64,000 nucleotides of DNA from Sphingomonas koreensis (GTDB taxonomy: Bacteria; Pseudomonadota; Alphaproteobacteria; Sphingomonadales; Sphingomonadaceae): positions 1-64,000 of the forward strand of contig NZ_PGEN01000001.1 of the NCBI RefSeq assembly GCF_002797435.1, written 5' to 3'. Of this stretch, positions 1 through 64,000 are shown piece by piece. Numbering within the stretch: position 1 is the first letter of the stretch; every line of letters begins with the position of its first letter. A model generated the notes under the pieces. The model saw only the letters and a program-made list of their open reading frames with translations, did no database searches and was not told the DNA's origin. The position numbers were made by a program, and so were the translations under genes.

Positions 1-224
1 CGACGACATTGACGCCCATGTCGGACAGCGCCGACATCACGTCTTCGATCTGGTCGGTCGTGAACTGATCCTGCGGAGCATTTCGTTGAGCTGATCGACG
101 GTGATGTAACCGCGCTTCTTGGCGCGGGCGACCAGCTTCTTGATGAGCCTTCGTTGAGATCGATCAGCGGCGCATCGCCGGTCTCGGTCGTATCCCCGTC
201 GTCTGCCATGATTGCCTTTGCCAT
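1..224 (-). CDS. rpoD: RNA polymerase primary sigma factor RpoD, N-terminal fragment, frameshifted
   Basis: This is the 5' end of the housekeeping sigma-70 gene; the rest lies beyond the window edge. Translating the minus strand and allowing two one-base corrections gives the conserved sigma region 1.1: an acidic start ending in APLIDLNE, then IKKLVARAKKRGYIT, then VDQLNEMLPQDQFTTDQIED and MSALSDMGVNVV. As written the frame breaks near 143-147 and again near 74-77; each is repaired by restoring one G or C. I chose the ATG at 224 because a GAAGGT ribosome site lies 5-6 bases upstream; the ATG at 209 is possible. RpoD is essential, so the breaks are probably sequence errors. It lies 52 bases downstream of dnaG on the same strand, the usual dnaG-rpoD order. 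Confidence 0.85.
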   Translation of the reverse strand, partial: MAKAIMADDGDTTETGDAPLIDLNEGSSRSWSPAPRSAVTSPSISSTKCSAGSVHDRPDRRRDVGAVRHGRQCR

Positions 225-276
225 CGATTACCTTCGAAAACCGGATGGCGGCTATTATACGCCGCCTATTCCTGAA

Positions 277-2127
277 TTATGCCTCGTCCGCAAGCATCAG
301 ATTCGCGAGTCGCGTCTCAAGCTCCGCCTTGCGCCGTACCAGCGCTACCTGACGATCGAACGCTTCGTCGCTGAAACGCGCCTGAACCGCAGCGGTTGCC
401 TCTGCCAACGCAGCATCGACCTGCGGCCTTGCGACAAGCACCGCGATCGCTTCGCCAAGATCGAGCGCCGCCCGTTCCGCGTCCCACTCTTTCTGCGTGA
501 AGGTGAAGCGAAGCGCGTCGGCGCGGAGCAGTTCCGCAGCTATCTGATCAAAACCGGACGCCGCCAATATGGTGCGCAGGCGAGCGGTATCAAGCGCCTG
601 ATCTTCAAGGGCGACATCGATCACGGCCTCGAACAGCCGGCCCAGTGCGCCGTCGGCGACACGAAGGCTGGAGAGTGTCTCCATGTGACGGGCGATCTCT
701 GCCGGATGGCGGATCAGACCGGCGAGCACCGCCTTGGCGAGAACGCGGTCGATCCCGGTCGCACCCACCGCCTGTGTGGCCGGGCCGGGGGGCGGTTCGG
801 GCGGCTGCCAGCGCTGGCCGGAGCGGCCAGGCGCGCGGCCTCCCTGCGCGCGCGGCGTGAAAGGCGCGGTGCAGGGGCGAAATGGCGTCGCAACGATTGC
901 GGAACTCGGTAATGTATTCGTGGCGGACATTGCCGTCCTGGATCGTCGCCGCAAGATCGGACAGGCGGCGTTTGAGGCCCGCACGCGCCTCGGGCGTCTC
1001 CAGCGGTTCGGCGGCAAGCTCGTGCTGCCAGATACGGTCGGCGAGCGGCTGGGCGGCCTGAAGCAGTGCCTCGAACGCCTGCGGGCCCGCGGAACGGACG
1101 AGATCGTCGGGGTCCTGGCCGTTGGGCAGGGTGACAAAGGCAAGGCTGCGGCCGGGCGCCAGATGGGGCAGGGCGCGATGCGCCGCCCGCATCGCCGCCT
1201 TCTGTCCCGCCGCGTCGCCATCGAACGCGAGCAGTGGAATGTCCGCCATCCGCCACAGCCGCTCCAGCTGATGCTCGGTCAGCGCCGTACCGAGCGGCGC
1301 CACCGCCTCCCGAACCCCGCCTGCGCCAGCGCGATCACGTCCATATAGCCTTCGACCGCGATCACCCGCCCGGTCTTGCGCGACGCGGCCTGGGCGCGAT
1401 CGAGATTGTAGAGCGTGCGCCCCTTGTCGAAGAGCGGGGTCTCGGGCGAATTCAGATATTTGGGCTCGCCCTCGCCGATGATGCGGCCGCCGAACGCGAT
1501 CACCCGGCCGCGCGCATCCTTGATCGGGATCATCAGCCGGCCGCGGAACCGATCGTACGGCTCCTTGCCCTCGACCTGGATCAGCATCCCGGCCTCGACC
1601 AGCATCGGGTCGCCATAGGCTTTGAGCGTCTCGCGCAATTTGCTGCGCGAATCCGGCGCGAACCCCATGCCGAAGTCGCGCGCCGTATCTGCGGTGATCC
1701 GCCGCCGCTCGAGCAGCGCGCGCGCCTCCGCCCCGGCGAGCCCGTGGAGTTGATCGACGTAGAATCTGGCCGCATCGGCCATCGCTTCGTGCAGGCCCTT
1801 GGCCTTTTCCGCCTTCTCCGCGGCGCGCGGATCGGCCTGAGGCACGTCCATTCCGCTGCGGCGGCGAGTTCCTTCACCGCATCCATGAAAGGCAGGCCCT
1901 GCTGATCGGTCATCCACCGGATCGCGTCGCCATGCGCGCCGCAGCCGAAGCAAATGGTAGAAGCCCTTGTCGTCGTTGATCGTGAACGACGGCGTCTTCT
2001 CGTTATGGAACGGGCAGCACGCCTTCCACTCCCGCCCCGCGCGCGTGATCTTCACGCTGCGCCCGATCAGGGCGGACAGCGTGGTGCGCGTGCGCAGTTC
2101 GTCGAGAAAGGCGGGGGTGAGACTCAT
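277..2127 (-). CDS. dnaG: DNA primase DnaG, reading frame broken by four single-base indels
   Basis: DnaG makes RNA primers for replication. The pieces, read in order, give a full primase of about 616 aa: start MSLTPAFLDELRTRT, a CHC2 zinc finger (CCPFHNEKTPSF then, after the first break, FGCGAHG), the catalytic core with KGRTLYNLDRA, the Toprim motif VIAVEGYMDVIAL, the second Toprim part LLAFDGDAAGQKAA, and a C-terminal helicase-binding region ending in ANLMLADEA. The frame shifts near 1952-1954 (extra T on the coding strand), 1853-1855 (missing G), 1310 (missing base) and 860-862 (extra T). Each single correction restores conserved sequence at once. As dnaG is essential and rpoD and the upstream pair are broken in the same way, I read this as a poor-quality assembly end, not a pseudogene. 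Confidence 0.9.
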
Positions 2128-2145
2128 TCCCTCAGTACAGCATGT

Positions 2146-2857
2146 TCAGGGTGCCTCCGCGGCACGGGAGCGAATGGGAGGCAGATCGGCGGCCCGGCTG
2201 ACCAGACCCCGGAAGGCATTGTCGAACCGGACATCGGCTATGATCGGGGCGATTGTCACGCCGCGTGCCTGCAGGTCGGCTGGGATGGCATCCGAAGCGT
2301 TTGGTTCGTCGTGCACGATCGTGAACGACATGACGATGTTCATCAACGTTCCGAAACGGACAAGGTCGTCGGACAGTTTGGCGGCCTGCAACCGCGTATC
2401 CTTTGCCTTGCCGTTTCCCAGCTTCCGCTGACCCGGCCGACATAGGTGAACTTGCCGGTTCGATATCGAACCCGTAAGACCCCAGCGAGAGCGCGGTTTC
2501 CCCGCCATGATCTCCGGTTCCGCCGATCACCCATCGCCCCGGGGTAACCGGGATGACGAAGAAGGAGCCATGCGCGTTGGTCGCCCATGCGCGACCCTTG
2601 GTGATCTGGGCCACATCGAGATTCTTGCTCGAACCCGGAGAGCCCAGGCCATATTTCCAGACCAGCTTCCCGGTCGTCGGATCCAGGCGGTTGAGATAGA
2701 TGAAAGGGATGTCGGATTGCGGATGAACGGCAATCACGATGTAGCCCAGCTGATGGTCGACCTTGAGCTCGTTCGGCTTGACGGGCTTGGTCGCATTCGC
2801 GGCCGGAATAACCAGAGCCGTTCCGAGAGCCGCGAGCAGGAGAAGTGCGCGTTTCAT
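2146..2857 (-). CDS. secreted hypothetical protein, frameshifted twice
   Basis: I do not recognise this family. It starts with MKRALLLLAALGTALVIP, a clear signal peptide, followed by a compact beta-rich stretch containing GKLVWKYGLGSPGSSKNL, AHGSFFVIPVTPGRWVIGG and LGSYGFDIEPGKFTYVGRV. The last pattern faintly resembles DUF2846-type lipoproteins, but I would not name it. The frame is lost near 2454-2457 and 2424, each repaired by one added base; after repair the protein runs through KDTRLQAAKLSDDLVRFGT to the end RSRAAEAP. A ribosome site (GAAGAAAAGG) precedes the ATG. After repair of the upstream gene the two would overlap by ATGA, suggesting a two-gene operon. Confidence 0.55.
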
Positions 2858-3331
2858 GGAGCCAGCCTTTTCTTCACCAGGCCGTGCGGAAGCCGCGAGT
2901 GCCGCAAATTTCTGCAGTGCCGGTTCGTTCAACCCGTCATCGACGACGGCCATGTCGCCCTTTCCGACGATCGCGTCCCATGCGTCCGGTTGCATGGCAT
3001 AGCGATCATAGCCGTGCGCGTGCATGCAACGCCGCATGACGGCTGCACGCATGTCGCGGCGATCCTTTCCGCCCATGTAGTTGCCGAGAATGCCCTTGTT
3101 GTTGCCGATCATGTCGTTGAGCGAGAGCACTGGAAGCGCCTGCTCCGCACAGAAACGGTAATCGGCAAGCGCGGTCTCCTCCGACACTCCCGGCGCATGA
3201 AACATGAAGTGGCGCATCGGATTGATCAAAGACGCCTGTGTCGATTGCGCAAAGGCCGGGCTGACCGAAAAGCCCGACAAGAGCGGAAGCACCGTCAGCG
3301 CTATGACGATTGATTTGTGCGAAACCCCCAT
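2854..3331 (-). CDS. secreted hypothetical protein, one probable frameshift near its 3' end
   Basis: No family recognised. The product begins MGVSHKSIVIALTVLPLLSG, a Sec signal peptide with cleavage near PAFAQS, and continues with about 130 residues containing two cysteines (RFCAEQ, MRRCMHAHGYD). The ATG follows an AGAGGGG ribosome site. As written it reads in frame into the next gene, giving a false fusion. Removing one T from the AAATTT run at about 2905-2911 gives a frame with much higher G/C at third positions that stops at a TGA overlapping the next start (ATGA). I therefore infer a separate ORF of about 158 aa co-transcribed with the next one. Confidence 0.55.
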
Positions 3332-3342
3332 TTGCCCCTCTT

Positions 3343-3795
3343 TTAGCTGAGCGCCGCTTTCACCAGCCCCGACGCCTTGCTCATGTCGAGCTGGCTGGCG
3401 TGGCGCGCCTTCAGCTCCGCCATCACCCTACCCATGTCTTTCATGCCCGATGCGCCCAGCTCGGCCTTGATCGCCTCGATCGCCGCGCTGGTCTCCGCTT
3501 CGCTCATTTGCGCCGGGAGGAACCGCTCGATCACCGCGACTTCGGCCTTCTCCTTGTCGGCAAGCTCCTGGCGCCCGCCCTTTTCGAACATCTCGATCGA
3601 CTCGCGACGTTGCTTGACCATCTTCTGAAGGACCTCGACCACCAGCGCGTCGTCATCGGTGACCGGGCCCTGGGTCCGCACCTCGATGTCGCGATTCTTG
3701 ATCGCGCTCTGGATCAGGCGGATGGCGGCCGTGCCTTCCTTGTCGCCGCTCTTCATGGCGGTGATGACGGCAGCCTGGATATCGTCGCGGATCAT
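3343..3795 (-). CDS. GatB/YqeY domain-containing protein
   Basis: A 150-aa protein beginning MIRDDIQAAVITAMKSGDK, with the family hallmarks AIRLIQSAIKNRDIE near residue 24, FEKGGRQELADKEKAE in the middle and the C-terminal helical tail domain ending in KASGLVKAALS. This length and layout match stand-alone YqeY proteins, which share the GatB tail domain that binds tRNA in amidotransferases. Their own role is not settled; some are linked to tRNA metabolism or to dnaG/rpoD neighbourhoods, as here. It is transcribed away from carA; the 147 bases between the two starts must hold both promoters. Confidence 0.9.
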   Translation of the reverse strand: MIRDDIQAAVITAMKSGDKEGTAAIRLIQSAIKNRDIEVRTQGPVTDDDALVVEVLQKMVKQRRESIEMFEKGGRQELADKEKAEVAVIERFLPAQMSEAETSAAIEAIKAELGASGMKDMGRVMAELKARHASQLDMSKASGLVKAALS

Positions 3796-3942
3796 TTTGT
3801 CTCTACCCACAGGTGAATCGGAATTATCCGGCCTTAGACCCCGCAGCCGTCCGACGCGAGGGTTGACGAATTGGGGGGAGGGGTCTAGCGGGCGGGCCTT
3901 AGCACACATTGCCGGAAACCCCTGTAGGAGCGCCCTCTCATA

Positions 3943-5115
3943 ATGGCCGACGCGACGCCTTTTACCGTGCCTGAAGGAGCTACAGGCGTTCTTGTTCTTG
4001 CGTCGGGCGAAGTGATCTGGGGGCGTGGATTCGGGGCCGAGGGCCATGCCGCGGGCGAAGTCTGCTTCCACACCGCGATGACCGGCTATCAGGAGATCAT
4101 GACCGACCCGTCCTTCGCGGGCCAGATGATCTGCTTCACCTTCCCCCATATCGGCAATGTCGGCGCCAACCCCGACGATGTCGAGGCGGACAATCCCCAT
4201 GCGCTCGGCATGATCGTGCGCGAGGACGTGACCGAGCCGAGCAACTTCCGCAGCGTCGAGCGGCTCGACGACTGGATGAAGCAGCATGACCGCATCGGTC
4301 TTGCCGGGATCGACACCCGCGCGCTGACTCGCCGCATCCGCGGGCAGGGCGCGCCCAACGGCGTGATCGCCCATTCGGCGAGCGGCGAGTTCGACATTCC
4401 CTGGCTGCTCGAGCGAGCGCGCGCCTGGCCTGGGCTCGAGGGCATGGACCTCGCCATCACCGTCACCACCGAGACGCATTTCGGCTGGGAAGGCGGTGTG
4501 TGGCGGCTCGGCTTCGGCTATGGTGAAGAGGGTGCCGAGGATGGCCGCCCGCATGTCGTGGCGATCGATTATGGGTCGAAGCACAACATCTTCCGCAATC
4601 TGGTTCAGGCCGGCGCCAAGGTGACGGTGCTGCCCGCCACCGCGACCGCCGAGCAGGTGCTGAGCTTCAACCCTGACGGCATCTTTCTGTCGAACGGCCC
4701 GGGCGATCCCGCGGCGACCGGCGAATATGCGGTACCGGTGATCCGCGAGCTGCTGGAGACCAAGAAGCCGCTGTTCGGCATCTGCCTTGGCCACCAGCTG
4801 CTCGGCCTCGCAGTCGGTGCGCAGACCACCAAGATGTTCCAGGGCCATCGCGGCGCCAACCACCCGGTCAAGCGCCTCAGCGACGGCGCGGTCGAGATCA
4901 CCAGCATGAACCATGGCTTCGCGATCGATCGCGCGACTTTGCCCGCGAATGTGACCGAGACCCATGTCTCGCTGTTCGACGGCAGCAATTGCGGGATCGA
5001 GATCGACGGCGGCCGCGCGTTCAGCGTGCAGTACCACCCCGAGGCGAGCCCGGGGCCGCAGGATAGTTTCTATCTGTTCGAGCGGTTTGTGGGGATGTTG
5101 GGGCAACCGGCGTGA
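3943..5115 (+). CDS. carA: carbamoyl-phosphate synthase small subunit
   Basis: CarA (390 aa) releases ammonia from glutamine and passes it to CarB to make carbamoyl phosphate for pyrimidine and arginine synthesis in the cytoplasm. The N-terminal half holds the CarA-specific domain (SGEVIWGRGFGAEGHAAGEV, TGYQEIMTDPSFAGQ). The C-terminal half is a class I glutamine amidotransferase with nucleophile motif PLFGICLGHQLLGLA and the His/Glu pair in QYHPEASPGP. The stop codon overlaps a GTG start of a small ORF, which in turn overlaps carB, so the three genes form one operon. Length is normal for the family. Confidence 0.98.
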   Translation: MADATPFTVPEGATGVLVLASGEVIWGRGFGAEGHAAGEVCFHTAMTGYQEIMTDPSFAGQMICFTFPHIGNVGANPDDVEADNPHALGMIVREDVTEPSNFRSVERLDDWMKQHDRIGLAGIDTRALTRRIRGQGAPNGVIAHSASGEFDIPWLLERARAWPGLEGMDLAITVTTETHFGWEGGVWRLGFGYGEEGAEDGRPHVVAIDYGSKHNIFRNLVQAGAKVTVLPATATAEQVLSFNPDGIFLSNGPGDPAATGEYAVPVIRELLETKKPLFGICLGHQLLGLAVGAQTTKMFQGHRGANHPVKRLSDGAVEITSMNHGFAIDRATLPANVTETHVSLFDGSNCGIEIDGGRAFSVQYHPEASPGPQDSFYLFERFVGMLGQPA

Positions 5116-5404
5116 TTCTTCTGGCAGCAGCGTTGCTGGCTGATCCCGAAGTGGTGACCTGTTCGACGCGAGCCGGCGCCTGCCCGCAGGTCACCCAAAT
5201 CATTAATAGCGACGCGCAAACTTGTGGCCTGACGGTGACCTTTGGCCCGGAGCCTGACGATGGCCTCAAAATCATTGCAGATGCTTGGCGTTTCACCGTG
5301 ATTCTGCCGCCGATGGCGACGGATAGCCAAGTGGCCTGCATGGCCAAGGCGAGATCGACCCGGCATGCGCGCCTTTACCCTAATCGCCCTGAAAAGAAGC
5401 AATA

Positions 5405-5405
<1 letters not shown>
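5112..5405 (+). CDS. small four-cysteine protein coupled between carA and carB
   Basis: A 97-aa ORF I cannot assign. It starts with GTG in a GTGA overlap with the carA stop and ends in TAATG, overlapping the carB ATG by one base. That arrangement implies translational coupling at both ends. The N terminus ([15 protein letters not shown]) is short and hydrophobic but lacks the positive charge of a normal signal peptide. Cysteines lie at about residues 17, 24, 38 and 76. Base composition looks lower in G+C than in carA and carB, for example around 5200-5220. It could be an independent small protein or simply a coding spacer; the tight overlaps favour real translation. Confidence 0.6.
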
Positions 5406-8737
<3,332 letters not shown>

Positions 8738-8818
8738 TCCCCCACAACGAAGGTTAGGGTGCGGGCGAGCCAATTCAGGCGCGCCGGGGAAAGGGGTTTT
8801 GACGAAGGACGAAATGCG

Positions 8819-9295
8819 ATGGCGACGGTCGAAAAGATGCCGATGCTCCAGGAGGGCTATGAGAAGCTCTCGGCGGAACTGAAGCGCCTCAAAGCCGAAC
8901 GACCCCTGATCGTGGATGCGATCGAGGAGGCGCGAGCGCATGGCGACCTTTCGGAAAACGCCGAATACCACGCGGCCAAGGAGCAGCAGGGCCAGAATGA
9001 GGCGACCATCGCCGACATCGAGGACAAGCTGTCGCGCGCGCAGATCATCGATCCGAAGGAGCTTTCGGGCGACAAGATCGTGTTCGGCGCCACGGTGACG
9101 CTGCTGGACGAGGACGAGAAGTCGATCCGCTACCAGATCGTCGGCCTCGCCGAAGCGGACGTGAAGACCGGCCGGATCAGCTACAATTCGCCGATCGGCC
9201 GCGCGCTGATCGGCAAGAGCGTCGGCGACGAGGTCGAAGTGACCGTGCCCGCGGGGGACCGCTGGTACGAAGTCAGCAAGATCGAGTTTATTTGA
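8819..9295 (+). CDS. greA: transcription elongation factor GreA
   Basis: GreA (158 aa) enters the RNA polymerase secondary channel and stimulates cleavage of backtracked RNA. The sequence shows the N-terminal coiled-coil ([20 protein letters not shown], then [20 protein letters not shown]) carrying the acidic tip residues, and the C-terminal FKBP-like domain ([40 protein letters not shown]). I chose the ATG at 8819 because it gives the family length and lies just after AAGGACG; longer in-frame starts lack conservation. A perfect REP-type hairpin follows 8 bases after the stop and may serve as its terminator. Confidence 0.97.
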
Positions 9296-9303
9296 GATTT
9301 GCC

Positions 9304-9380
9304 GCCGCCCCAGCGAGAGCTGGGGCGGCGCAAGGCAAGTCCGTCGCTTCGCCGTGAAAGACCCCAGCTTTCGCTGGGGT
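9304..9380. repeat. REP-like pair of hairpins downstream of greA
   Basis: Two short palindromes in tandem. The first has an 11-bp perfect stem (GCCGCCCCAGC at 9304-9314 and its complement at 9319-9329, loop GAGA). The second has an 8-bp stem at 9361-9368 and 9373-9380 with loop TTTC. The core CCCCAGC-GAAA/TTTC-GCTGGGG recurs at 58.6 and 59.2 kb, which marks it as a dispersed repeat family and not a unique terminator. The first hairpin could also end greA transcription. Confidence 0.8.
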
Positions 9381-9393
9381 GCGGACTACGAGA

Positions 9394-9612
9394 TCAAGCC
9401 TGCTGGTCCGGTTCCATCAGGCGGTGCAGGTGCACCACCACATATTTCATCTCGGCATCATCGACCGTGCGCTGTGCTGCGCCGCGCCATGCCTTTTCCG
9501 CGCTGGCATAATCCGGAAAGATGCCGACGACGTCGAGCTTGGTCGGGTCCTGGAAATCGAGCGTCATCGGATCGGTCACGCGGCCGCCGAAGACGAGGTG
9601 CAGCTTGCTCAT
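9394..9612 (-). CDS. DUF4170 domain-containing protein
   Basis: A 72-aa protein starting MSKLHLVFGGRVTDPMTLDF and continuing with VGIFPDYASAEKAWRGAAQR and YVVVHLHRLMEPDQQ. This is the pattern of the small alphaproteobacterial DUF4170 family, whose members join a short beta strand, a SAEKAWR helix and a final strand ending in HL-H-L. No function is known. The ATG follows a GGAGTTCC ribosome site. It stands alone, on the opposite strand to greA. Confidence 0.85.
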   Translation of the reverse strand: MSKLHLVFGGRVTDPMTLDFQDPTKLDVVGIFPDYASAEKAWRGAAQRTVDDAEMKYVVVHLHRLMEPDQQA

Positions 9613-9692
9613 GGGAACTCCTGGGGATTGGCTATCCCAGGCGCCTTAACCCGCAGGCCGCACCCCACTCAAGTGTCGTTCAGACAAAGTCG

Positions 9693-10028
9693 TCAGGCGT
9701 CGGTCTTCGCGGTTGCCGCATCCTTGGCCGCTGTGAAGGCGTTGCCGATGATCCTGCCGATCTGATCCTTCGCGGCGTCGCGCTGAGGAAGCAGGGCGTC
9801 GATCTCCGCCTTGCCCACGTCCCGCGCCGCCGCAGCCGCGGCACTGGCGCCCTCGGCAATGCGCTTGCCGACGGGGGCGAGCAGCTCCTTTTCCTTGGCC
9901 AGGCGCGGCAGCAGCGCGCCGATCACCACGCCCAGGGCCACGCCGCCCGCGACCAGTGCCAGCGGATTGTTCTCGATCTTGTTACCCGGGCGCTGACGGC
10001 GGCCGGAAGCTCCGTTCGTTTCGGTCAT
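9693..10028 (-). CDS. small membrane-anchored hypothetical protein
   Basis: A 111-aa protein with a charged N terminus (RRQRPGNKIENNP), one central hydrophobic segment (LALVAGGVALGVVIGALLP, about residues 23-41), and an alanine-rich, probably helical C terminus. This layout resembles the ElaB/YqjD type of inner-membrane proteins, but I see no firm family signature. It is the last gene of a minus-strand operon and its ATG overlaps the stop of the previous gene (ATGA), so the two are translationally coupled. Confidence 0.8.
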   Translation of the reverse strand: MTETNGASGRRQRPGNKIENNPLALVAGGVALGVVIGALLPRLAKEKELLAPVGKRIAEGASAAAAAARDVGKAEIDALLPQRDAAKDQIGRIIGNAFTAAKDAATAKTDA

Positions 10029-10360
10029 TTGCTGGATCCTTTCTTCGAACGTTTCAAACTCTTCGCGCCCGCCGCGGTTGCACGCTTGGTGCCGGACCAC
10101 AGAAGCTTGGCCAACGGTTTTCGCGCCATGAACAGGACCGCAAGGCCGGCGGCAGCGGCGATCGCCCTGGGGCGGGCGCGGACCGCCTGAACGCTGTCGC
10201 GCATCAGTCGGCCCGCGACATTCTCGACCGCGTCCTGCGCCAATGTCACAGGATTGAGCTTGCCCTGCATCTCGTCGAGCGTACCCAGCAGCCGCTGCCG
10301 CGCGTTCTGCGAGCGTGCACGGGCCTCAAGCAGCGAGACGGGAAGCTGGTCGTCGCTCAT
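10025..10360 (-). CDS. DUF3618-like membrane protein
   Basis: A 111-aa protein. The N-terminal half is a charged helix ([40 protein letters not shown]) of the type found in DUF3618 proteins, where a short [14 protein letters not shown] motif is typical. One hydrophobic segment follows ([20 protein letters not shown]), then a lysine-rich tail. It overlaps its neighbours on both sides by ATGA. Function unknown; the operon context with a holin-type protein suggests an envelope or stress role (inference). Confidence 0.75.
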
Positions 10361-10710
10361 GGTGCGTCCTTGGGCCGGGTCGCCCGCCGGAAGCGGCGGA
10401 GTGCGGCTCGAGCGAACAAGCCTGCCGTTCCAGTCGCAACCAGCACCACGATCAGCGTGGCGAGGCCGGGGCCGACATAGGGCGTCAGGATCATCACGAA
10501 ACCGACGATCAACGCGATCGCTGCGGCCTGTGCCAGGAGCAGCACGGCAACCGCGAAGATCGCGGCGGCGCGCGCGTCGGCTAGCCGGTCGAGTGCCAGC
10601 GCCCGCCAATAGGCGAGTTCAGCTTCTGCATAAGCTCGCCCATCGCCGACCGCGCGCGCGATCAGCGTGCCGATGCCTTCCTCATCATCCGGCTCGTGAC
10701 GTTCGTCCAC
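10357..10710 (-). CDS. phage holin superfamily-like (Phage_holin_3_6) membrane protein
   Basis: A 117-aa protein with an acidic N terminus, an amphipathic helix ([20 protein letters not shown]) and two membrane segments ([40 protein letters not shown]), ending in a basic tail. This is the layout of the housekeeping phage-holin family 3_6 proteins common in alphaproteobacterial chromosomes, usually beside YqjD/DUF3618-type genes as here. The name does not imply a prophage; no other phage gene is near. It is coupled by a 4-base overlap to the next gene. Confidence 0.8.
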
Positions 10711-10731
10711 CTGACCCCCCGGAACCGGCGA

Positions 10732-11217
10732 TCAGGCTTTGGGTTTGCCGGAACCGGCGTCGTCAGGAGCACCCTTGTCCGCAAGGTCGCCCGCAGCATC
10801 GAGACCGGACTTGAGAAGCCGTGCGAGCACGAAGCCGACGCCCGCGGCGATGCCGACCGCAACTGCAGGGCTTTTCTTCACGAACTCGCGCGCGTCGTCG
10901 ATCAGGTCATCGACCTGCTTCCCGCGCAGCGATTCGGCGAAGCCCGAAATCTGGTCGGCGGCAGAGCGGGCGTACTGGCCATATTGCTCGCCGAGCTTCT
11001 CGTCGACCGATCCGGCGGCGTCGCGCATCAGGTCCGAGAAGCCGTCGAGCGCGCCGCTCGCCTTTTCCTTGCCCGTATCGGCAAAGGCCCGCGCCTTGTC
11101 GCCAGCCTGGCCAGCAAGCTTGCCGGCCTCTTCACGCACCTTTTCGGCAGCGCCGCGCTTGGCTTCACCTGCGATCAGCGTGCCGCCTTCGTCGATCGAA
11201 TTCGTCTCGTCCGCCAT
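10732..11217 (-). CDS. YqjD/ElaB-like hypothetical membrane protein
   Basis: A 161-aa protein and the first gene of the four-gene operon. It is rich in alanine, lysine and glutamate, with long predicted helices (EKVREEAGKLAGQAGDKARA, then a LEA-like stretch), a conserved-looking VDDLIDDAREFVKKSPAVAV segment, and a glycine-rich membrane helix (GIAAGVGFVLARLL). The REFVKKSP-A-G-A-G-GF-LARLLKSG motif matches the C-terminal anchor of YqjD-type proteins, which in E. coli are stationary-phase ribosome-associated membrane proteins. That function is not shown here. Confidence 0.8.
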   Translation of the reverse strand: MADETNSIDEGGTLIAGEAKRGAAEKVREEAGKLAGQAGDKARAFADTGKEKASGALDGFSDLMRDAAGSVDEKLGEQYGQYARSAADQISGFAESLRGKQVDDLIDDAREFVKKSPAVAVGIAAGVGFVLARLLKSGLDAAGDLADKGAPDDAGSGKPKA

Positions 11218-11349
11218 CGCTCAAAATCCCTTCCGTTAGCTTCTCCGGATCAACCACGGCGCAGACGGACGGTTCCATCCGTTACATGATTTGCCCGGCG
11301 GCGCCGAACGGGATAGAGGCCCGCGCGACACTGTCAGCCCCCAAGGTAG

Positions 11350-12639
<1,290 letters not shown>

Positions 12640-12684
12640 CACCTTCGGGCTTGATTGGGGATTCGAGTTGGGCGACAATTAACT

Positions 12685-12996
12685 ATGGCACGTGCAACCC
12701 CGTTCAAGGCGATCCTGACGCGAGCCGGTCTTCCGGCCGTTGCGATCATCTTCATGGGCTTCTTCGCCTACTCGGCGGTATTGGGGCCGAACGGGGTGCT
12801 CACCTATGGCGACTACAAGCGCCAGCTTGCAGTGAAGCAGGGTGAGCTCGCCAAGCTCGAGAAGGAGCGCAGCGAGCTGCGCAACCGCGTCGCCTTGCTC
12901 AACCAGAAGGGCGCCGACCCCGACATGGTGGACGAGCTGACGCGCAAGAAGCTCAACGTCGTCCACCCCGACGAAGTGATCGTTCCGCTCAATTGA
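12685..12996 (+). CDS. ftsB: FtsB/DivIC-type septum formation initiator
   Basis: A 103-aa protein with one membrane helix near residues 16-33 (PAVAIIFMGFFAYSAVLGP) and then a coiled coil (YKRQLAVKQGELAKLEKERS, ELRNRVALLNQKG), followed by DPDMVDELTRKKLNVVHPDE. This matches the FtsB/DivIC family, which joins the FtsQ-FtsL divisome complex at the inner membrane. The position between eno and pdhA is the conserved place for this gene in alphaproteobacteria. The ATG at 12685 gives a short cytoplasmic tail before the membrane helix. Confidence 0.9.
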   Translation: MARATPFKAILTRAGLPAVAIIFMGFFAYSAVLGPNGVLTYGDYKRQLAVKQGELAKLEKERSELRNRVALLNQKGADPDMVDELTRKKLNVVHPDEVIVPLN

Positions 12997-13008
12997 ACAC
13001 CGGTTACC

Positions 13009-13036
13009 GTAAGGCTGCGCCCCGTCGCAGCCTTAC
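13009..13036 (+). terminator. hairpin after ftsB
   Basis: A perfect 11-bp stem (GTAAGGCTGCG and its complement) with a 6-base loop lies 13 bases after the ftsB stop. There is no T run, so it may be a weak or factor-assisted terminator that separates eno-ftsB from pdhAB. Confidence 0.55.
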
Positions 13037-13113
13037 GCGCGCGTCATCATTGCGTACCGGTCGATAACCGGCCTATAGGGCCGCTTCCATCTCTCCCCAG
13101 GATGAGGGTCAAC

Positions 13114-14163
13114 GTGGCAAAAGCGCCGGCCAAGAGCCGTAAAATAGAACCAGCTGTAACTAACCGTGAACGTCCAAACGAACCGGATCGGTACAAGGCC
13201 TCGAAAGAGGAGCTGCTGGAATTCTATCGCCAGATGCTGCTCATCCGCCGCTTCGAGGAGAAGGCGGGCCAGCTCTACGGTCTCGGCTTCATCGGCGGCT
13301 TCTGCCACCTCTATATCGGGCAGGAAGCGGTCGCGGTCGGCCTTCAGTCGGCGCTGGATGGCGAGAAGGACTCGGTAATCACCGGCTACCGCGATCATGG
13401 TCACATGCTCGCCTACGGCATCGATCCCAAGGAGATCATGGCCGAGTTGACCGGCCGCGCCGCGGGCATTTCGCGCGGCAAGGGCGGGTCGATGCACATG
13501 TTCTCGACCGAGAAGAAGTTCTACGGCGGCCACGGTATCGTCGGCGCGCAGGTCTCGCTCGGCACCGGCCTCGCCTTTACGCACAAGTATAACGAGGACG
13601 GCGGCGTCGCGATGGCCTATTTCGGCGACGGCGCGTCGAACCAGGGCCAGGTCTACGAATCGTTCAACATGGCCGAGCTGTGGAAGCTCCCGATCATCTA
13701 CGTGATCGAGAACAACCAGTACGCCATGGGCACGAGCGTCAACCGCTCCTCTTCCGAGGACCAGCTCTATCGCCGGGGCGAGAGCTTCCGCATTCCGGGC
13801 ATCCAGGTCGACGGCATGGACGTGCTGGCGTGCCGCGGCGCGGCGGAGGAAGCTCTGGCATGGGTGCGCGCGGGCAAGGGCCCGATCATCCTCGAGATGA
13901 AGACCTATCGCTATCGCGGCCACTCGATGTCGGATCCGGCGAAGTACCGCTCGCGCGACGAGGTCCAGTCGGTGCGCGACAACAGCGATCCGATCGAGGG
14001 CGTGAAGAAGGAACTCGAAGCCGCGGGCGTCAAGGAAGACGAGCTGAAGGCGATCGAGGCCGAGATCCGCAAGGCGGTCAACGAATCCGCCGACTTTGCC
14101 GAGCAGACGCCGGAGCCCGATCCGGCCGAATTGTATACCGATGTTCTGGTGGGGACGTACTGA
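13114..14163 (+). CDS. pdhA: pyruvate dehydrogenase E1 component, alpha subunit
   Basis: PdhA (about 349 aa) with PdhB forms the thiamine-diphosphate E1 enzyme that decarboxylates pyruvate and acetylates the E2 lipoyl group. Visible motifs: [35 protein letters not shown], the TPP motif from [20 protein letters not shown] to [12 protein letters not shown], and the phosphorylation-loop-like [16 protein letters not shown]. Two starts are possible; I prefer the GTG at 13114 (a GAGG sequence lies 6 bases upstream, product begins MAKAPAKS), although the ATG at 13102 is in frame. pdhB starts one base after its stop. Confidence 0.96.
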
Positions 14164-14164
14164 G

Positions 14165-15568
14165 ATGGCGATTGAGCTCAAGATGCCGGCGCTGTCGCCC
14201 ACGATGGAAGAGGGCACCCTCGCCAAGTGGCTGGTCAAGGAAGGCGACACCGTGAAATCCGGCGATATCCTCGCCGAGATCGAAACCGACAAGGCGACGA
14301 TGGAATTCGAAGCCGTTGATGAGGGAACGATCGCGTCGATCCTGGTCGCCGAGGGCACCGATAACGTGAAGGTCGGCACCGTGATCGCGACGATCGCGGG
14401 CGAGGGCGAGGATGCCTCGGCCCCCGCCGCACCTGCGCCTGCTCCGGCGGCAGAGGCGCCCAAGGCTGTTGAGCCCGAGCCGGGCGAAGATGGTGCGCCC
14501 AAGAAGGCGGACAGCGGCACCAAGCAGCTCGCCAGCGACAAGGCGGCGACAGTGGCCGATCCCGAAGTGCCCGCGGGCACCGAGATGGTGAAGACCACCG
14601 TCCGCGAAGCGCTGCGCGATGCGATGGCCGAGGAAATGCGCGCGGATGGCCGCGTGTTCGTGATGGGCGAGGAAGTCGCCGAATATCAGGGCGCGTACAA
14701 GGTGACGCAGGGCCTGCTCGACGAGTTCGGCGCCAAGCGCGTGATCGACACGCCGATCACCGAATACGGCTTTGCCGGCGTCGGCACCGGCGCGGCGATG
14801 GGCGGCCTCAAGCCGGTCATCGAGTTCATGACGTTCAACTTCGCCATGCAGGCGATCGATCACATCATCAACTCGGCGGCCAAGACCAACTACATGTCGG
14901 GTGGCCAGATGCGCTGCCCGATCGTGTTCCGCGGCCCCAACGGTGCGGCGAGCCGTGTCGCGGCGCAGCACTCGCAGAATTTCGGCCCCTGGTATGCCAG
15001 CGTGCCGGGCCTGATCGTGATCGCGCCCTATGACGCGGCCGATGCCAAGGGCCTGCTCAAGGCGGCGATCCGTTCGGAAGACCCGGTCGTGTTCCTTGAG
15101 AACGAGCTGATGTACGGCCGCAGCTTCGACGTGCCGAAGCTCGACGACTGGGTGCTGCCGATCGGCAAGGCACGCATCGTCCGTGAGGGCAGGGACGTGA
15201 CGATCGTGTCCTATTCGATCGGCGTCGGCGTCGCGCTCGAAGCAGCCGAGGCGCTGGCGGGCGAGGGGATCGACGCGGAGGTCATCGATCTGCGCACCCT
15301 GCGTCCGCTGGACAAGGCGACGGTGCTTGAGAGCCTGAAGAAAACCAATCGCATGGTCGTGGTCGAGGAAGGCTGGCCGGTCTGCTCGATCGCGTCGGAA
15401 ATCGTGACGATCGCGATGGAAGAAGGCTTTGACGACCTTGATGCGCCGGTCATCCGCGTGACCAACGAGGACGTGCCGCTGCCTTATGCGGCAAATCTCG
15501 AGAAGCTGGCGCTCATCACCGCGGACAAGGTGGTCGCGGGCGTCAAGAAGGTGACTTACCGCGCCTAA
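14165..15568 (+). CDS. pdhB: pyruvate dehydrogenase E1 beta subunit with N-terminal lipoyl domain
   Basis: PdhB here has 467 aa, longer than the roughly 330 aa of a plain E1 beta, because residues 1-80 form a biotinyl/lipoyl domain ([20 protein letters not shown]; lipoyl lysine in [17 protein letters not shown]). An Ala/Pro/Lys-rich linker follows, then the E1 beta domain starting near [19 protein letters not shown], with [17 protein letters not shown] and the C-terminal transketolase-like half ending in [14 protein letters not shown]. This lipoyl-E1 beta fusion is known in alphaproteobacteria. The E2 and E3 genes are not in the window. Confidence 0.96.
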
Positions 15569-16317
15569 GGACGCTTTTCGGTAATTTCCAGCTCCTGACC
15601 CGCGCACAGCGATCGCGTCATCCCTGGAGTATAGTTGATGCCACGCGGATGCCTGGCATTGGTCACGCCGAGGGAACTGTCGTCGCTGGTGTTGCGGGCG
15701 TCGCGGACCATCATCGAAGCGATTTCATTGATTTCGCTCGTTGGTGAGAGCGACGTCTTGATCAGGGGCTGGTAGCGGTAGCGAACCTGGACGATCATCG
15801 TAACGCCACCTGAAGGCGCCGTGACCTGGCGGCCGGGCAGACCGAAACCCGTGGTGGTACCCGCGCCGATGGTCGTCCTGGTGTCCGTCTGGGTGCCGAT
15901 GGTGGAGGTCAGGCTGGTCTGGCTGCCTTTGCAGCGCTGCCACCGGATACGATAGCGGCCGGCCGTGGTCTCATGCGGCTCGACGCTTGAGATCGTGACA
16001 TAGCCGTTGGCCAGCAGGGCCAGTTCGCCCGATTGCAGGTTCGCGCCGGTGAGCAGATCATTGATGTCGGTTTCGTAGATCTTCTTGGATTCGAGCTGGC
16101 TGCCGGACCCCATGCGCGCCGAGTTGTCGGCCAGCTGCAATGCGATCTGGCTGATGCGCATCTTGGTGATGATGTAGTTGGTCAGTTCCGCCCCGGTCAG
16201 GCTCATCAGCAGCAGGACCGGCAGACCGAAGGCGAATTCGAGCATCGCCACCCCGCTGGTGTCGCGGCCGAGCCGCCGGCCTGTGCCTGCGCTCAGGGCG
16301 AGGGGTATCATGGGCAA
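15565..16317 (-). CDS. TadE/TadG-type pilus assembly protein
   Basis: A 250-aa protein with the TadE signature near residue 20: a basic stretch, then [20 protein letters not shown], in which the Glu follows a G/x-A-M-L-E pattern as in type IVb pseudopilins. The rest is a secreted domain with strand-rich segments ([35 protein letters not shown]). It is the third of three overlapping minus-strand genes of this kind. The stop overlaps the end of pdhB on the other strand. The Tad secretion ATPase and channel genes are not in the window. Confidence 0.85.
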
Positions 16318-16934
16318 GTCCTCACGGCCGAGACGGCCTGATCGCCATAGGGCTGGTTGCGCAGGATGGTCGATGCGGTAACCTTGGTCGTGCGCGATCC
16401 GCCGATCAGATTGTAGATCGGGAAGAAGCGCGGATAGGTGATCGACGCGGTATAGAGTACCGCGTCCTTCGCGCCGCCCTGGCCCAGATTGCCCCCGGTG
16501 CCGTCCCAGCGGCCGTTGTTGTTGGTGTCCTCATAGGGCTCGCCCGGGGTGCCGCCTTGCGGGCCGTCGCACGTTCCGTTGTTGTTCGTGTCAGTCCAGG
16601 GCTCGAACCTCGATACGGCGGCATGTTCGTACGACCGGTAGTATTGCCGTGTGATCGAGACCGTCCCGTTGTTGGCCAGCGCCTTGACCTGTGCCTTCAC
16701 CTTGCCATCGATCTCGTCCTGCTTCGCCGTGGTCAGGCCGGATTCGAGCGACAGGTCGCGTGCGGCCTTCTGTACCACGCCCTGAAGCGCCGCGCGCATG
16801 TAGAGCGTGTGCGCGATGTCGAACGCGCCGAGCAGCAGCATGCCGAGTACGGGCGCCACGATCGCGAATTCCACGATGGTAGCGCCGCGCCGGTCCCCGG
16901 CAAGTACGCGCGGAAGGTGGACGCGCAGGGTCAC
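16308..16934 (-). CDS. TadE-family pseudopilin with two calcium-loop motifs
   Basis: A 208-aa protein with the TadE core near residue 17: GATIVEFAIVAPVLGMLLLG, then DIAHTLYMRAALQGVVQKAA. The secreted part carries two near-identical acidic loops, DTNNNGTCD (residues 115-123) and DTNNNGRWD (136-144), resembling dockerin or thrombospondin type 3 calcium-binding loops. Its start overlaps the stop of the upstream vWA gene by 4 bases, and its stop overlaps the next gene's start, so the three genes are one operon. A Tad-pilus minor pseudopilin is the best reading. Confidence 0.85.
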   Translation of the reverse strand: MTLRVHLPRVLAGDRRGATIVEFAIVAPVLGMLLLGAFDIAHTLYMRAALQGVVQKAARDLSLESGLTTAKQDEIDGKVKAQVKALANNGTVSITRQYYRSYEHAAVSRFEPWTDTNNNGTCDGPQGGTPGEPYEDTNNNGRWDGTGGNLGQGGAKDAVLYTASITYPRFFPIYNLIGGSRTTKVTASTILRNQPYGDQAVSAVRTCP

Positions 16935-19000
16935 CGGGTGAGCCTCAGCTGCGAGATCTGGTCGGCAATCGACTTGAAGGTGTTCTGGAGGTCAGCGGCG
17001 GTCGGATTCGAGAAGTAGCGGCCCTCCGACGCACATTGCTCAAGACGATCCTGCGTAGCCTGACTTTGTCCTTCGCCGAAATTGATCACCCAGAGCGTGA
17101 TGCGCTTGTTTCGGACCCAGCGGCAGATCGCCAGGAAGCGCAGGTTCACCTGCTCCTCCAGCTGTGCCTTGCTGGGGTTGCCAGGCGTCTGGCGGGCGTC
17201 GAAGAAGGGAAGACCGTAAGCGGAATAATCGTAATTGTTGGCATTCGTGTCGCCGTCGGTCATGAAGATCATGTGGCGCTCGATCTCGCCGCCGTTCGGC
17301 GTCGCCTCGTTCTCGCTCCTGAAAATGCCCGTCGGCGACATGAGGCGTGCGCCCCAGATTATGCCGATATCGTGATAGGTGTTGCCATCGGGGTCGAGCG
17401 AGTTGACATAGTTCTGGAAGACTGACGGATCGGTCCAGCTCTGAAGTTTGCGTGCCTCGGTGGGGCAGAAGAACATCGAACTATTGTTGTAGTCGGTGCT
17501 GTTGGTGACCGAGTTCACGTTCCAGTTGCCTGTGTTCCCGTCAACCCAATTGGGACCGGTGAAGTTATAGTTGTTGCCGCTGGTTCGCGCGCGCGTGAAG
17601 ATCAACTGCGGAAGCGCCGGCTTCCAGCGCGATTCGTCGCTGTTCGGCACCATGTCGATATTGAGATCGAGCGCGTCGGTCGGGATCGGATCATAGTCGG
17701 TCGTCGCATCGGTCTGCCGTTCCTCGATGCAACCCGACCAGGTGATCGTCGCCTGCGGAATGTCCCGCCCGTTGGAACCGGTGACCGGGTCGGCCACCGA
17801 CTGCGTCTCGGAATCGGTCAGCGAACTCGGCATGGTGAAGCTGCTGTTCCAGTTGCTACCACCGGCCTTAAGTCCGCTGACGTTCACCGACATCTGGTTG
17901 TAGGTCCAGCTGGAGAACTTCTCGACATAGAAGGTCGTCGTATCGGTGCGGCGGCGGCGGCAGCTGCGCGTCGTCCCTTTTGTGTCGGGCGCGTTGTTCC
18001 AGCCCCATTCGCCGTTATTGCCGCTCTCGGTTGCCTCTCCGTCATGGGGGAAAGACGACACGACGGTCGGTTCCGGTGCCGGGCCGCCGGAATCGGTCGC
18101 CGTCGGCGTGAAATTGGGGAATGTCTCGTTCTTCATGAACGACAGGCATTCGCTCTGGTTGATCGAACCGCCACCGTAGGTTTCCCAATAGGTATTGGTG
18201 CGCTGCGGCGGGACGGCCATGTTGGCTCTGCGTGTCTGATAGTCCCACTGATCGACGAAATAGTCGTTGGGCAGCAGCCTGCCGACGTTCACATTGGTCG
18301 AATAGGGCACGAAACCGAAGCGGATCTGCACCTGATTGCCCGTGCCGCCATTGGGTTCGTCGCCTTCGCAATCGACGTCGGCCACGTCGAGCCGGGCGAC
18401 GATCTGGTAGAAGCACTTCACCGCGACCCGAAGCGCGGCGATCCGCGAGTTCGCGTTGCCGTTGCAGCTCGAGCTGCCATTTGGGCAGTAGTTCATCGAT
18501 CCGGTGGTATCGAGCACGAACATCACGTCGGTGTTCGGCAGCCGCATTTCGGCGTCGCAGCTGACGGTGAGAGTTTCGCTGGTCTTGCCGAACACGCGCA
18601 TCAGCGTCATCGGCACGACCGCCCGAGCGGTCCCTGTGACCTTGCCCGCGCTTTCGGTGAAGCTGCGGCGCGTGGCCGGTGCCTCGAGCGTGGTGCCATA
18701 AGCTTCAGGATTGAAGTTGGCGTCGAAGAAGCGCCCGGCCTCGTCCCGCGCCGCATAATTGTTTGCCGACCAGCTGCCGCCGCCCATCAGCTTGCGCCCC
18801 GCAAGCGCGCCCGCGTCACAGGCGTGTTGCAGCCGCGTCTTGACGATGTACATGCGGCTGATGTCCACGCCGCCGCCAACCATGCCTGCCAGCGGAATGA
18901 TCGATGCTGCGATGATCGCAATCGTGTTGCCGCGGGTGTCGCGTGCGAGTGACGTCAACCATGTGCGGGCGCTGTTCGCGGCCCTTGCGCGCTGGATCAT
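16931..19000 (-). CDS. TadG-like surface protein with von Willebrand A domain
   Basis: A protein of about 689 aa. The N terminus has the TadG-type segment DTRGNTIAIIAASIIPLAGM followed by DISRMYIVKTRLQHACDAGA. A von Willebrand A domain starts near VMFVLDTTGSMNYC, where DTTGSM is the metal-binding (MIDAS) motif, and resumes at HMIFMTDGDTNANN. Between them is a long insertion rich in Asn, Ser, Thr and Trp, as in surface-exposed proteins. The C terminus (CASEGRYFSNPTAADLQNTF) fits the end of the vWA domain. I chose the ATG at 19000; 19033 is an alternative. It heads the three-gene Tad-type operon. Confidence 0.88.
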   Translation of the reverse strand: MIQRARAANSARTWLTSLARDTRGNTIAIIAASIIPLAGMVGGGVDISRMYIVKTRLQHACDAGALAGRKLMGGGSWSANNYAARDEAGRFFDANFNPEAYGTTLEAPATRRSFTESAGKVTGTARAVVPMTLMRVFGKTSETLTVSCDAEMRLPNTDVMFVLDTTGSMNYCPNGSSSCNGNANSRIAALRVAVKCFYQIVARLDVADVDCEGDEPNGGTGNQVQIRFGFVPYSTNVNVGRLLPNDYFVDQWDYQTRRANMAVPPQRTNTYWETYGGGSINQSECLSFMKNETFPNFTPTATDSGGPAPEPTVVSSFPHDGEATESGNNGEWGWNNAPDTKGTTRSCRRRRTDTTTFYVEKFSSWTYNQMSVNVSGLKAGGSNWNSSFTMPSSLTDSETQSVADPVTGSNGRDIPQATITWSGCIEERQTDATTDYDPIPTDALDLNIDMVPNSDESRWKPALPQLIFTRARTSGNNYNFTGPNWVDGNTGNWNVNSVTNSTDYNNSSMFFCPTEARKLQSWTDPSVFQNYVNSLDPDGNTYHDIGIIWGARLMSPTGIFRSENEATPNGGEIERHMIFMTDGDTNANNYDYSAYGLPFFDARQTPGNPSKAQLEEQVNLRFLAICRWVRNKRITLWVINFGEGQSQATQDRLEQCASEGRYFSNPTAADLQNTFKSIADQISQLRLTR

Positions 19001-19111
19001 CGATGCCTCGTCCCCGGTTCCATTGAGCCACATGCATCAGGTGCGGCTAACACCCGCTGAAAGCGCATGGTTAACCAATGGTGTATCATCGCCCGGCGAC
19101 GGAGGTGGCCG

Positions 19112-19759
19112 GTGATCGCAGAGCCGGAACGGAGGCTTGTCCTGGCCTATGCTCCCGGCGCGGCCGCCGGTCAGGCACTGTCGGCGCTATGGGCGCTGGA
19201 CGACAAGCTCGCGGAAACGGTGCGCACGACGAGCGAGCCGATGCTGGGGCAGATTCGCCTGCAATGGTGGCATGACGCGCTGGTGAAGCTCGACAGCGCG
19301 CCGCCGCCCGCCGAACCGGTTCTGGAGGCGGTAGCGCGCGACGTGCTGCGCGATGGCGTGACCGGCGCAGCGGTGGGGGAGATCGCGCAGGCCTGGCAGG
19401 CGCTGTTGCAGGAGGAGCTGGATGCAGTGACGCTGAAGGCGTTTGCACAGCGGGGCGTGCGGCTCTTCGAGATTGCCGGTACGCTGGCCGGCGCGTCGCC
19501 TGCGGACCCGCTGGCGCTGGCGGGAGAGGGGTGGGCGCTGGCCGATTTGGCGGGCGGGCTCAGCGATCCGCGTGAGGCAGCGGGCGCGCGGATGATCGCG
19601 GAGCAGGCGCTGACAGAGGCGGCTGCGCGTCGCTGGAGCCGAAATGGACGGGCGTTGGGGGCGATGGCGCACCTCGCGCGGATGGACCTTGCAGGCGTGC
19701 CCTTCGGATCGCCGCGGCGGACCGGGCGTGTCCTGTGGCACCGGCTGACGGGCAAGTGA
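19112..19759 (+). CDS. squalene/phytoene synthase family protein (NDUFAF6-like)
   Basis: A 215-aa member of the trans-isoprenyl synthase superfamily. The opening (PERRLVLAYAPGAAAGQALS) and SEPMLGQIRLQWWHDAL are the family landmarks, but the Asp-rich DxxxD motifs that bind prenyl diphosphates are not visible, and it is shorter than true synthases (around 280 aa). Such catalytically degenerate members include NDUFAF6, a mitochondrial complex I assembly factor, so an assembly role is possible (inference). The start is the GTG at 19112, 6 bases after GGAGG at 19101-19105. Confidence 0.8.
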   Translation: MIAEPERRLVLAYAPGAAAGQALSALWALDDKLAETVRTTSEPMLGQIRLQWWHDALVKLDSAPPPAEPVLEAVARDVLRDGVTGAAVGEIAQAWQALLQEELDAVTLKAFAQRGVRLFEIAGTLAGASPADPLALAGEGWALADLAGGLSDPREAAGARMIAEQALTEAAARRWSRNGRALGAMAHLARMDLAGVPFGSPRRTGRVLWHRLTGK

Positions 19760-19817
19760 CGCCTTGCTGCCGCGGATAGAGACGGTAGGCTGACCCCCTG
19801 GCTGGGGGAGAGTCGGC

Positions 19818-20300
19818 ATGTGGCGCTATTTCGTGGGCGGCATCGCGGCGTTGTTGATGGCGGGGGCGGGGATATTCCTGTTCCAGAGCCGGGCGACGCC
19901 TGAACCGGTGCCCGCGGCACCCAAGGCAGTGCAGCAGGCCGAGGCGAAGGGTGAGGCGGCGCAGCCCGCCGAGGTCCCGCGGGCCGATCGCAGCCGGGAG
20001 GAAAAGCGCTTCGACCGCAGCGACAAGGACCGGAACGGCACCGTCACGCTGGCGGAGCTTCAGCAGCCGCGGCGCAAGGCCTTTGCCAAGCTCGATACCA
20101 ATGGCGACGGCAAGCTGTCGTTCGAGGAGTGGACGGTCCGGACCTCGACCAAGTTCGCCGAGGCGGACAAGGACAAGTCGGGCGGGCTGACCCGCGCCGA
20201 ATTCGCCACCACCGCCCCCAAGCGCAAGGCCGCGGTGCGGCCGCAATGCGATTGCCGCGCCGAGATCGCCAAGGCGCTGGCCGAGGCGGCGGAGGAATAG
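19818..20300 (+). CDS. EF-hand domain protein, membrane-anchored
   Basis: A 160-aa protein with an N-terminal signal/anchor (MWRYFVGGIAALLMAGAGIF), an Ala/Pro-rich linker, and three calcium-binding loops in sequence: DKDRNGTVTLAE (residues 69-80), DTNGDGKLSFEE (93-104) and DKDKSGGLTRAE (117-128). All have acidic residues at positions 1, 3 or 5 and a Glu at 12, as in working EF-hands. A C-terminal CDC motif near residue 144 is unusual. It probably acts as a periplasmic Ca2+ binder; nothing shows its partner. It ends one base before trmFO on the other strand. Confidence 0.88.
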   Translation: MWRYFVGGIAALLMAGAGIFLFQSRATPEPVPAAPKAVQQAEAKGEAAQPAEVPRADRSREEKRFDRSDKDRNGTVTLAELQQPRRKAFAKLDTNGDGKLSFEEWTVRTSTKFAEADKDKSGGLTRAEFATTAPKRKAAVRPQCDCRAEIAKALAEAAEE

Positions 20301-20301
20301 C

Positions 20302-21654
20302 TCAGGCCGCCTTGATCCACTCTGCAAACGCCGCGCGGGCACGAGCGGTGTACATGAGCTTGCGGTCCGCCTTCTTGGTGCGGCCCTCGATCGGGGGCAT
20401 CAGGCCGAAATTGACGTTCATCGGCTGATAGGTCTCGATCTCTGCGCCGCCGGTGATGTGGCCGAGCAGCGCGCCCAGCGCGGTCTCGACCGGCGGCGGG
20501 GCGAGCCTGAGGCCGAGAATCTCTGCGGCGGCGAAACGGCCCGCGAGCAGGCCGATGGCCGAGCTTTCGACATAGCCTTCGCATCCCGTCACCTGTCCGG
20601 CGAAGCGGATATGCGGGCGGGTTTTCAGCCGCAGCGTCGGATCGAGCAGCTCGGGCGAGCGGATGAAGGTGTTGCGGTGAAGGCCGCCGAGCCGGGCGAA
20701 CTCTGCATTCTCGAGGCCGGGAATCGTCCGGAACAGCGCGACCTGCGCGCCATGCTTGAGCTTGGTCTGGAAGCCGACCATGTTCCACAGCGTGCCGCTG
20801 GCATTGTCCTGCCGCAACTGGACGACAGCATAGGGCCAGCGGCCGTTGGGAAATTCCTCACACGCGGTCTTGGGATCGTCGAGGCCGACGCCCTTCATCG
20901 GGCCGTAGCGCAGCGTATCCACGCCGCGTTCGGCCATCACCTCGATCGGCATACATCCTTCGAAGTAGGGGACGTTCTCCCATTCCTTGAACTCGGCCTT
21001 CTCGCCATCGAGCAGGGCCTGATGGAAAGCGAGATACTGGTCCTTGGTCATCGGGCAGTTGATGTAGTCCTTGCCCGTGCCGCCGGGGCCGACCTTGTCC
21101 CAGCGCGACTGCATCCACGCCACATCCATGTCGATGCTCTCGCGATGCACGATCGGGGCGATGGCGTCGAAGAAGGCGAGGCTGTCCTTGCCGGTCGCCG
21201 ATCCGATGCTGTCGGCAAGGCCGGGCGCGGTGAGCGGGCCGGTGGCGACGATGGTGAGGCCCTCTGCCGGAAGCTGGTCCACCCGCTCGCGCACGATAGT
21301 GATGTTGGGATGGGCTTCCAGTGCCGCGGTGACGCCGTCCGAGAAATGGTCTCGATCGACGGCGAGCGCGGACCCGGCGGGCACCTTGTGCAGATCGCCC
21401 TGCGCCATGATGATCGAGCCGAGGTCGCGCATCTCCTGGTGCAGCAGGCCCACCGCATTGCGCTCGGCATCGTCGGAACGGAAGCTGTTCGAGCAGACCA
21501 GCTCGGCGAGACCGTCGGTCTGGTGCGCGGGCGTCATGTCGCCGCTCCCGCGCATTTCGGAAAGCTTCACGCGGATACCGGCATTGGCGAGCTGCCATGC
21601 AGCTTCGGAACCGGCGAGACCGCCGCCGATGATATGGACTTGATGGTGGGTCAT
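20302..21654 (-). CDS. trmFO: tRNA (uracil-5-)-methyltransferase TrmFO
   Basis: TrmFO (about 450 aa) uses methylenetetrahydrofolate and FADH2 to make ribothymidine at position 54 of tRNA. The FAD-binding Rossmann motif opens the protein ([20 protein letters not shown]), followed by the family signature [20 protein letters not shown] and the catalytic-cysteine region around [10 protein letters not shown], with [20 protein letters not shown] and [20 protein letters not shown] further on. I prefer the ATG at 21654 ([11 protein letters not shown]), which fits relatives; 21669 is in frame. This folate-dependent enzyme replaces TrmA in many alphaproteobacteria and Gram-positives. Confidence 0.95.
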
Positions 21655-21785
21655 TCGCTCGAAGTTCATAAAGTTCAGACAATCGAGGGGGTGTCATACG
21701 CGTGCTTGACACCTGTCCGCGCGTGCCGGACGTCCTCTTCCAAGCCCTTACGCCAAGGCGGGGCCTGTAGGAAAAGGGAAAGTGA

Positions 21786-22430
21786 ATGCGGGGGTTGTTC
21801 TGGATCGCTGTGCTGGCGGGGGCGAGCTACTCGCTGACGTCGTGGGGACTGGCCGACGCGGGCGCATTGAAGGCGGCGTGGAAGACCAGCGGGGTCGCGC
21901 TGCTCGCGCTGTGGGCGGCGACTCAGGCACGCAGCGCTGACGGCTGGCTGATCGCGGGTGCGCTGGCGCTGGGTGCGCTGGGTGACCTGTTGCTCGAAAC
22001 GCACGGCTTCACCGTCGGCGGGGCGGCGTTCGCCGCGGGGCATGCGGGGGCGATCGTGCTGTACCTGCGCAACCGCCGGGCGAACCCGTCGTCGAGCCAG
22101 AAGCTGCTGGGCTACATCCTTGCGCCGGCGACGGTGGTGATCTCGGCGTTGCTCGCGGCGCCCGCGGGACAGGCGCTCCCTGTGGGTGCCTATGGCGCGT
22201 TCCTGGGTGTCATGGCGGCAACGGCGTGGACGAGCCGCTTTCCGCGTTATCGCGTCGGGATCGGCGCGGTGCTGTTCGTGATTTCGGACCTGCTGATCTT
22301 CTCGCGCTTTGGCGCGATGAAGGAGTCGGCGGTGCCGGGCTTGCTGATCTGGCCGACCTATTTCGCGGCGCAGGCACTGATCGCCTGGGGCGTGGTTCAG
22401 ACGCTGTCGTCGTCCCAGCGGGTGCCGTAG
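21786..22430 (+). CDS. YhhN family protein (lysoplasmalogenase-like)
   Basis: A 214-aa polytopic membrane protein with about seven hydrophobic helices. Family landmarks are KTSGVALLAL near residue 33, ALGALGDLLLETHGFTVGGA with FAAGHAGAIVLYL, and the late ISDLLIFSRF plus WPTYFAAQALIAWG. These match YhhN/TMEM86 proteins, some of which hydrolyse lysoplasmalogens in animals; the bacterial substrate is usually unknown. Its 3' end overlaps a convergent membrane-protein gene by 34 bases. Confidence 0.88.
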   Translation: MRGLFWIAVLAGASYSLTSWGLADAGALKAAWKTSGVALLALWAATQARSADGWLIAGALALGALGDLLLETHGFTVGGAAFAAGHAGAIVLYLRNRRANPSSSQKLLGYILAPATVVISALLAAPAGQALPVGAYGAFLGVMAATAWTSRFPRYRVGIGAVLFVISDLLIFSRFGAMKESAVPGLLIWPTYFAAQALIAWGVVQTLSSSQRVP

Positions 22431-22825
22431 CGAACGATCAGCGCGCAGATCGCGCCGTTGAGCAGGAAGGGCAGAACCAGTCCGGATTGCGCGCTGTCAT
22501 CGAACAGGAATGCCATCAGCATTCCGAGGATTGCACCGGCAACTGCCCAAGTAATCGGGTGACGGGCACTGGTGCTGCGCGTACCGAAATAGGCCATCCC
22601 GAACCCGCCTAGCAGTATAGGAAGAAAGGCGATCGCCATGCCCGGGATCACCGCGATCAGTACGACCGGGAACAGTGTCCATAGCGTGCTCGGTTCGATT
22701 CCGAACGGATCGAGGATCATATCCGCGAGAAACAACAGCAGTGCGAAGGACGGGCCTGCGCTGACCATCGCGAGCGCGGCGCCAAATCGATAGTTGAAGT
22801 GCATCATCTTCTGTCTCCAGTTCAT
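22397..22825 (-). CDS. hypothetical membrane protein
   Basis: A 142-aa protein with four hydrophobic helices (FALLLFLADMILDPFG; LFPVVLIAVIPGMAIAFLPI; ITWAVAGAILGMLMAFLF; LVLPFLLNGAICALIVRYG) and no recognised family. Its ATG overlaps the stop of the upstream desaturase gene by 4 bases, so it is likely co-translated with it and belongs to that operon. Its 3' end lies inside the end of the convergent YhhN gene. Confidence 0.75.
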   Translation of the reverse strand: MNWRQKMMHFNYRFGAALAMVSAGPSFALLLFLADMILDPFGIEPSTLWTLFPVVLIAVIPGMAIAFLPILLGGFGMAYFGTRSTSARHPITWAVAGAILGMLMAFLFDDSAQSGLVLPFLLNGAICALIVRYGTRWDDDSV

Positions 22826-23640
22826 CCGCGGGGCAGGGGCACCACCATCTTCAGCCGTTTCGCCAGCTGGGGCGCGGCCGCGTCGATGCGGGCGGCGAGG
22901 GTGGGCAAGCGGCTGACGGGCACCGCCGGGAACAGGTGGTGCTCGAGGTGGAAGAACATGTTGTAGCTGACCAGATTGAACAGCCGGCCGCGCTGGGTGC
23001 GGGCGACCAGCCCCTCCTCACAGCCATGATGGGTGATCCACACCGCGAAGAAGGCGGTGAGGCTCTGCGCCACCAGCATCGCGGCGATGTGGTAGAGCAG
23101 CGGCACCCATTGGCAGGCGATTGCAGCACCGATGACCATCAGGTTGAGCGCGAGATCGATCGCCATACGCCGCCGGAGCTGCGGGCCGCCCTGCTTCCAG
23201 CCATAGAGGTGGGTCTCGACCGGGAACCGCGGGCCGAAGCGCAGCACCTCAAGCAGGCGCATATTGCCGCACTTCCCCTCGATATCGTCCTCCGTGCCGA
23301 CCTTCTGGTGGTGGAGCAGGTGGTTGAACGCGACCGAGCTGTTGGAGCCGAGCATCAGGGCGCTCAGCGCATGGAGCACGCGGCGATGCCCGCGTGGCCC
23401 AAAGCCGAGATTATGGTGGATCGCCTCATGATTGAGCCGCAGCGCGGTGAGGAAGAACATGAAGGTCGCCGGCGCGGCGAGAAGCCACAGTCCGGCACCG
23501 GCGAGGAGGAAGGACAGCGCCAGCCAGGGCAAGGGATGGAGGCATTCGATCAGACCATCGCTTGGGCGCATCGTGACGAGGTCGCGCCAGATGACATGGC
23601 GGAGGTCGGGATCGGCGGCGGCGGGGCGGGGGCGGACCAT
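22822..23640 (-). CDS. membrane fatty acid desaturase family protein
   Basis: A 272-aa di-iron membrane desaturase/hydroxylase. All three histidine boxes are present: HEAIHH (residues 71-76), HLLHH (107-111) and HLEHH (231-235, inside FFHLEHHLFPAVP), with a further WITHHGCEEG near 201. Hydrophobic pairs lie at about 38-66 and 160-200. The substrate could be a fatty acid, sterol-like or carotenoid lipid; the neighbouring SRPBCC gene suggests a lipid substrate. It is 31 bases downstream of the SRPBCC gene and translationally coupled to the next gene, so it falls under the dyad-controlled promoter at 24683. Confidence 0.9.
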   Translation of the reverse strand: MVRPRPAAADPDLRHVIWRDLVTMRPSDGLIECLHPLPWLALSFLLAGAGLWLLAAPATFMFFLTALRLNHEAIHHNLGFGPRGHRRVLHALSALMLGSNSSVAFNHLLHHQKVGTEDDIEGKCGNMRLLEVLRFGPRFPVETHLYGWKQGGPQLRRRMAIDLALNLMVIGAAIACQWVPLLYHIAAMLVAQSLTAFFAVWITHHGCEEGLVARTQRGRLFNLVSYNMFFHLEHHLFPAVPVSRLPTLAARIDAAAPQLAKRLKMVVPLPRG

Positions 23641-23671
23641 GGCGTTTCTCCCTTGAGCGATTGCGTGCCGG

Positions 23672-24655
23672 CTATCTGCGGCCTTCCGAGCGCTGGCGGA
23701 TGACCGCGAGAACGTTGGTCGAAACGTCGCCGATGAACAGCTCGCCCCACAGCTGCGCGTACCAGTTGACCGGTGTCCGGACCCAGTAGCGCGTGGTAAG
23801 CGTCAGCCGGGTGCGGCCATTGCCCAGGGGCTGGAGCACATAGCCGCCATCGGTGATGCGATAATGCGGGCTGTCGGGCAGGAGGTGACGATCCTGCATC
23901 GCCCATGCATCCATGTCGGTCGCATCGAAGCGGAAGTCCCACCAGAGACGTTTGCCCGGTTGCCAGTCGGTCACCACTTCCTTGAAGCGGATTCCCTCTT
24001 GCCACACCACGTGGCGGGTCGCGCCGGCGCCCTCACGATCGAGGCGCGCGCCGATGGGCCGGGGCAGGCCGATCAGATCCTGCGAGAGGTTCCACCGACC
24101 CTCGCCGGGCCGGATCTGGCGAACGCCGCGCGCATAGTACCAGACCGTGGCCGCATCCGCATCGATGACGATCGAGCGGGTCACGCTGCCGCCGTCGCGG
24201 GCGAGCGGGATCATCGGCTCGACCTGCATCGAGAGCAGCGGGAGCAGGAGCAGCGCGGAGGCGCGGAACACATTCTCGACGGGTTCCTCGCGCTTGCGCA
24301 GCCGCCAGGTGAGGTAGCCGCCGAGCGCGCTGAGGGCGAGCCAGAATGGCGCGAGCATGATGACGCAGATCACGCCTTCGCGCAGGAAGACCAGCGATGC
24401 CACGACCACCGCGGCGAGCAAGCAGAGTGGGATGGTGCCGACATAGAAACCGCGCGACCGCTGGGCGAGCGGATCGCCGACATAGGTGACGAACGCGGTG
24501 ACCACGCTGGGCAGCACCAGCAGGAAGGTGAAGCTGATCAGACCGGAGGGGTTTGCGAACTCGATCAGCAGATAGACGCCGAGCGCGAAGGCGAGGCCGA
24601 AGCCGATCGCGCCCGCGATGCGGAGGGCGGCTTTCCGGGTGCGGTTCTGTGCCAT
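23672..24655 (-). CDS. membrane protein with C-terminal SRPBCC (START-like) domain
   Basis: A 327-aa protein. Residues 1-150 contain about four membrane helices (IAGAIGFGLAFALGVYLLIE; FLLVLPSVVTAFVTYVG; LCLLAAVVVASLVFL; VICVIMLAPFWLALSALGGY). Residues 160-310 look like an SRPBCC ligand-binding domain: SIVIDADAATVWYYARGVRQ, FKEVVTDWQPGKRLWWDF, LQPLGNGRTRLTLTTRYWV. Such domains bind hydrophobic ligands. A 20-base dyad operator identical in design to the one before the GbsR-type gene lies 27 bases upstream, so this gene and the two after it are likely regulated by that protein. Confidence 0.8.
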   Translation of the reverse strand: MAQNRTRKAALRIAGAIGFGLAFALGVYLLIEFANPSGLISFTFLLVLPSVVTAFVTYVGDPLAQRSRGFYVGTIPLCLLAAVVVASLVFLREGVICVIMLAPFWLALSALGGYLTWRLRKREEPVENVFRASALLLLPLLSMQVEPMIPLARDGGSVTRSIVIDADAATVWYYARGVRQIRPGEGRWNLSQDLIGLPRPIGARLDREGAGATRHVVWQEGIRFKEVVTDWQPGKRLWWDFRFDATDMDAWAMQDRHLLPDSPHYRITDGGYVLQPLGNGRTRLTLTTRYWVRTPVNWYAQLWGELFIGDVSTNVLAVIRQRSEGRR

Positions 24656-24682
24656 GATCGGCCCCTTCTGATCTCTACGGTT

Positions 24683-24702
24683 ATTTCGGAAATTTCAGAA
24701 AC
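24683..24702. promoter_or_regulatory. dyad operator, copy 1 (before SRPBCC gene)
   Basis: The sequence ATTTCGGAAATTTCAGAAAC forms an imperfect inverted repeat and matches 17 of 20 bases of the perfect dyad at 25300-25319. It lies between the GbsR-type gene and the SRPBCC gene, 27 bases upstream of the latter's ATG. Two copies at the two promoters beside one regulator gene strongly suggest its binding site (inference). Confidence 0.75.
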
Positions 24703-24743
24703 TAGCTGATGCGGGAAATCGAGGCGTCGGACGCGGTACGAAA

Positions 24744-25292
24744 TCAATCCTTGTTGCGGGAACCGGGGATGAAGCGGGCGACCTTGCCGCCGAGCTTCAT
24801 GAGGGTGACGAGCGTAGGCTTGGGCAGCACACGGACCTGGTCGTACCAGCCGCCGAGCGTGCCGATGAATTCGTGCATCCGGCCGACGCGTTCGCGCACC
24901 TGGGGCGGGGCGGTTTCGTCCGCGGCGAGACGTGCGGCGAGTTCGCCGAGTAGGTGGATCGTCGGATCGACCTCACGCCGCTTGCGCTCGGCCACGATCC
25001 GCATCAGCATTTCCCACAGATCGGTCTCGGCGATGAAATGGTCGCGGCGGTCGCCCTCGACATGGACGCGGCGGACGATGCCGTAGCCTTGAAGCTCCTT
25101 CAATGCGGTCGAGACGTTGGAGCGGGCGAGTCCGAGGGTCTCGACGATCTCTTCGGCATGGAGCGGGCGATCGGCGAGGTAGAGCAGCGCATGAACCTGA
25201 GCCACGGAGCGGTTGACGCCCCATTGCGTTCCCATCTCGCCCCAGTGGAGGATGAACGCCTTGGCGTCGGGATGGTCTGCGAAGCGGGTCAT
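24744..25292 (-). CDS. GbsR/MarR family transcriptional regulator
   Basis: A 182-aa winged-helix regulator of the GbsR type: WGEMGTQWGVNRSVAQVHAL, LYLADRPLHAEEIVETLGLA, then the recognition helix RSNVSTALKELQGYGIVRRV and the wing VHVEGDRRDHFIAETD. The C-terminal part is a helical dimer region. I chose the ATG at 25292 because an upstream start would run through the perfect dyad at 25300-25319. The gene sits between two copies of this dyad and is divergent from a VOC gene, so it probably represses itself and both flanking transcription units. Confidence 0.9.
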   Translation of the reverse strand: MTRFADHPDAKAFILHWGEMGTQWGVNRSVAQVHALLYLADRPLHAEEIVETLGLARSNVSTALKELQGYGIVRRVHVEGDRRDHFIAETDLWEMLMRIVAERKRREVDPTIHLLGELAARLAADETAPPQVRERVGRMHEFIGTLGGWYDQVRVLPKPTLVTLMKLGGKVARFIPGSRNKD

Positions 25293-25299
25293 GTTGGTT

Positions 25300-25319
25300 A
25301 TTTCTGTAATTTCAGAAAT
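25300..25319. promoter_or_regulatory. dyad operator, copy 2 (between regulator and VOC gene)
   Basis: ATTTCTG-TAATTT-CAGAAAT is a perfect inverted repeat with 7-base arms and a 6-base spacer. It fills most of the gap between the divergent GbsR-type gene (ATG at 25292) and the VOC gene (ATG at 25334), where it could control both promoters. A 17/20 copy is at 24683-24702. Confidence 0.8.
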
Positions 25320-25333
25320 TGAAGGAGTCAATG

Positions 25334-25711
25334 ATGATCGACCATCTCGGCATTCCGGTGCGCGACATCGCGGCCTCGCGGCGCTTCTACGAAGCCGCGC
25401 TGGCGCCGCTAGGCTACCGGGTGATGAGCGCAGCGACCAATGGCCTCGGCAACAACATCGTGCTGTTTGGCGTGGACGAAGTGGATTTCGTGATCGCCGA
25501 TGGCGAGCCGGTGAGTAGCGGCGTGCATCACGCCTTTCGTGCGGAGAGCCGCGCGGCGGTGGACGGTTTCCACACCGCGGCGCTGGCGGCGGGTGGAAAG
25601 GACAACGGCCCGCCCGGAATACGAGAGCAGTATCATCCGCGCTACTATGCTGCCTTCGTGATCGACCCCGATGGGATGAACGTCGAAGCGGTGTGTCATC
25701 TGGCCGAGTGA
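25334..25711 (+). CDS. VOC (glyoxalase/bleomycin-resistance fold) family protein, copy 1
   Basis: A protein of about 125 aa: MIDHLGIPVRDIAASRRFYE at the N terminus, a second half with GVHHAFRAESRAAVDGFHTA, and the C-terminal metal-side motif DPDGMNVEAVCHLAE. The His near residue 4, the mid-protein His and the late Glu are the usual VOC metal ligands. Substrate unknown. The start could be ATG 25331 or 25334; the AAGGAG site at 25322-25327 fits 25334 better. It is closely related to the VOC gene at 26.7 kb and lies divergent from the GbsR-type gene across the dyad. Confidence 0.88.
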   Translation: MIDHLGIPVRDIAASRRFYEAALAPLGYRVMSAATNGLGNNIVLFGVDEVDFVIADGEPVSSGVHHAFRAESRAAVDGFHTAALAAGGKDNGPPGIREQYHPRYYAAFVIDPDGMNVEAVCHLAE

Positions 25712-25736
25712 GCGGAACCGCGCTCCTTGTGCCGGA

Positions 25737-26585
25737 CTAGAACCGGAATTCGATCGTCGGCCGCCGTGCCGTTTCGACAAACCCGAGCTTGCGCGCGAGA
25801 TGAAGCGAGGCGGCGTTGCTGGCCATGGCGGTCCAGTGCGGCGTGATCCCTGCGTCCAGCGCGTCGGCAAGCCAGGCGGCGCACGCATGGGCGGCGAATC
25901 CGCGACCCTGATCTTCCTCATCGAAGGTCAGCAGGTTGATTTCCTGCCGCCCGCTCCACGCAGCGCAGGAAAAGGCGAGGCTCACCGCGCGATCGCCCTC
26001 CATCACCGCGTGGCCGATGCCGTGAGCGAGGAAGTGGCCGGCGCCGGGCCAGCTTTCGAGCAGGCACTCCGCGATATCCTCATTCGCTGCGAGGGCGTCG
26101 TCGATACGCCTGGTCGAGAAGCCGGCGGGTAGCGCTCGCCGATCCGGCAGGTGCGCGTTACCAGCGAACGCGAAATAGCATTCCTCATCCTCTTCCGGTT
26201 CGCGCCGGGCGAGAACGGGGGCGAGCGCCCGCTGCCAGGCGGTGCTGTGGAGCACTGCGATGAAGGTATCGCCGCCGCAGGAGGCCAGCGTGTCCGGCCC
26301 GAGCTGCCGGTCGAGGAAACGATCGAAATCGTCTAGAAAGGCGCGGTTCTCAGGGTCTCCGACAAGGAAGCTGACGATGCCCGTCTGGTCGATCAGCGCG
26401 GTGCGCGGCTGTTCGGGATCGTCGGCATAGACCGCGCCGAGATTGGTGCCGGAGAGGATCGCGTTGAGGCTGAGCGCGTTGACCGCGTCGTCCGGGCCGA
26501 GCAGCGGGAGGATGCGATGATAGTGTTCGGGCGCGAGTTTCCGGATCATGCCGTGGGCTGTATCGATGGGCGGGGGAATTGCCAC
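25737..26585 (-). CDS. GNAT family N-acetyltransferase
   Basis: A 282-aa protein. The C-terminal 120 residues form the acetyl-CoA-binding GNAT core: AVSLAFSCAAWSGRQEINLL (strand 4), then TFDEEDQGRGFAAHACAAWL, where Q-G-R-G-F-A is motif A, and ASNAASLHLARKLGFVETAR (motif B). The N-terminal half is a separate domain as in FR47-like/two-domain acetyltransferases. The acceptor is unknown. It lies between two paralogous VOC genes on the opposite strand and is not obviously part of their operon. Confidence 0.85.
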   Translation of the reverse strand: MAIPPPIDTAHGMIRKLAPEHYHRILPLLGPDDAVNALSLNAILSGTNLGAVYADDPEQPRTALIDQTGIVSFLVGDPENRAFLDDFDRFLDRQLGPDTLASCGGDTFIAVLHSTAWQRALAPVLARREPEEDEECYFAFAGNAHLPDRRALPAGFSTRRIDDALAANEDIAECLLESWPGAGHFLAHGIGHAVMEGDRAVSLAFSCAAWSGRQEINLLTFDEEDQGRGFAAHACAAWLADALDAGITPHWTAMASNAASLHLARKLGFVETARRPTIEFRF

Positions 26586-26690
26586 GGTTATATCACGGAT
26601 TGCGGGGCATAATTGTTGAACACTGCACGCTGCTGACAGCGGAGAAGAATCGATCGGCTAGGCTGGCTCTTCATTTCTCGGGAGAATGTG

Positions 26691-27080
26691 ATGATCGATC
26701 ATCTGGGTGTTTCGGCGAGCGACTTCGAAGTCTCGCGCCGCTTCTATGACGCGGCGCTGGGAGCGCTCGGCGCAAGCGTGGTGATGGAGGTTACCCCGGC
26801 GATGACCGGCGGCATGTATCACGGCATCGGCTATGGGAAGCACGGCAAGCCGGACTTCTGGCTGAGCAATGGCGGGCCGAAGGGGACAGGTATCCATATC
26901 GCGTTCGTCGCGGAGAACCGGGCGGAGGTGGACGCCTTCCACGCAGCGGCGATGGCGGCGGGCGGGCGCGACAATGGCGGGCCGGGCATTCGCGCGCATT
27001 ATCACCCGGCCTATTATGGTGCGTTCGTCTACGACCCCGACGGGATCAATGTCGAAGCGGTTTGCCATAAACCGGAGTGA
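26691..27080 (+). CDS. VOC family protein, copy 2
   Basis: A 129-aa VOC-fold protein, MIDHLGVSASDFEVSRRFYD at the start and DPDGINVEAVCHKPE at the end. It shares with copy 1 the pattern GI(R)-x-YHP-x-YY-x-AFV-DPDG and the same length, so the two are paralogues from a local duplication. The ATG at 26691 follows GGGAG by 6 bases; a GTG at 26688 is possible. The DUF488 gene follows 13 bases later, so the two may be co-transcribed. Confidence 0.88.
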   Translation: MIDHLGVSASDFEVSRRFYDAALGALGASVVMEVTPAMTGGMYHGIGYGKHGKPDFWLSNGGPKGTGIHIAFVAENRAEVDAFHAAAMAAGGRDNGGPGIRAHYHPAYYGAFVYDPDGINVEAVCHKPE

Positions 27081-27093
27081 CGGGAGCAGCGGA

Positions 27094-27525
27094 ATGAAGG
27101 TCTTCACCATCGGCTATGAGGGCGCGACGATGGAGAGCTTCCTCGCTGCGCTCGAAGGGGCAGGGGTGCGCCAGGTGATCGACGTCCGCCAGCTGCCGCT
27201 CTCGCGCCGGCCGGGCTTCTCCAAGGCCACGCTCGCTGCGACGCTGAAGGAGCATGGCATCGGCTATGTCCACCTCAAGGCGCTGGGTACGCCCAAGCCG
27301 GGGCGCGACGCGGCGAAAAAGGGGGACCGGGTGACGCTGGAAGCGGTCTATGCCGGTCAGCTCGACCTGCCCGAAGCTCAGGCTCAGGCCGCGCAGATGC
27401 GTGCGCTGATCGCGGAGGCGCCGAGTGCGCTGCTCTGCTTCGAGCGCGACCCGGCCATGTGCCACCGCACGCTGTTGATCGCTGCGGAGGGTGAGGGGGC
27501 GGAAGTCGTCGACCTGATTCCTTAG
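27094..27525 (+). CDS. DUF488 domain-containing protein
   Basis: A 143-aa DUF488 protein: MKVFTIGYEGATMESFLAAL, then VIDVRQLPLSRRPGFSKATL, GYVHLKALGTPK, and the late LLCFERDPAMCHRTLLI. The IDVR-xPxSR and CFE-x-CHR motifs are diagnostic. The conserved Cys and His suggest an enzyme, but no activity is established for the family. The gene sits 13 bases after the second VOC gene and its end overlaps the convergent Lrp-type gene by 4 bases. Confidence 0.9.
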   Translation: MKVFTIGYEGATMESFLAALEGAGVRQVIDVRQLPLSRRPGFSKATLAATLKEHGIGYVHLKALGTPKPGRDAAKKGDRVTLEAVYAGQLDLPEAQAQAAQMRALIAEAPSALLCFERDPAMCHRTLLIAAEGEGAEVVDLIP

Positions 27526-27974
27526 GCCCGTTCGTCCTTGGGCGATCCCATCACGATGTACGAGGTCAGCGTCGAGACCTGGGGCAGGGCGCCGAGCACG
27601 TCGGTGTGGAAGCGCTTGTAGGATGCGAGGTCCTTGACCTCGACGCGCAGCAGATATTCGATCGTGCCGGTCACATTGTGGCACTCGCGGACTTCGGGCG
27701 CGGCGTCGATCGCGCGTTCGAAATCCTGTTGCTCGCTCTTGGTGTGGCGCGACAGGCCGACCGCGATATAGGCAGTGAAGCTGATCCCGAGCGCGGCCTG
27801 GTCGAGGATCGCGCGATAGCCCTTGATGACGCCGATCCGCTCGAGATCCTGAACGCGGCGCAGGCAGGCCGAGGGCGAGAGGCCGACTCGCTCGGCAAGC
27901 GCGAGATTGGTGATCCGCGCATTTGCTGTCAGTTCGTGCAATATATTACGATCTATGGCGTCGAAATCGGTCAT
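27522..27974 (-). CDS. Lrp/AsnC family transcriptional regulator
   Basis: A 150-aa regulator with the N-terminal helix-turn-helix (DRNILHELTANARITNLALA, ERVGLSPSACLRRVQDLERI) and the C-terminal RAM effector domain (GYRAILDQAALGISFTAYIA, ECHNVTGTIEYLLRVEVKDL). It is divergent from a LysE-type exporter gene 73 bases away. Lrp-type proteins often control a neighbouring amino-acid exporter in response to the amino acid, so this pair is probably a regulator and its target (inference). Confidence 0.93.
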   Translation of the reverse strand: MTDFDAIDRNILHELTANARITNLALAERVGLSPSACLRRVQDLERIGVIKGYRAILDQAALGISFTAYIAVGLSRHTKSEQQDFERAIDAAPEVRECHNVTGTIEYLLRVEVKDLASYKRFHTDVLGALPQVSTLTSYIVMGSPKDERA

Positions 27975-28047
27975 ATATTGCAGATTGTCACGCTAGATCA
28001 GGTGACTTTGCAAGCTCATTCGGTGGGATATCGCATATTCTTGCGCA

Positions 28048-28698
28048 ATGTTGTGGATGCAGACCCTACCGGCGCTGAGCGTCTTCGCCTTCGTTTCCTC
28101 GATCACGCCGGGGCCGAACAACCTGATGCTGATGACGTCGGGCACCAATTTCGGGCTTCGCCGCACGGTGCCGCACATGCTGGGCGTCTCGATCGGCTTC
28201 GTGCTAATGATCGTGCTGGTCGGGCTGGGGCTGGCGGAACTGTTCGCACGCTACCCGGTGGCGCATGAGGTGCTGAAATGGGTGAGCGTCGCCTATCTGC
28301 TCTATCTCGCCTGGAAGGTCGCCACGGCTGCGCCGCCGGGCGAGGGTGACGCCGCCGGACGACCGCTGACCTTCGTGCAGGCGGCGCTGTTCCAGTGGGT
28401 CAATCCCAAGGCGTGGACGATGGCGCTGACCGGGGTGACGGTCTATCTGCCGCCGGTCGAGCCATGGATCGGGCTGGCGCTGGTGGCGGGGCTGTTCGGC
28501 GCGGTGAACCTGCCGTGCGTGGGCGTCTGGGCGGTGATGGGCGTGAAGCTGCGCCGCTGGCTGGGCGACCGGCGGCGGCTGCGGATGTTCAACATCGCCG
28601 CGGCGGTGCTGCTGGTCGCGTCGCTCTACCCGACCGTGGCTCAGCCCGCGACCGGCAGCCTGACCGTGCCGTCGTCTTCGCGTTCGAGCGGGGAATAG
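28048..28698 (+). CDS. LysE family translocator
   Basis: A 216-aa inner-membrane exporter with six hydrophobic helices. The LysE/RhtB signature is at the N terminus (VFAFVSSITPGPNNLMLMTS) with GLRRTVPHMLGVSIGF following, and LFQWVNPKAWTMALTG in the middle. Members export amino acids. It lies divergent from an Lrp-type regulator. The palindrome TTGCGCAA at 28041-28048 overlaps its start and could be a regulator site. The last 58 bases overlap the convergent DUF952 gene. Confidence 0.9.
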   Translation: MLWMQTLPALSVFAFVSSITPGPNNLMLMTSGTNFGLRRTVPHMLGVSIGFVLMIVLVGLGLAELFARYPVAHEVLKWVSVAYLLYLAWKVATAAPPGEGDAAGRPLTFVQAALFQWVNPKAWTMALTGVTVYLPPVEPWIGLALVAGLFGAVNLPCVGVWAVMGVKLRRWLGDRRRLRMFNIAAAVLLVASLYPTVAQPATGSLTVPSSSRSSGE

Positions 28699-28985
28699 GC
28701 GATCACCGTCTCGAGCGTGAGCCGGCCGTAGAGGTGCGGGAATTCCGCGCCGCCGCGCGAGACTTCCCACTTTACCGCATCGCCCAGCGCATCGAGATCG
28801 ACGGCGGCGACCCAGAGGTCGCTCTGCCCCGCGAAATGCTTGTCGACCGTCTCGGTGAGCTGGTCGCGGGTGGACAGGTGGATGTAGCCGTCGGCCAGAT
28901 CGACCGGCGCGCCTTCGAACGTTCCAGTCTCGACCGCGGTCATCTGGTCGGCGGTCAGAACCTTGTAGGCGGTGGTAGCGTGCAT
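28641..28985 (-). CDS. DUF952 family protein
   Basis: A 114-aa protein: AYKVLTADQMTAVETGTFEG, ADGYIHLSTRDQLTETVDKH, then DLWVAAVDLDALGDAVKWE and FPHLYGRLTLETVIAY. The ADGYIHLST and FPHLYG motifs identify DUF952. The structure in the family resembles an ADP-ribosyltransferase-like or glutathione-related fold, but function is unknown. I used the ATG at 28985; the longer reading frame runs into the REP element and is not credible. Confidence 0.9.
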   Translation of the reverse strand: MHATTAYKVLTADQMTAVETGTFEGAPVDLADGYIHLSTRDQLTETVDKHFAGQSDLWVAAVDLDALGDAVKWEVSRGGAEFPHLYGRLTLETVIAYSPLEREDDGTVRLPVAG

Positions 28986-29001
28986 GGCTCTCACTCCGGC
29001 G

Positions 29002-29104
29002 TCATCCCGGCCTTGTGCCGGGATCCACGGTGACGCAACCGATGGGCAGGAGGCTCGATCCCACCGCTTGCCGAGCGGTGGACCCCGGCACAAGGCCGGG
29101 GTGA
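29002..29104. repeat. REP-like inverted pair between DUF952 gene and gyrA
   Basis: Two hairpins, ATCCCGGC-loop-GCCGGGAT (29004-29024) and ACCCCGGC-loop-GCCGGGGT (29082-29102), face each other so that their flanks (GTCATCCCGGCCTTGTGCC and its near complement) also form one large inverted repeat of about 28 bases per arm. This is the bipartite REP form typical of sphingomonads. Confidence 0.8.
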
Positions 29105-29114
29105 CGGTTTGGGA

Positions 29115-31856
<2,742 letters not shown>

Positions 31857-31929
31857 ATCTTTGGGCTTTCGAAGGGTTGTTTCAGAGTTGTGACCGCTCT
31901 AGCGAGGCGGCGGCCACCTGCCAAGCCCG

Positions 31930-31947
31930 CGCGCGTGCGCACGCGCG
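31930..31947. repeat. 18-bp perfect palindrome upstream of gyrA
   Basis: CGCGCGTGCGCACGCGCG is identical to its own reverse complement. It lies in the 244-base gap between the divergent gyrA and TPR-type genes, 74 bases before the gyrA start. It could be a regulator site or a cruciform-prone element near a supercoiling-sensitive promoter; alternating purine-pyrimidine sequence also favours Z-DNA. Confidence 0.5.
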
Positions 31948-32025
31948 TGAGGGGCATGCCGGGATCGAAGGCGTTCAATGTGCGTTCAGCGCGCGCAACC
32001 GAGGGTTGAAATGACGCGCTGCGCC

Positions 32026-32053
32026 TTGACCCGGCGAGGCGGATTACTAGAGC
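32026..32053 (+). promoter_or_regulatory. possible promoter of the TPR-type gene
   Basis: TTGACC (32026-32031) and TAGAGC (32048-32053) are spaced by 16 bases and lie about 48 bases before the ATG at 32101. The match to a sigma-70 promoter is fair at -35 and weak at -10. An AAGGAGA ribosome site follows before the start. Confidence 0.4.
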
Positions 32054-32100
32054 GGTTGCGAGCCAATTTGTTACGCGCATCCGCGTAAGGAGAGTCCCGA

Positions 32101-33363
32101 ATGAAGTCTGTTTCCAAAGCCGCGTTGGCTGCAGTGCTCCTGGCCGGCGTCCCGGCCGCCACCGGGTTCACCCCGGCACTGGCACAGAAGAAGGACGAGA
32201 AGGCCCAGGATCTCAAGCTCAGCGCCGAGTTCCGCAAGCCGGCCGCTGAAATCCAGAAGCTTGCAGAGGCCAAGGACTGGGCCGGTGTGAAGGCCCAGAT
32301 CGACGCGCTCGACGCGGTCGCGAAGACCGAAGACGAGAAGTTCTTTGCAGCGAACTTCCGCCTGCAGGCCGCAGCGAACACCAACGACACGCCGAGCACG
32401 ATCACCGCGCTCGACGCGCTGATCGCCAACCCCAAGACTCCGCAGGCCGATCGCGGCCGGTTCAACTTCTTCCGCGGCGACTTCGCCAGCAAGGCGAAGA
32501 AGCCGGCGGATGCGCTGGCCTATTTTACCAAGGCGCGTGAGCTGGGCTATGTGCCCAATGGCATGAACATGACCCTGCTGATCGCGCAAACGCAGTTCGA
32601 TGCGGGCCAGCGCGACGCGGGCATCGCCAGCATCGACACTGCGATCAAGGCCGAGGAAGCCGCGGGCCGCAAGGCGCCGGAGAACTGGTACAAGCTGGTC
32701 GTGTCCAAGCTCTACACCTCGGGCAACAAGGCTGCGGCCGCCGACTGGCTGGGCCGTCAGATCGCTGCTTATCCGAGCCCGGAGGCATGGCGTTCGTCGA
32801 TGCTCATCTATCTCGAGCAGCTCCAGGACAAGGGCGTTCAGCTCGACCCGGATCAGCGGCTCGACGTGCTGCGCCTGATGCGTGCGTCGAAGGCGATGGG
32901 CGGCGAGAGCGACTATCTGCAATATGCCGATGTCGCACAGCGCCGCGGTCTGCCGGGCGAGGTCAAGTCGGTGATCGACGAGGGCCGGGCGAGCGGCAAG
33001 GTGACCAAGACCAACGCTGCGATCAACCAGCTCTACACCACGGCGAGCGCGCAGGAGAAGGCGGAGGTTCCGCTGGCGACCGAGGAGAAGCGTGCGGCTG
33101 CCGCCCCCAAGGGCAACGTCGCGCAGCAGACCGGCGACGCCTATCTCGGCACGCGCAACTACCCCAAGGCAGTCGAGCTGTACCGCCTCGCGCTTCAGAA
33201 GGGTGGCGTGGACGCCAATGTCGTGAACACGCGCCTGGGCATCGCGCTCGCGCTGTCGGGCCAGAAGGCCGAAGCGAAGACGGCGTTCGCTGCCGTCACG
33301 GGCACGCCGCGCGGCGAGATCGCGAAGTTCTGGACCACCTGGCTCGATCTGCCGCTGGCCTGA
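32101..33363 (+). CDS. secreted tetratricopeptide-like repeat protein
   Basis: A 420-aa protein with a clear signal peptide (SKAALAAVLLAGVPAATG, cleavage after ALAQ). The rest is helical with TPR-like units, for example FFRGDFASKAKKPADALAYF, AGIASIDTAIKAEEAAGRK, GDAYLGTRNYPKAVELYRLA and LGIALALSGQKAEAKTAFAA. This suggests a periplasmic scaffold. Function unknown. A strong Rho-independent terminator follows the stop, so it is transcribed alone. Confidence 0.85.
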   Translation: MKSVSKAALAAVLLAGVPAATGFTPALAQKKDEKAQDLKLSAEFRKPAAEIQKLAEAKDWAGVKAQIDALDAVAKTEDEKFFAANFRLQAAANTNDTPSTITALDALIANPKTPQADRGRFNFFRGDFASKAKKPADALAYFTKARELGYVPNGMNMTLLIAQTQFDAGQRDAGIASIDTAIKAEEAAGRKAPENWYKLVVSKLYTSGNKAAAADWLGRQIAAYPSPEAWRSSMLIYLEQLQDKGVQLDPDQRLDVLRLMRASKAMGGESDYLQYADVAQRRGLPGEVKSVIDEGRASGKVTKTNAAINQLYTTASAQEKAEVPLATEEKRAAAAPKGNVAQQTGDAYLGTRNYPKAVELYRLALQKGGVDANVVNTRLGIALALSGQKAEAKTAFAAVTGTPRGEIAKFWTTWLDLPLA

Positions 33364-33390
33364 AGGCCGCTGCATCACGAAGCAAAAGGA

Positions 33391-33419
33391 AAGGGGCGGC
33401 CGCCGGGCCGCCCCTTTTT
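33391..33419 (+). terminator. Rho-independent terminator
   Basis: A 10-bp perfect stem (AAGGGGCGGC, 33391-33400, with its complement at 33407-33416), a 6-base loop and a TTTTT run. It ends the TPR-type gene, 28 bases after the stop. Confidence 0.9.
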
Positions 33420-33450
33420 CGCATGTCTCCAGTCGCCCTGGACAGGCGGT

Positions 33451-33915
33451 TCAGGGTTCGACCGGAACGCCTGGAAGTGACTTGGACGAGCGGATGGTGA
33501 GCGAGGTCCGGACGTGCGCGACGTTGGGCGCCGTGGTCAGCTTGGTGGTCAGGAACTGCTGGAAGCTGCTGAGATCCTTGGCGACGATCTTGAGGATGAA
33601 GTCGATATCGCCGTTGAGCATGTAGCATTCGCGGATTTCCGGGATGCTCGCGACGTGCGATTCGAACGCCTCCAGATCGGTTTCGGCCTGGCTCTTGAGA
33701 CTGACCATCGCGAAGACAGTGATCGTATAGCCAAGCCAGACCGGATCGAGATCGGCGTGATAGCCGCGGATCGCGCCCTTTTCTTCCAGCGTGCGGACGC
33801 GGCGCAGGCAGGGCGGCGCGGTGAGGCCGACACGGTCGGCCAGATCGACATTGGTCATCCGGCCATCGGCCTGAAGATGCGCCATGATCTGCCGGTCGAT
33901 CTCGTCAAAAGCCAT
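33451..33915 (-). CDS. Lrp/AsnC family transcriptional regulator
   Basis: A 154-aa regulator: HTH (IDRQIMAHLQADGRMTNVDL, ADRVGLTAPPCLRRVRTLEE) and RAM domain (FESHVASIPEIRECYMLNGD, IDFILKIVAKDLSSFQQFLT). I chose the ATG at 33915; a longer form would cover the dyad ATGTGT-CCCGT-ACACAT at 33952-33968, which is more likely its own operator. The target is unknown; the next gene on the other strand is a kinase-like protein. Confidence 0.93.
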   Translation of the reverse strand: MAFDEIDRQIMAHLQADGRMTNVDLADRVGLTAPPCLRRVRTLEEKGAIRGYHADLDPVWLGYTITVFAMVSLKSQAETDLEAFESHVASIPEIRECYMLNGDIDFILKIVAKDLSSFQQFLTTKLTTAPNVAHVRTSLTIRSSKSLPGVPVEP

Positions 33916-33951
33916 GCACCATTCCCCTATAACGCGACAGCAACAGTCGTC

Positions 33952-33968
33952 ATGTGTCCCGTACACAT
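33952..33968. promoter_or_regulatory. perfect dyad upstream of the Lrp-type gene
   Basis: ATGTGT-cccgt-ACACAT has 6-base perfect arms and a 5-base spacer, 37 bases upstream of the Lrp-type start codon. Lrp-family genes are usually autoregulated, so this may be the operator (inference). Confidence 0.5.
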
Positions 33969-34095
33969 AAGATAATTACGCGCAAGCGCAATTGTCCCAC
34001 TATGCGACGTCCCGAAATCACCAGTTTGCGCCGGCGCCGCGCCGCGTTAAGGTTTGATTACGGCAGGCTTTTCAACGGGTGGGAACGACAAATCG

Positions 34096-35907
34096 GTGCG
34101 GTTCGACGATACCCTTGAAACGGTGCTGGCAGCGGATGTCTCGACCGCATTCGGCAAGGCTTCCGCCTGGCGTCAGCTGGTCGACCTGATCGGCCGCCGG
34201 CGAATCCCGGACGATCCGCGTGCGATCGAACTGCTCGAATCGATTCGCGGCGACGTGCCGCTCGCGGTGCGGATTACCAGTGCCCGGTCGCTCGAAATGG
34301 CTGAGCCGCCAGCGGCGCTGGTGCAGCTCTGCGCGGTGGACGAGATTGCGGTCGCCGCGCCGATTCTGCGCACGGCCCGCCTGAGCTCTGGCGAATGGAT
34401 CGAACTGCTGCCGTACCTCTCGGCTCCAGCACGCGGCGTGCTTCGCGGGCGGCGCGATCTGCCCGTGGGTGTCGGCAGTGCGCTCGAGGGATTCCGTGCC
34501 GCGGATTTCGTGCTGGGTACGGAAGTGGCGGCGGTGAGCGAAGCGGCTCCGGCGCCTGGTCCAGCCATGCCCGAATCGGTCGATGAGGTTCCGGCCGAAG
34601 CCGCTGTGATGGCGCCGGCTTCGCCGTTCGTGCCCGTTGGAGTCGCCGCGATGGGGATCCCGCTGGTCGCCGCTGCCCTCCAGCAGGCGGCGGATGGCGA
34701 GGCGCAGAAGCCGGCGGCATTGCGCGGCGACCTGATCAAGACCCAGCGCAAGGATGGTGCGGGAGAGGCCGGGCTTCCATCGGAAGGCCAGGGGGGACCG
34801 GACGGTCCGTTCGAGATCGCCGATGTCGTCGCGCGGATCGACGCCTTCTACACGCGCCAGCCCGAACGTCCCGTGGCGGCGAGGCCGGCCGAACGTGCCA
34901 AACGTGCCAGCGGGTTCCGCTTCGAGACCGACGCGCAGGGTGTTATCCGCTGGGTCGACGGCATTTCGCGTAGCCCGCTGATCGGACTTTCGCTCGACAT
35001 GACCGCGATGCCGGACGGATCGAGGGTCGATGGCGTTGCTGCCGGGGCGCTCCGTCAGCGTGCACGCTTTTCCGGAGCGCGGCTGTTCGTCGCGGGCGAC
35101 AGCGATGCCGGCGGTGACTGGCGAATCTCTGCCAATGCCGCGTTCGACCCGGCAAGCGGCCGTTTCATCGGCTACCGCGGAACGGCCCGCCGTCCGCGCG
35201 CCGATGAGACCGCGGTGAAGGCTGGCGGTACGCGTGGCGCGGATTCACTGCGCCAGCTGATGCACGAGCTGCGTACGCCTACCAATGCCATCGCGGGCTT
35301 TTCCGAACTGATCGAGCGCGAGATCCTGGGTGAAGCCGCGCCCGTCTATCGCGAACGCGCAGCGCTGATTCGAGATCGCGCGCGCGCGCTTCTGGCAGCG
35401 ATCGACGATCTCGACATTGCGGCCCGGATCGACGCCTCGGCCCTGCGCCTTCATCCAGGGGAGGTGGCGTTGCAGCCCGTGTTCGACCGGGTGGCGGACG
35501 AGCTGGGGCCGCTGGCGGTGACGCGCGGTGCCGATGTCGCACTGCCGGCAGATGAGCTGGCAGTGGCTGGAGACGCGCGCGCGATCGAGCGGCTGCTTTC
35601 GCGCACGCTGGCGACCCTGTTGTCGGCGGCGGGCGAGGGCGAGCGGATCGCAGTTCGCTTGACGGCCGAGAATGATATGGTCGCGATCGATTTCGACCGG
35701 CCCCGGGCGCTGGCGGCCTATCCGGGCGAGGCGATCTTCGCGATCGACGATGAATGCGAGGAGGCCGCGCTGCTGGGTACCGGCTTTGCGCTGCGGTTGA
35801 TCCGGAACCTGACGCGCGAGCTTTCCGGGTCGCTCGTGATCGCGCCTGAAAGCCTGACGATCCGCCTTCCGGCGGCGGTAACTAAGTCTTTGGAGCAAGT
35901 GCGCTAG
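34096..35907 (+). CDS. histidine-kinase-like protein with degenerate ATP-binding domain
   Basis: A protein of about 603 aa. A large N-terminal region of unknown fold precedes a PAS-like stretch (GFRFETDAQGVIRWVDGISR) and a HisKA phosphoacceptor helix, DSLRQLMHELRTPTNAIAGF, with His near residue 390. The catalytic domain that follows keeps a G2-like GTGFALRLIRNL, but the N box reads TLLSAAGEG where an Asn is expected, and the DxGxG box is replaced by IDFDRP. It may thus accept or pass a phosphoryl group without binding ATP normally. No membrane segment is obvious. I prefer the GTG at 34096; TTG 34054 is in frame. Confidence 0.8.
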   Translation: MRFDDTLETVLAADVSTAFGKASAWRQLVDLIGRRRIPDDPRAIELLESIRGDVPLAVRITSARSLEMAEPPAALVQLCAVDEIAVAAPILRTARLSSGEWIELLPYLSAPARGVLRGRRDLPVGVGSALEGFRAADFVLGTEVAAVSEAAPAPGPAMPESVDEVPAEAAVMAPASPFVPVGVAAMGIPLVAAALQQAADGEAQKPAALRGDLIKTQRKDGAGEAGLPSEGQGGPDGPFEIADVVARIDAFYTRQPERPVAARPAERAKRASGFRFETDAQGVIRWVDGISRSPLIGLSLDMTAMPDGSRVDGVAAGALRQRARFSGARLFVAGDSDAGGDWRISANAAFDPASGRFIGYRGTARRPRADETAVKAGGTRGADSLRQLMHELRTPTNAIAGFSELIEREILGEAAPVYRERAALIRDRARALLAAIDDLDIAARIDASALRLHPGEVALQPVFDRVADELGPLAVTRGADVALPADELAVAGDARAIERLLSRTLATLLSAAGEGERIAVRLTAENDMVAIDFDRPRALAAYPGEAIFAIDDECEEAALLGTGFALRLIRNLTRELSGSLVIAPESLTIRLPAAVTKSLEQVR

Positions 35908-35916
35908 AGACCCGGC

Positions 35917-36969
35917 ATGGGAACGGGACAAGGGGGTGCCGAGGGGCGGGGATATCGCGTGCCTGCGCCGGCGCAGGACGATGCGATCGTGTGGCCGGAG
36001 TCGTTCGGCACGCGCTTTACCGTGTTCGTCGATACCGAAGAGGAATTCGACTGGTCGCAACCGCTGCGTCGCGAGAATCGCGCGACGCAGGCGATGCGCG
36101 CGCTGCCTGAGATGCACGCGCTGTTCGCAGCGCACGGCGTCCCTGCGACCTATATGGTCGATCATCCTATCGTCACCTGTCCCATGTCGGTCGAGATCCT
36201 GCGTGGCCTGCTCGATGACGGGCGCTCGGCGATCGGCACCCAGCTTCACCCATGGGTCAATCCGCCGTTCGATGAAGCGGTGGTGCCGCTCAACAGTTTC
36301 GTGGGCAATCTGCCGCGCGAACTGGAAGCTGCCAAGCTCTCGGTCCTGACCGGTGCGATCGCATCGGCCTTTGGCCGGCGGCCGGTGATGTTTCGCGCGG
36401 GGCGATACGGGATCGGTTCCAACTCGCTCTCGCTGCTGGCGGCGGAGGGCTATCGTGTCGATACCTCGATGCGATCGGGCTACGATTATTCGGCGGAGGG
36501 TGGTCCCGATTTCACCGCGATCGGCAATCACGGATTCTGGACCGGCGAAGGCGAGCTGGCGGAGCTGCCGCTGACGACGATCTATACCGGAGCTGCACGG
36601 TCGGGCGGTGCAGGCCTATATGGTGCATTGGGACATGTCCCCCGCGGGCGCGGCGTGGCGGCGCGGCTGGGGCTGCTGGCGCGGGTCGCGCTGACTCCCG
36701 AGGAAATGCCCGTCGGACTGGCGCTGGAGGCGATCCGGATTGCGGCGGGAGAGGGCGCGCGCATGCTGCTCTTCTCCTATCATTCGCCCTCTGCTGCGCC
36801 CGGCTATACGCCCTATGTGCGCGACGTTGCCGATCTGCGTGCGTTTCACGCCTGGTGGGATGCGGCGTTCGGTCTGCTCGCGAAGCTCGGCATCGCCTCC
36901 GCCTCGCATGATGAAATCCTCGATGCGCTGAATCGCGCAGCGCTTGCCGGACGCAGCGTTCGCCCTTAA
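35917..36969 (+). CDS. polysaccharide deacetylase family protein (WalW-like)
   Basis: A 350-aa protein with the NodB-type fold. The first strand is RFTVFVDTEEEFDWSQPL, where an Asp in the DTE motif is the usual catalytic base. ATYMVDHPIVTCP and IGTQLHPWVNPPFDE give the metal His, MFRAGRYGIGSNSL the R-G-Y/R motif, and LLFSYHSPSAAPGY the final His. No signal peptide is seen, so it may act in the cytoplasm on a nucleotide- or lipid-linked sugar. It starts 9 bases after the kinase-like gene, implying co-transcription. Confidence 0.85.
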   Translation: MGTGQGGAEGRGYRVPAPAQDDAIVWPESFGTRFTVFVDTEEEFDWSQPLRRENRATQAMRALPEMHALFAAHGVPATYMVDHPIVTCPMSVEILRGLLDDGRSAIGTQLHPWVNPPFDEAVVPLNSFVGNLPRELEAAKLSVLTGAIASAFGRRPVMFRAGRYGIGSNSLSLLAAEGYRVDTSMRSGYDYSAEGGPDFTAIGNHGFWTGEGELAELPLTTIYTGAARSGGAGLYGALGHVPRGRGVAARLGLLARVALTPEEMPVGLALEAIRIAAGEGARMLLFSYHSPSAAPGYTPYVRDVADLRAFHAWWDAAFGLLAKLGIASASHDEILDALNRAALAGRSVRP

Positions 36970-36985
36970 GCGCGGGGGGCGCTGG

Positions 36986-37062
36986 GGGCCTGTAGCTCAA
37001 TTGGTTAGAGCTGGCCGCTCATAACGGCTAGGTTGCGGGTTCAAGTCCTGCCGGGCCCACCA
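36986..37062 (+). tRNA. tRNA with CAU anticodon, probably tRNA-Ile2
   Basis: A complete 77-base cloverleaf with encoded CCA: acceptor GGGCCTG/CGGGCCC, D arm around GTAGCTCAATTGGTTAGAGC, anticodon loop CTCATAA in stem GCCG/CGGC, and T arm GCGGGTTCAAGTCCTGC. The anticodon is CAU. The G-C acceptor with the CTCATAA loop fits the isoleucine tRNA whose C34 becomes lysidine; elongator tRNA-Met is the alternative and initiator tRNA is excluded by the T/anticodon stems. Confidence 0.85.
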
Positions 37063-37159
37063 GCGGCATGTGGGCGGTGTCTCAGTTATTGGCTTATGAT
37101 GGGTTTTACCGCGTCGGGCCTTGTGCTGCGGAGCTGAAACGCTTAACCGCGCCCGGCGT

Positions 37160-37238
<79 letters not shown>

Positions 37239-37339
37239 ATCGTGACGACTGCGCCTGATTTCGACTAGCGTGCCATGGCGTTCGACCAGCAGCGCCGCAG
37301 CACATGGTTTCTTCAGCAACCATCGCGTTAGGGTCTCGA

Positions 37340-38452
37340 ATGGCCGCAGAGAATCACCGAGACATGACGCCCTTCACCGTGCCGCAGCGGATTGCGGTGC
37401 TGTCGATCATCGCTTTCTGGGTATTCTATTATGTCAGCATCACGCTGCGGTCGTGGATCATGGGCTATGACGGCTTCTGGCTGATGCTCGACAACAGGGC
37501 GTGGGTGAGCCTGTTCGGGATCGGTTTCACCTATCTGCTCTATCGCGTCCTGCGCCTGTTCTGTCACCACACGCTGCGTGTCCGCGTCGCCGCGGCGTTC
37601 CTGTTTTCCGCGGTCGCCGCCACGGCCTATTCCACCGTCAACTATCTGTCCTTCTACGTCGTCGATCCCAAGCCGCCGGAGCTGCAGAAGCAGGAGGATC
37701 ACCACAAGAAGAAAGTGGAGAAACCGGCGGATCTGATCGCGGAAAATGCGCTCGCCTGGTACTTCTTCTTCCTCTCCTGGTCGGTGTTCTACCTCGCTCT
37801 GTCCTATGCCGGCGCGGTACGCGCGTCGGAGCGCGAGACCGCGCGCTTGCGCGCCGCGGCGCAGACTGCGGAGCTGCGGGCGTTGCGCTATCAGGTCAAT
37901 CCGCACTTCCTGTTCAACACGCTCAATTCGATCTCCGCGCTCGTCATGTCGGGCAAGCGCGAAGACGCCGAAGCGATGATCCTGAACCTGTCCAATTTCT
38001 TTCGCGCCAGCCTGGCGAGCGAGCCGACCGACGATGTGCCGCTGGCCGACGAGATTGCGGTGCAGAAACTCTACCTTGAAATCGAGGCGGTGCGGTTCCC
38101 CGAACGGCTCCAGGCGCGTTTCGAGATCGATCCGGCGGCGGCCAATGCCTGTGTGCCGGGGCTGATCCTGCAACCCCTGATCGAGAATGCGATCAAATAC
38201 GGGGTCGCGCCTGCCCGCCGGCCGGTGCAGATTTGCGTGCGTGCACGGGTTAACGATGGCGCTCTGGAGGTAACGGTGAGCGATGACGGCGACGGTGCCA
38301 GGGCACCGAACGGGACCGGGGTTGGGCTACGCAACGTACGCGACCGGCTGACCGCTCGGTTCGGCGAAGCGGCGTGGCTGACCGCTGGCAAGCGCGCGGA
38401 GGGCGGTTTCACGGCGATGCTGACGATGCCGCTGGTTCATAATGGCTGCTGA
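37340..38452 (+). CDS. LytS-type sensor histidine kinase
   Basis: A protein of about 370 aa with four N-terminal membrane helices (IAVLSIIAFWVFYYVSITL; AWVSLFGIGFTYLLYRVL; VAAAFLFSAVAATAYSTVNY; ALAWYFFFLSWSVFYLAL). The His_kinase (pfam06580) domain follows with the phosphoacceptor in QVNPHFLFNTLNSISALVM, an intact N box (LILQPLIENAIKYGV) and DxGxG (SDDGDGARAPNGTGVGLRNV). Its stop overlaps the start of the LytTR regulator gene, so the two form a two-component pair. The signal sensed is unknown. The ATG at 37340 is preferred over 37304. Confidence 0.9.
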   Translation: MAAENHRDMTPFTVPQRIAVLSIIAFWVFYYVSITLRSWIMGYDGFWLMLDNRAWVSLFGIGFTYLLYRVLRLFCHHTLRVRVAAAFLFSAVAATAYSTVNYLSFYVVDPKPPELQKQEDHHKKKVEKPADLIAENALAWYFFFLSWSVFYLALSYAGAVRASERETARLRAAAQTAELRALRYQVNPHFLFNTLNSISALVMSGKREDAEAMILNLSNFFRASLASEPTDDVPLADEIAVQKLYLEIEAVRFPERLQARFEIDPAAANACVPGLILQPLIENAIKYGVAPARRPVQICVRARVNDGALEVTVSDDGDGARAPNGTGVGLRNVRDRLTARFGEAAWLTAGKRAEGGFTAMLTMPLVHNGC

Positions 38453-39182
38453 GCGGCTGCGTACGCTGATCGTCGACGACGAGCCGCTCGCCGTCGAGCG
38501 GATGCAGATCCTGTGCGCGGGAATTCCCGAAATCGACTTGATCGGCACGGCGGCGGACGGCGATGCGGCGTTGCGCCTGATCGACGCGCTGGCGCCCGAT
38601 CTCGTGCTGCTGGACATCGCCATGCCGCACCGCGACGGGATCGGGGTCGCTTCGGCACTATCCGAAGCTGCGCACCGGCCGGCGGTGATCTTCTGCACGG
38701 CGTTCGAGCAGCACGCTGTCGCGGCGTTCGATGTCGCGGCGGTGGACTATGTGCTCAAGCCGGTCAGCGCGGAGCGTCTGGCACGCGCGATCGGCCGTGC
38801 GGTCGAAGCCGCCGGACGGGCGCGTGCGGACCCGCAACCCGCCAGTTCGCGATGGATCGAGGAATTCTGGGTGCCGCACCGCTCGGAAATGGTGCGCGTG
38901 AGTGCAAGCGATATCGAGCGGGTGGACGCCGAGCGCGACTATATGCGGCTGGGTGTCGGTGGGCGCAGTTATCTGATCCATCAGACGATCAGCGAGCTCG
39001 AACGACGGCTGGACCCCGATCACTTCATTCGGCTTCACCGGTCGACGATCGTCCGCAAGGATCGGATCGCAAAGCTCAGGCATGACGGCCTCGGCGTGTG
39101 GCACGCCGAACTCGCTGATGGCGAGCTGGTGCGCATCGGGCGGACCTATCAGGCCGCGGCCAAGGCGATCATGGCAAAATAG
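38442..39182 (+). CDS. LytTR-family response regulator
   Basis: A 246-aa regulator. The receiver domain starts LRTLIVDDEPLAVERMQILC with phosphoacceptor Asp58 in LVLLDIAMPHRDGIGV and the conserved Lys in YVLKPVSAERLARA. The LytTR DNA-binding domain covers about residues 145-245: SASDIERVDAERDYMRLGV, ISELERRLDPDHFIRLHRST and IVRKDRIAKL. It overlaps the sensor kinase gene by 11 bases and is its obvious partner. A strong hairpin follows directly. Confidence 0.93.
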   Translation: MAAERLRTLIVDDEPLAVERMQILCAGIPEIDLIGTAADGDAALRLIDALAPDLVLLDIAMPHRDGIGVASALSEAAHRPAVIFCTAFEQHAVAAFDVAAVDYVLKPVSAERLARAIGRAVEAAGRARADPQPASSRWIEEFWVPHRSEMVRVSASDIERVDAERDYMRLGVGGRSYLIHQTISELERRLDPDHFIRLHRSTIVRKDRIAKLRHDGLGVWHAELADGELVRIGRTYQAAAKAIMAK

Positions 39183-39210
39183 CCCTGCCCGCCGGCGCGG
39201 CGGGCAGGGC
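39182..39210 (+). terminator. GC-rich hairpin after the LytTR gene
   Basis: A perfect 12-bp stem GCCCTGCCCGCC (39182-39193) with its complement at 39199-39210 and a 5-base loop begins at the stop codon. There is no T run. It lies between the convergent LytTR and UrcA genes and may stop transcription from either side. Confidence 0.65.
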
Positions 39211-39223
39211 AGGTGGATGAATG

Positions 39224-39559
39224 TCAGGGTGCTACAGTGACACTCATATCCCGCGCCGCGAGCTGCCGGTTGGCGGCCTTGCGGTAGGCGAGTTCGATGG
39301 CTGGCTGAGCCGAGTCACGCGTATCGGCGGCGCAGCGCTTGGCTGCGGCCTCAAGCCTCAAATCCCGTTCATGGCCTACGCGGCACACACGATCGGCTGC
39401 GCGCGCGATGCGGTGATCGAGCGCGGCCTTGCCCGGTGCGCTGGAGAGATTGAGATCCGCGTATGAGACCTTCACGGACTTCGCGCCTTCGGCGATAGCC
39501 GGGGCTGCGGCGGCGAGCGCGGCGGCGACAACGGCCGCGCGGGCGAGATTGGACAACAT
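39224..39559 (-). CDS. UrcA family protein
   Basis: A 111-aa secreted protein: signal peptide ARAAVVAAALAAAAPAIA, then the UrcA-type core VKVSYADLNLSSAPGKAALD, with HRIARAADRVCRVGHERDLR and a second Cys in AAAKRCAADTRD. The YADLNL-S-G-LD-RI-RAA-VC pattern and two cysteines are typical. The family is named for uranium-inducible proteins in Caulobacter relatives; its biochemical role is unknown. It stands alone. Confidence 0.9.
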   Translation of the reverse strand: MLSNLARAAVVAAALAAAAPAIAEGAKSVKVSYADLNLSSAPGKAALDHRIARAADRVCRVGHERDLRLEAAAKRCAADTRDSAQPAIELAYRKAANRQLAARDMSVTVAP

Positions 39560-39740
39560 GGGTCACTCCGGGGTTGCAGGGCGCGTTCTGATCGAACGCT
39601 GAAGACCTGCTACGTCCGGGCCGTCTGGCGGGCTATCGATGCTCGATAAGAGGCAGAGCCGCGTCCACCGAAACCGTTCGATGCGACGAACGACCGATCG
39701 TCGGCGACAAACATTGCCCGTGCTCCTGTAGCGGACAACG

Positions 39741-39770
39741 AAAAAGGGCGCCCCGTGAGGAGCGCCCTTT
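39741..39770 (-). terminator. Rho-independent terminator
   Basis: Arms AAAGGGCGC and GCGCCCTTT with a short loop; on the minus strand the stem is followed by a run of T (AAAAA at 39741-39745 on the plus strand). It lies about 44 bases after the small lipoprotein gene on that strand. Confidence 0.88.
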
Positions 39771-39813
39771 CGATTCGACCGGGCCCTTGCGAGCCCAGGA
39801 AGAACGGATCCGA

Positions 39814-40041
39814 TTACTCGGCGACGTTGCCGGCAGCAACGTTGTCGAGCGTCTCGCTGGCGTTGTCGAGCATCGCGCCGACTTCGTTCGCAGCGTTCGC
39901 GCCGTCAGCGGCCAGCATGTCAGCGCCGTTCTCGAGCGACTCAGCGACGTTCTCGACGGTGTTGTTCGCAGCAGGCGTGCCACCGCAAGCGGCGAGCGAC
40001 ATCAGGCCGGTCGCGGCAGCGACGATGAGGACCTTCTTCAT
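39814..40041 (-). CDS. small lipoprotein, Ala/Asn-rich
   Basis: A 75-aa protein, MKKVLIVAAATGLMSLAACG, with a lipobox LAAC that places the mature N-terminal Cys at about residue 19. The mature part is low-complexity, rich in Ala, Asn, Glu and Asp with units like VAESLENGADML and EVGAMLDNASETLDN, probably an amphipathic helix. Such small acidic lipoproteins are common and abundant in sphingomonads. It has its own strong terminator at 39741-39770, which argues for high expression. Confidence 0.8.
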   Translation of the reverse strand: MKKVLIVAAATGLMSLAACGGTPAANNTVENVAESLENGADMLAADGANAANEVGAMLDNASETLDNVAAGNVAE

Positions 40042-40184
40042 TCGTTTTGCTCCCAAGCAAAAATTATTCGGTTCGCGGCGGCCCGATTGCCGTGCGAGTT
40101 AGTCGGAATAACGCCCGTTACGCCGCCGTCAATGGGAATTCATCGGACAGCAAGCTTTGCGGCGAGCCGAAATGACGCGGTGCG

Positions 40185-41543
40185 TCATTGCGTGGCACCG
40201 ATTTCCTCGGGTGCGTTGGCGACCACCGCGAGCATTGCCGTCCATGCCGCGACATTTTGGCGCAACTGTGACGGATCGATCTTGTCGAGCGTGTCGTCGG
40301 GGGTGTGGTGCAGGTCGAAATAGCGGCTGCCGTCCTGTTGCAGGTCGATGCCAGCGACGCCGGATGCGACCAGCGCGGCAACATCGGCCCCGCCGCTCGC
40401 GGGATCGCGTCCACGGCTGATTCCCAGGGTCGAAAGCACCGCAGCGACCCGATCGCCCACCGCCCTGGCACTTTCCGGCAGCTTGAAATCGACACGCCAG
40501 ATGCGGTCGGCGCCGAAATCCGATTCCGCCGCAAGGGCGTGCTTCTCACCCTTGTGCGCCTCGAAATAGGCCTTGCCGCCGAACACGCCGACTTCCTCGG
40601 CGCCGGCCCACAGGATGCGGATCGTTCGGCGCGGCTTGCCGGCGTCCATGACCCGCTTGGCCGCCGCGGTGACGATGCCGCAGCCTGCACCGTCGTCGAA
40701 CGCGCCGGTGCCCAGGTCCCAGCTGTCGAGGTGGCAGGCAACCACGACCAAGCCTGCCGCAGGATCGCTGCCCGGCACTTCGGCGATGACATTACCCGAT
40801 TCGGTCATGCCGACTTGTCTTGGGGTCAGGGTCAGCTTGACGCTGACCGGCTGACGGCGCTTCAGGATGCGCTGAAGCTGCTCCGCATCGGGGATCGAGA
40901 GCGCGGCAGCGGGGATCGGCGTCACGCCCTCGGGAAAGCCCGTGCCGCCGGCATGCGGGTTGCGGTGATAGTCGGTGCCGACCGACCGGATCAGGATTGC
41001 GGCAGCGCCCTTGCGCGCGGCGACTGCCGGGCCGGAACGGCGGACCGCGCCGAATGCGCCATATTGCGATCCGTCCTGCGTGCGCGTCATGTCATGGCTG
41101 ACAAAGGCGATCTTCCCGCGCAGGCTTCCGTCCGGCGCAGAGTGGAGGGCGGCGATGTCCTTGAAATAGACGATCTCGCCGCGCAGCCCGGTTGCTGGCG
41201 TCGCTCCCGAATTGCCCAGGGCGGTCAGGCGCAGCGGCTGGGGAAAGGGAGCAAGAACCTCGAGCGTCTCCTCGCCACGGACCCAGGTCTTCATCCGGAA
41301 GGGTTCGTTGCGGACATTGCTGAAGCCGAGCGCGGCGAGTTTCTTCACCGACCAGGCACGCGCTCGCGCCTCCGCCTCGGTCCCGGCAAGGCGCGGGCCG
41401 ATCTCGGTCGTGAGCCCTTCGGTGATGTCCCAGGCGATCTCGTCCTTCAGCGCGGCGTCGCGCAACGCCGCCGGATCGATCTGGGCGAGCGCGGGGAGAG
41501 GGAGGCTCAGCACGGCAGCCAGGGTCAGGGTCTTCACACGCAT
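40185..41543 (-). CDS. M28 family metallopeptidase (secreted)
   Basis: A 452-aa protein with signal peptide VKTLTLAAVLSLPLPALAQ. The middle has a PA-like insert, and the C-terminal half is a di-zinc aminopeptidase of the M28 type: the ligands lie in VACHLDSWD, GAFDDGAG, AGAEEVGVFGG (catalytic Glu pair), AESDFGAD and DLHHTPDDT. All five metal ligands are visible, so it should be active on peptides in the periplasm or outside. It is transcribed alone, divergent from ettA. Confidence 0.92.
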   Translation of the reverse strand: MRVKTLTLAAVLSLPLPALAQIDPAALRDAALKDEIAWDITEGLTTEIGPRLAGTEAEARARAWSVKKLAALGFSNVRNEPFRMKTWVRGEETLEVLAPFPQPLRLTALGNSGATPATGLRGEIVYFKDIAALHSAPDGSLRGKIAFVSHDMTRTQDGSQYGAFGAVRRSGPAVAARKGAAAILIRSVGTDYHRNPHAGGTGFPEGVTPIPAAALSIPDAEQLQRILKRRQPVSVKLTLTPRQVGMTESGNVIAEVPGSDPAAGLVVVACHLDSWDLGTGAFDDGAGCGIVTAAAKRVMDAGKPRRTIRILWAGAEEVGVFGGKAYFEAHKGEKHALAAESDFGADRIWRVDFKLPESARAVGDRVAAVLSTLGISRGRDPASGGADVAALVASGVAGIDLQQDGSRYFDLHHTPDDTLDKIDPSQLRQNVAAWTAMLAVVANAPEEIGATQ

Positions 41544-41713
41544 TCACGTCCTCCGCCGAAATATTGTTGCGGCGTGAGGTAACGGAATGGCCGGGGCGGC
41601 GGCAAGCTGTGCGCGGCGTGTTTTCGACGAGCGACAGGTTTGCCAATCGGCGGGTGCATCGCTACATCGGCGCCAAATTCCCGGACACCCAGACAGACGA
41701 ACGGAGACCCGCA

Positions 41714-43393
<1,680 letters not shown>

Positions 43394-43396
43394 CCC

Positions 43397-44482
43397 TTAG
43401 GGCGTCAGCGTCACCAGCATTTCGAGACCGCCCGTCGCAGCCTTGCGGAAGGCGAAGTGGAGGCCCGGGTACATGGGTGAGCGGCCGGTCGCCGCCGCCA
43501 CCATCCGGGCCTTCGCCTCATCCTGGGCAACCGCAAGCCACAGATCGAGTGCCGGCACCGCCGGCCGCTTCCGGGCGACGCCGCGCCAGCGCGCTTCGCC
43601 GCTACCCGTCTGATAACAGGTCAGATCCTCGATGAAGAGGTTGGGGAAGCGGTGCGAGAGATTCGATCCGTTGACGAACGCGTAGCGGGCGATCTGGCCC
43701 GCGCTGAAATCGACTGGCTGATCGAACTCGATGCCGGGAGGGGGCAGGTCGCTGTCGTAGCGCGAAAGCTCTTCCTGCAAGAGCGCGGCAAGATAGGCGA
43801 GGTCGCTGCCGTTGGTGCAGGTGATTCCCTTGCTGAGGAACCATTGGTGAATAGCCTCGCGGCTGTCCGGCGCGACCATCGTCGAGAGTTCGGGGACGAT
43901 ATCGTCCCAGCCGTAATAGTTCATCCGGCCGTGCTCAAGCGTTCCGCCGGAACGCTCGAAAACCGGCAATGACGCCTTCATGTTGCGGCGGGCGATGTAG
44001 AGCTCGAACAGGATCCACCCGCGCTCCAGCATCGCCGCGAGGTCGTCCTCATGGCTCGATCCGGTCCGGCTGATCAGCGAGATATTCGCGCACCGCCCGA
44101 CCGTGCGGCGAATGTTGGAAAGCCCGCGCTGGAACAGCTTCCTGTCCGCGGCCGTCCGACGCTTCTGGGGCAGGCTCATATAATCGTACCAGAAGCAGAT
44201 ATCGGGATTCTGATAGTTATAGTGCCGGCCGAGATTGAGCAGCGCCCGGAGCTGCCAGCCTGTCGGGTCGGGGTGGCCGCGATCGTCCCAGCGGTGGGTG
44301 ATGAAGATCGGCCGCGCTGCCGACGGATCGCCGCTGTGGAAGAGGTGCGGCGCTGACCGGCGGATTTCCTGGTATTTCGGCAGGATCGCGCCCGCTTTCC
44401 AGAACGGCATATGATCGGCGAACGCCTTCAGATTGATGAAGGCGCCGACTTCGTCATGGCGCAGATCGAATCCGCCGGTCAT
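43397..44482 (-). CDS. TIR-like domain protein of unknown function
   Basis: A 361-aa protein I cannot place in a named family with certainty. Residues 57-162 follow the order of a TIR fold: a first strand and box 1 (RPIFITHRWDDRG, 57-69), a box 2-like CFWYDYMSLPQKRR (96-109), and a late RGWILFEL (154-161), where Glu160 sits like the catalytic Glu of TIR NADases in the S-x-W-C-x-E motif. The C-terminal 200 residues are unlike any domain I know. There is no signal peptide. It lies 17 bases after doxX on the same strand and ends 3 bases from ettA's stop. A NAD-consuming effector is possible but unproven. Confidence 0.65.
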   Translation of the reverse strand: MTGGFDLRHDEVGAFINLKAFADHMPFWKAGAILPKYQEIRRSAPHLFHSGDPSAARPIFITHRWDDRGHPDPTGWQLRALLNLGRHYNYQNPDICFWYDYMSLPQKRRTAADRKLFQRGLSNIRRTVGRCANISLISRTGSSHEDDLAAMLERGWILFELYIARRNMKASLPVFERSGGTLEHGRMNYYGWDDIVPELSTMVAPDSREAIHQWFLSKGITCTNGSDLAYLAALLQEELSRYDSDLPPPGIEFDQPVDFSAGQIARYAFVNGSNLSHRFPNLFIEDLTCYQTGSGEARWRGVARKRPAVPALDLWLAVAQDEAKARMVAAATGRSPMYPGLHFAFRKAATGGLEMLVTLTP

Positions 44483-44499
44483 GTCTCAGCTCAATCCGC

Positions 44500-44880
44500 T
44501 TATGCCCTGCCGCGGGCAGCATCCACGCTCCACGCGCCGCCGCCGGCTGCTGCGAGGTACAGGAAGATGAAGGTGAACAGCAGGATCGCTTCGCCGCCAT
44601 TGGCCGCAGGGAAGAACCCCTTCGATCCGTGTGCGAGCCAATAGCCCACCGCGCACATGCCCGACGCGATGAAGGCAACGGGGCGGGTGAACAGACCGAT
44701 CACGATCAGTGCGCCGGCGACCAGCTCGATCGCGCCAGCCGCATAGAGCAGCGGGTTGAGCGGCATGGGAAAGGGCGGCAGGCCGAAGAATTTCGACGTG
44801 CCGTGCTGAAGAAAGGCAAGCCCCGCGACGATGCGCAGGACGGCGAGCAGTTTGTCGGACCAGCTGGCAGGGATCGGCAT
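44500..44880 (-). CDS. DoxX family membrane protein
   Basis: A 126-aa protein with four hydrophobic helices. The DoxX signature is at the N terminus: LLAVLRIVAGLAFLQHGTSK, followed by LYAAGAIELVAGALIVIG, FIASGMCAVGYWLAHG and EAILLFTFIFLYLAAAG. The H-G-K in the first helix is diagnostic. DoxX proteins are linked to redox or thiol stress at the membrane in some bacteria. The ATG at 44880 follows AGGAGAC. The TIR-like gene follows 17 bases later. Confidence 0.9.
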   Translation of the reverse strand: MPIPASWSDKLLAVLRIVAGLAFLQHGTSKFFGLPPFPMPLNPLLYAAGAIELVAGALIVIGLFTRPVAFIASGMCAVGYWLAHGSKGFFPAANGGEAILLFTFIFLYLAAAGGGAWSVDAARGRA

Positions 44881-44982
44881 GATAGAGTCTCCTTGCGCGG
44901 CAAATGGCTGAGCGCCGTTGCGCAAGTGAAACCTTTCACGCTTCCCCGTTCTGATCAATCCCGGCTGAGGAAACCGATCGTT

Positions 44983-45981
44983 TCAGTCGCCGGTGACCCT
45001 GAGCGGGCCAAGATCGCCCAGGCCGACCATGCCACTCGCCATCGCCAGCATCCGGTCGAGGCTCTTCTTTGCCTTGAGACGGATTTCGTCCTCGATCTCG
45101 ATCCGCGGTTCGAGGTCGCGGAGCGCGATGTACAGCTTCTCCAGCGTGTTCATCGCCATGTACGGGCAGATGTTGCAGTTGCAGTTGCCGTCGGCACCGG
45201 GCGCACCGATGAAGGTCTTCTCCGGGACCGCCTTTTCCATCTGGTGGATGATGTGCGGCTCGGTCGCGACGATCATCGTGTCGCCGTCGAAATCCTTGGC
45301 ATATTGCAGGATACCGCTGGTCGACCCGACATAATCGGCATGGTCGAGCACGTGCGGCGGGCATTCGGGGTGCGCGGCGACCGGCGCGCCGGGGTGCAGC
45401 GCCTTGAGCTTGAGCAACTCGGTCTCGCTGAACGCCTCGTGCACGATGCACACGCCCGGCCACAGCAGCATGTCGCGGCCCATCTTGCGGTTGATATAGC
45501 CGCCGAGATGCTTGTCGGGACCGAAGATGATCTTCTGGTCCTTCGGGATCTGGCTCAGGATCTTCTCGGCCGACGAGCTGGTGACGATGATGTCGCTGAG
45601 CGCCTTCACCTCGACCGAGCAGTTGATGTAGGTCAGCGCGATATGGTCGGGGTGCTGTGCGCGGAAGGCTGCGAACTGCTCGGGCGGGCAGCTGTCCTCG
45701 AGGCTGCAGCCGGCGTCCATGTCGGGCAGGATCACAGTCTTGTCGGGGCTCAGGATCTTTGCGGTCTCGGCCATGAAGCGCACGCCGCAGAAGGCGATCA
45801 CCTCGGCATCGGTCTCCGCCGCCTTGCGGCTGAGTTCGAGCGAGTCGCCGACGAAATCGGCAAGATCCTGAATCTCCGGCTTCTGGTAGTAATGCGCCAG
45901 GATCACCGCGTTGCGCTCCTTGCGCAGACGTTCGATCTCGGCACGGATATCGACGCCGGACAGGTTGCTCGGTGCGTTCAT
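44983..45981 (-). CDS. nadA: quinolinate synthase NadA
   Basis: NadA (332 aa) condenses iminoaspartate with dihydroxyacetone phosphate to quinolinate, using a [4Fe-4S] cluster. Visible landmarks: ERNAVILAHYYQKPEIQDLA near residue 24, FCGVRFMAETAKILSPDKTV, ALTYINCSVEVKALSDIIVT, FGPDKHLGGYINRKM, AAHPECPPHVLDHADYVGST and the C-terminal GNCNCNICPYMAMNTLEKLY, which supply the cluster cysteines. The start at 45981 fits the family. nadC lies 8 kb away in the window; nadB is not here. Confidence 0.96.
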   Translation of the reverse strand: MNAPSNLSGVDIRAEIERLRKERNAVILAHYYQKPEIQDLADFVGDSLELSRKAAETDAEVIAFCGVRFMAETAKILSPDKTVILPDMDAGCSLEDSCPPEQFAAFRAQHPDHIALTYINCSVEVKALSDIIVTSSSAEKILSQIPKDQKIIFGPDKHLGGYINRKMGRDMLLWPGVCIVHEAFSETELLKLKALHPGAPVAAHPECPPHVLDHADYVGSTSGILQYAKDFDGDTMIVATEPHIIHQMEKAVPEKTFIGAPGADGNCNCNICPYMAMNTLEKLYIALRDLEPRIEIEDEIRLKAKKSLDRMLAMASGMVGLGDLGPLRVTGD

Positions 45982-46030
45982 TCTGGGACCCTCATTCTTT
46001 GGCTCCACATGGCCTTGTCCGGGTCCGGGT

Positions 46031-46831
46031 TCAACCCATTGGCGAGGGGAAGGGCGCGAAATCGAGCGGGGCAGCCACGGCACCGGGGGAACCCGCGGTA
46101 ACCGCCCGATAGATGGCAGAGCCAAGGGGCGAATAAACGATCAGCTCGGTGAGGATCATCACGCCCAGAAACGCGCCGAGGCCCCACCACCAGGCAGGAT
46201 GCACGCGACCGTCGCGGCGATAGTCGCCGATCATCCCTGCAGCCAGGAAAAGAAGGCCGGGCAGACTGGCGATCTGGTACGACCAGGGGATCATCAGCGG
46301 CATCGGCAGCAGCCGTCCGAAGCCGGGGCCGAGTAATGCGATCATCGCGCACATGTGCAGCCGCCGGTGCCAGTCGGTGCGCCGGCGCATCCTTACCGCA
46401 GCGACGGTCAATCCCGCAAATAGCGTCACCATCAGCGGATTGGCGATCAGGAAATGCTGGGGCCGGAAGAAGAAGGGCGTCAGGCCCGCACGGATCCGCA
46501 GCACGGTGATCCCGATCCCGGCGACCACCATCGCCACCACCCAGCCGACCGCGACCCAGCCGAGCCGGCGATGCAGCTCCAGCGGTCCGCGCGTCGCGAA
46601 GACGGATTGCGTGCAATAGATCGCGACCCACCCGAAGAAGATGAAGGCGTGTGCATGGACATAGAGCGGCGCGCCGAAGCTCGACCGCCCGGCCGCGAGG
46701 TGTAGCGAGAAGCCCGCGACGAGGACCGCCGCCATCGCGAACGCGCTCCACAGAAAAAAGCCGTCGTCGTTGCGCCGCGGTACGCCAGACGTGTCGTAAG
46801 CCGTCGCCATGGTGATGGTCCCCACGATCAC
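46031..46831 (-). CDS. hypothetical membrane protein
   Basis: A 266-aa protein with about seven hydrophobic helices. The second and third are joined by a histidine-containing motif (YVHAHAFIFFGWVAIYCTQS then LHRRLGWVAVGWVVAM), seen in a widespread family of unnamed bacterial membrane proteins; the paired His could bind haem or metal (inference). A second DWHRRLHMCAMIAL motif lies near residue 150. The start may be 46831 or the ATG at 46810. Function unknown. It ends 49 bases before the nadA start on the same strand. Confidence 0.7.
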   Translation of the reverse strand: MIVGTITMATAYDTSGVPRRNDDGFFLWSAFAMAAVLVAGFSLHLAAGRSSFGAPLYVHAHAFIFFGWVAIYCTQSVFATRGPLELHRRLGWVAVGWVVAMVVAGIGITVLRIRAGLTPFFFRPQHFLIANPLMVTLFAGLTVAAVRMRRRTDWHRRLHMCAMIALLGPGFGRLLPMPLMIPWSYQIASLPGLLFLAAGMIGDYRRDGRVHPAWWWGLGAFLGVMILTELIVYSPLGSAIYRAVTAGSPGAVAAPLDFAPFPSPMG

Positions 46832-46873
46832 CCGATGGAGAATTGTATCACATCTGACGGCCGGTCCGAATGA

Positions 46874-47611
46874 CTAGTTTGCGCCGTCCCGCGCCTCGAT
46901 GTCCTTCATCACCTGACGGGGGGAGCGCGATACGTCCCAATGCTCGCGGGTCTGCGTGCCACGCTCGGGCGGGAAGGTGACCACGACGCGGACATCGCCT
47001 AGGCCTGCCGCGCTGAGCGGCTGGGCGAGCAGGCGGGCGAGTGCGCGCCGGGCATGCTCGCGAGCCTGCGCCATACGCTCAGGGCTGCGCGCTTCGCGTC
47101 CGGCGACATCGGTCGCACGGGCCGAGGTGCGCTGGCTGAGCGCTTCGGCAGCGTCACGCGTCACGAACAGCCCGCTGGTTTCCACCAGCGTGCGGCGGCC
47201 CTCATCGGTATTGGGGGGAGCAGCGGTCACGTCAGGTGCATCGACGATCAGCGTTCTGGTCTGCGCGTTCCATTGCAGGTCGCTGTCCCGCAGCTTCGAG
47301 AGATCGACGAAATAGCCCACCGAATAGGGCATCTTCACCACCTGATCGCTGCGTAGCCAGCCAAAGCCGCGAATGTCGGACGCGGTGGCCTGAACAATCC
47401 CCGAAAGCTCGGCGACCTGAAGCTTGCCGGTACCGGAGAGCTTGGCGGTGACGATCTGGGTCACCGGGGCGCCGCCCTCTTCAGGCAGGGTGGCCATCCG
47501 GGTTTCGGCATAGCGGTCCCACGAGATCCACGCCGCTGCGAGGATCACTGCGGCAGCGGCGGCGATCAGCAGGCCCCGGACCAGCGCCTCACGCCTCACG
47601 ACATCCGCCAC
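46874..47611 (-). CDS. DUF4230 domain-containing protein
   Basis: A 245-aa protein with one N-terminal membrane helix (VRGLLIAAAAAVILAAAWIS) and an extracytoplasmic domain. Landmarks include ELSGIVQATASDIRGFGWLR, VVKMPYSVGYFVDLSKLRDS and the C-terminal AREHARRALARLLAQPLSAA, then VRVVVTFPPE. This strand-then-helix order (S/G-x-V-D-L-S near the middle, long helix, small domain) fits DUF4230. Function unknown. Its start overlaps the stop of the MBL-fold gene by 16 bases, so the two are likely coupled. Confidence 0.7.
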   Translation of the reverse strand: MADVVRREALVRGLLIAAAAAVILAAAWISWDRYAETRMATLPEEGGAPVTQIVTAKLSGTGKLQVAELSGIVQATASDIRGFGWLRSDQVVKMPYSVGYFVDLSKLRDSDLQWNAQTRTLIVDAPDVTAAPPNTDEGRRTLVETSGLFVTRDAAEALSQRTSARATDVAGREARSPERMAQAREHARRALARLLAQPLSAAGLGDVRVVVTFPPERGTQTREHWDVSRSPRQVMKDIEARDGAN

Positions 47612-48453
47612 GCACTGCCCTCCGCGCCTGTGACGATACCGCGCTGGCGCAGGTCAATCAGGTGCGCCAGAACCGAACGGCCTGCCGCACCGGTGAGGCG
47701 CGGGTCGAGCCCGACATACATCTTTTCGACCATCTCCGGGATTTCGCTCGCCTGCTTGCCGAGCAGCCGCAATATCTGCCCCTCGCGCTGCTTGCGATGC
47801 CCCATCATGCCCCGCACCAGGCGCTGGGGTTTTTCCACAGCCTCGCCATGGGCGGGGTAATAGATGCGATCCTTGCGCCCGAGCAGTTTGTCGAGGCTGG
47901 CCATATAGTCGCCCATGTCGCCGTCCGGCGGCGCGATCACGCTGGTCGACCAGCCCATGATGTGATCGCCGGTGAACAGCGCACCGCTTTCCTCGAGCGC
48001 GAAGCAGAGGTGATTGGAGGTATGGCCGGGGGTCGCGACCGCGGTAAGCGTCCAGCCGTCGCCGCTCAACTGATCGCCGTCTTGCAGAACGCGATCGGGC
48101 AGATAGTCGCGGTCGAAGGCCGCATCGGCGCGCGGGCCGTCGTCATCGAGTGCGAGTGCAGCGCAGCCGATGATCGGCGCACCGGTCGCGGCTTTGATCG
48201 CGCGGCTCGCCGGACTGTGGTCGCGATGCGTGTGGGTGCACAGGATCCCGACGACGCGGCGGCCATCGATCGCGCGCAGCAGCGCATCGACATGGTCGGG
48301 CAGATCGGGACCCGGATCGATCACCGCCACGTCGCTGGTGCCGACCAGATAGGTTTCGGTGCCGGTATAGGTGAAGGGCGACGGATTCGCCGCCAGGATG
48401 CGTGTCACCAGCGGTTCGAGCAGGATCGCTTCACCGGTTGCAGGGTCGGTCAT
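47596..48453 (-). CDS. MBL-fold metallohydrolase (LACTB2-like)
   Basis: A 285-aa beta-lactamase-fold hydrolase. Metal motifs are in order: ILCTHTHRDHSPAS (H-x-H-x-D-H), ATPGHTSNHLCF, GALFTGDHIMGW, and YPAHGEAVEKPQ. The C-terminal winged-helix-like region (HRKQREGQILRLLGKQASEI) matches LACTB2-type members, which have ribonuclease activity in mitochondria; the bacterial substrate is unknown. All zinc ligands look intact. Confidence 0.9.
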   Translation of the reverse strand: MTDPATGEAILLEPLVTRILAANPSPFTYTGTETYLVGTSDVAVIDPGPDLPDHVDALLRAIDGRRVVGILCTHTHRDHSPASRAIKAATGAPIIGCAALALDDDGPRADAAFDRDYLPDRVLQDGDQLSGDGWTLTAVATPGHTSNHLCFALEESGALFTGDHIMGWSTSVIAPPDGDMGDYMASLDKLLGRKDRIYYPAHGEAVEKPQRLVRGMMGHRKQREGQILRLLGKQASEIPEMVEKMYVGLDPRLTGAAGRSVLAHLIDLRQRGIVTGAEGSAWRMS

Positions 48454-48504
48454 AGGGTCGAGATGGCGGCTGCGAACCGCTCAGGCAAGAGCGCAACGGG
48501 AAAT

Positions 48505-48536
48505 GGGCCGGCCGCGATAGGGGACGCGACCGGCCC
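48505..48536 (-). terminator. GC-rich hairpin after the M56 gene
   Basis: GGGCCGG-C-CGCG and its complement CGCG-A-CCGGCCC form an 11-pair stem with one mismatch and an 8-base loop. It lies about 75 bases after the M56 stop and before the MBL gene start. There is no T run, so the function as terminator is tentative. Confidence 0.4.
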
Positions 48537-48608
48537 GGTTGGAGCACCTTCCGCGGCGATGGGCATCGGACCGCGGACTTTCCTCCTCCCTTTCGTTGAT
48601 CCGGCGGA

Positions 48609-50321
48609 TCAATCCTTTTCGGCGTTCTGAACCTCGCGGATCGCCTCATCGATTCCCTTGAGCGCAGCGGCTCTCTGCGACGGGCTCAGGTGGGTTTGCG
48701 CTTCGATCGACTTGCGCGCCATCTTCAGGCCCAGCATCGCGTGGCGCTTGCCCAGATCGGCGCTGGCCAATGCGATGGTGCGGCTTTCCATGGCAATCGC
48801 TCGCGCAGCCTCGCCCGCCTCGCGGGAGGCCTCGGCGCGGGCCAGCGCAGCGTCGCGCGATGCCATGCCGCGTGCGATCGCGGCGTCGCGCGATGCCTCG
48901 GCACGAGCCAGGGCGGCCTCGCGAGAGGCGTCGGCACGGGCCAGCGCAGCGTCGCGTGCGGCCATACCACGCGCACGCGCGGCCTCGCTACGCGCTTCGA
49001 TGCGGTCCATGCAGATCACGATCTTGCGATGCTTGCCGTCCTTGCTCTCAATCTTGACCTCGCCGTCTTTCGGCGCGCCGCAGTTGGCAGAGCTGACGAC
49101 GGTCATGTCGGCGAGCAATTCGTCGCCATTCACGACCTTGCCGTCCTTGATGACGAGCCGCTTGTGCCGTGTGACGATGCTGGTGTCGTTGTCGTCGGTG
49201 ATGGTGATTTTGCCGTCCTTGTCGCGCGTGACGATGCGGATCTTCTTGGCCGCCTTCGCTTCGTCCGCCGGGGCGGCAGCTTCGGCCGGTGCCGCGGGCG
49301 CTTCCGGAGCCTCGGGCGGGGCAGGCGGATCCTGCAGATCGACGCCGATCGCGTCGCCGACATCGGCGCGCAGGTTCGCCGCCGCCTGGGTGCCGGACGC
49401 GGTGAGCGCCAGGCCGGCGAGCGTCAGCACCGCGGCGCCCGTGACGCCGGCAGTGATCCGCGTGCGCGACTTGCGGTCATGCTTCGCGAGCATCTTGAGC
49501 CTCCCCTTGAGTTCGTTGACGGTATGCAGATGACAGGCAGCCGAGACCGCACCCCCATGCGCGGACTTGACGATGGCGCGGCCGTACGCGTGGCGCAGCG
49601 CCGGGGCGCGGCCTGAGAGCACCAGGGCGTCGCAGGCCATCTCCTGATCCGCACGGAAGGCGCGGAACGCCCGCCATGCGACCGGGTTGAACCAATGGAG
49701 CGCGAGTACGACCAGCGCGATCCAGTTGGCGATCAGGTCACCACGCAGATGGTGACCGAGTTCGTGGGCGAGCGCGAGGTTGCGCTCGAGCGGGTCGTAG
49801 CGCTCGCTAAAGTCGCGCGGGAATGCGACATATTTCCGCCAGATACCGAAGGCGAGCGGACCGGTGGCGGCATCGGTCTCGATCACGTGCACGCGCCCCT
49901 CGGCAACGGTGCGTTCGATCTTCGCCCGGCGCAGCAGCCGCGCGCAGAAGCGGCCATGGGCGATCAAGTGATAGGCGAGGAAGGCAAGCGCCCCCACGGC
50001 CCAGATCGCGGCAATCACCGGCAGCCAATCGAACGGCGCGGCCTCAATCGGAACCGTGGTGGACGCTGCCGCCGCCTCAGGGACGGAGACCGGATCGACC
50101 ATATAATAGGTGATGACCTCGCTCGCCGCGGCGACCGGGGTCTCGGCGCTTGCCCGCCAGCTCTCGGGAAGCGGGGGCAGGGCGAGGCGAAGCACGGGAA
50201 GCGCCCAAAGCGCATAAGCGATGTTGGGGCCGAAATGACGGCTCACCGGCTTGCGGATCGCAAGCACCAGCAGCATCAGCAGCGTCGTCGCGACGAACGT
50301 CTCTACAGTCCAGGCGATCAT
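48609..50321 (-). CDS. BlaR1-like M56 family metallopeptidase with hendecad-repeat tail
   Basis: A 570-aa membrane protein. The N-terminal half has four membrane helices and the M56 zinc motif ALAHELGHHLRGDL (HExxH). A fifth helix near residue 295 (VTGAAVLTLAGLALTASG) leads to a periplasmic region with an Ala/Pro linker and then five consecutive 11-residue units (about 450-504: ARGMAARDAAL, ARADASREAAL, ARAEASRDAAI, ARGMASRDAAL, ARAEASREAGE). It lacks the penicillin-binding sensor domain of true BlaR1. Its start overlaps the BlaI gene by 4 bases. It probably senses an envelope signal and cleaves the BlaI-type repressor (inference from BlaR1/MecR1). Confidence 0.88.
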   Translation of the reverse strand: MIAWTVETFVATTLLMLLVLAIRKPVSRHFGPNIAYALWALPVLRLALPPLPESWRASAETPVAAASEVITYYMVDPVSVPEAAAASTTVPIEAAPFDWLPVIAAIWAVGALAFLAYHLIAHGRFCARLLRRAKIERTVAEGRVHVIETDAATGPLAFGIWRKYVAFPRDFSERYDPLERNLALAHELGHHLRGDLIANWIALVVLALHWFNPVAWRAFRAFRADQEMACDALVLSGRAPALRHAYGRAIVKSAHGGAVSAACHLHTVNELKGRLKMLAKHDRKSRTRITAGVTGAAVLTLAGLALTASGTQAAANLRADVGDAIGVDLQDPPAPPEAPEAPAAPAEAAAPADEAKAAKKIRIVTRDKDGKITITDDNDTSIVTRHKRLVIKDGKVVNGDELLADMTVVSSANCGAPKDGEVKIESKDGKHRKIVICMDRIEARSEAARARGMAARDAALARADASREAALARAEASRDAAIARGMASRDAALARAEASREAGEAARAIAMESRTIALASADLGKRHAMLGLKMARKSIEAQTHLSPSQRAAALKGIDEAIREVQNAEKD

Positions 50322-50686
50322 TGCTTGATCTCCTTCAGAAGCGCTTCGATTTCGGCGATGTCCTCGTCGGTAAGCGCGTCGCGCTCGGCGAGATGGGCAA
50401 CCAGCGGCGTCAGCCTGCCGCCGAAAAGCCGGTCGATCAGGCGCCGCGATTCACCCTCGACATAGTCGCCGCGCTCGACCAGCGGGCGGTAGAGGTAGCG
50501 GCGGCCGTCTTCCTCGGCTGCGATGGTGTTCTTGGCGAGCAGGCGGCCGAGCAGCGTCTTGACCGTGTTGGCGCTCCAGCCGCGGGACGGAGCCACGCGC
50601 TCGGCGACGTCGTTGGCGGTCAGGGGGGATTCGTCCCACAGCACTTCCATCACGGCGTGCTCTGCGTCGCTGATCCGTTCGGTCAT
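50318..50686 (-). CDS. BlaI/MecI/CopY family transcriptional repressor
   Basis: A 122-aa winged-helix repressor: ISDAEHAVMEVLWDESPLTA, NDVAERVAPSRGWSANTVKT, LLGRLLAKNTIAAEEDGRRY and the dimer helix YVEGESRRLIDRLFGGRLTP. It is followed in frame overlap by the M56 gene. Two 16-base dyads 13 and 34 bases upstream of its ATG are good operator candidates. The pair is the BlaI/BlaR1 layout without a nearby beta-lactamase. Confidence 0.93.
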   Translation of the reverse strand: MTERISDAEHAVMEVLWDESPLTANDVAERVAPSRGWSANTVKTLLGRLLAKNTIAAEEDGRRYLYRPLVERGDYVEGESRRLIDRLFGGRLTPLVAHLAERDALTDEDIAEIEALLKEIKQ

Positions 50687-50699
50687 CTCAATCCCCTTC

Positions 50700-50736
50700 G
50701 ATTACGCCTGTAATCGTTTCGACCACATCTGTAGTC
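50700..50736. promoter_or_regulatory. two dyad operators upstream of the BlaI-type gene
   Basis: GATTACGCCTGTAATC (50700-50715) and GACCACATCTGTAGTC (50721-50736) share the pattern GAxxAC-xx-CTGTA-x-TC. Their centres are 21 bases apart, two helical turns. The CTGTA-half sites resemble TACA-TGTA boxes bound by BlaI. Placed before the repressor gene they suggest autoregulation. Confidence 0.75.
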
Positions 50737-51061
50737 AAGAGCCTGAACGCTTTCTGAACGGCGTTCAGGTGATCGGAAACAGGGGAGGTGTCGGAACTTC
50801 TTACAAAATGGGTAGGGCGAGAATTCTGTTAACCATGGGAATGGCTGTTTTCCGAGGGTTACCCATTTTGGCATGCGGACTGCAACGTTGGGGCCACACC
50901 GCTGTTCACTAGCGCGTGTAACGCTTCAGAGGCGGGCAGCACATACCGGGCTGCCCGCCTCGCCCGTTTCTGGAGGCGCGACTCGCCTCCCGCATGGCCG
51001 GGCGTCATCCCCGCGAAGGCGGGGATCGATCACCCTTGACGGTGCGGTCCCTGCCGAACGG
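50737..51061. other. 325-base non-coding gap with inverted repeats and one REP hairpin
   Basis: No gene is evident. CTGAACGGCGTTCAG is a perfect dyad at 50754-50768, with an extra CTGAACG at 50743. CAAAATGGGTA (50804-50814) pairs exactly with TACCCATTTTG (50860-50870) across 45 bases. At 51007-51026 a REP-type hairpin (ATCCCCGC-GAAG-GCGGGGAT) lies near the 3' end of the glycosyltransferase gene. Confidence 0.7.
51007..51026. repeat. REP-like single hairpin
   Basis: ATCCCCGC-GAAG-GCGGGGAT is preceded by GTC, as in the other copies at 29 and 58.6 kb. It is a half unit without a facing partner, 35 bases after the glycosyltransferase stop. Confidence 0.7.
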
Positions 51062-52420
51062 TCAGCCGGAGCAGAGTCGGGCCTTCGCGGGGACGGCGGA
51101 TGGCGATCTGGCGCTCGCGTCGGCCGCATAGATAACCGGCGATCCGTCGCGGCGCGTGCGGCGGCGGAATATCCTGACGCCGTCTTCCTCGAGCCGTTCG
51201 GCGGCGCGGGCCCGCGCGGCGGGGTAGATTTGAGTGAACAGCCGCTCGAACGTGCGGTGCCAGCCATAGGTCTCGACCACCATCGCGCGGGCGCGGGCGC
51301 CGATCAGTTGCGCGCCGTCGTTCCAGAGCTTCACGACGTTGGCCGCCATTGCCGCGGTATCGTCCACCGGGCCGAGCAGACCGAGCCCCTCCGGGACCCG
51401 ATCGGGCATTGCCCCGCTGGCGACCCCAACGATCGGAAGGCCGCATGCCTGCGCTTCGAGCACCGAGATGCCGAACGTCTCGTCCGCCATCGCCGAGACA
51501 TAGATGTCGGAGGAGGCAAGGGCGCGCGCCAGGCCGATCCGGTCCTTCTCGAAGCCCGGAAAGGCGATCGGCAGGCCCTGCGCCTCGTGCATCAGCCGCT
51601 CGCGCAGCTTGCCGTCGCCCATCAGGACAAGTCCGGCGCCGAGATCGCGGGGCAGTTTGCGGAACATGTCGACCAGCCGGTCGGCGCGTTTCTCGTTGTC
51701 GATGCGGCCGGCATAGATGAGCAGCGGCCCATCGCCCGGAATACCGAGCGCGGCGCGGTAGCCCGGGTCGCGCTTCGACGGCGCGAACATCGTCGTATCG
51801 ACGCCGAGCGGCATCACATCGGTCCGCGTGATCGCCTTGCGGGCCAGCGTGCGCCGGGCGTCCTCGCTCAGCGTATAGACGCGGTCGAACTCGCGATAGG
51901 TGATCTCGGCATAGCCATAGGCCAGCATCCGCATGAACCGTGCGGCAAGGTTGCCGGCCTTTGCCTCGACGACGCGATGGACGTGGGCGTTGGGGAAATC
52001 GGTTCGGTATCCCGCGACCAGCGTGGTTTCCGGGAAATCGCGCCGGTGGTTGATCGCGGTCCAGGGCAGCACCCAGGGGCAGAGCGATTCGATGATGTCG
52101 GGGCGATAATGTTCGAGCAGGTCGCGCACCGCATCGGTCCGCAGGATGAAGCGGTAATTCGGGCTGCCGCGTACCGGCTCGGCGCCCACCTCGGCAAAGA
52201 TATGGCGCCCGTTGACCGTCACGCGATCTTCGGGGCCGGGGACAATCTGGAGCAGCTGGTGGGGCGTGTGGTTGAGCACATAGTCGCGCTTCTCGCGGAG
52301 GTAAGTGCTGATCCCGCCGCCACCCGCAGGCGAATAGCTCTGCGTCAGGTCACAAATCGTGAGGGACGCACGATCCCTCGCCGCGACGCCGAGCGCCGCA
52401 GCCAACGGCTGCACGAACAT
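51062..52420 (-). CDS. glycosyltransferase family 4 protein
   Basis: A 452-aa GT-B glycosyltransferase. The N-terminal domain has the glycine-rich loop TQSYSPAGGGGISTYLREKR. The C-terminal domain has GDGPLLIYAGRIDNEKRADR and the nucleotide-sugar motif SAMADETFGISVLEAQACGL (E-x7-E), then PIVGVASGAMPDRVPEGLG. About 45 residues after YPAARARAAERLEEDG are low-complexity. The sugar and acceptor are unknown. It is separated from the grxD gene by 41 bases, on the same strand. Confidence 0.92.
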   Translation of the reverse strand: MFVQPLAAALGVAARDRASLTICDLTQSYSPAGGGGISTYLREKRDYVLNHTPHQLLQIVPGPEDRVTVNGRHIFAEVGAEPVRGSPNYRFILRTDAVRDLLEHYRPDIIESLCPWVLPWTAINHRRDFPETTLVAGYRTDFPNAHVHRVVEAKAGNLAARFMRMLAYGYAEITYREFDRVYTLSEDARRTLARKAITRTDVMPLGVDTTMFAPSKRDPGYRAALGIPGDGPLLIYAGRIDNEKRADRLVDMFRKLPRDLGAGLVLMGDGKLRERLMHEAQGLPIAFPGFEKDRIGLARALASSDIYVSAMADETFGISVLEAQACGLPIVGVASGAMPDRVPEGLGLLGPVDDTAAMAANVVKLWNDGAQLIGARARAMVVETYGWHRTFERLFTQIYPAARARAAERLEEDGVRIFRRRTRRDGSPVIYAADASARSPSAVPAKARLCSG

Positions 52421-52461
52421 GATACGCTACCTTTTACAAGACCGCGTCAAACACGCGGTCG

Positions 52462-52791
52462 TTACGCCGCTGAAACGCCCTTCTCATCGAGAAGTTGCGC
52501 CAGCTCGCCCGACTCGTACATCTCCATCATGATGTCCGAACCGCCGATGAACTCGCCCTTCACATAGAGCTGCGGAATGGTCGGCCAGTCGGAGAATTCC
52601 TTGATTCCCTGACGCACGGCCTGGTCCTGGAGCACGTCCACGCTCTCGAACGCGACGCCGAGATGGCTGAGGATCGAGACTGCCCGGTTGGAAAAGCCGC
52701 ATTGCGGGAACAGCGGGGTTCCCTTCATGAACAGCAGCACGTCGTTCGCATCGACGAGGCTCTGGATATGGGCCTGGGTTTCGTCGGTCAT
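52462..52791 (-). CDS. grxD: Grx4-type monothiol glutaredoxin
   Basis: A 109-aa monothiol glutaredoxin: VLLFMKGTPLFPQCGFSNRA contains the CGFS active site, with WPTIPQLYVKGEFIGGSDIM giving the TIPQ-x-Y and GGSD glutathione-binding motifs. These proteins bind a glutathione-ligated [2Fe-2S] cluster and pass it on, often in complex with BolA. bolA lies directly upstream (15 bases), with DUF1476 before it, forming an iron-sulphur/bioenergetic operon. Confidence 0.95.
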   Translation of the reverse strand: MTDETQAHIQSLVDANDVLLFMKGTPLFPQCGFSNRAVSILSHLGVAFESVDVLQDQAVRQGIKEFSDWPTIPQLYVKGEFIGGSDIMMEMYESGELAQLLDEKGVSAA

Positions 52792-52806
52792 GTCAGTCGC
52801 TCCGGG

Positions 52807-53049
52807 TCATTCGTTATTGGCAGGCACGGCGGTGGTGAGCTGAAGGGCGTGCAGCACGCCCCCCATGCGCCCGCCGAGCGCTGCATAGACAGCCTGATGC
52901 TGCCGGATCCGGGGAATGCCCCGGAAGGTCTCGCTCACCACGCGGGCGGCATAGTGATCGCCGTCACCGGCCAGATCGGTGATCTCGACCTGGGCATCGG
53001 GGATGCCCTGCCGGATCAGCGTCTCGATCTCGTCTGCCGCCATCGGCAT
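52807..53049 (-). CDS. BolA family protein
   Basis: An 80-aa BolA: ADEIETLIRQGIPDAQVEIT, then GDGDHYAARVVSETFRGIPR and IRQHQAVYAALGGRMGGVLH. The Asp/Gly-His and RxxxHxxVYxALG motifs are typical. The invariant His in RQHQAVY can ligate a [2Fe-2S] cluster with Grx4. Two bases separate it from the preceding gene, and grxD follows, consistent with a BolA-Grx4 complex. Confidence 0.95.
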   Translation of the reverse strand: MPMAADEIETLIRQGIPDAQVEITDLAGDGDHYAARVVSETFRGIPRIRQHQAVYAALGGRMGGVLHALQLTTAVPANNE

Positions 53050-53051
53050 GG

Positions 53052-53375
53052 TTACTTCGCCTCGATCAGCTGGCGGCGCGCTTCGACGGTCCGTTCCTCG
53101 ACCGCCTGGCGCACGGTCGCTTCGTCGATCTCTACGCCCGCGGCGGTGAGATCGCCCAGCAGCTTGCGGATCACGTCCTCGTCGCCCGCTTCCTCGAAAT
53201 CGGCCTGGACCACCGCCTTGGCATAGGCATCGGTTTCTTCGGGCGTCAGGTTCAGCTTCGCAGCCGCCCATTGGCCGAGCAGTCGATTGCGGCGCGCGAT
53301 GATGCGGAACGCCATTTCCTCGTCCATCGCAAACTTGGCCTCGAACGCACGTTCGCGATCGTCGAAGGTCGTCAT
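53052..53375 (-). CDS. ATPase inhibitor subunit zeta (DUF1476)
   Basis: A 107-aa protein: FDDRERAFEAKFAMDEEMAF, RIIARRNRLLGQWAAAKLNL, EETDAYAKAVVQADFEEAGD. This is the DUF1476 pattern, which in alphaproteobacteria is the zeta subunit that inhibits F1Fo-ATPase by inserting its N terminus into F1. It starts the operon with bolA (2 bases downstream) and grxD. The ATP synthase genes are not in the window. Confidence 0.93.
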   Translation of the reverse strand: MTTFDDRERAFEAKFAMDEEMAFRIIARRNRLLGQWAAAKLNLTPEETDAYAKAVVQADFEEAGDEDVIRKLLGDLTAAGVEIDEATVRQAVEERTVEARRQLIEAK

Positions 53376-53522
53376 CCCTAAAAACCCCTTGATTGTTTCG
53401 CTTGGCAGATAGGTTCGGTGGTGCGGCATGGCAACGGGTGGAGACGAATTCGCCGTCCGCGGGGGCTTCGCGGGCCGCCCGCATCGGCTATAGCGAGCGC
53501 CACTGTCGCCAGGGGTTTGCGC

Positions 53523-54368
53523 ATGATTTCGTTTCAGCTTGATGGCTTCGATCTTCCGGCGTTCATCGCGGCGACGCTTGCCGAGGATGTCGGGGCGGGG
53601 GATGTCACCTCCGCTGCGGTGATTCCGGCCGATGCGGTCTTCACCGGGGTGATGGACAGCCGCGACGCGATCGTCGTTGCGGGGCTGCCGATCGCTGCGG
53701 CGTTCTTCCATGCGCTCGATCCGGCGGTCGAGATCGAATTGCTGGCGGATGAGGGCGCTTCGGTCGCGGCCGGCAGCGACCTGATGCGGCTGCGCGGCAA
53801 TGCCCGCGCGCTGCTGACCGCCGAGCGGGCGGCGCTGAACACGGTGCAGCACCTGTCGGGTATCGCGACGATGACGCGCGGCTATGTCGAGCGGATCGCG
53901 GGGACGGGCGCGACCCTGCTCGATACCCGTAAGACCATTCCCGGCCTGCGCCGGCTGGAGAAATATGCGACGCGGATGGGCGGCGCGCAGAACCACCGCA
54001 TGGGCCTGTGGGATGCGGCGATGATCAAGGACAACCATGTCGCTGTGGCGGGCTCTGTGGAAGAGGCGGTGCGCCGCGCCGCGGCTGCCGGGATCGGACG
54101 GATCATCGTCGAGGTGGACCGCGTCGAGCAGATCGAGCCGGCGCTGGCGGCGGGCGCGACCCATTTGCTGCTCGACAATATGGACCCGCCGACGTTGCGC
54201 GGCGCGGTGACCCTGGTGGGCGGGCGCGTGCCGACGGAGGCTTCGGGCGGGGTGCGGCTCGATACGATCCGTGCGATCGCCGAGACGGGGGTGAACTTCG
54301 TCAGCGTCGGGCGCCTCACCCAGTCCGCGCCTGCGGCGGATATCGGGCTGGACTTTGCGCAGGCTTGA
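53523..54368 (+). CDS. nadC: nicotinate-nucleotide pyrophosphorylase (carboxylating) NadC
   Basis: NadC (281 aa) converts quinolinate and PRPP to nicotinate mononucleotide. Landmarks: FIAATLAEDVGAGDVTSAAV, NARALLTAERAALNTVQHLS, the PRPP and quinolinate site with ATLLDTRKTIPGLRRLEKYA, GAQNHRMGLWDAAMIKDNHV, then IIVEVDRVEQIEPALAAGA, LLLDNMDPPTLRGAV and the ending VSVGRLTQSAPAADIGLDF. Length and motifs are complete. It is divergent from the zeta subunit gene and followed by a membrane-protein gene. Confidence 0.96.
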   Translation: MISFQLDGFDLPAFIAATLAEDVGAGDVTSAAVIPADAVFTGVMDSRDAIVVAGLPIAAAFFHALDPAVEIELLADEGASVAAGSDLMRLRGNARALLTAERAALNTVQHLSGIATMTRGYVERIAGTGATLLDTRKTIPGLRRLEKYATRMGGAQNHRMGLWDAAMIKDNHVAVAGSVEEAVRRAAAAGIGRIIVEVDRVEQIEPALAAGATHLLLDNMDPPTLRGAVTLVGGRVPTEASGGVRLDTIRAIAETGVNFVSVGRLTQSAPAADIGLDFAQA

Positions 54369-54401
54369 GTCGTAGCTGGACGCAACAGAGAGGGAATTTC
54401 C

Positions 54402-54854
54402 ATGCGTCCGCAATCGATTGTCCGTTTCGAGCAAGCCTATCTGGGGGCGACCCTGTTGTGGCTGGTCAATCTGGCGCTGGGCTGGAAGACCAAGCTGGAG
54501 AGCGTCAACAGCAACCCTGCCTTTGCGGGCAATCCGCAGATGGCGGAACTGGCCCAGACGATGATGATCGGCACCACGATCGTCATGCTCGCGCTGTGGC
54601 TGCTGCTCTGGTACTTCACCGCCCGCCGGGCGAGCGTGGTCGCGAAATGGGTGGTGGTCGTGCTGTTCGGCCTGTCGGTGATCGGGTTGCTGGGCACGCT
54701 GATCAGCTATCAGGTTGCCGGCGCACTCAGCACGGTGCTGAGCCTCGTCACGTTCGCGCTCACCGCATGGTCGGTGTGGCTGCTGTTCCGGCCCGACGCG
54801 CAACGCTGGTTCGCCGGCGAGGACGCGCAGGCGGACAACGCGCCCTTCGAATGA
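54402..54854 (+). CDS. hypothetical membrane protein
   Basis: A 150-aa protein with four membrane helices (YLGATLLWLVNLALGW; MMIGTTIVMLALWLLLWYF; AKWVVVVLFGLSVIGLLGTL; VLSLVTFALTAWSVWLLFRP), consistent with an unnamed family of four-helix bacterial proteins. The final acidic tail is cytoplasmic. No function can be assigned. Its stop overlaps the start of the RNase T2 gene by ATGA, so the two are coupled; nadC ends 33 bases upstream. Confidence 0.75.
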   Translation: MRPQSIVRFEQAYLGATLLWLVNLALGWKTKLESVNSNPAFAGNPQMAELAQTMMIGTTIVMLALWLLLWYFTARRASVVAKWVVVVLFGLSVIGLLGTLISYQVAGALSTVLSLVTFALTAWSVWLLFRPDAQRWFAGEDAQADNAPFE

Positions 54855-55549
54855 TCCGCAGCGGGGCGTTCGCCCTGGCGTTGCTGGTGCCGGGCGTGGC
54901 CGCGGCCCAGGCGGACCGGTGCGTCGTGCCCGATCGATTGCCCGAAGCGTCCGAGCAGGTCGGGCGTCCGGGTCCGCGCCGGATCGTGCCGGTGGGCGGC
55001 TATACGCTCGCCTTGACCTGGAACCCCGGCTTCTGCCGCCAGTCGGCCAATCGCGACCGGTTCCAGTGCGATCCCGGCAACCGTTTCGGGTTCGTGCTTC
55101 ACGGCCTGTGGCCGGACGGGCGGGGCGCGGCGTGGCCGCAATATTGCGCACCCGCGCCGCGCATCCCCGAAGCGGTGGTGCGGCGCACTCTTTGCGCGAT
55201 GCCGTCGCTGGCGCTCCAGCGCCATCAATATGCCAAGCACGGCAGCTGCTCGGGCCTGCCGCCCGCCGCCTATTTCGACCGGGCGCGGGAGGCCTATGCC
55301 GCGATCAGCTATCCCGAGATGGATAGCCTGTCGCGCCGTCCCGGCCTGACCGCGGGCCAGCTTGCCGCGGCGGTGGCGCGCGCCAATCCTGGGATGACGC
55401 CGGCGATGCTGCGCGTGCAGGCGGGCGGGGACCGCTGGCTCGACGAACTGTGGGTCTGCCTCGACACGCGCTTCCGCCCGCGCGTTTGCCCGGCGCACCA
55501 GCGGGGCGTGCCTGCGCATGTGCCGCTCAGGATCTGGCGCGGGCGTTAG
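54851..55549 (+). CDS. ribonuclease T2 family protein (secreted)
   Basis: A 232-aa secreted RNase. The signal peptide is GAFALALLVPGVAAAQ. Both active-site segments are present: FVLHGLWPDG (CAS I, with catalytic His) and HQYAKHGSCSG (CAS II, with Lys-His). Cysteines are spaced as in disulphide-rich T2 enzymes (FCRQ, YCAP, LCAM, SCSG, VCLD, VCPA). It degrades RNA in the periplasm or outside. It is coupled by a 4-base overlap to the membrane protein upstream. Confidence 0.93.
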   Translation: MIRSGAFALALLVPGVAAAQADRCVVPDRLPEASEQVGRPGPRRIVPVGGYTLALTWNPGFCRQSANRDRFQCDPGNRFGFVLHGLWPDGRGAAWPQYCAPAPRIPEAVVRRTLCAMPSLALQRHQYAKHGSCSGLPPAAYFDRAREAYAAISYPEMDSLSRRPGLTAGQLAAAVARANPGMTPAMLRVQAGGDRWLDELWVCLDTRFRPRVCPAHQRGVPAHVPLRIWRGR

Positions 55550-55980
55550 TTCCTGATCGTCGCGGTGCCGGGATGGTGCTTGTCGAGGTGCTTCTTGATG
55601 ATCTTGAGGTTGCGGGTGTTCGAGCGGAAGAAGAAGTCCGCCGCGTCGCCCAGGCCCGGAACCAGACCGATCAGCCAGTCGAACCCGACATTGCCGGCCA
55701 TGCGGAACATCGCGCTTCTGGGCATGTTCAGGTTGCGCGCCTCCCAGATCATATAGGCGCCCATCGCGGCGGCGACGATATCGCCGGCGACGGGGATCAG
55801 CCCCAGCACCGCGTCGAAGCCCACCGTCTGGCGCGTGCCGGGGATCGTGACCGCCCGTTCGAGCAGCTTCTCGATCATCTCGATCCGGTAACGCACCGAC
55901 GCGGGATCGTTGCCGGTGTACGAGACCGTCTCCGGTTCCGGGTCCATGCGGGTCGCCTCGGCCATCAGCTCATCCTTCAT
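55546..55980 (-). CDS. DUF4112 domain-containing protein
   Basis: A 144-aa protein. The family signature is clear: TIPGTRQTVGFDAVLGLIPV, AGDIVAAAMGAYMIWEARNL, then MAGNVGFDWLIGLVPGLGDA and ADFFFRSNTRNLKIIKKHLD. The repeated GLIP-x-AGD / GLVPGLGD pattern with two hydrophobic stretches is diagnostic of DUF4112. It is probably membrane-associated; function unknown. Its ATG overlaps the stop of the solute-binding protein gene by 4 bases. Confidence 0.92.
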   Translation of the reverse strand: MKDELMAEATRMDPEPETVSYTGNDPASVRYRIEMIEKLLERAVTIPGTRQTVGFDAVLGLIPVAGDIVAAAMGAYMIWEARNLNMPRSAMFRMAGNVGFDWLIGLVPGLGDAADFFFRSNTRNLKIIKKHLDKHHPGTATIRN

Positions 55981-57437
55981 TGTCCGCGCTCGCGCAGGTG
56001 CGTGAGCGGGTGCCAGGCGCGGGCGTTGGGCTGGAAGGCGCGCAGGCGCAGCGCGACCAGCGACCAGCGCAGCGGCTGTGCGATCGGAATATAGGCGGCG
56101 TCGGCGGTCAGCGCCATGTCGGCGTCGGCGATCCGCTGTGCGCGATCGGTGAGGGTGGGGGCGTCGCGTGCCGCCTCGATCGCCTCCATGAGCGGCGCGG
56201 GGCAGGACTGGCAGGCCGTGACGAGGTACCAGCGGCCGCTGTCATAGGGCGCGACCGCATCGATCAGCCGCAGGTCGGCGTCCGAATCCTCCGCCACCAG
56301 TTCGGGGCGCAGGCCCATGTCGATCAGGTCGCGCGCGATCCGCACCCAGATCAGCGTGCTGCCGGGATCGCGGGGAAGCGCGACGCGGATGGCGAGCGAG
56401 GCGCCGGGATTGAGCGATCGCCAGGCTGCGACGCGGTTGCGCGCGGTCGCCTTGCGGGCCTCGGGCGCCAGTGCGGTCCATTCCGGAACGGCGGGATCAC
56501 CCGCCGAATCGAGCCTGGCCGGCAGCAGTGTCTCGACCGGTTGCCATTCGGGCCGGAACAGTGCGGTCAGCGCGATACGGTCGATGCCCATCGCGATCGC
56601 TTCCCGGTTCTCCGCTTTGGCGAGAAATCCGGTGCGCGAGACGATCGCGAGCCCGAACAGGCCGAGCGCGGGATCCACCTTGACATTGGCCTGGGCGATA
56701 TCGGCGTGCGCAAGCAGCGGCCAGTCCCGATAGGTGCCGCCCAGCACCAGATCGGATTGGCGCGTCGCAAAGCGCAGAATGGCCTTTGCCGCTCGTTCGC
56801 CACGCAATCGGACATTGTCGGCGGGATCGGGTTCCTCGACCTCGTCGGCGGCGCGCGACGGATCGAAGCCGGGGCGCAGAAGCACCGGCCCGGCGCCGGG
56901 CTCCACCCGGAACGGGCCGGTGCCGGCAAGGGCGGGACGGCGCAGGATCGCGAGTTCGGGCTGGGCGAACAGCTTGAGCAGATCGGGGCGCGGGCGCTTC
57001 AGCCGGACCTCGACGATCTGCGGGGTCATTTCGACCACCTCGTCGATCACCGCGACGAACGGCGCGATGGCGATGCGGCTGCGCGGTTCGAATGCGCGCT
57101 TGAGGCTGCCGACGACATCGGCCGCGGTCACGCTGGTGCCGTCGGGCCACTCCGCCGCACGCAGGCGGAAGATGTAGCTGCGGCCGCTATCGATGACGAT
57201 CCAGCGTTCGGCGAGGCCGGGTTCGATCCCGCCATTGGCGTCGAAGCGGACCAGCCCCTGCGCAGTCGAATCGAGCATGACGCGGGCCGCGAAATCGAGG
57301 TCGCCGCGTGCCGGGTCCGCGAGCTTCGCATCGCCGCCGATCGCGCTGGCGACCACAGCGATGTCGTCGGGCCGCTGGCCGCACCCGCCTGCAAACAATG
57401 CCAGCGCGACGGCGAAGGGCAGGGCGGGGCGGAACAT
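55977..57437 (-). CDS. ABC transporter substrate-binding lipoprotein (family 5), orphan
   Basis: A 486-aa lipoprotein: FRPALPFAVALALFAGGCGQ, with lipobox ending in GGC. The rest fits SBP_bac_5 (peptide/nickel type): GLAERWIVIDSGRSYIFRLR, ADVVGSLKRAFEPRSR, IVEVRLKRPRPDLLKLFAQ and LAGTGPFRVEPG. No permease or ATPase gene is beside it, so it is an orphan binding protein; a DUF4112 gene follows in a coupled overlap. The ligand is unknown. The start at 57437 gives a proper lipoprotein signal. Confidence 0.88.
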   Translation of the reverse strand: MFRPALPFAVALALFAGGCGQRPDDIAVVASAIGGDAKLADPARGDLDFAARVMLDSTAQGLVRFDANGGIEPGLAERWIVIDSGRSYIFRLRAAEWPDGTSVTAADVVGSLKRAFEPRSRIAIAPFVAVIDEVVEMTPQIVEVRLKRPRPDLLKLFAQPELAILRRPALAGTGPFRVEPGAGPVLLRPGFDPSRAADEVEEPDPADNVRLRGERAAKAILRFATRQSDLVLGGTYRDWPLLAHADIAQANVKVDPALGLFGLAIVSRTGFLAKAENREAIAMGIDRIALTALFRPEWQPVETLLPARLDSAGDPAVPEWTALAPEARKATARNRVAAWRSLNPGASLAIRVALPRDPGSTLIWVRIARDLIDMGLRPELVAEDSDADLRLIDAVAPYDSGRWYLVTACQSCPAPLMEAIEAARDAPTLTDRAQRIADADMALTADAAYIPIAQPLRWSLVALRLRAFQPNARAWHPLTHLRERGQ

Positions 57438-57453
57438 GCCCCGGTTTATGTGG

Positions 57454-57482
57454 CTGGGGCGGGGAATCCAACCCCGCCCCAG
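57454..57482 (-). terminator. hairpin after ilvC
   Basis: CTGGGGCGGGG (57454-57464) pairs exactly with CCCCGCCCCAG (57472-57482) around a 7-base loop. It lies 40 bases after the ilvC stop and before the solute-binding gene start. There is no T run on the minus strand. Confidence 0.5.
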
Positions 57483-57521
57483 CATCCTCTCCGTCCTTTT
57501 TTCAGGACTTATTCGCGGGAC

Positions 57522-58568
<1,047 letters not shown>

Positions 58569-58570
58569 TC

Positions 58571-58642
58571 ATCCCGGCGAAAGCCGGGATCTCCCGCAAC
58601 AGGCGTGCGCTTGCCGCATGAGGCCCCAGCTTTCGCTGGGGC
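58571..58642. repeat. REP-like hairpin pair between ilvN and ilvC
   Basis: ATCCCGGC-GAAA-GCCGGGAT at 58571-58590 and GCCCCAGC-TTTC-GCTGGGGC at 58623-58642. Between them is GTGCGCTTGCCGC, which recurs at the same relative place in the 59.2-kb copy, so the whole 80-base unit is duplicated. Confidence 0.85.
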
Positions 58643-58654
58643 GACGGTGAATTC

Positions 58655-59170
58655 TCAGGCCGCCTCTTTCCCTCTCGAAATGGCGACGATGCCGGTCCGT
58701 GCGACTTCGATCAGCCCGACTTCGCCCATCAGCTCGATGAACTTGTCGATCTTCTCGGTCGTCCCCGTCACCTCGAACACGAAGCTCGAGATCGTCGCGT
58801 CGACCACGCGGGCGCGATAGACTTCGGACAGGCGCAGCGCTTCGATCCGGTGATCGCCAGTGCCGGCGACCTTGACCAGCGCCAGCTCGCGCTCGACATG
58901 CTCGCCCTCGGCGGTCAGGTCGTGCACCTTGTGCACCGGCACCAGTCGGTCGAGCTGGGCGACGATCTGCTCGAGCGTCGCTGGACTGGCCGAGGTGACG
59001 ATGGTGATCCGGCTCACCGCCTTGTCCTCGGTAATCTCGGACACGGTCAGGCTCTCGATATTATAGCCGCGCGCGGTGAACAGGCCGGCGATCCGGGCAA
59101 GGATGCCCGGCTCGTTGTCGACGATCACGGCAAGCGTATGCCGTTCGGCTTTTTCTTCCTTGATGTGCAT
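58655..59170 (-). CDS. ilvN: acetolactate synthase small (regulatory) subunit
   Basis: A 171-aa regulatory subunit for IlvB. The N-terminal ACT domain has HTLAVIVDNEPGILARIAGL and FTARGYNIESLTVSEITEDK, the site where valine binds for feedback control. The C-terminal half is VYRARVVDATISSFVFEVTG with KIDKFIELMGEVGLIEVART. The start could be the ATG at 59170 or a GTG at 59182; the GTG lies directly beside a REP hairpin. It is 100 bases downstream of ilvB with a REP pair in the gap. Confidence 0.95.
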   Translation of the reverse strand: MHIKEEKAERHTLAVIVDNEPGILARIAGLFTARGYNIESLTVSEITEDKAVSRITIVTSASPATLEQIVAQLDRLVPVHKVHDLTAEGEHVERELALVKVAGTGDHRIEALRLSEVYRARVVDATISSFVFEVTGTTEKIDKFIELMGEVGLIEVARTGIVAISRGKEAA

Positions 59171-59180
59171 CTTGCTCGTC

Positions 59181-59254
59181 ACCCCAGCGAAAGCTGGGGT
59201 CTCCCCGAATTAGAACGTGCGCTTGCCGCGCGAGGCCCTAGCTTTCGCTGGGGC
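59181..59254. repeat. REP-like hairpin pair between ilvB and ilvN
   Basis: ACCCCAGC-GAAA-GCTGGGGT at 59181-59200 and GCCCTAGC-TTTC-GCTGGGGC at 59235-59254 (one mismatch in the stem). The linker shares GTGCGCTTGCCGCG with the 58.6-kb copy. The first hairpin lies 10 bases before the ilvN ATG and may affect its translation. Confidence 0.85.
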
Positions 59255-59270
59255 GACGAATAAGTGGCCA

Positions 59271-61016
59271 TCACACCAGCGCCTTGGCTTCGTCGTCCAT
59301 CTCGCCGGAAACCTCGGCGGACTGGAGCAGCATGTCGGTATGGGCGGCGCCCGACGGGATCATCGGGAAGCAGTTGGCGAGCTTCGCCACGCGGCAATCG
59401 ACGATCACCGGCCCGTCATGGGCCAGCATCGCGGCGATGCCGTCATCGAGCTGATCCTTGCCCTCGATGCGAATGCCCTCCCAGCCATAGGCTTCGCCAA
59501 GCTTCACAAAGTCTGGCAGCGCGTCGCTGTAACTCTCTGAATAACGGCTGGAATAGGTCAACTCCTGCCACTGCCGCACCATCCCCATATATTCGTTGTT
59601 GAGGATGAAGATCTTGACCGGCAGGCGGTACTGGGTCGCGGTCGCCAGCTCCTGGATGTTCATCTGGATGCTGGCTTCGCCCGCGATGTCGATCACCAGC
59701 GCGTCCGGATGACCCAGCTGCGCGCCGATCGCGGCGGGCAGGCCATAGCCCATCGTGCCGAGACCGCCGCTCGTCAGCCATTTGTTGGGGCTTTCGAAAT
59801 GGAAGTGCTGCGCGGCCCACATCTGGTGCTGGCCGACCTCGGTGGTGATGATCGGGGCCTGGTCCCTGGTCGCCTCCCACAGCGCACGGATCGCGCGTTG
59901 CGGCATGATCTCGTTGCTGTCCTCGGGGAAGTCGAGGCACTTGACCGCACGCCAGCCCTCGATCCGGCTCCACCATTCGGAGAGGTCCGGCCTGGGATGC
60001 TGACGTGCTTTCCAGATGCGGATCATGTCTTCGAGCGCGTGGCCGACATCGGCGACGATCGGCAGGTCGACGCGCACGGTCTTGTTCATCGACGAGCGGT
60101 CGATATCGATATGGATTTTCCGCGCATGCGGCGCAAAGGCATCGAGACGGCCGGTCACGCGATCGTCGAACCGCGCGCCGATCGCGACGATCAAATCGGC
60201 CTGGTTCATCGCGTAATTGGCTTCGTAGGTGCCGTGCATCCCCAGCATGCCGAGCCACTGGTCGGACGATGCCGGGAAGGCGCCCAGGCCCATCAGCGTC
60301 GAGGTAACCGGCGCGCCGGTGATCCGGGCCAGCTCGCGCAGCAGCTGCGACGCCTGCGGGCCCGAGTTGATGACCCCGCCGCCGGTGTAGAAGACCGGAC
60401 GCTCGGCTGCGGCCAGCATCTCGACCGCCGATTCGATCAGCGCCTTGTCGGCCTTGACCTGCGGGCGATAGGTCTTGTGCTGGATCGGGCCGGGCTTGCT
60501 GTAGCGTGCCGTCGCGATCTGGACGTCCTTGGGAATGTCGATCACCACCGGGCCGGGGCGGCCCGACGTGGCGATGTGGAACGCCTCATGGACGATGCTG
60601 CCCAGATGCGCCGGGTCCTTCACCAGATAGTTGTGCTTGGTGCAGTGACGGGTGATGCCGACCGTGTCCGCTTCCTGGAACGCATCCGATCCGATCAGGT
60701 GCGAGGGCACCTGTCCGGTGATGACGACCATCGGGATCGAATCCATCAGCGCGTCGGTGATGCCGGTGACGGCATTGGTCGCGCCCGGGCCGGAGGTGAC
60801 GAGCACCACGCCCGGCTTCCCCGTGGCGCGGGCATAGCCCTCCGCCGCATGGGTCGCCGCCTGCTCGTGGCGGACGAGGATGTGCCTAATCTTCGTCTGC
60901 TGGAAAATCGCGTCGTAAATCGGAAGTACAGCGCCCCCAGGATAGCCGAAGATGACTTCCACACCGAGGTCGTTGAACGCCTCGATCAGGATGTCTGCTC
61001 CGCTTTTCTCGGTCAC
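59271..61016 (-). CDS. ilvB: acetolactate synthase large (catalytic) subunit
   Basis: IlvB (581 aa) is the thiamine-diphosphate enzyme that joins pyruvate units in branched-chain amino acid synthesis. Landmarks: EVIFGYPGGAVLPIYDAIF, the catalytic Glu in ILVRHEQAATHAAEGYARAT, VLVTSGPGATNAVTGI, and the ThDP motif from DIAGEASIQMNIQEL to FILNNEYMGMVRQWQELTYS. The start is a GTG at 61016, preceded by AAGGAGA with 6 bases of spacing. It leads the ilvBNC set on the minus strand. Confidence 0.97.
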   Translation of the reverse strand: MTEKSGADILIEAFNDLGVEVIFGYPGGAVLPIYDAIFQQTKIRHILVRHEQAATHAAEGYARATGKPGVVLVTSGPGATNAVTGITDALMDSIPMVVITGQVPSHLIGSDAFQEADTVGITRHCTKHNYLVKDPAHLGSIVHEAFHIATSGRPGPVVIDIPKDVQIATARYSKPGPIQHKTYRPQVKADKALIESAVEMLAAAERPVFYTGGGVINSGPQASQLLRELARITGAPVTSTLMGLGAFPASSDQWLGMLGMHGTYEANYAMNQADLIVAIGARFDDRVTGRLDAFAPHARKIHIDIDRSSMNKTVRVDLPIVADVGHALEDMIRIWKARQHPRPDLSEWWSRIEGWRAVKCLDFPEDSNEIMPQRAIRALWEATRDQAPIITTEVGQHQMWAAQHFHFESPNKWLTSGGLGTMGYGLPAAIGAQLGHPDALVIDIAGEASIQMNIQELATATQYRLPVKIFILNNEYMGMVRQWQELTYSSRYSESYSDALPDFVKLGEAYGWEGIRIEGKDQLDDGIAAMLAHDGPVIVDCRVAKLANCFPMIPSGAAHTDMLLQSAEVSGEMDDEAKALV

Positions 61017-61068
61017 TGTACGTCTCCTTCCAGTTTTTCCGCACCGCAATAGCGGTTTGGGAATGGCG

Positions 61069-61097
61069 CTGCTATGCGTATGAAAACTACGTGTCAA
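61069..61097 (-). promoter_or_regulatory. possible ilvB promoter and leader hairpin
   Basis: On the minus strand, TTGACA (61097-61092) and TAGCAG (61074-61069) are spaced by 17 bases, a good -35 with a fair -10. Between this and the ilvB start, ACCGC-AATA-GCGGT (61043-61056) can form a small hairpin. I see no leader peptide rich in Ile, Leu or Val, so classical attenuation is not supported. Confidence 0.5.
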
Positions 61098-61106
61098 GCT
61101 GAAAGA

Positions 61107-62030
61107 TTATAAGAATCGTGCAAAATGATCGGCTTGTTTGGAAATATCTGTCGAGTCAGTTTGGGGCCAATCCGCCGGCGGCTGGTTTCGCAGCCAGGTA
61201 TATTGCCGTTTTGCATATTGCCGCGTTGCTGCCTGCGCACGCTCCAGCGCCTCGTCCCGATCGAGCGAACCCTCTAGAAACGCTGCGATTTCCGCGACTC
61301 CGATGGCGCGGCGCACCGGTGCGTTCGCCGGGATGTCGCTGCGTTGCAGCAGGTCTTCGACCTCCTCGATCGCCCCGTCGTCGAACATCGCGCTCAGGCG
61401 ACGATCGCAACGTTCCGCGAGCCAGGCGCGGTCGGGCAGAAGGATCAGCGGCGCGAGGTCGATGGCATCGGCGATCCCGCCGACGCGCTCGTCCTGCCAG
61501 TCGGCAAGCGTGCGGCCGGTCGAGCGTACGACTTCGAGTGCACGGCCGACGCGCGTCGTGTCGGCGGGGTTGAGGCGCTTGGCGGCTTCGGGATCGGCCT
61601 GTACGAGCTGGCGATAGCTCTCCGCTACCGGCAGCGCACGAACTTCGGCACGGATCGCCGGATCGATCTCCGGCACCGGTGCGATCCCGTCGAGCAGGGT
61701 GCGGATATACATGCCGGTCCCGCCTGCGAGGATCGGCAGACTGCCGCGGTCATGCGCTGCGGCGATCTCGGCCTTCGCCTCCCCGGCCCAGCGTGCCGCC
61801 GAATAGTCTTCGGTCCCCGCGACATGGCCGAACAGCCGGTGCGGCGCCTGCGCTTCCTCTTCGGGCGAGGGCCGTGCGCTCAGCACGCGGAGCTCGGCAT
61901 AGACCTGCGCCGAATCCGCGTTGATCACCGTGCCGCCGCTGCGCCGCGCAAGCGCGATCGCCAAAGCGGACTTGCCGCTGGCGGTCGGGCCTGCAATGAG
62001 CGCGACCTTCGGCCGGGCAGGAGGGTTCAT
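61107..62030 (-). CDS. miaA: tRNA dimethylallyltransferase
   Basis: MiaA (307 aa) adds a dimethylallyl group to A37 of tRNAs that read UNN codons. The P loop is [20 protein letters not shown], followed by [60 protein letters not shown] and [20 protein letters not shown], then [14 protein letters not shown] near the end. The ATG at 62030 overlaps the ATG of serB on the other strand by two bases (CATG). A GTG at 62042 is also in frame. Its promoter must lie within serB. Confidence 0.95.
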
Positions 62031-62970
62031 GTTTGTCGCCACTTTGATTGCTGACGGCGGGGTCGATGGCAGTTTCCTATCGGAAATCGCGCATCAGTTC
62101 GACATAGACTGTACGGCAGGCAAGCTAAGCGCACCTATCGCGTTGATCGACGAGGGCTATGCCGGCGATTTCTTCTTCTCGCCGTCTGACGGCTTTGCCG
62201 CGAGCGACTGCGCATCGCTCGCTGAATCGATCCGCGACCGGGCCGAAGCGGTCGCACGGGCTGGCTTTGGCCGCGAGCTGAAGCTCGACGTTGTCGTGCA
62301 GCCCGTCGCGAACCGCCGCAAACGCCTGATCGTCGCCGACATGGATTCGACCATGATCACGGTCGAGTGCATCGACGAACTGGCCGACTATGCCGGCATC
62401 AAGGCGCAGATCGCCGAAGTGACCGAGGCAGCGATGCGGGGCGAGCTCGACTTTGCCGAAGCGCTCGATGCGCGGGTCGCGCTGCTGAAAGGGCTGGGCG
62501 CCGACGCGATCGACCGCTGCCTTGCCGAGCGCGTGCAGCTGATGCCCGGTGCGCGGACGCTGGTGCAGACGATGAAGGCGAACGGCGCGACTGCGATCCT
62601 CGTCTCGGGCGGTTTCACCCGCTTCGCGCAGCCGGTTGGGGAACAGATCGGCTTCGATCGGGTGATCGCGAACGAGCTGCTGATCGAGGGCGGAGCGCTG
62701 ACCGGCGCCGTGACCAAGCCGATCGTCGATTCCACGACCAAGGAAACGACTCTGCTCGGCGCGATGGCCGAACTCGGCCTCGATGAGAGCGCCACGCTTG
62801 CCGTGGGTGACGGCGCCAATGATCTCGCGATGATCAAGAAGGCAGGGCTTGGCGTCGCCTATCACGCCAAGCCGATCGTCGCGGCCGCCGCGGGCGCGCG
62901 GATCGATCACAACGACCTGACGGCCCTGCTCTATGCGCAAGGCATTCCGCGGAGCGAGTGGATCGACTGA
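62029..62970 (+). CDS. serB: phosphoserine phosphatase
   Basis: SerB (313 aa) removes the phosphate from phosphoserine in the last step of serine synthesis. The N-terminal 90 residues are an ACT-like regulatory region. The HAD core has nucleophile motif [20 protein letters not shown], motif [16 protein letters not shown] and the C-terminal [21 protein letters not shown] strong ribosome site, AGGAGGG, ends 3-4 bases before the ATG at 62029. This start codon overlaps the miaA start codon on the opposite strand. Confidence 0.96.
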
Positions 62971-62974
62971 CGGC

Positions 62975-63955
62975 CTAGTTCCGTACCGGCACGCACGAAC
63001 CGACACCCCGGCAAGCGCCGCTCGCTTCGGCGTTGGACGCGAAGGGTCCGACCAGCACGCGGGTGAGCTTGCCCGCCTTCACGTACGAGATCTGCCGTCC
63101 CGGGAAGCGACCGCTCATCTGCGCGCCGAGCCGGCGGGCGTTGCCGGGATCGCCGAACGCGCCGAGCTGGAGCTTCCAGCCGCCGTCGCGCACGGCAGCC
63201 GGTCGAGCCGGCGCAGGCTGTGGTGCGGGCGCTGCTTGCCGCGGCGCGGGACGCACGATGGGCGGGGCAGGGCGCACCTCCGTGGTCTGCAGCGGGCGAT
63301 CCTGCGGTCTGGCGGGAGGATCGGTACGGGCAACCGGGTTCGCGGGGCGTGAAACGGGCGGCGGCGTGGCCATCGCGACCTGCGGACGCCCGGCGTCGCG
63401 CTCATATTGCCGCGCCAGCTCCAGACCCTTCTGACGGTCCGCCAGCGAGATATGCCGGTCCATCTGCGCCTGCGCACTGGATGCCTGCTGCATCCCTTGT
63501 GCCGCGGCGCGGACGGTGAGCGCATAGGCGCGTACCCAGTCGCGCTCCACACCGTCGCCGTTGAAGTACATTGTGCCGAGAACATATTGCGCGCGCTGTT
63601 CGCCGCGGCTCGCGGCCTTTTGGAGCCATTCGGCCGCCTGCGCCCGCTTGTTGTTCTCGAACAGGGTCAGGCCGTAGCTTTCCTCGGCCTGCGGATGGCC
63701 CTGCAACGCGGCCTTGCGATACCATTCCTCCGCCGTGGCGAGATCGACGGGCACGCCGCGGCCGAGCTTATAGGCCTGGCCGAGATTGAACTGCGCATCG
63801 GCATCGCCCTTCGCGGCCGGGCCGCGCCATTCGGCGAGCGCCTTCTTGTAGTCGCCGCGCTGCCAGGCATCGACGCCCGCCTTGACGTCAGCCAGTGCCG
63901 GAGCGCCAGGCAGCGCCGCCGCCGCAAGCAGGATCGCCCATGAAATCTTACGCAT
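62975..63955 (-). CDS. Sel1-repeat protein with C-terminal SPOR domain
   Basis: A 326-aa secreted protein. The signal peptide is SWAILLAAAALPGAPALA. Residues 22-170 hold Sel1-like units (AQFNLGQAYKLGRGVPVDLA; EESYGLTLFENNKRAQAAEW; AQYVLGTMYFNGDGVERDWV). A Pro-rich linker of about 70 residues follows, then a SPOR domain (WKLQLGAFGDPGNARRLGAQ, VLVGPFASNAEASGACR), which binds denuded peptidoglycan. This suggests a periplasmic cell-wall protein acting at the division site. It is convergent with serB, 4 bases apart. Confidence 0.9.
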   Translation of the reverse strand: MRKISWAILLAAAALPGAPALADVKAGVDAWQRGDYKKALAEWRGPAAKGDADAQFNLGQAYKLGRGVPVDLATAEEWYRKAALQGHPQAEESYGLTLFENNKRAQAAEWLQKAASRGEQRAQYVLGTMYFNGDGVERDWVRAYALTVRAAAQGMQQASSAQAQMDRHISLADRQKGLELARQYERDAGRPQVAMATPPPVSRPANPVARTDPPARPQDRPLQTTEVRPAPPIVRPAPRQAAPAPQPAPARPAAVRDGGWKLQLGAFGDPGNARRLGAQMSGRFPGRQISYVKAGKLTRVLVGPFASNAEASGACRGVGSCVPVRN

Positions 63956-64000
63956 ACCGCCAGTCCCCGGTCACATCGGCACCGCTTGGATAATGCCAGT

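What the first reader, a model, noticed from the sequence alone, without database searches (positions are those of the whole stretch)
43397..44880. TIR-like protein coupled to DoxX: possible undescribed effector pair
The 361-aa product has, in order, ITHRWDD (box 1-like), WYDYMSLPQ (box 2-like) and RGWILFEL with Glu160 where TIR NADases have their catalytic Glu. The C-terminal 200 residues match nothing I know. It follows doxX by 17 bases. TIR domains often work as NAD-degrading effectors in bacterial immunity, while DoxX is a redox-linked membrane protein, so a membrane-sensing/NAD-consuming pair is conceivable. The genes could also be unrelated neighbours, and core genes on both sides argue against a defence island.
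Basis: partly seen in the sequence, partly recalled or inferred. Interest (0 to 1): 0.7.

Follow-up and report, generated by a model that had tools for sequence, protein, structure and literature searches.

The report
Lone TIR-like gene beside doxX
A bacterium carries an apparently inserted single gene for a protein that looks like a distant, unnamed cousin of the TIR immune enzymes; its neighbour doxX appears to be there by chance.

Summary
The 361-aa ORF (43397-44482, minus strand) is real: codon-position GC fits its neighbours, it starts 17 bases after doxX and stops 3 bases from ettA's stop. Pfam, NCBIfam, PADLOC and PDB sequence searches gave no significant match. Two relatives were found, on a Pseudanabaena plasmid and an IMG/VR contig. 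All three share HRW-x5-PDPxGxQ, WYD[YF]xxLPQxxRT and LxRxWxxxE; Glu160 is kept in 3 of 3. Their profile aligns over 93 columns with 30 TIR_2 domains, with Trp156/Glu160 on the W-x3-E glutamate that TIR NADases need. The score alone is weak (1 of 500 permutations and 2 of 201 unrelated pieces reach it); the length of the alignment was unmatched. Structure predictions failed (pLDDT about 37-38). The DoxX pairing is not supported: 11 of 11 other genomes with the doxX orthologue lack the gene and two of them show the site empty. Best reading: a lineage-specific single gene for a divergent TIR-like protein, probably an NAD-cleaving effector of abortive-infection type. Function is inferred, not shown.

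The parts
43397..44482 (-). TIR-like protein gene, 361 aa (stop codon included)
43976..44317 (-). approximate TIR-like domain, residues 56-169, with ITHRW-x5-PDPxGxQ, WYDYxxLPQxxRT and LxRGWxxxE
   Evidence: aligned with two relatives and with a TIR_2 profile
44165..44191 (-). WYDYMSLPQ block, residues 98-106, in the place of the second TIR strand and its loop
44003..44005 (-). codon of Glu160, predicted catalytic glutamate
   Evidence: Glu in 3 of 3 members; pairs with the TIR W-x3-E glutamate
43400..43870 (-). C-terminal part, about residues 205-361, no significant relative found
   Evidence: pairwise scores within the range of shuffles; one PHROG of unknown function at E=0.0061, residues 261-345
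44500..44880 (-). doxX, 126 aa from the ATG; neighbour, not judged part of the system
41564..43393 (+). ettA (ABC-F) frame, convergent; other border of the insertion
   Evidence: NCBIfam PRK11819 EttA E=1.7e-282; site comparison
44983..46125 (-). nadA frame, upstream of doxX; also beside doxX in L034 and L043

Best explanation
The gene encodes a stand-alone protein with an N-terminal divergent TIR-like domain and an unassigned C-terminal part of about 150 residues. In this lineage it sits in what is a short gap between the convergent genes doxX and ettA in two relatives, and it may be transcribed from nadA-doxX. Most likely mechanism (inferred): the C-terminal part senses a trigger, perhaps a phage component; the TIR-like domains then oligomerise and, using Glu160, cleave NAD+ (or a related nucleotide) and stop growth, as in TIR-type abortive infection. 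Shown here: a real gene, a three-member family, motif and Glu conservation, collinear similarity to TIR_2, an empty site in two relatives. Inferred: fold, enzyme activity, trigger, defence role, gain rather than repeated loss. DoxX is judged to play no part in it.
For: Relatives: Pseudanabaena plasmid protein (domain tblastn E=2e-3 in 7.3 Gb; pairwise E=3e-8) and an IMG/VR protein (pairwise E=2e-8); the two match each other at E=1e-16. Invariant in 3 of 3: HRW, PDP, G, Q, WYD, LPQ, RT and R-x-W-x3-E. hhalign of the three with 30 TIR_2 domains: 93 columns, IFITH on IFLSH (box 1), FWYD on VWLD, WILFE on WVKKE. With match columns only: score 19.8, 93 columns, W on W and E on E; 0 of 500 column-permuted profiles and 0 of 201 other pieces of this window reach 80 columns. 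The TIR Glu is critical for NADase activity and is in more than 70% of TIR domains (PMC7075850, passages). Another TIR-like family, DUF4062, is an antiphage NADase whose activity is lost in an E97A mutant (PMC13174449, passages). Patchy presence: 1 of 101 genus and 1 of 298 family genomes, the own one. Empty site.
Against: The TIR score alone is modest: hhalign probability 6.2% or 3.6%; 2 of 300 and 1 of 500 permutations reach it, and so do 2 of 201 unrelated single-sequence pieces of this window. W and E fall on the TIR W and E in 18 of 500 permutations. No Pfam model hits any of the three members. Both structure models are unusable, and a fold search with the domain model shows no TIR among the 50 of 122 matches listed (best E=0.13, ribosomal/IF3 entries, then methyltransferases). 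No defence gene among 10 tested neighbours. Glu conservation rests on three members. No biochemistry.
Confidence: 0.55

Rival explanations
1. TIR-like fold but not an enzyme: a scaffold or a nucleotide-binding sensor that signals through homotypic contacts, with Glu160 kept for structure.
For: TIR domains most commonly act in forming signalling complexes and less commonly as NADases (PMC7075850, abstract in the listing and passages). Substrate residues other than Glu160 cannot be assigned here.
Against: The W-x3-E glutamate that TIR NADases need is kept in 3 of 3 members.
Confidence: 0.2
2. Unrelated fold: the three motifs belong to another domain that resembles TIR by chance or convergence of short motifs.
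For: Low profile score, reached by 1 of 500 permutations and 2 of 201 unrelated pieces; no database model or PDB sequence matches.
Against: Collinear 93-column alignment with W and E in register; 0 of 500 permutations and 0 of 201 natural pieces reach 80 columns.
Confidence: 0.2
3. The TIR-like protein and DoxX form a membrane-sensing/NAD-consuming pair.
For: Same strand, 17 bases apart, so co-transcription is likely; nadA (NAD synthesis) is next door.
Against: 11 of 11 other doxX-bearing genomes lack the gene; empty site in two of them; no doxX match better than E=0.26 beside either relative. A search for papers with both 'DoxX' and 'TIR domain' found 0.
Confidence: 0.04

Closest known systems
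Bacterial TIR domains, Pfam TIR_2 (PF13676)
   Same: Box-1-like strand (IFITH against IFLSH), W-x-D at the second strand, and W-x3-E with the glutamate in register.
   Different: Not matched by any Pfam model in 3 of 3 members. HRW, PDPxG, LPQ and W[YF]D[YF] occur in 0 of the 30 TIR_2 domains used (29 distinct; WYD alone is in 3 of 30). Two of three members have a long insertion before WYD.
Fungal HET domain (PF06985)
   Same: HET has three conserved blocks up to helix alphaC and remote TIR similarity (PMC4986451, section 16 read). The RGW-x3-E block recalls the HET RGW block (recalled from memory, from no call).
   Different: No PF06985 match in the window's whole genome at E<=10 or in the members at E<=1 or 5. 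A HET search of 229 genomes found nothing, nor did its controls, so it shows no absence.
DUF4062 TIR-like NADases (Swarozyc, TEP1)
   Same: A TIR-like family recognised only recently; one catalytic Glu; antiphage NAD+ depletion (PMC13174449, passages).
   Different: No Pfam model, so no DUF4062 model if Pfam holds it, matches any member.
TIR-based defence systems in general
   Same: Proposed mode of action: NAD+ loss after a phage trigger.
   Different: No PADLOC match for the three members or for 10 neighbours; no partner gene identified.

Membership tests
TIR domain superfamily | Match to a curated TIR model | tested here: not met
   Pfam 0 hits for all three members; NCBIfam 0 for the window protein, the only member given to it
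TIR domain superfamily | Collinear profile similarity to TIR from beta-A (box 1) to alpha-C | tested here: met
   93 columns with W and E in register; 0 of 500 permutations and 0 of 201 natural pieces reach 80 columns; by score alone 1 of 500 and 2 of 201 do as well
TIR domain superfamily | Five-stranded parallel sheet with five helices | tested here: inconclusive
   pLDDT 37.9 and 37.3; no TIR among the 50 of 122 Foldseek matches listed
TIR NADase | Catalytic Glu in the alphaC region, conserved in relatives | tested here: met
   Glu160 in 3 of 3; TIR column Glu in 27 of 29 residues
TIR NADase | NAD+ cleavage | not testable with these tools
   needs an assay
HET domain (PF06985) | Match to the HET model | tested here: not met
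   0 of 11 other doxX-bearing genomes carry it; no doxX match better than E=0.26 beside either relative
Defence island gene | Known defence genes nearby | tested here: not met
   0 of 10 neighbouring proteins chosen match PADLOC at E<=1e-5; the rest of the window was not scanned

The most novel reading that the evidence does not exclude
The three proteins define an unnamed clade of the TIR superfamily in bacteria (HRW-x5-PDPxGxQ / WYD[YF]xxLPQxxRT / RxWxxxE) that lies between bacterial TIR NADases and fungal HET cell-death domains, so that its biochemistry would show what HET domains do.
Probability: 0.2. Interest if true: 0.6.

Novelty: new variant of a known kind. Interest (0 to 1): 0.36.

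Why it matters
A TIR-like family that had been a domain of unknown function, DUF4062, has proved to be an antiphage NADase (PMC13174449, passages). A small stand-alone protein with the conserved Glu, and without the long insertion of its two relatives, is a tractable test case, and may bear on how HET domains kill fungal cells, which is unknown (PMC10890737, passages). The DoxX link itself has no wider meaning.

Tried and rejected
Single-sequence structure of the full protein and a two-sequence model of the domain: pLDDT 37.9 and 37.3, rejected as evidence; the Foldseek run on the second is not meaningful at that confidence.

The one genome contigs match (L002) lies on the strand opposite to a long ORF that looks like a radical-SAM protein (my reading, name recalled); I judge it chance. 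Four weak matches to residues 250-353 in 385 class genomes I judge chance after inspection. With the domain alone, 15 of 299 phylum genomes matched at E<=0.05, the own included; none of the other 14 loci (L009-L022) holds the WYD[YF]xxLPQ DNA pattern.

Viral contigs: protein and alignment queries matched 1 and 24 stretches, with no relative among them. DNA patterns gave 7 stretches, of which L030 is a real relative; 0; 2, being L030 and a helicase-like chance hit; 1, L030 again; and 11 judged chance. Full window protein against plasmids and phages: none. Relatives as queries: plasmids gave only the Pseudanabaena record, phages none. 149 genomes of the phylum of L002: 0, without a positive control.

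An apparent shared motif in the C-terminal parts was within the range of shuffles (reached by 72, 270 and 462 of 500). The genome draws overlap, so their counts are not additive.

Full report
What is there. The minus-strand ORF 43397-44482 encodes 361 aa from an ATG. Its codon-position GC matches neighbours. It starts 17 bases after the doxX stop, and its stop codon lies 3 bases from the stop of the convergent ettA. The flanks are ettA, doxX (Pfam E=3e-12) and nadA.

Databases. No family in Pfam, NCBIfam or PADLOC at E<=1; one PDB sequence at E=0.7, not significant; one PHROG of unknown function at E=0.0061, residues 261-345. The own genome has one copy at E<=0.001 and no TIR_2 match at E<=1e-8.

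Distribution. With the full protein, only the own genome matched in the genus draw (1 of 101) and the family draw (1 of 298), both at E<=0.001. In the class draw 5 of 385 matched at E<=0.01, the own and four weak matches to residues 250-353 that I judge chance. A three-member profile matched 1 of 398 in the phylum draw, the own. Plasmid and phage collections gave nothing with the full protein.

Relatives. The domain alone found a 379-aa hypothetical protein of a Pseudanabaena plasmid (WP_126390537.1; E=2e-3, 93% of the query). A DNA pattern for W-Y-D-[YF]-x-x-L-P-Q found one more among 7 stretches of IMG/VR: a frame of 766 aa on L030 that begins at the edge of the stretch held and may be longer. 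Pairwise E-values are 3e-8 and 2e-8 with the window protein and 1e-16 between the two. Domain alignments beat all of 1000 shuffles in each of three pairs. All three share FI/L-S/T-HRW, PDP-x-G-x-Q, WYD-[YF]-x-x-LPQ-x-x-RT and L-x-R-x-W-x3-E. The two relatives carry a long insertion between the PDP and WYD blocks that the window protein lacks. The C-terminal parts are not detectably related. A gene for a tetratricopeptide-repeat protein lies next to each relative; tblastn of doxX there gives nothing better than E=0.26.

TIR test. Thirty TIR_2 domains (29 distinct) were taken from the 59 matches, namely those with a stored locus. The three-member profile aligns with them over 93 columns: IFITH on box 1, FWYD on the second strand, the ISLIS stretch on IAVVLS, and RGWILFE on W-x3-E. 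That glutamate is Glu in 27 of the 29 rows with a residue there. Glu at this place is reported as critical for TIR NADase activity (PMC7075850, passages). The score is weak: hhalign probability 6.2%, or 3.6% with match columns only. The single sequences alone give only short or low matches (scores 16.2, 17.5 and 12.6). Controls against it: 2 of 300 and 1 of 500 column permutations reach the score, and so do 2 of 201 pieces of other ORFs of this window (in one search, with the window protein still included, 2 of 205 pieces reached it and 16 of 205 reached 16.2). For it: 0 of 500 permutations and 0 of 201 natural pieces align over 80 columns; W and E pair together in 18 of 500 and 0 of 201. The natural pieces were single sequences, the query a three-row profile, so that control is not like for like. 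Taken together I put the TIR relationship at about three in four.

Structure. AlphaFold2 without a deep alignment gave pLDDT 37.9 (full length) and 37.3 (domain with one relative). These decide nothing. The 50 of 122 Foldseek matches listed for the domain model contain no TIR.

DoxX. The doxX orthologue was found in 12 of 61 genomes at E<=1e-10, the own included. By their handles, the 11 others are all in the genus draw, where only the own genome has the TIR-like gene. Two of the 11 genomes are less than 90% complete (G012, G015). In L034 (doxX 87% identical) and L043 the order nadA-doxX-ettA is kept, with 54 and 45 bases, both stop codons included, between the ends of the doxX and ettA matches. 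In L037 and L042 doxX and ettA are 951 and 1075 bases apart with other ORFs between. The remaining 8 of the 12 other loci show neither nadA nor ettA within the 1.5 kb held on each side, so doxX itself is not always at this junction. The gene thus lies in a junction that varies between relatives; its closeness to doxX and nadA tells where it sits and perhaps how it is transcribed, not what it does. Gain in this lineage is the simpler reading, but loss in the others is not excluded. No sigma-70-like promoter was found in 43300-46300 (0, against 0.6 expected from shuffles), which says little.

Literature. HET domains have remote TIR similarity in three blocks up to alphaC (PMC4986451, passages and section 16); how HET domains induce death is unknown (PMC10890737, passages) and their enzymatic activity is not established (PMC10197012, passages). 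DUF4062 is a recently described TIR-like antiphage NADase family (PMC13174449, passages). 'DoxX' with 'TIR domain' gave 0 papers; 'TIR domain' with 'Sphingomonas' and 'anti-phage' gave 1 paper, seen as a listing only (that genus was my guess at the host, which no tool named). In the six searches of one open-access library I saw no title or abstract that describes this motif set; the motifs themselves were not search terms.

Verdict. A genuine, divergent TIR-like gene, probably an acquired single-gene effector; the proposed DoxX pair is not supported.

Noticed in passing
L037 about 498-1448 and L042 about 1876-2950: In two relatives the doxX-ettA junction holds other ORFs instead (readings that look like an acylphosphatase in both and a Uma2-like protein in L042; names recalled, not searched), so the junction seems a small site of gene turnover.
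   Followed up: partly
L034 1876-1929, L043 1882-1926: Where the gene is absent, a GC-rich hairpin (seen by eye, not folded) lies between the convergent doxX and ettA stops, followed by T's in L043; in the window the stops of ettA and the TIR-like gene are 3 bases apart, with no room for one.
   Followed up: partly
L030 4958-5875 and L007 6020-7444: Both relatives of the protein lie next to a gene for a tetratricopeptide-repeat protein.
   Followed up: partly
window 48609-50321: Protein with a BlaR1-like sensor match below the curated cut-off (99.8 bits against 400).
   Followed up: no
window 46874-47611: Protein with a DUF4230 match (E=4.7e-9).
   Followed up: no
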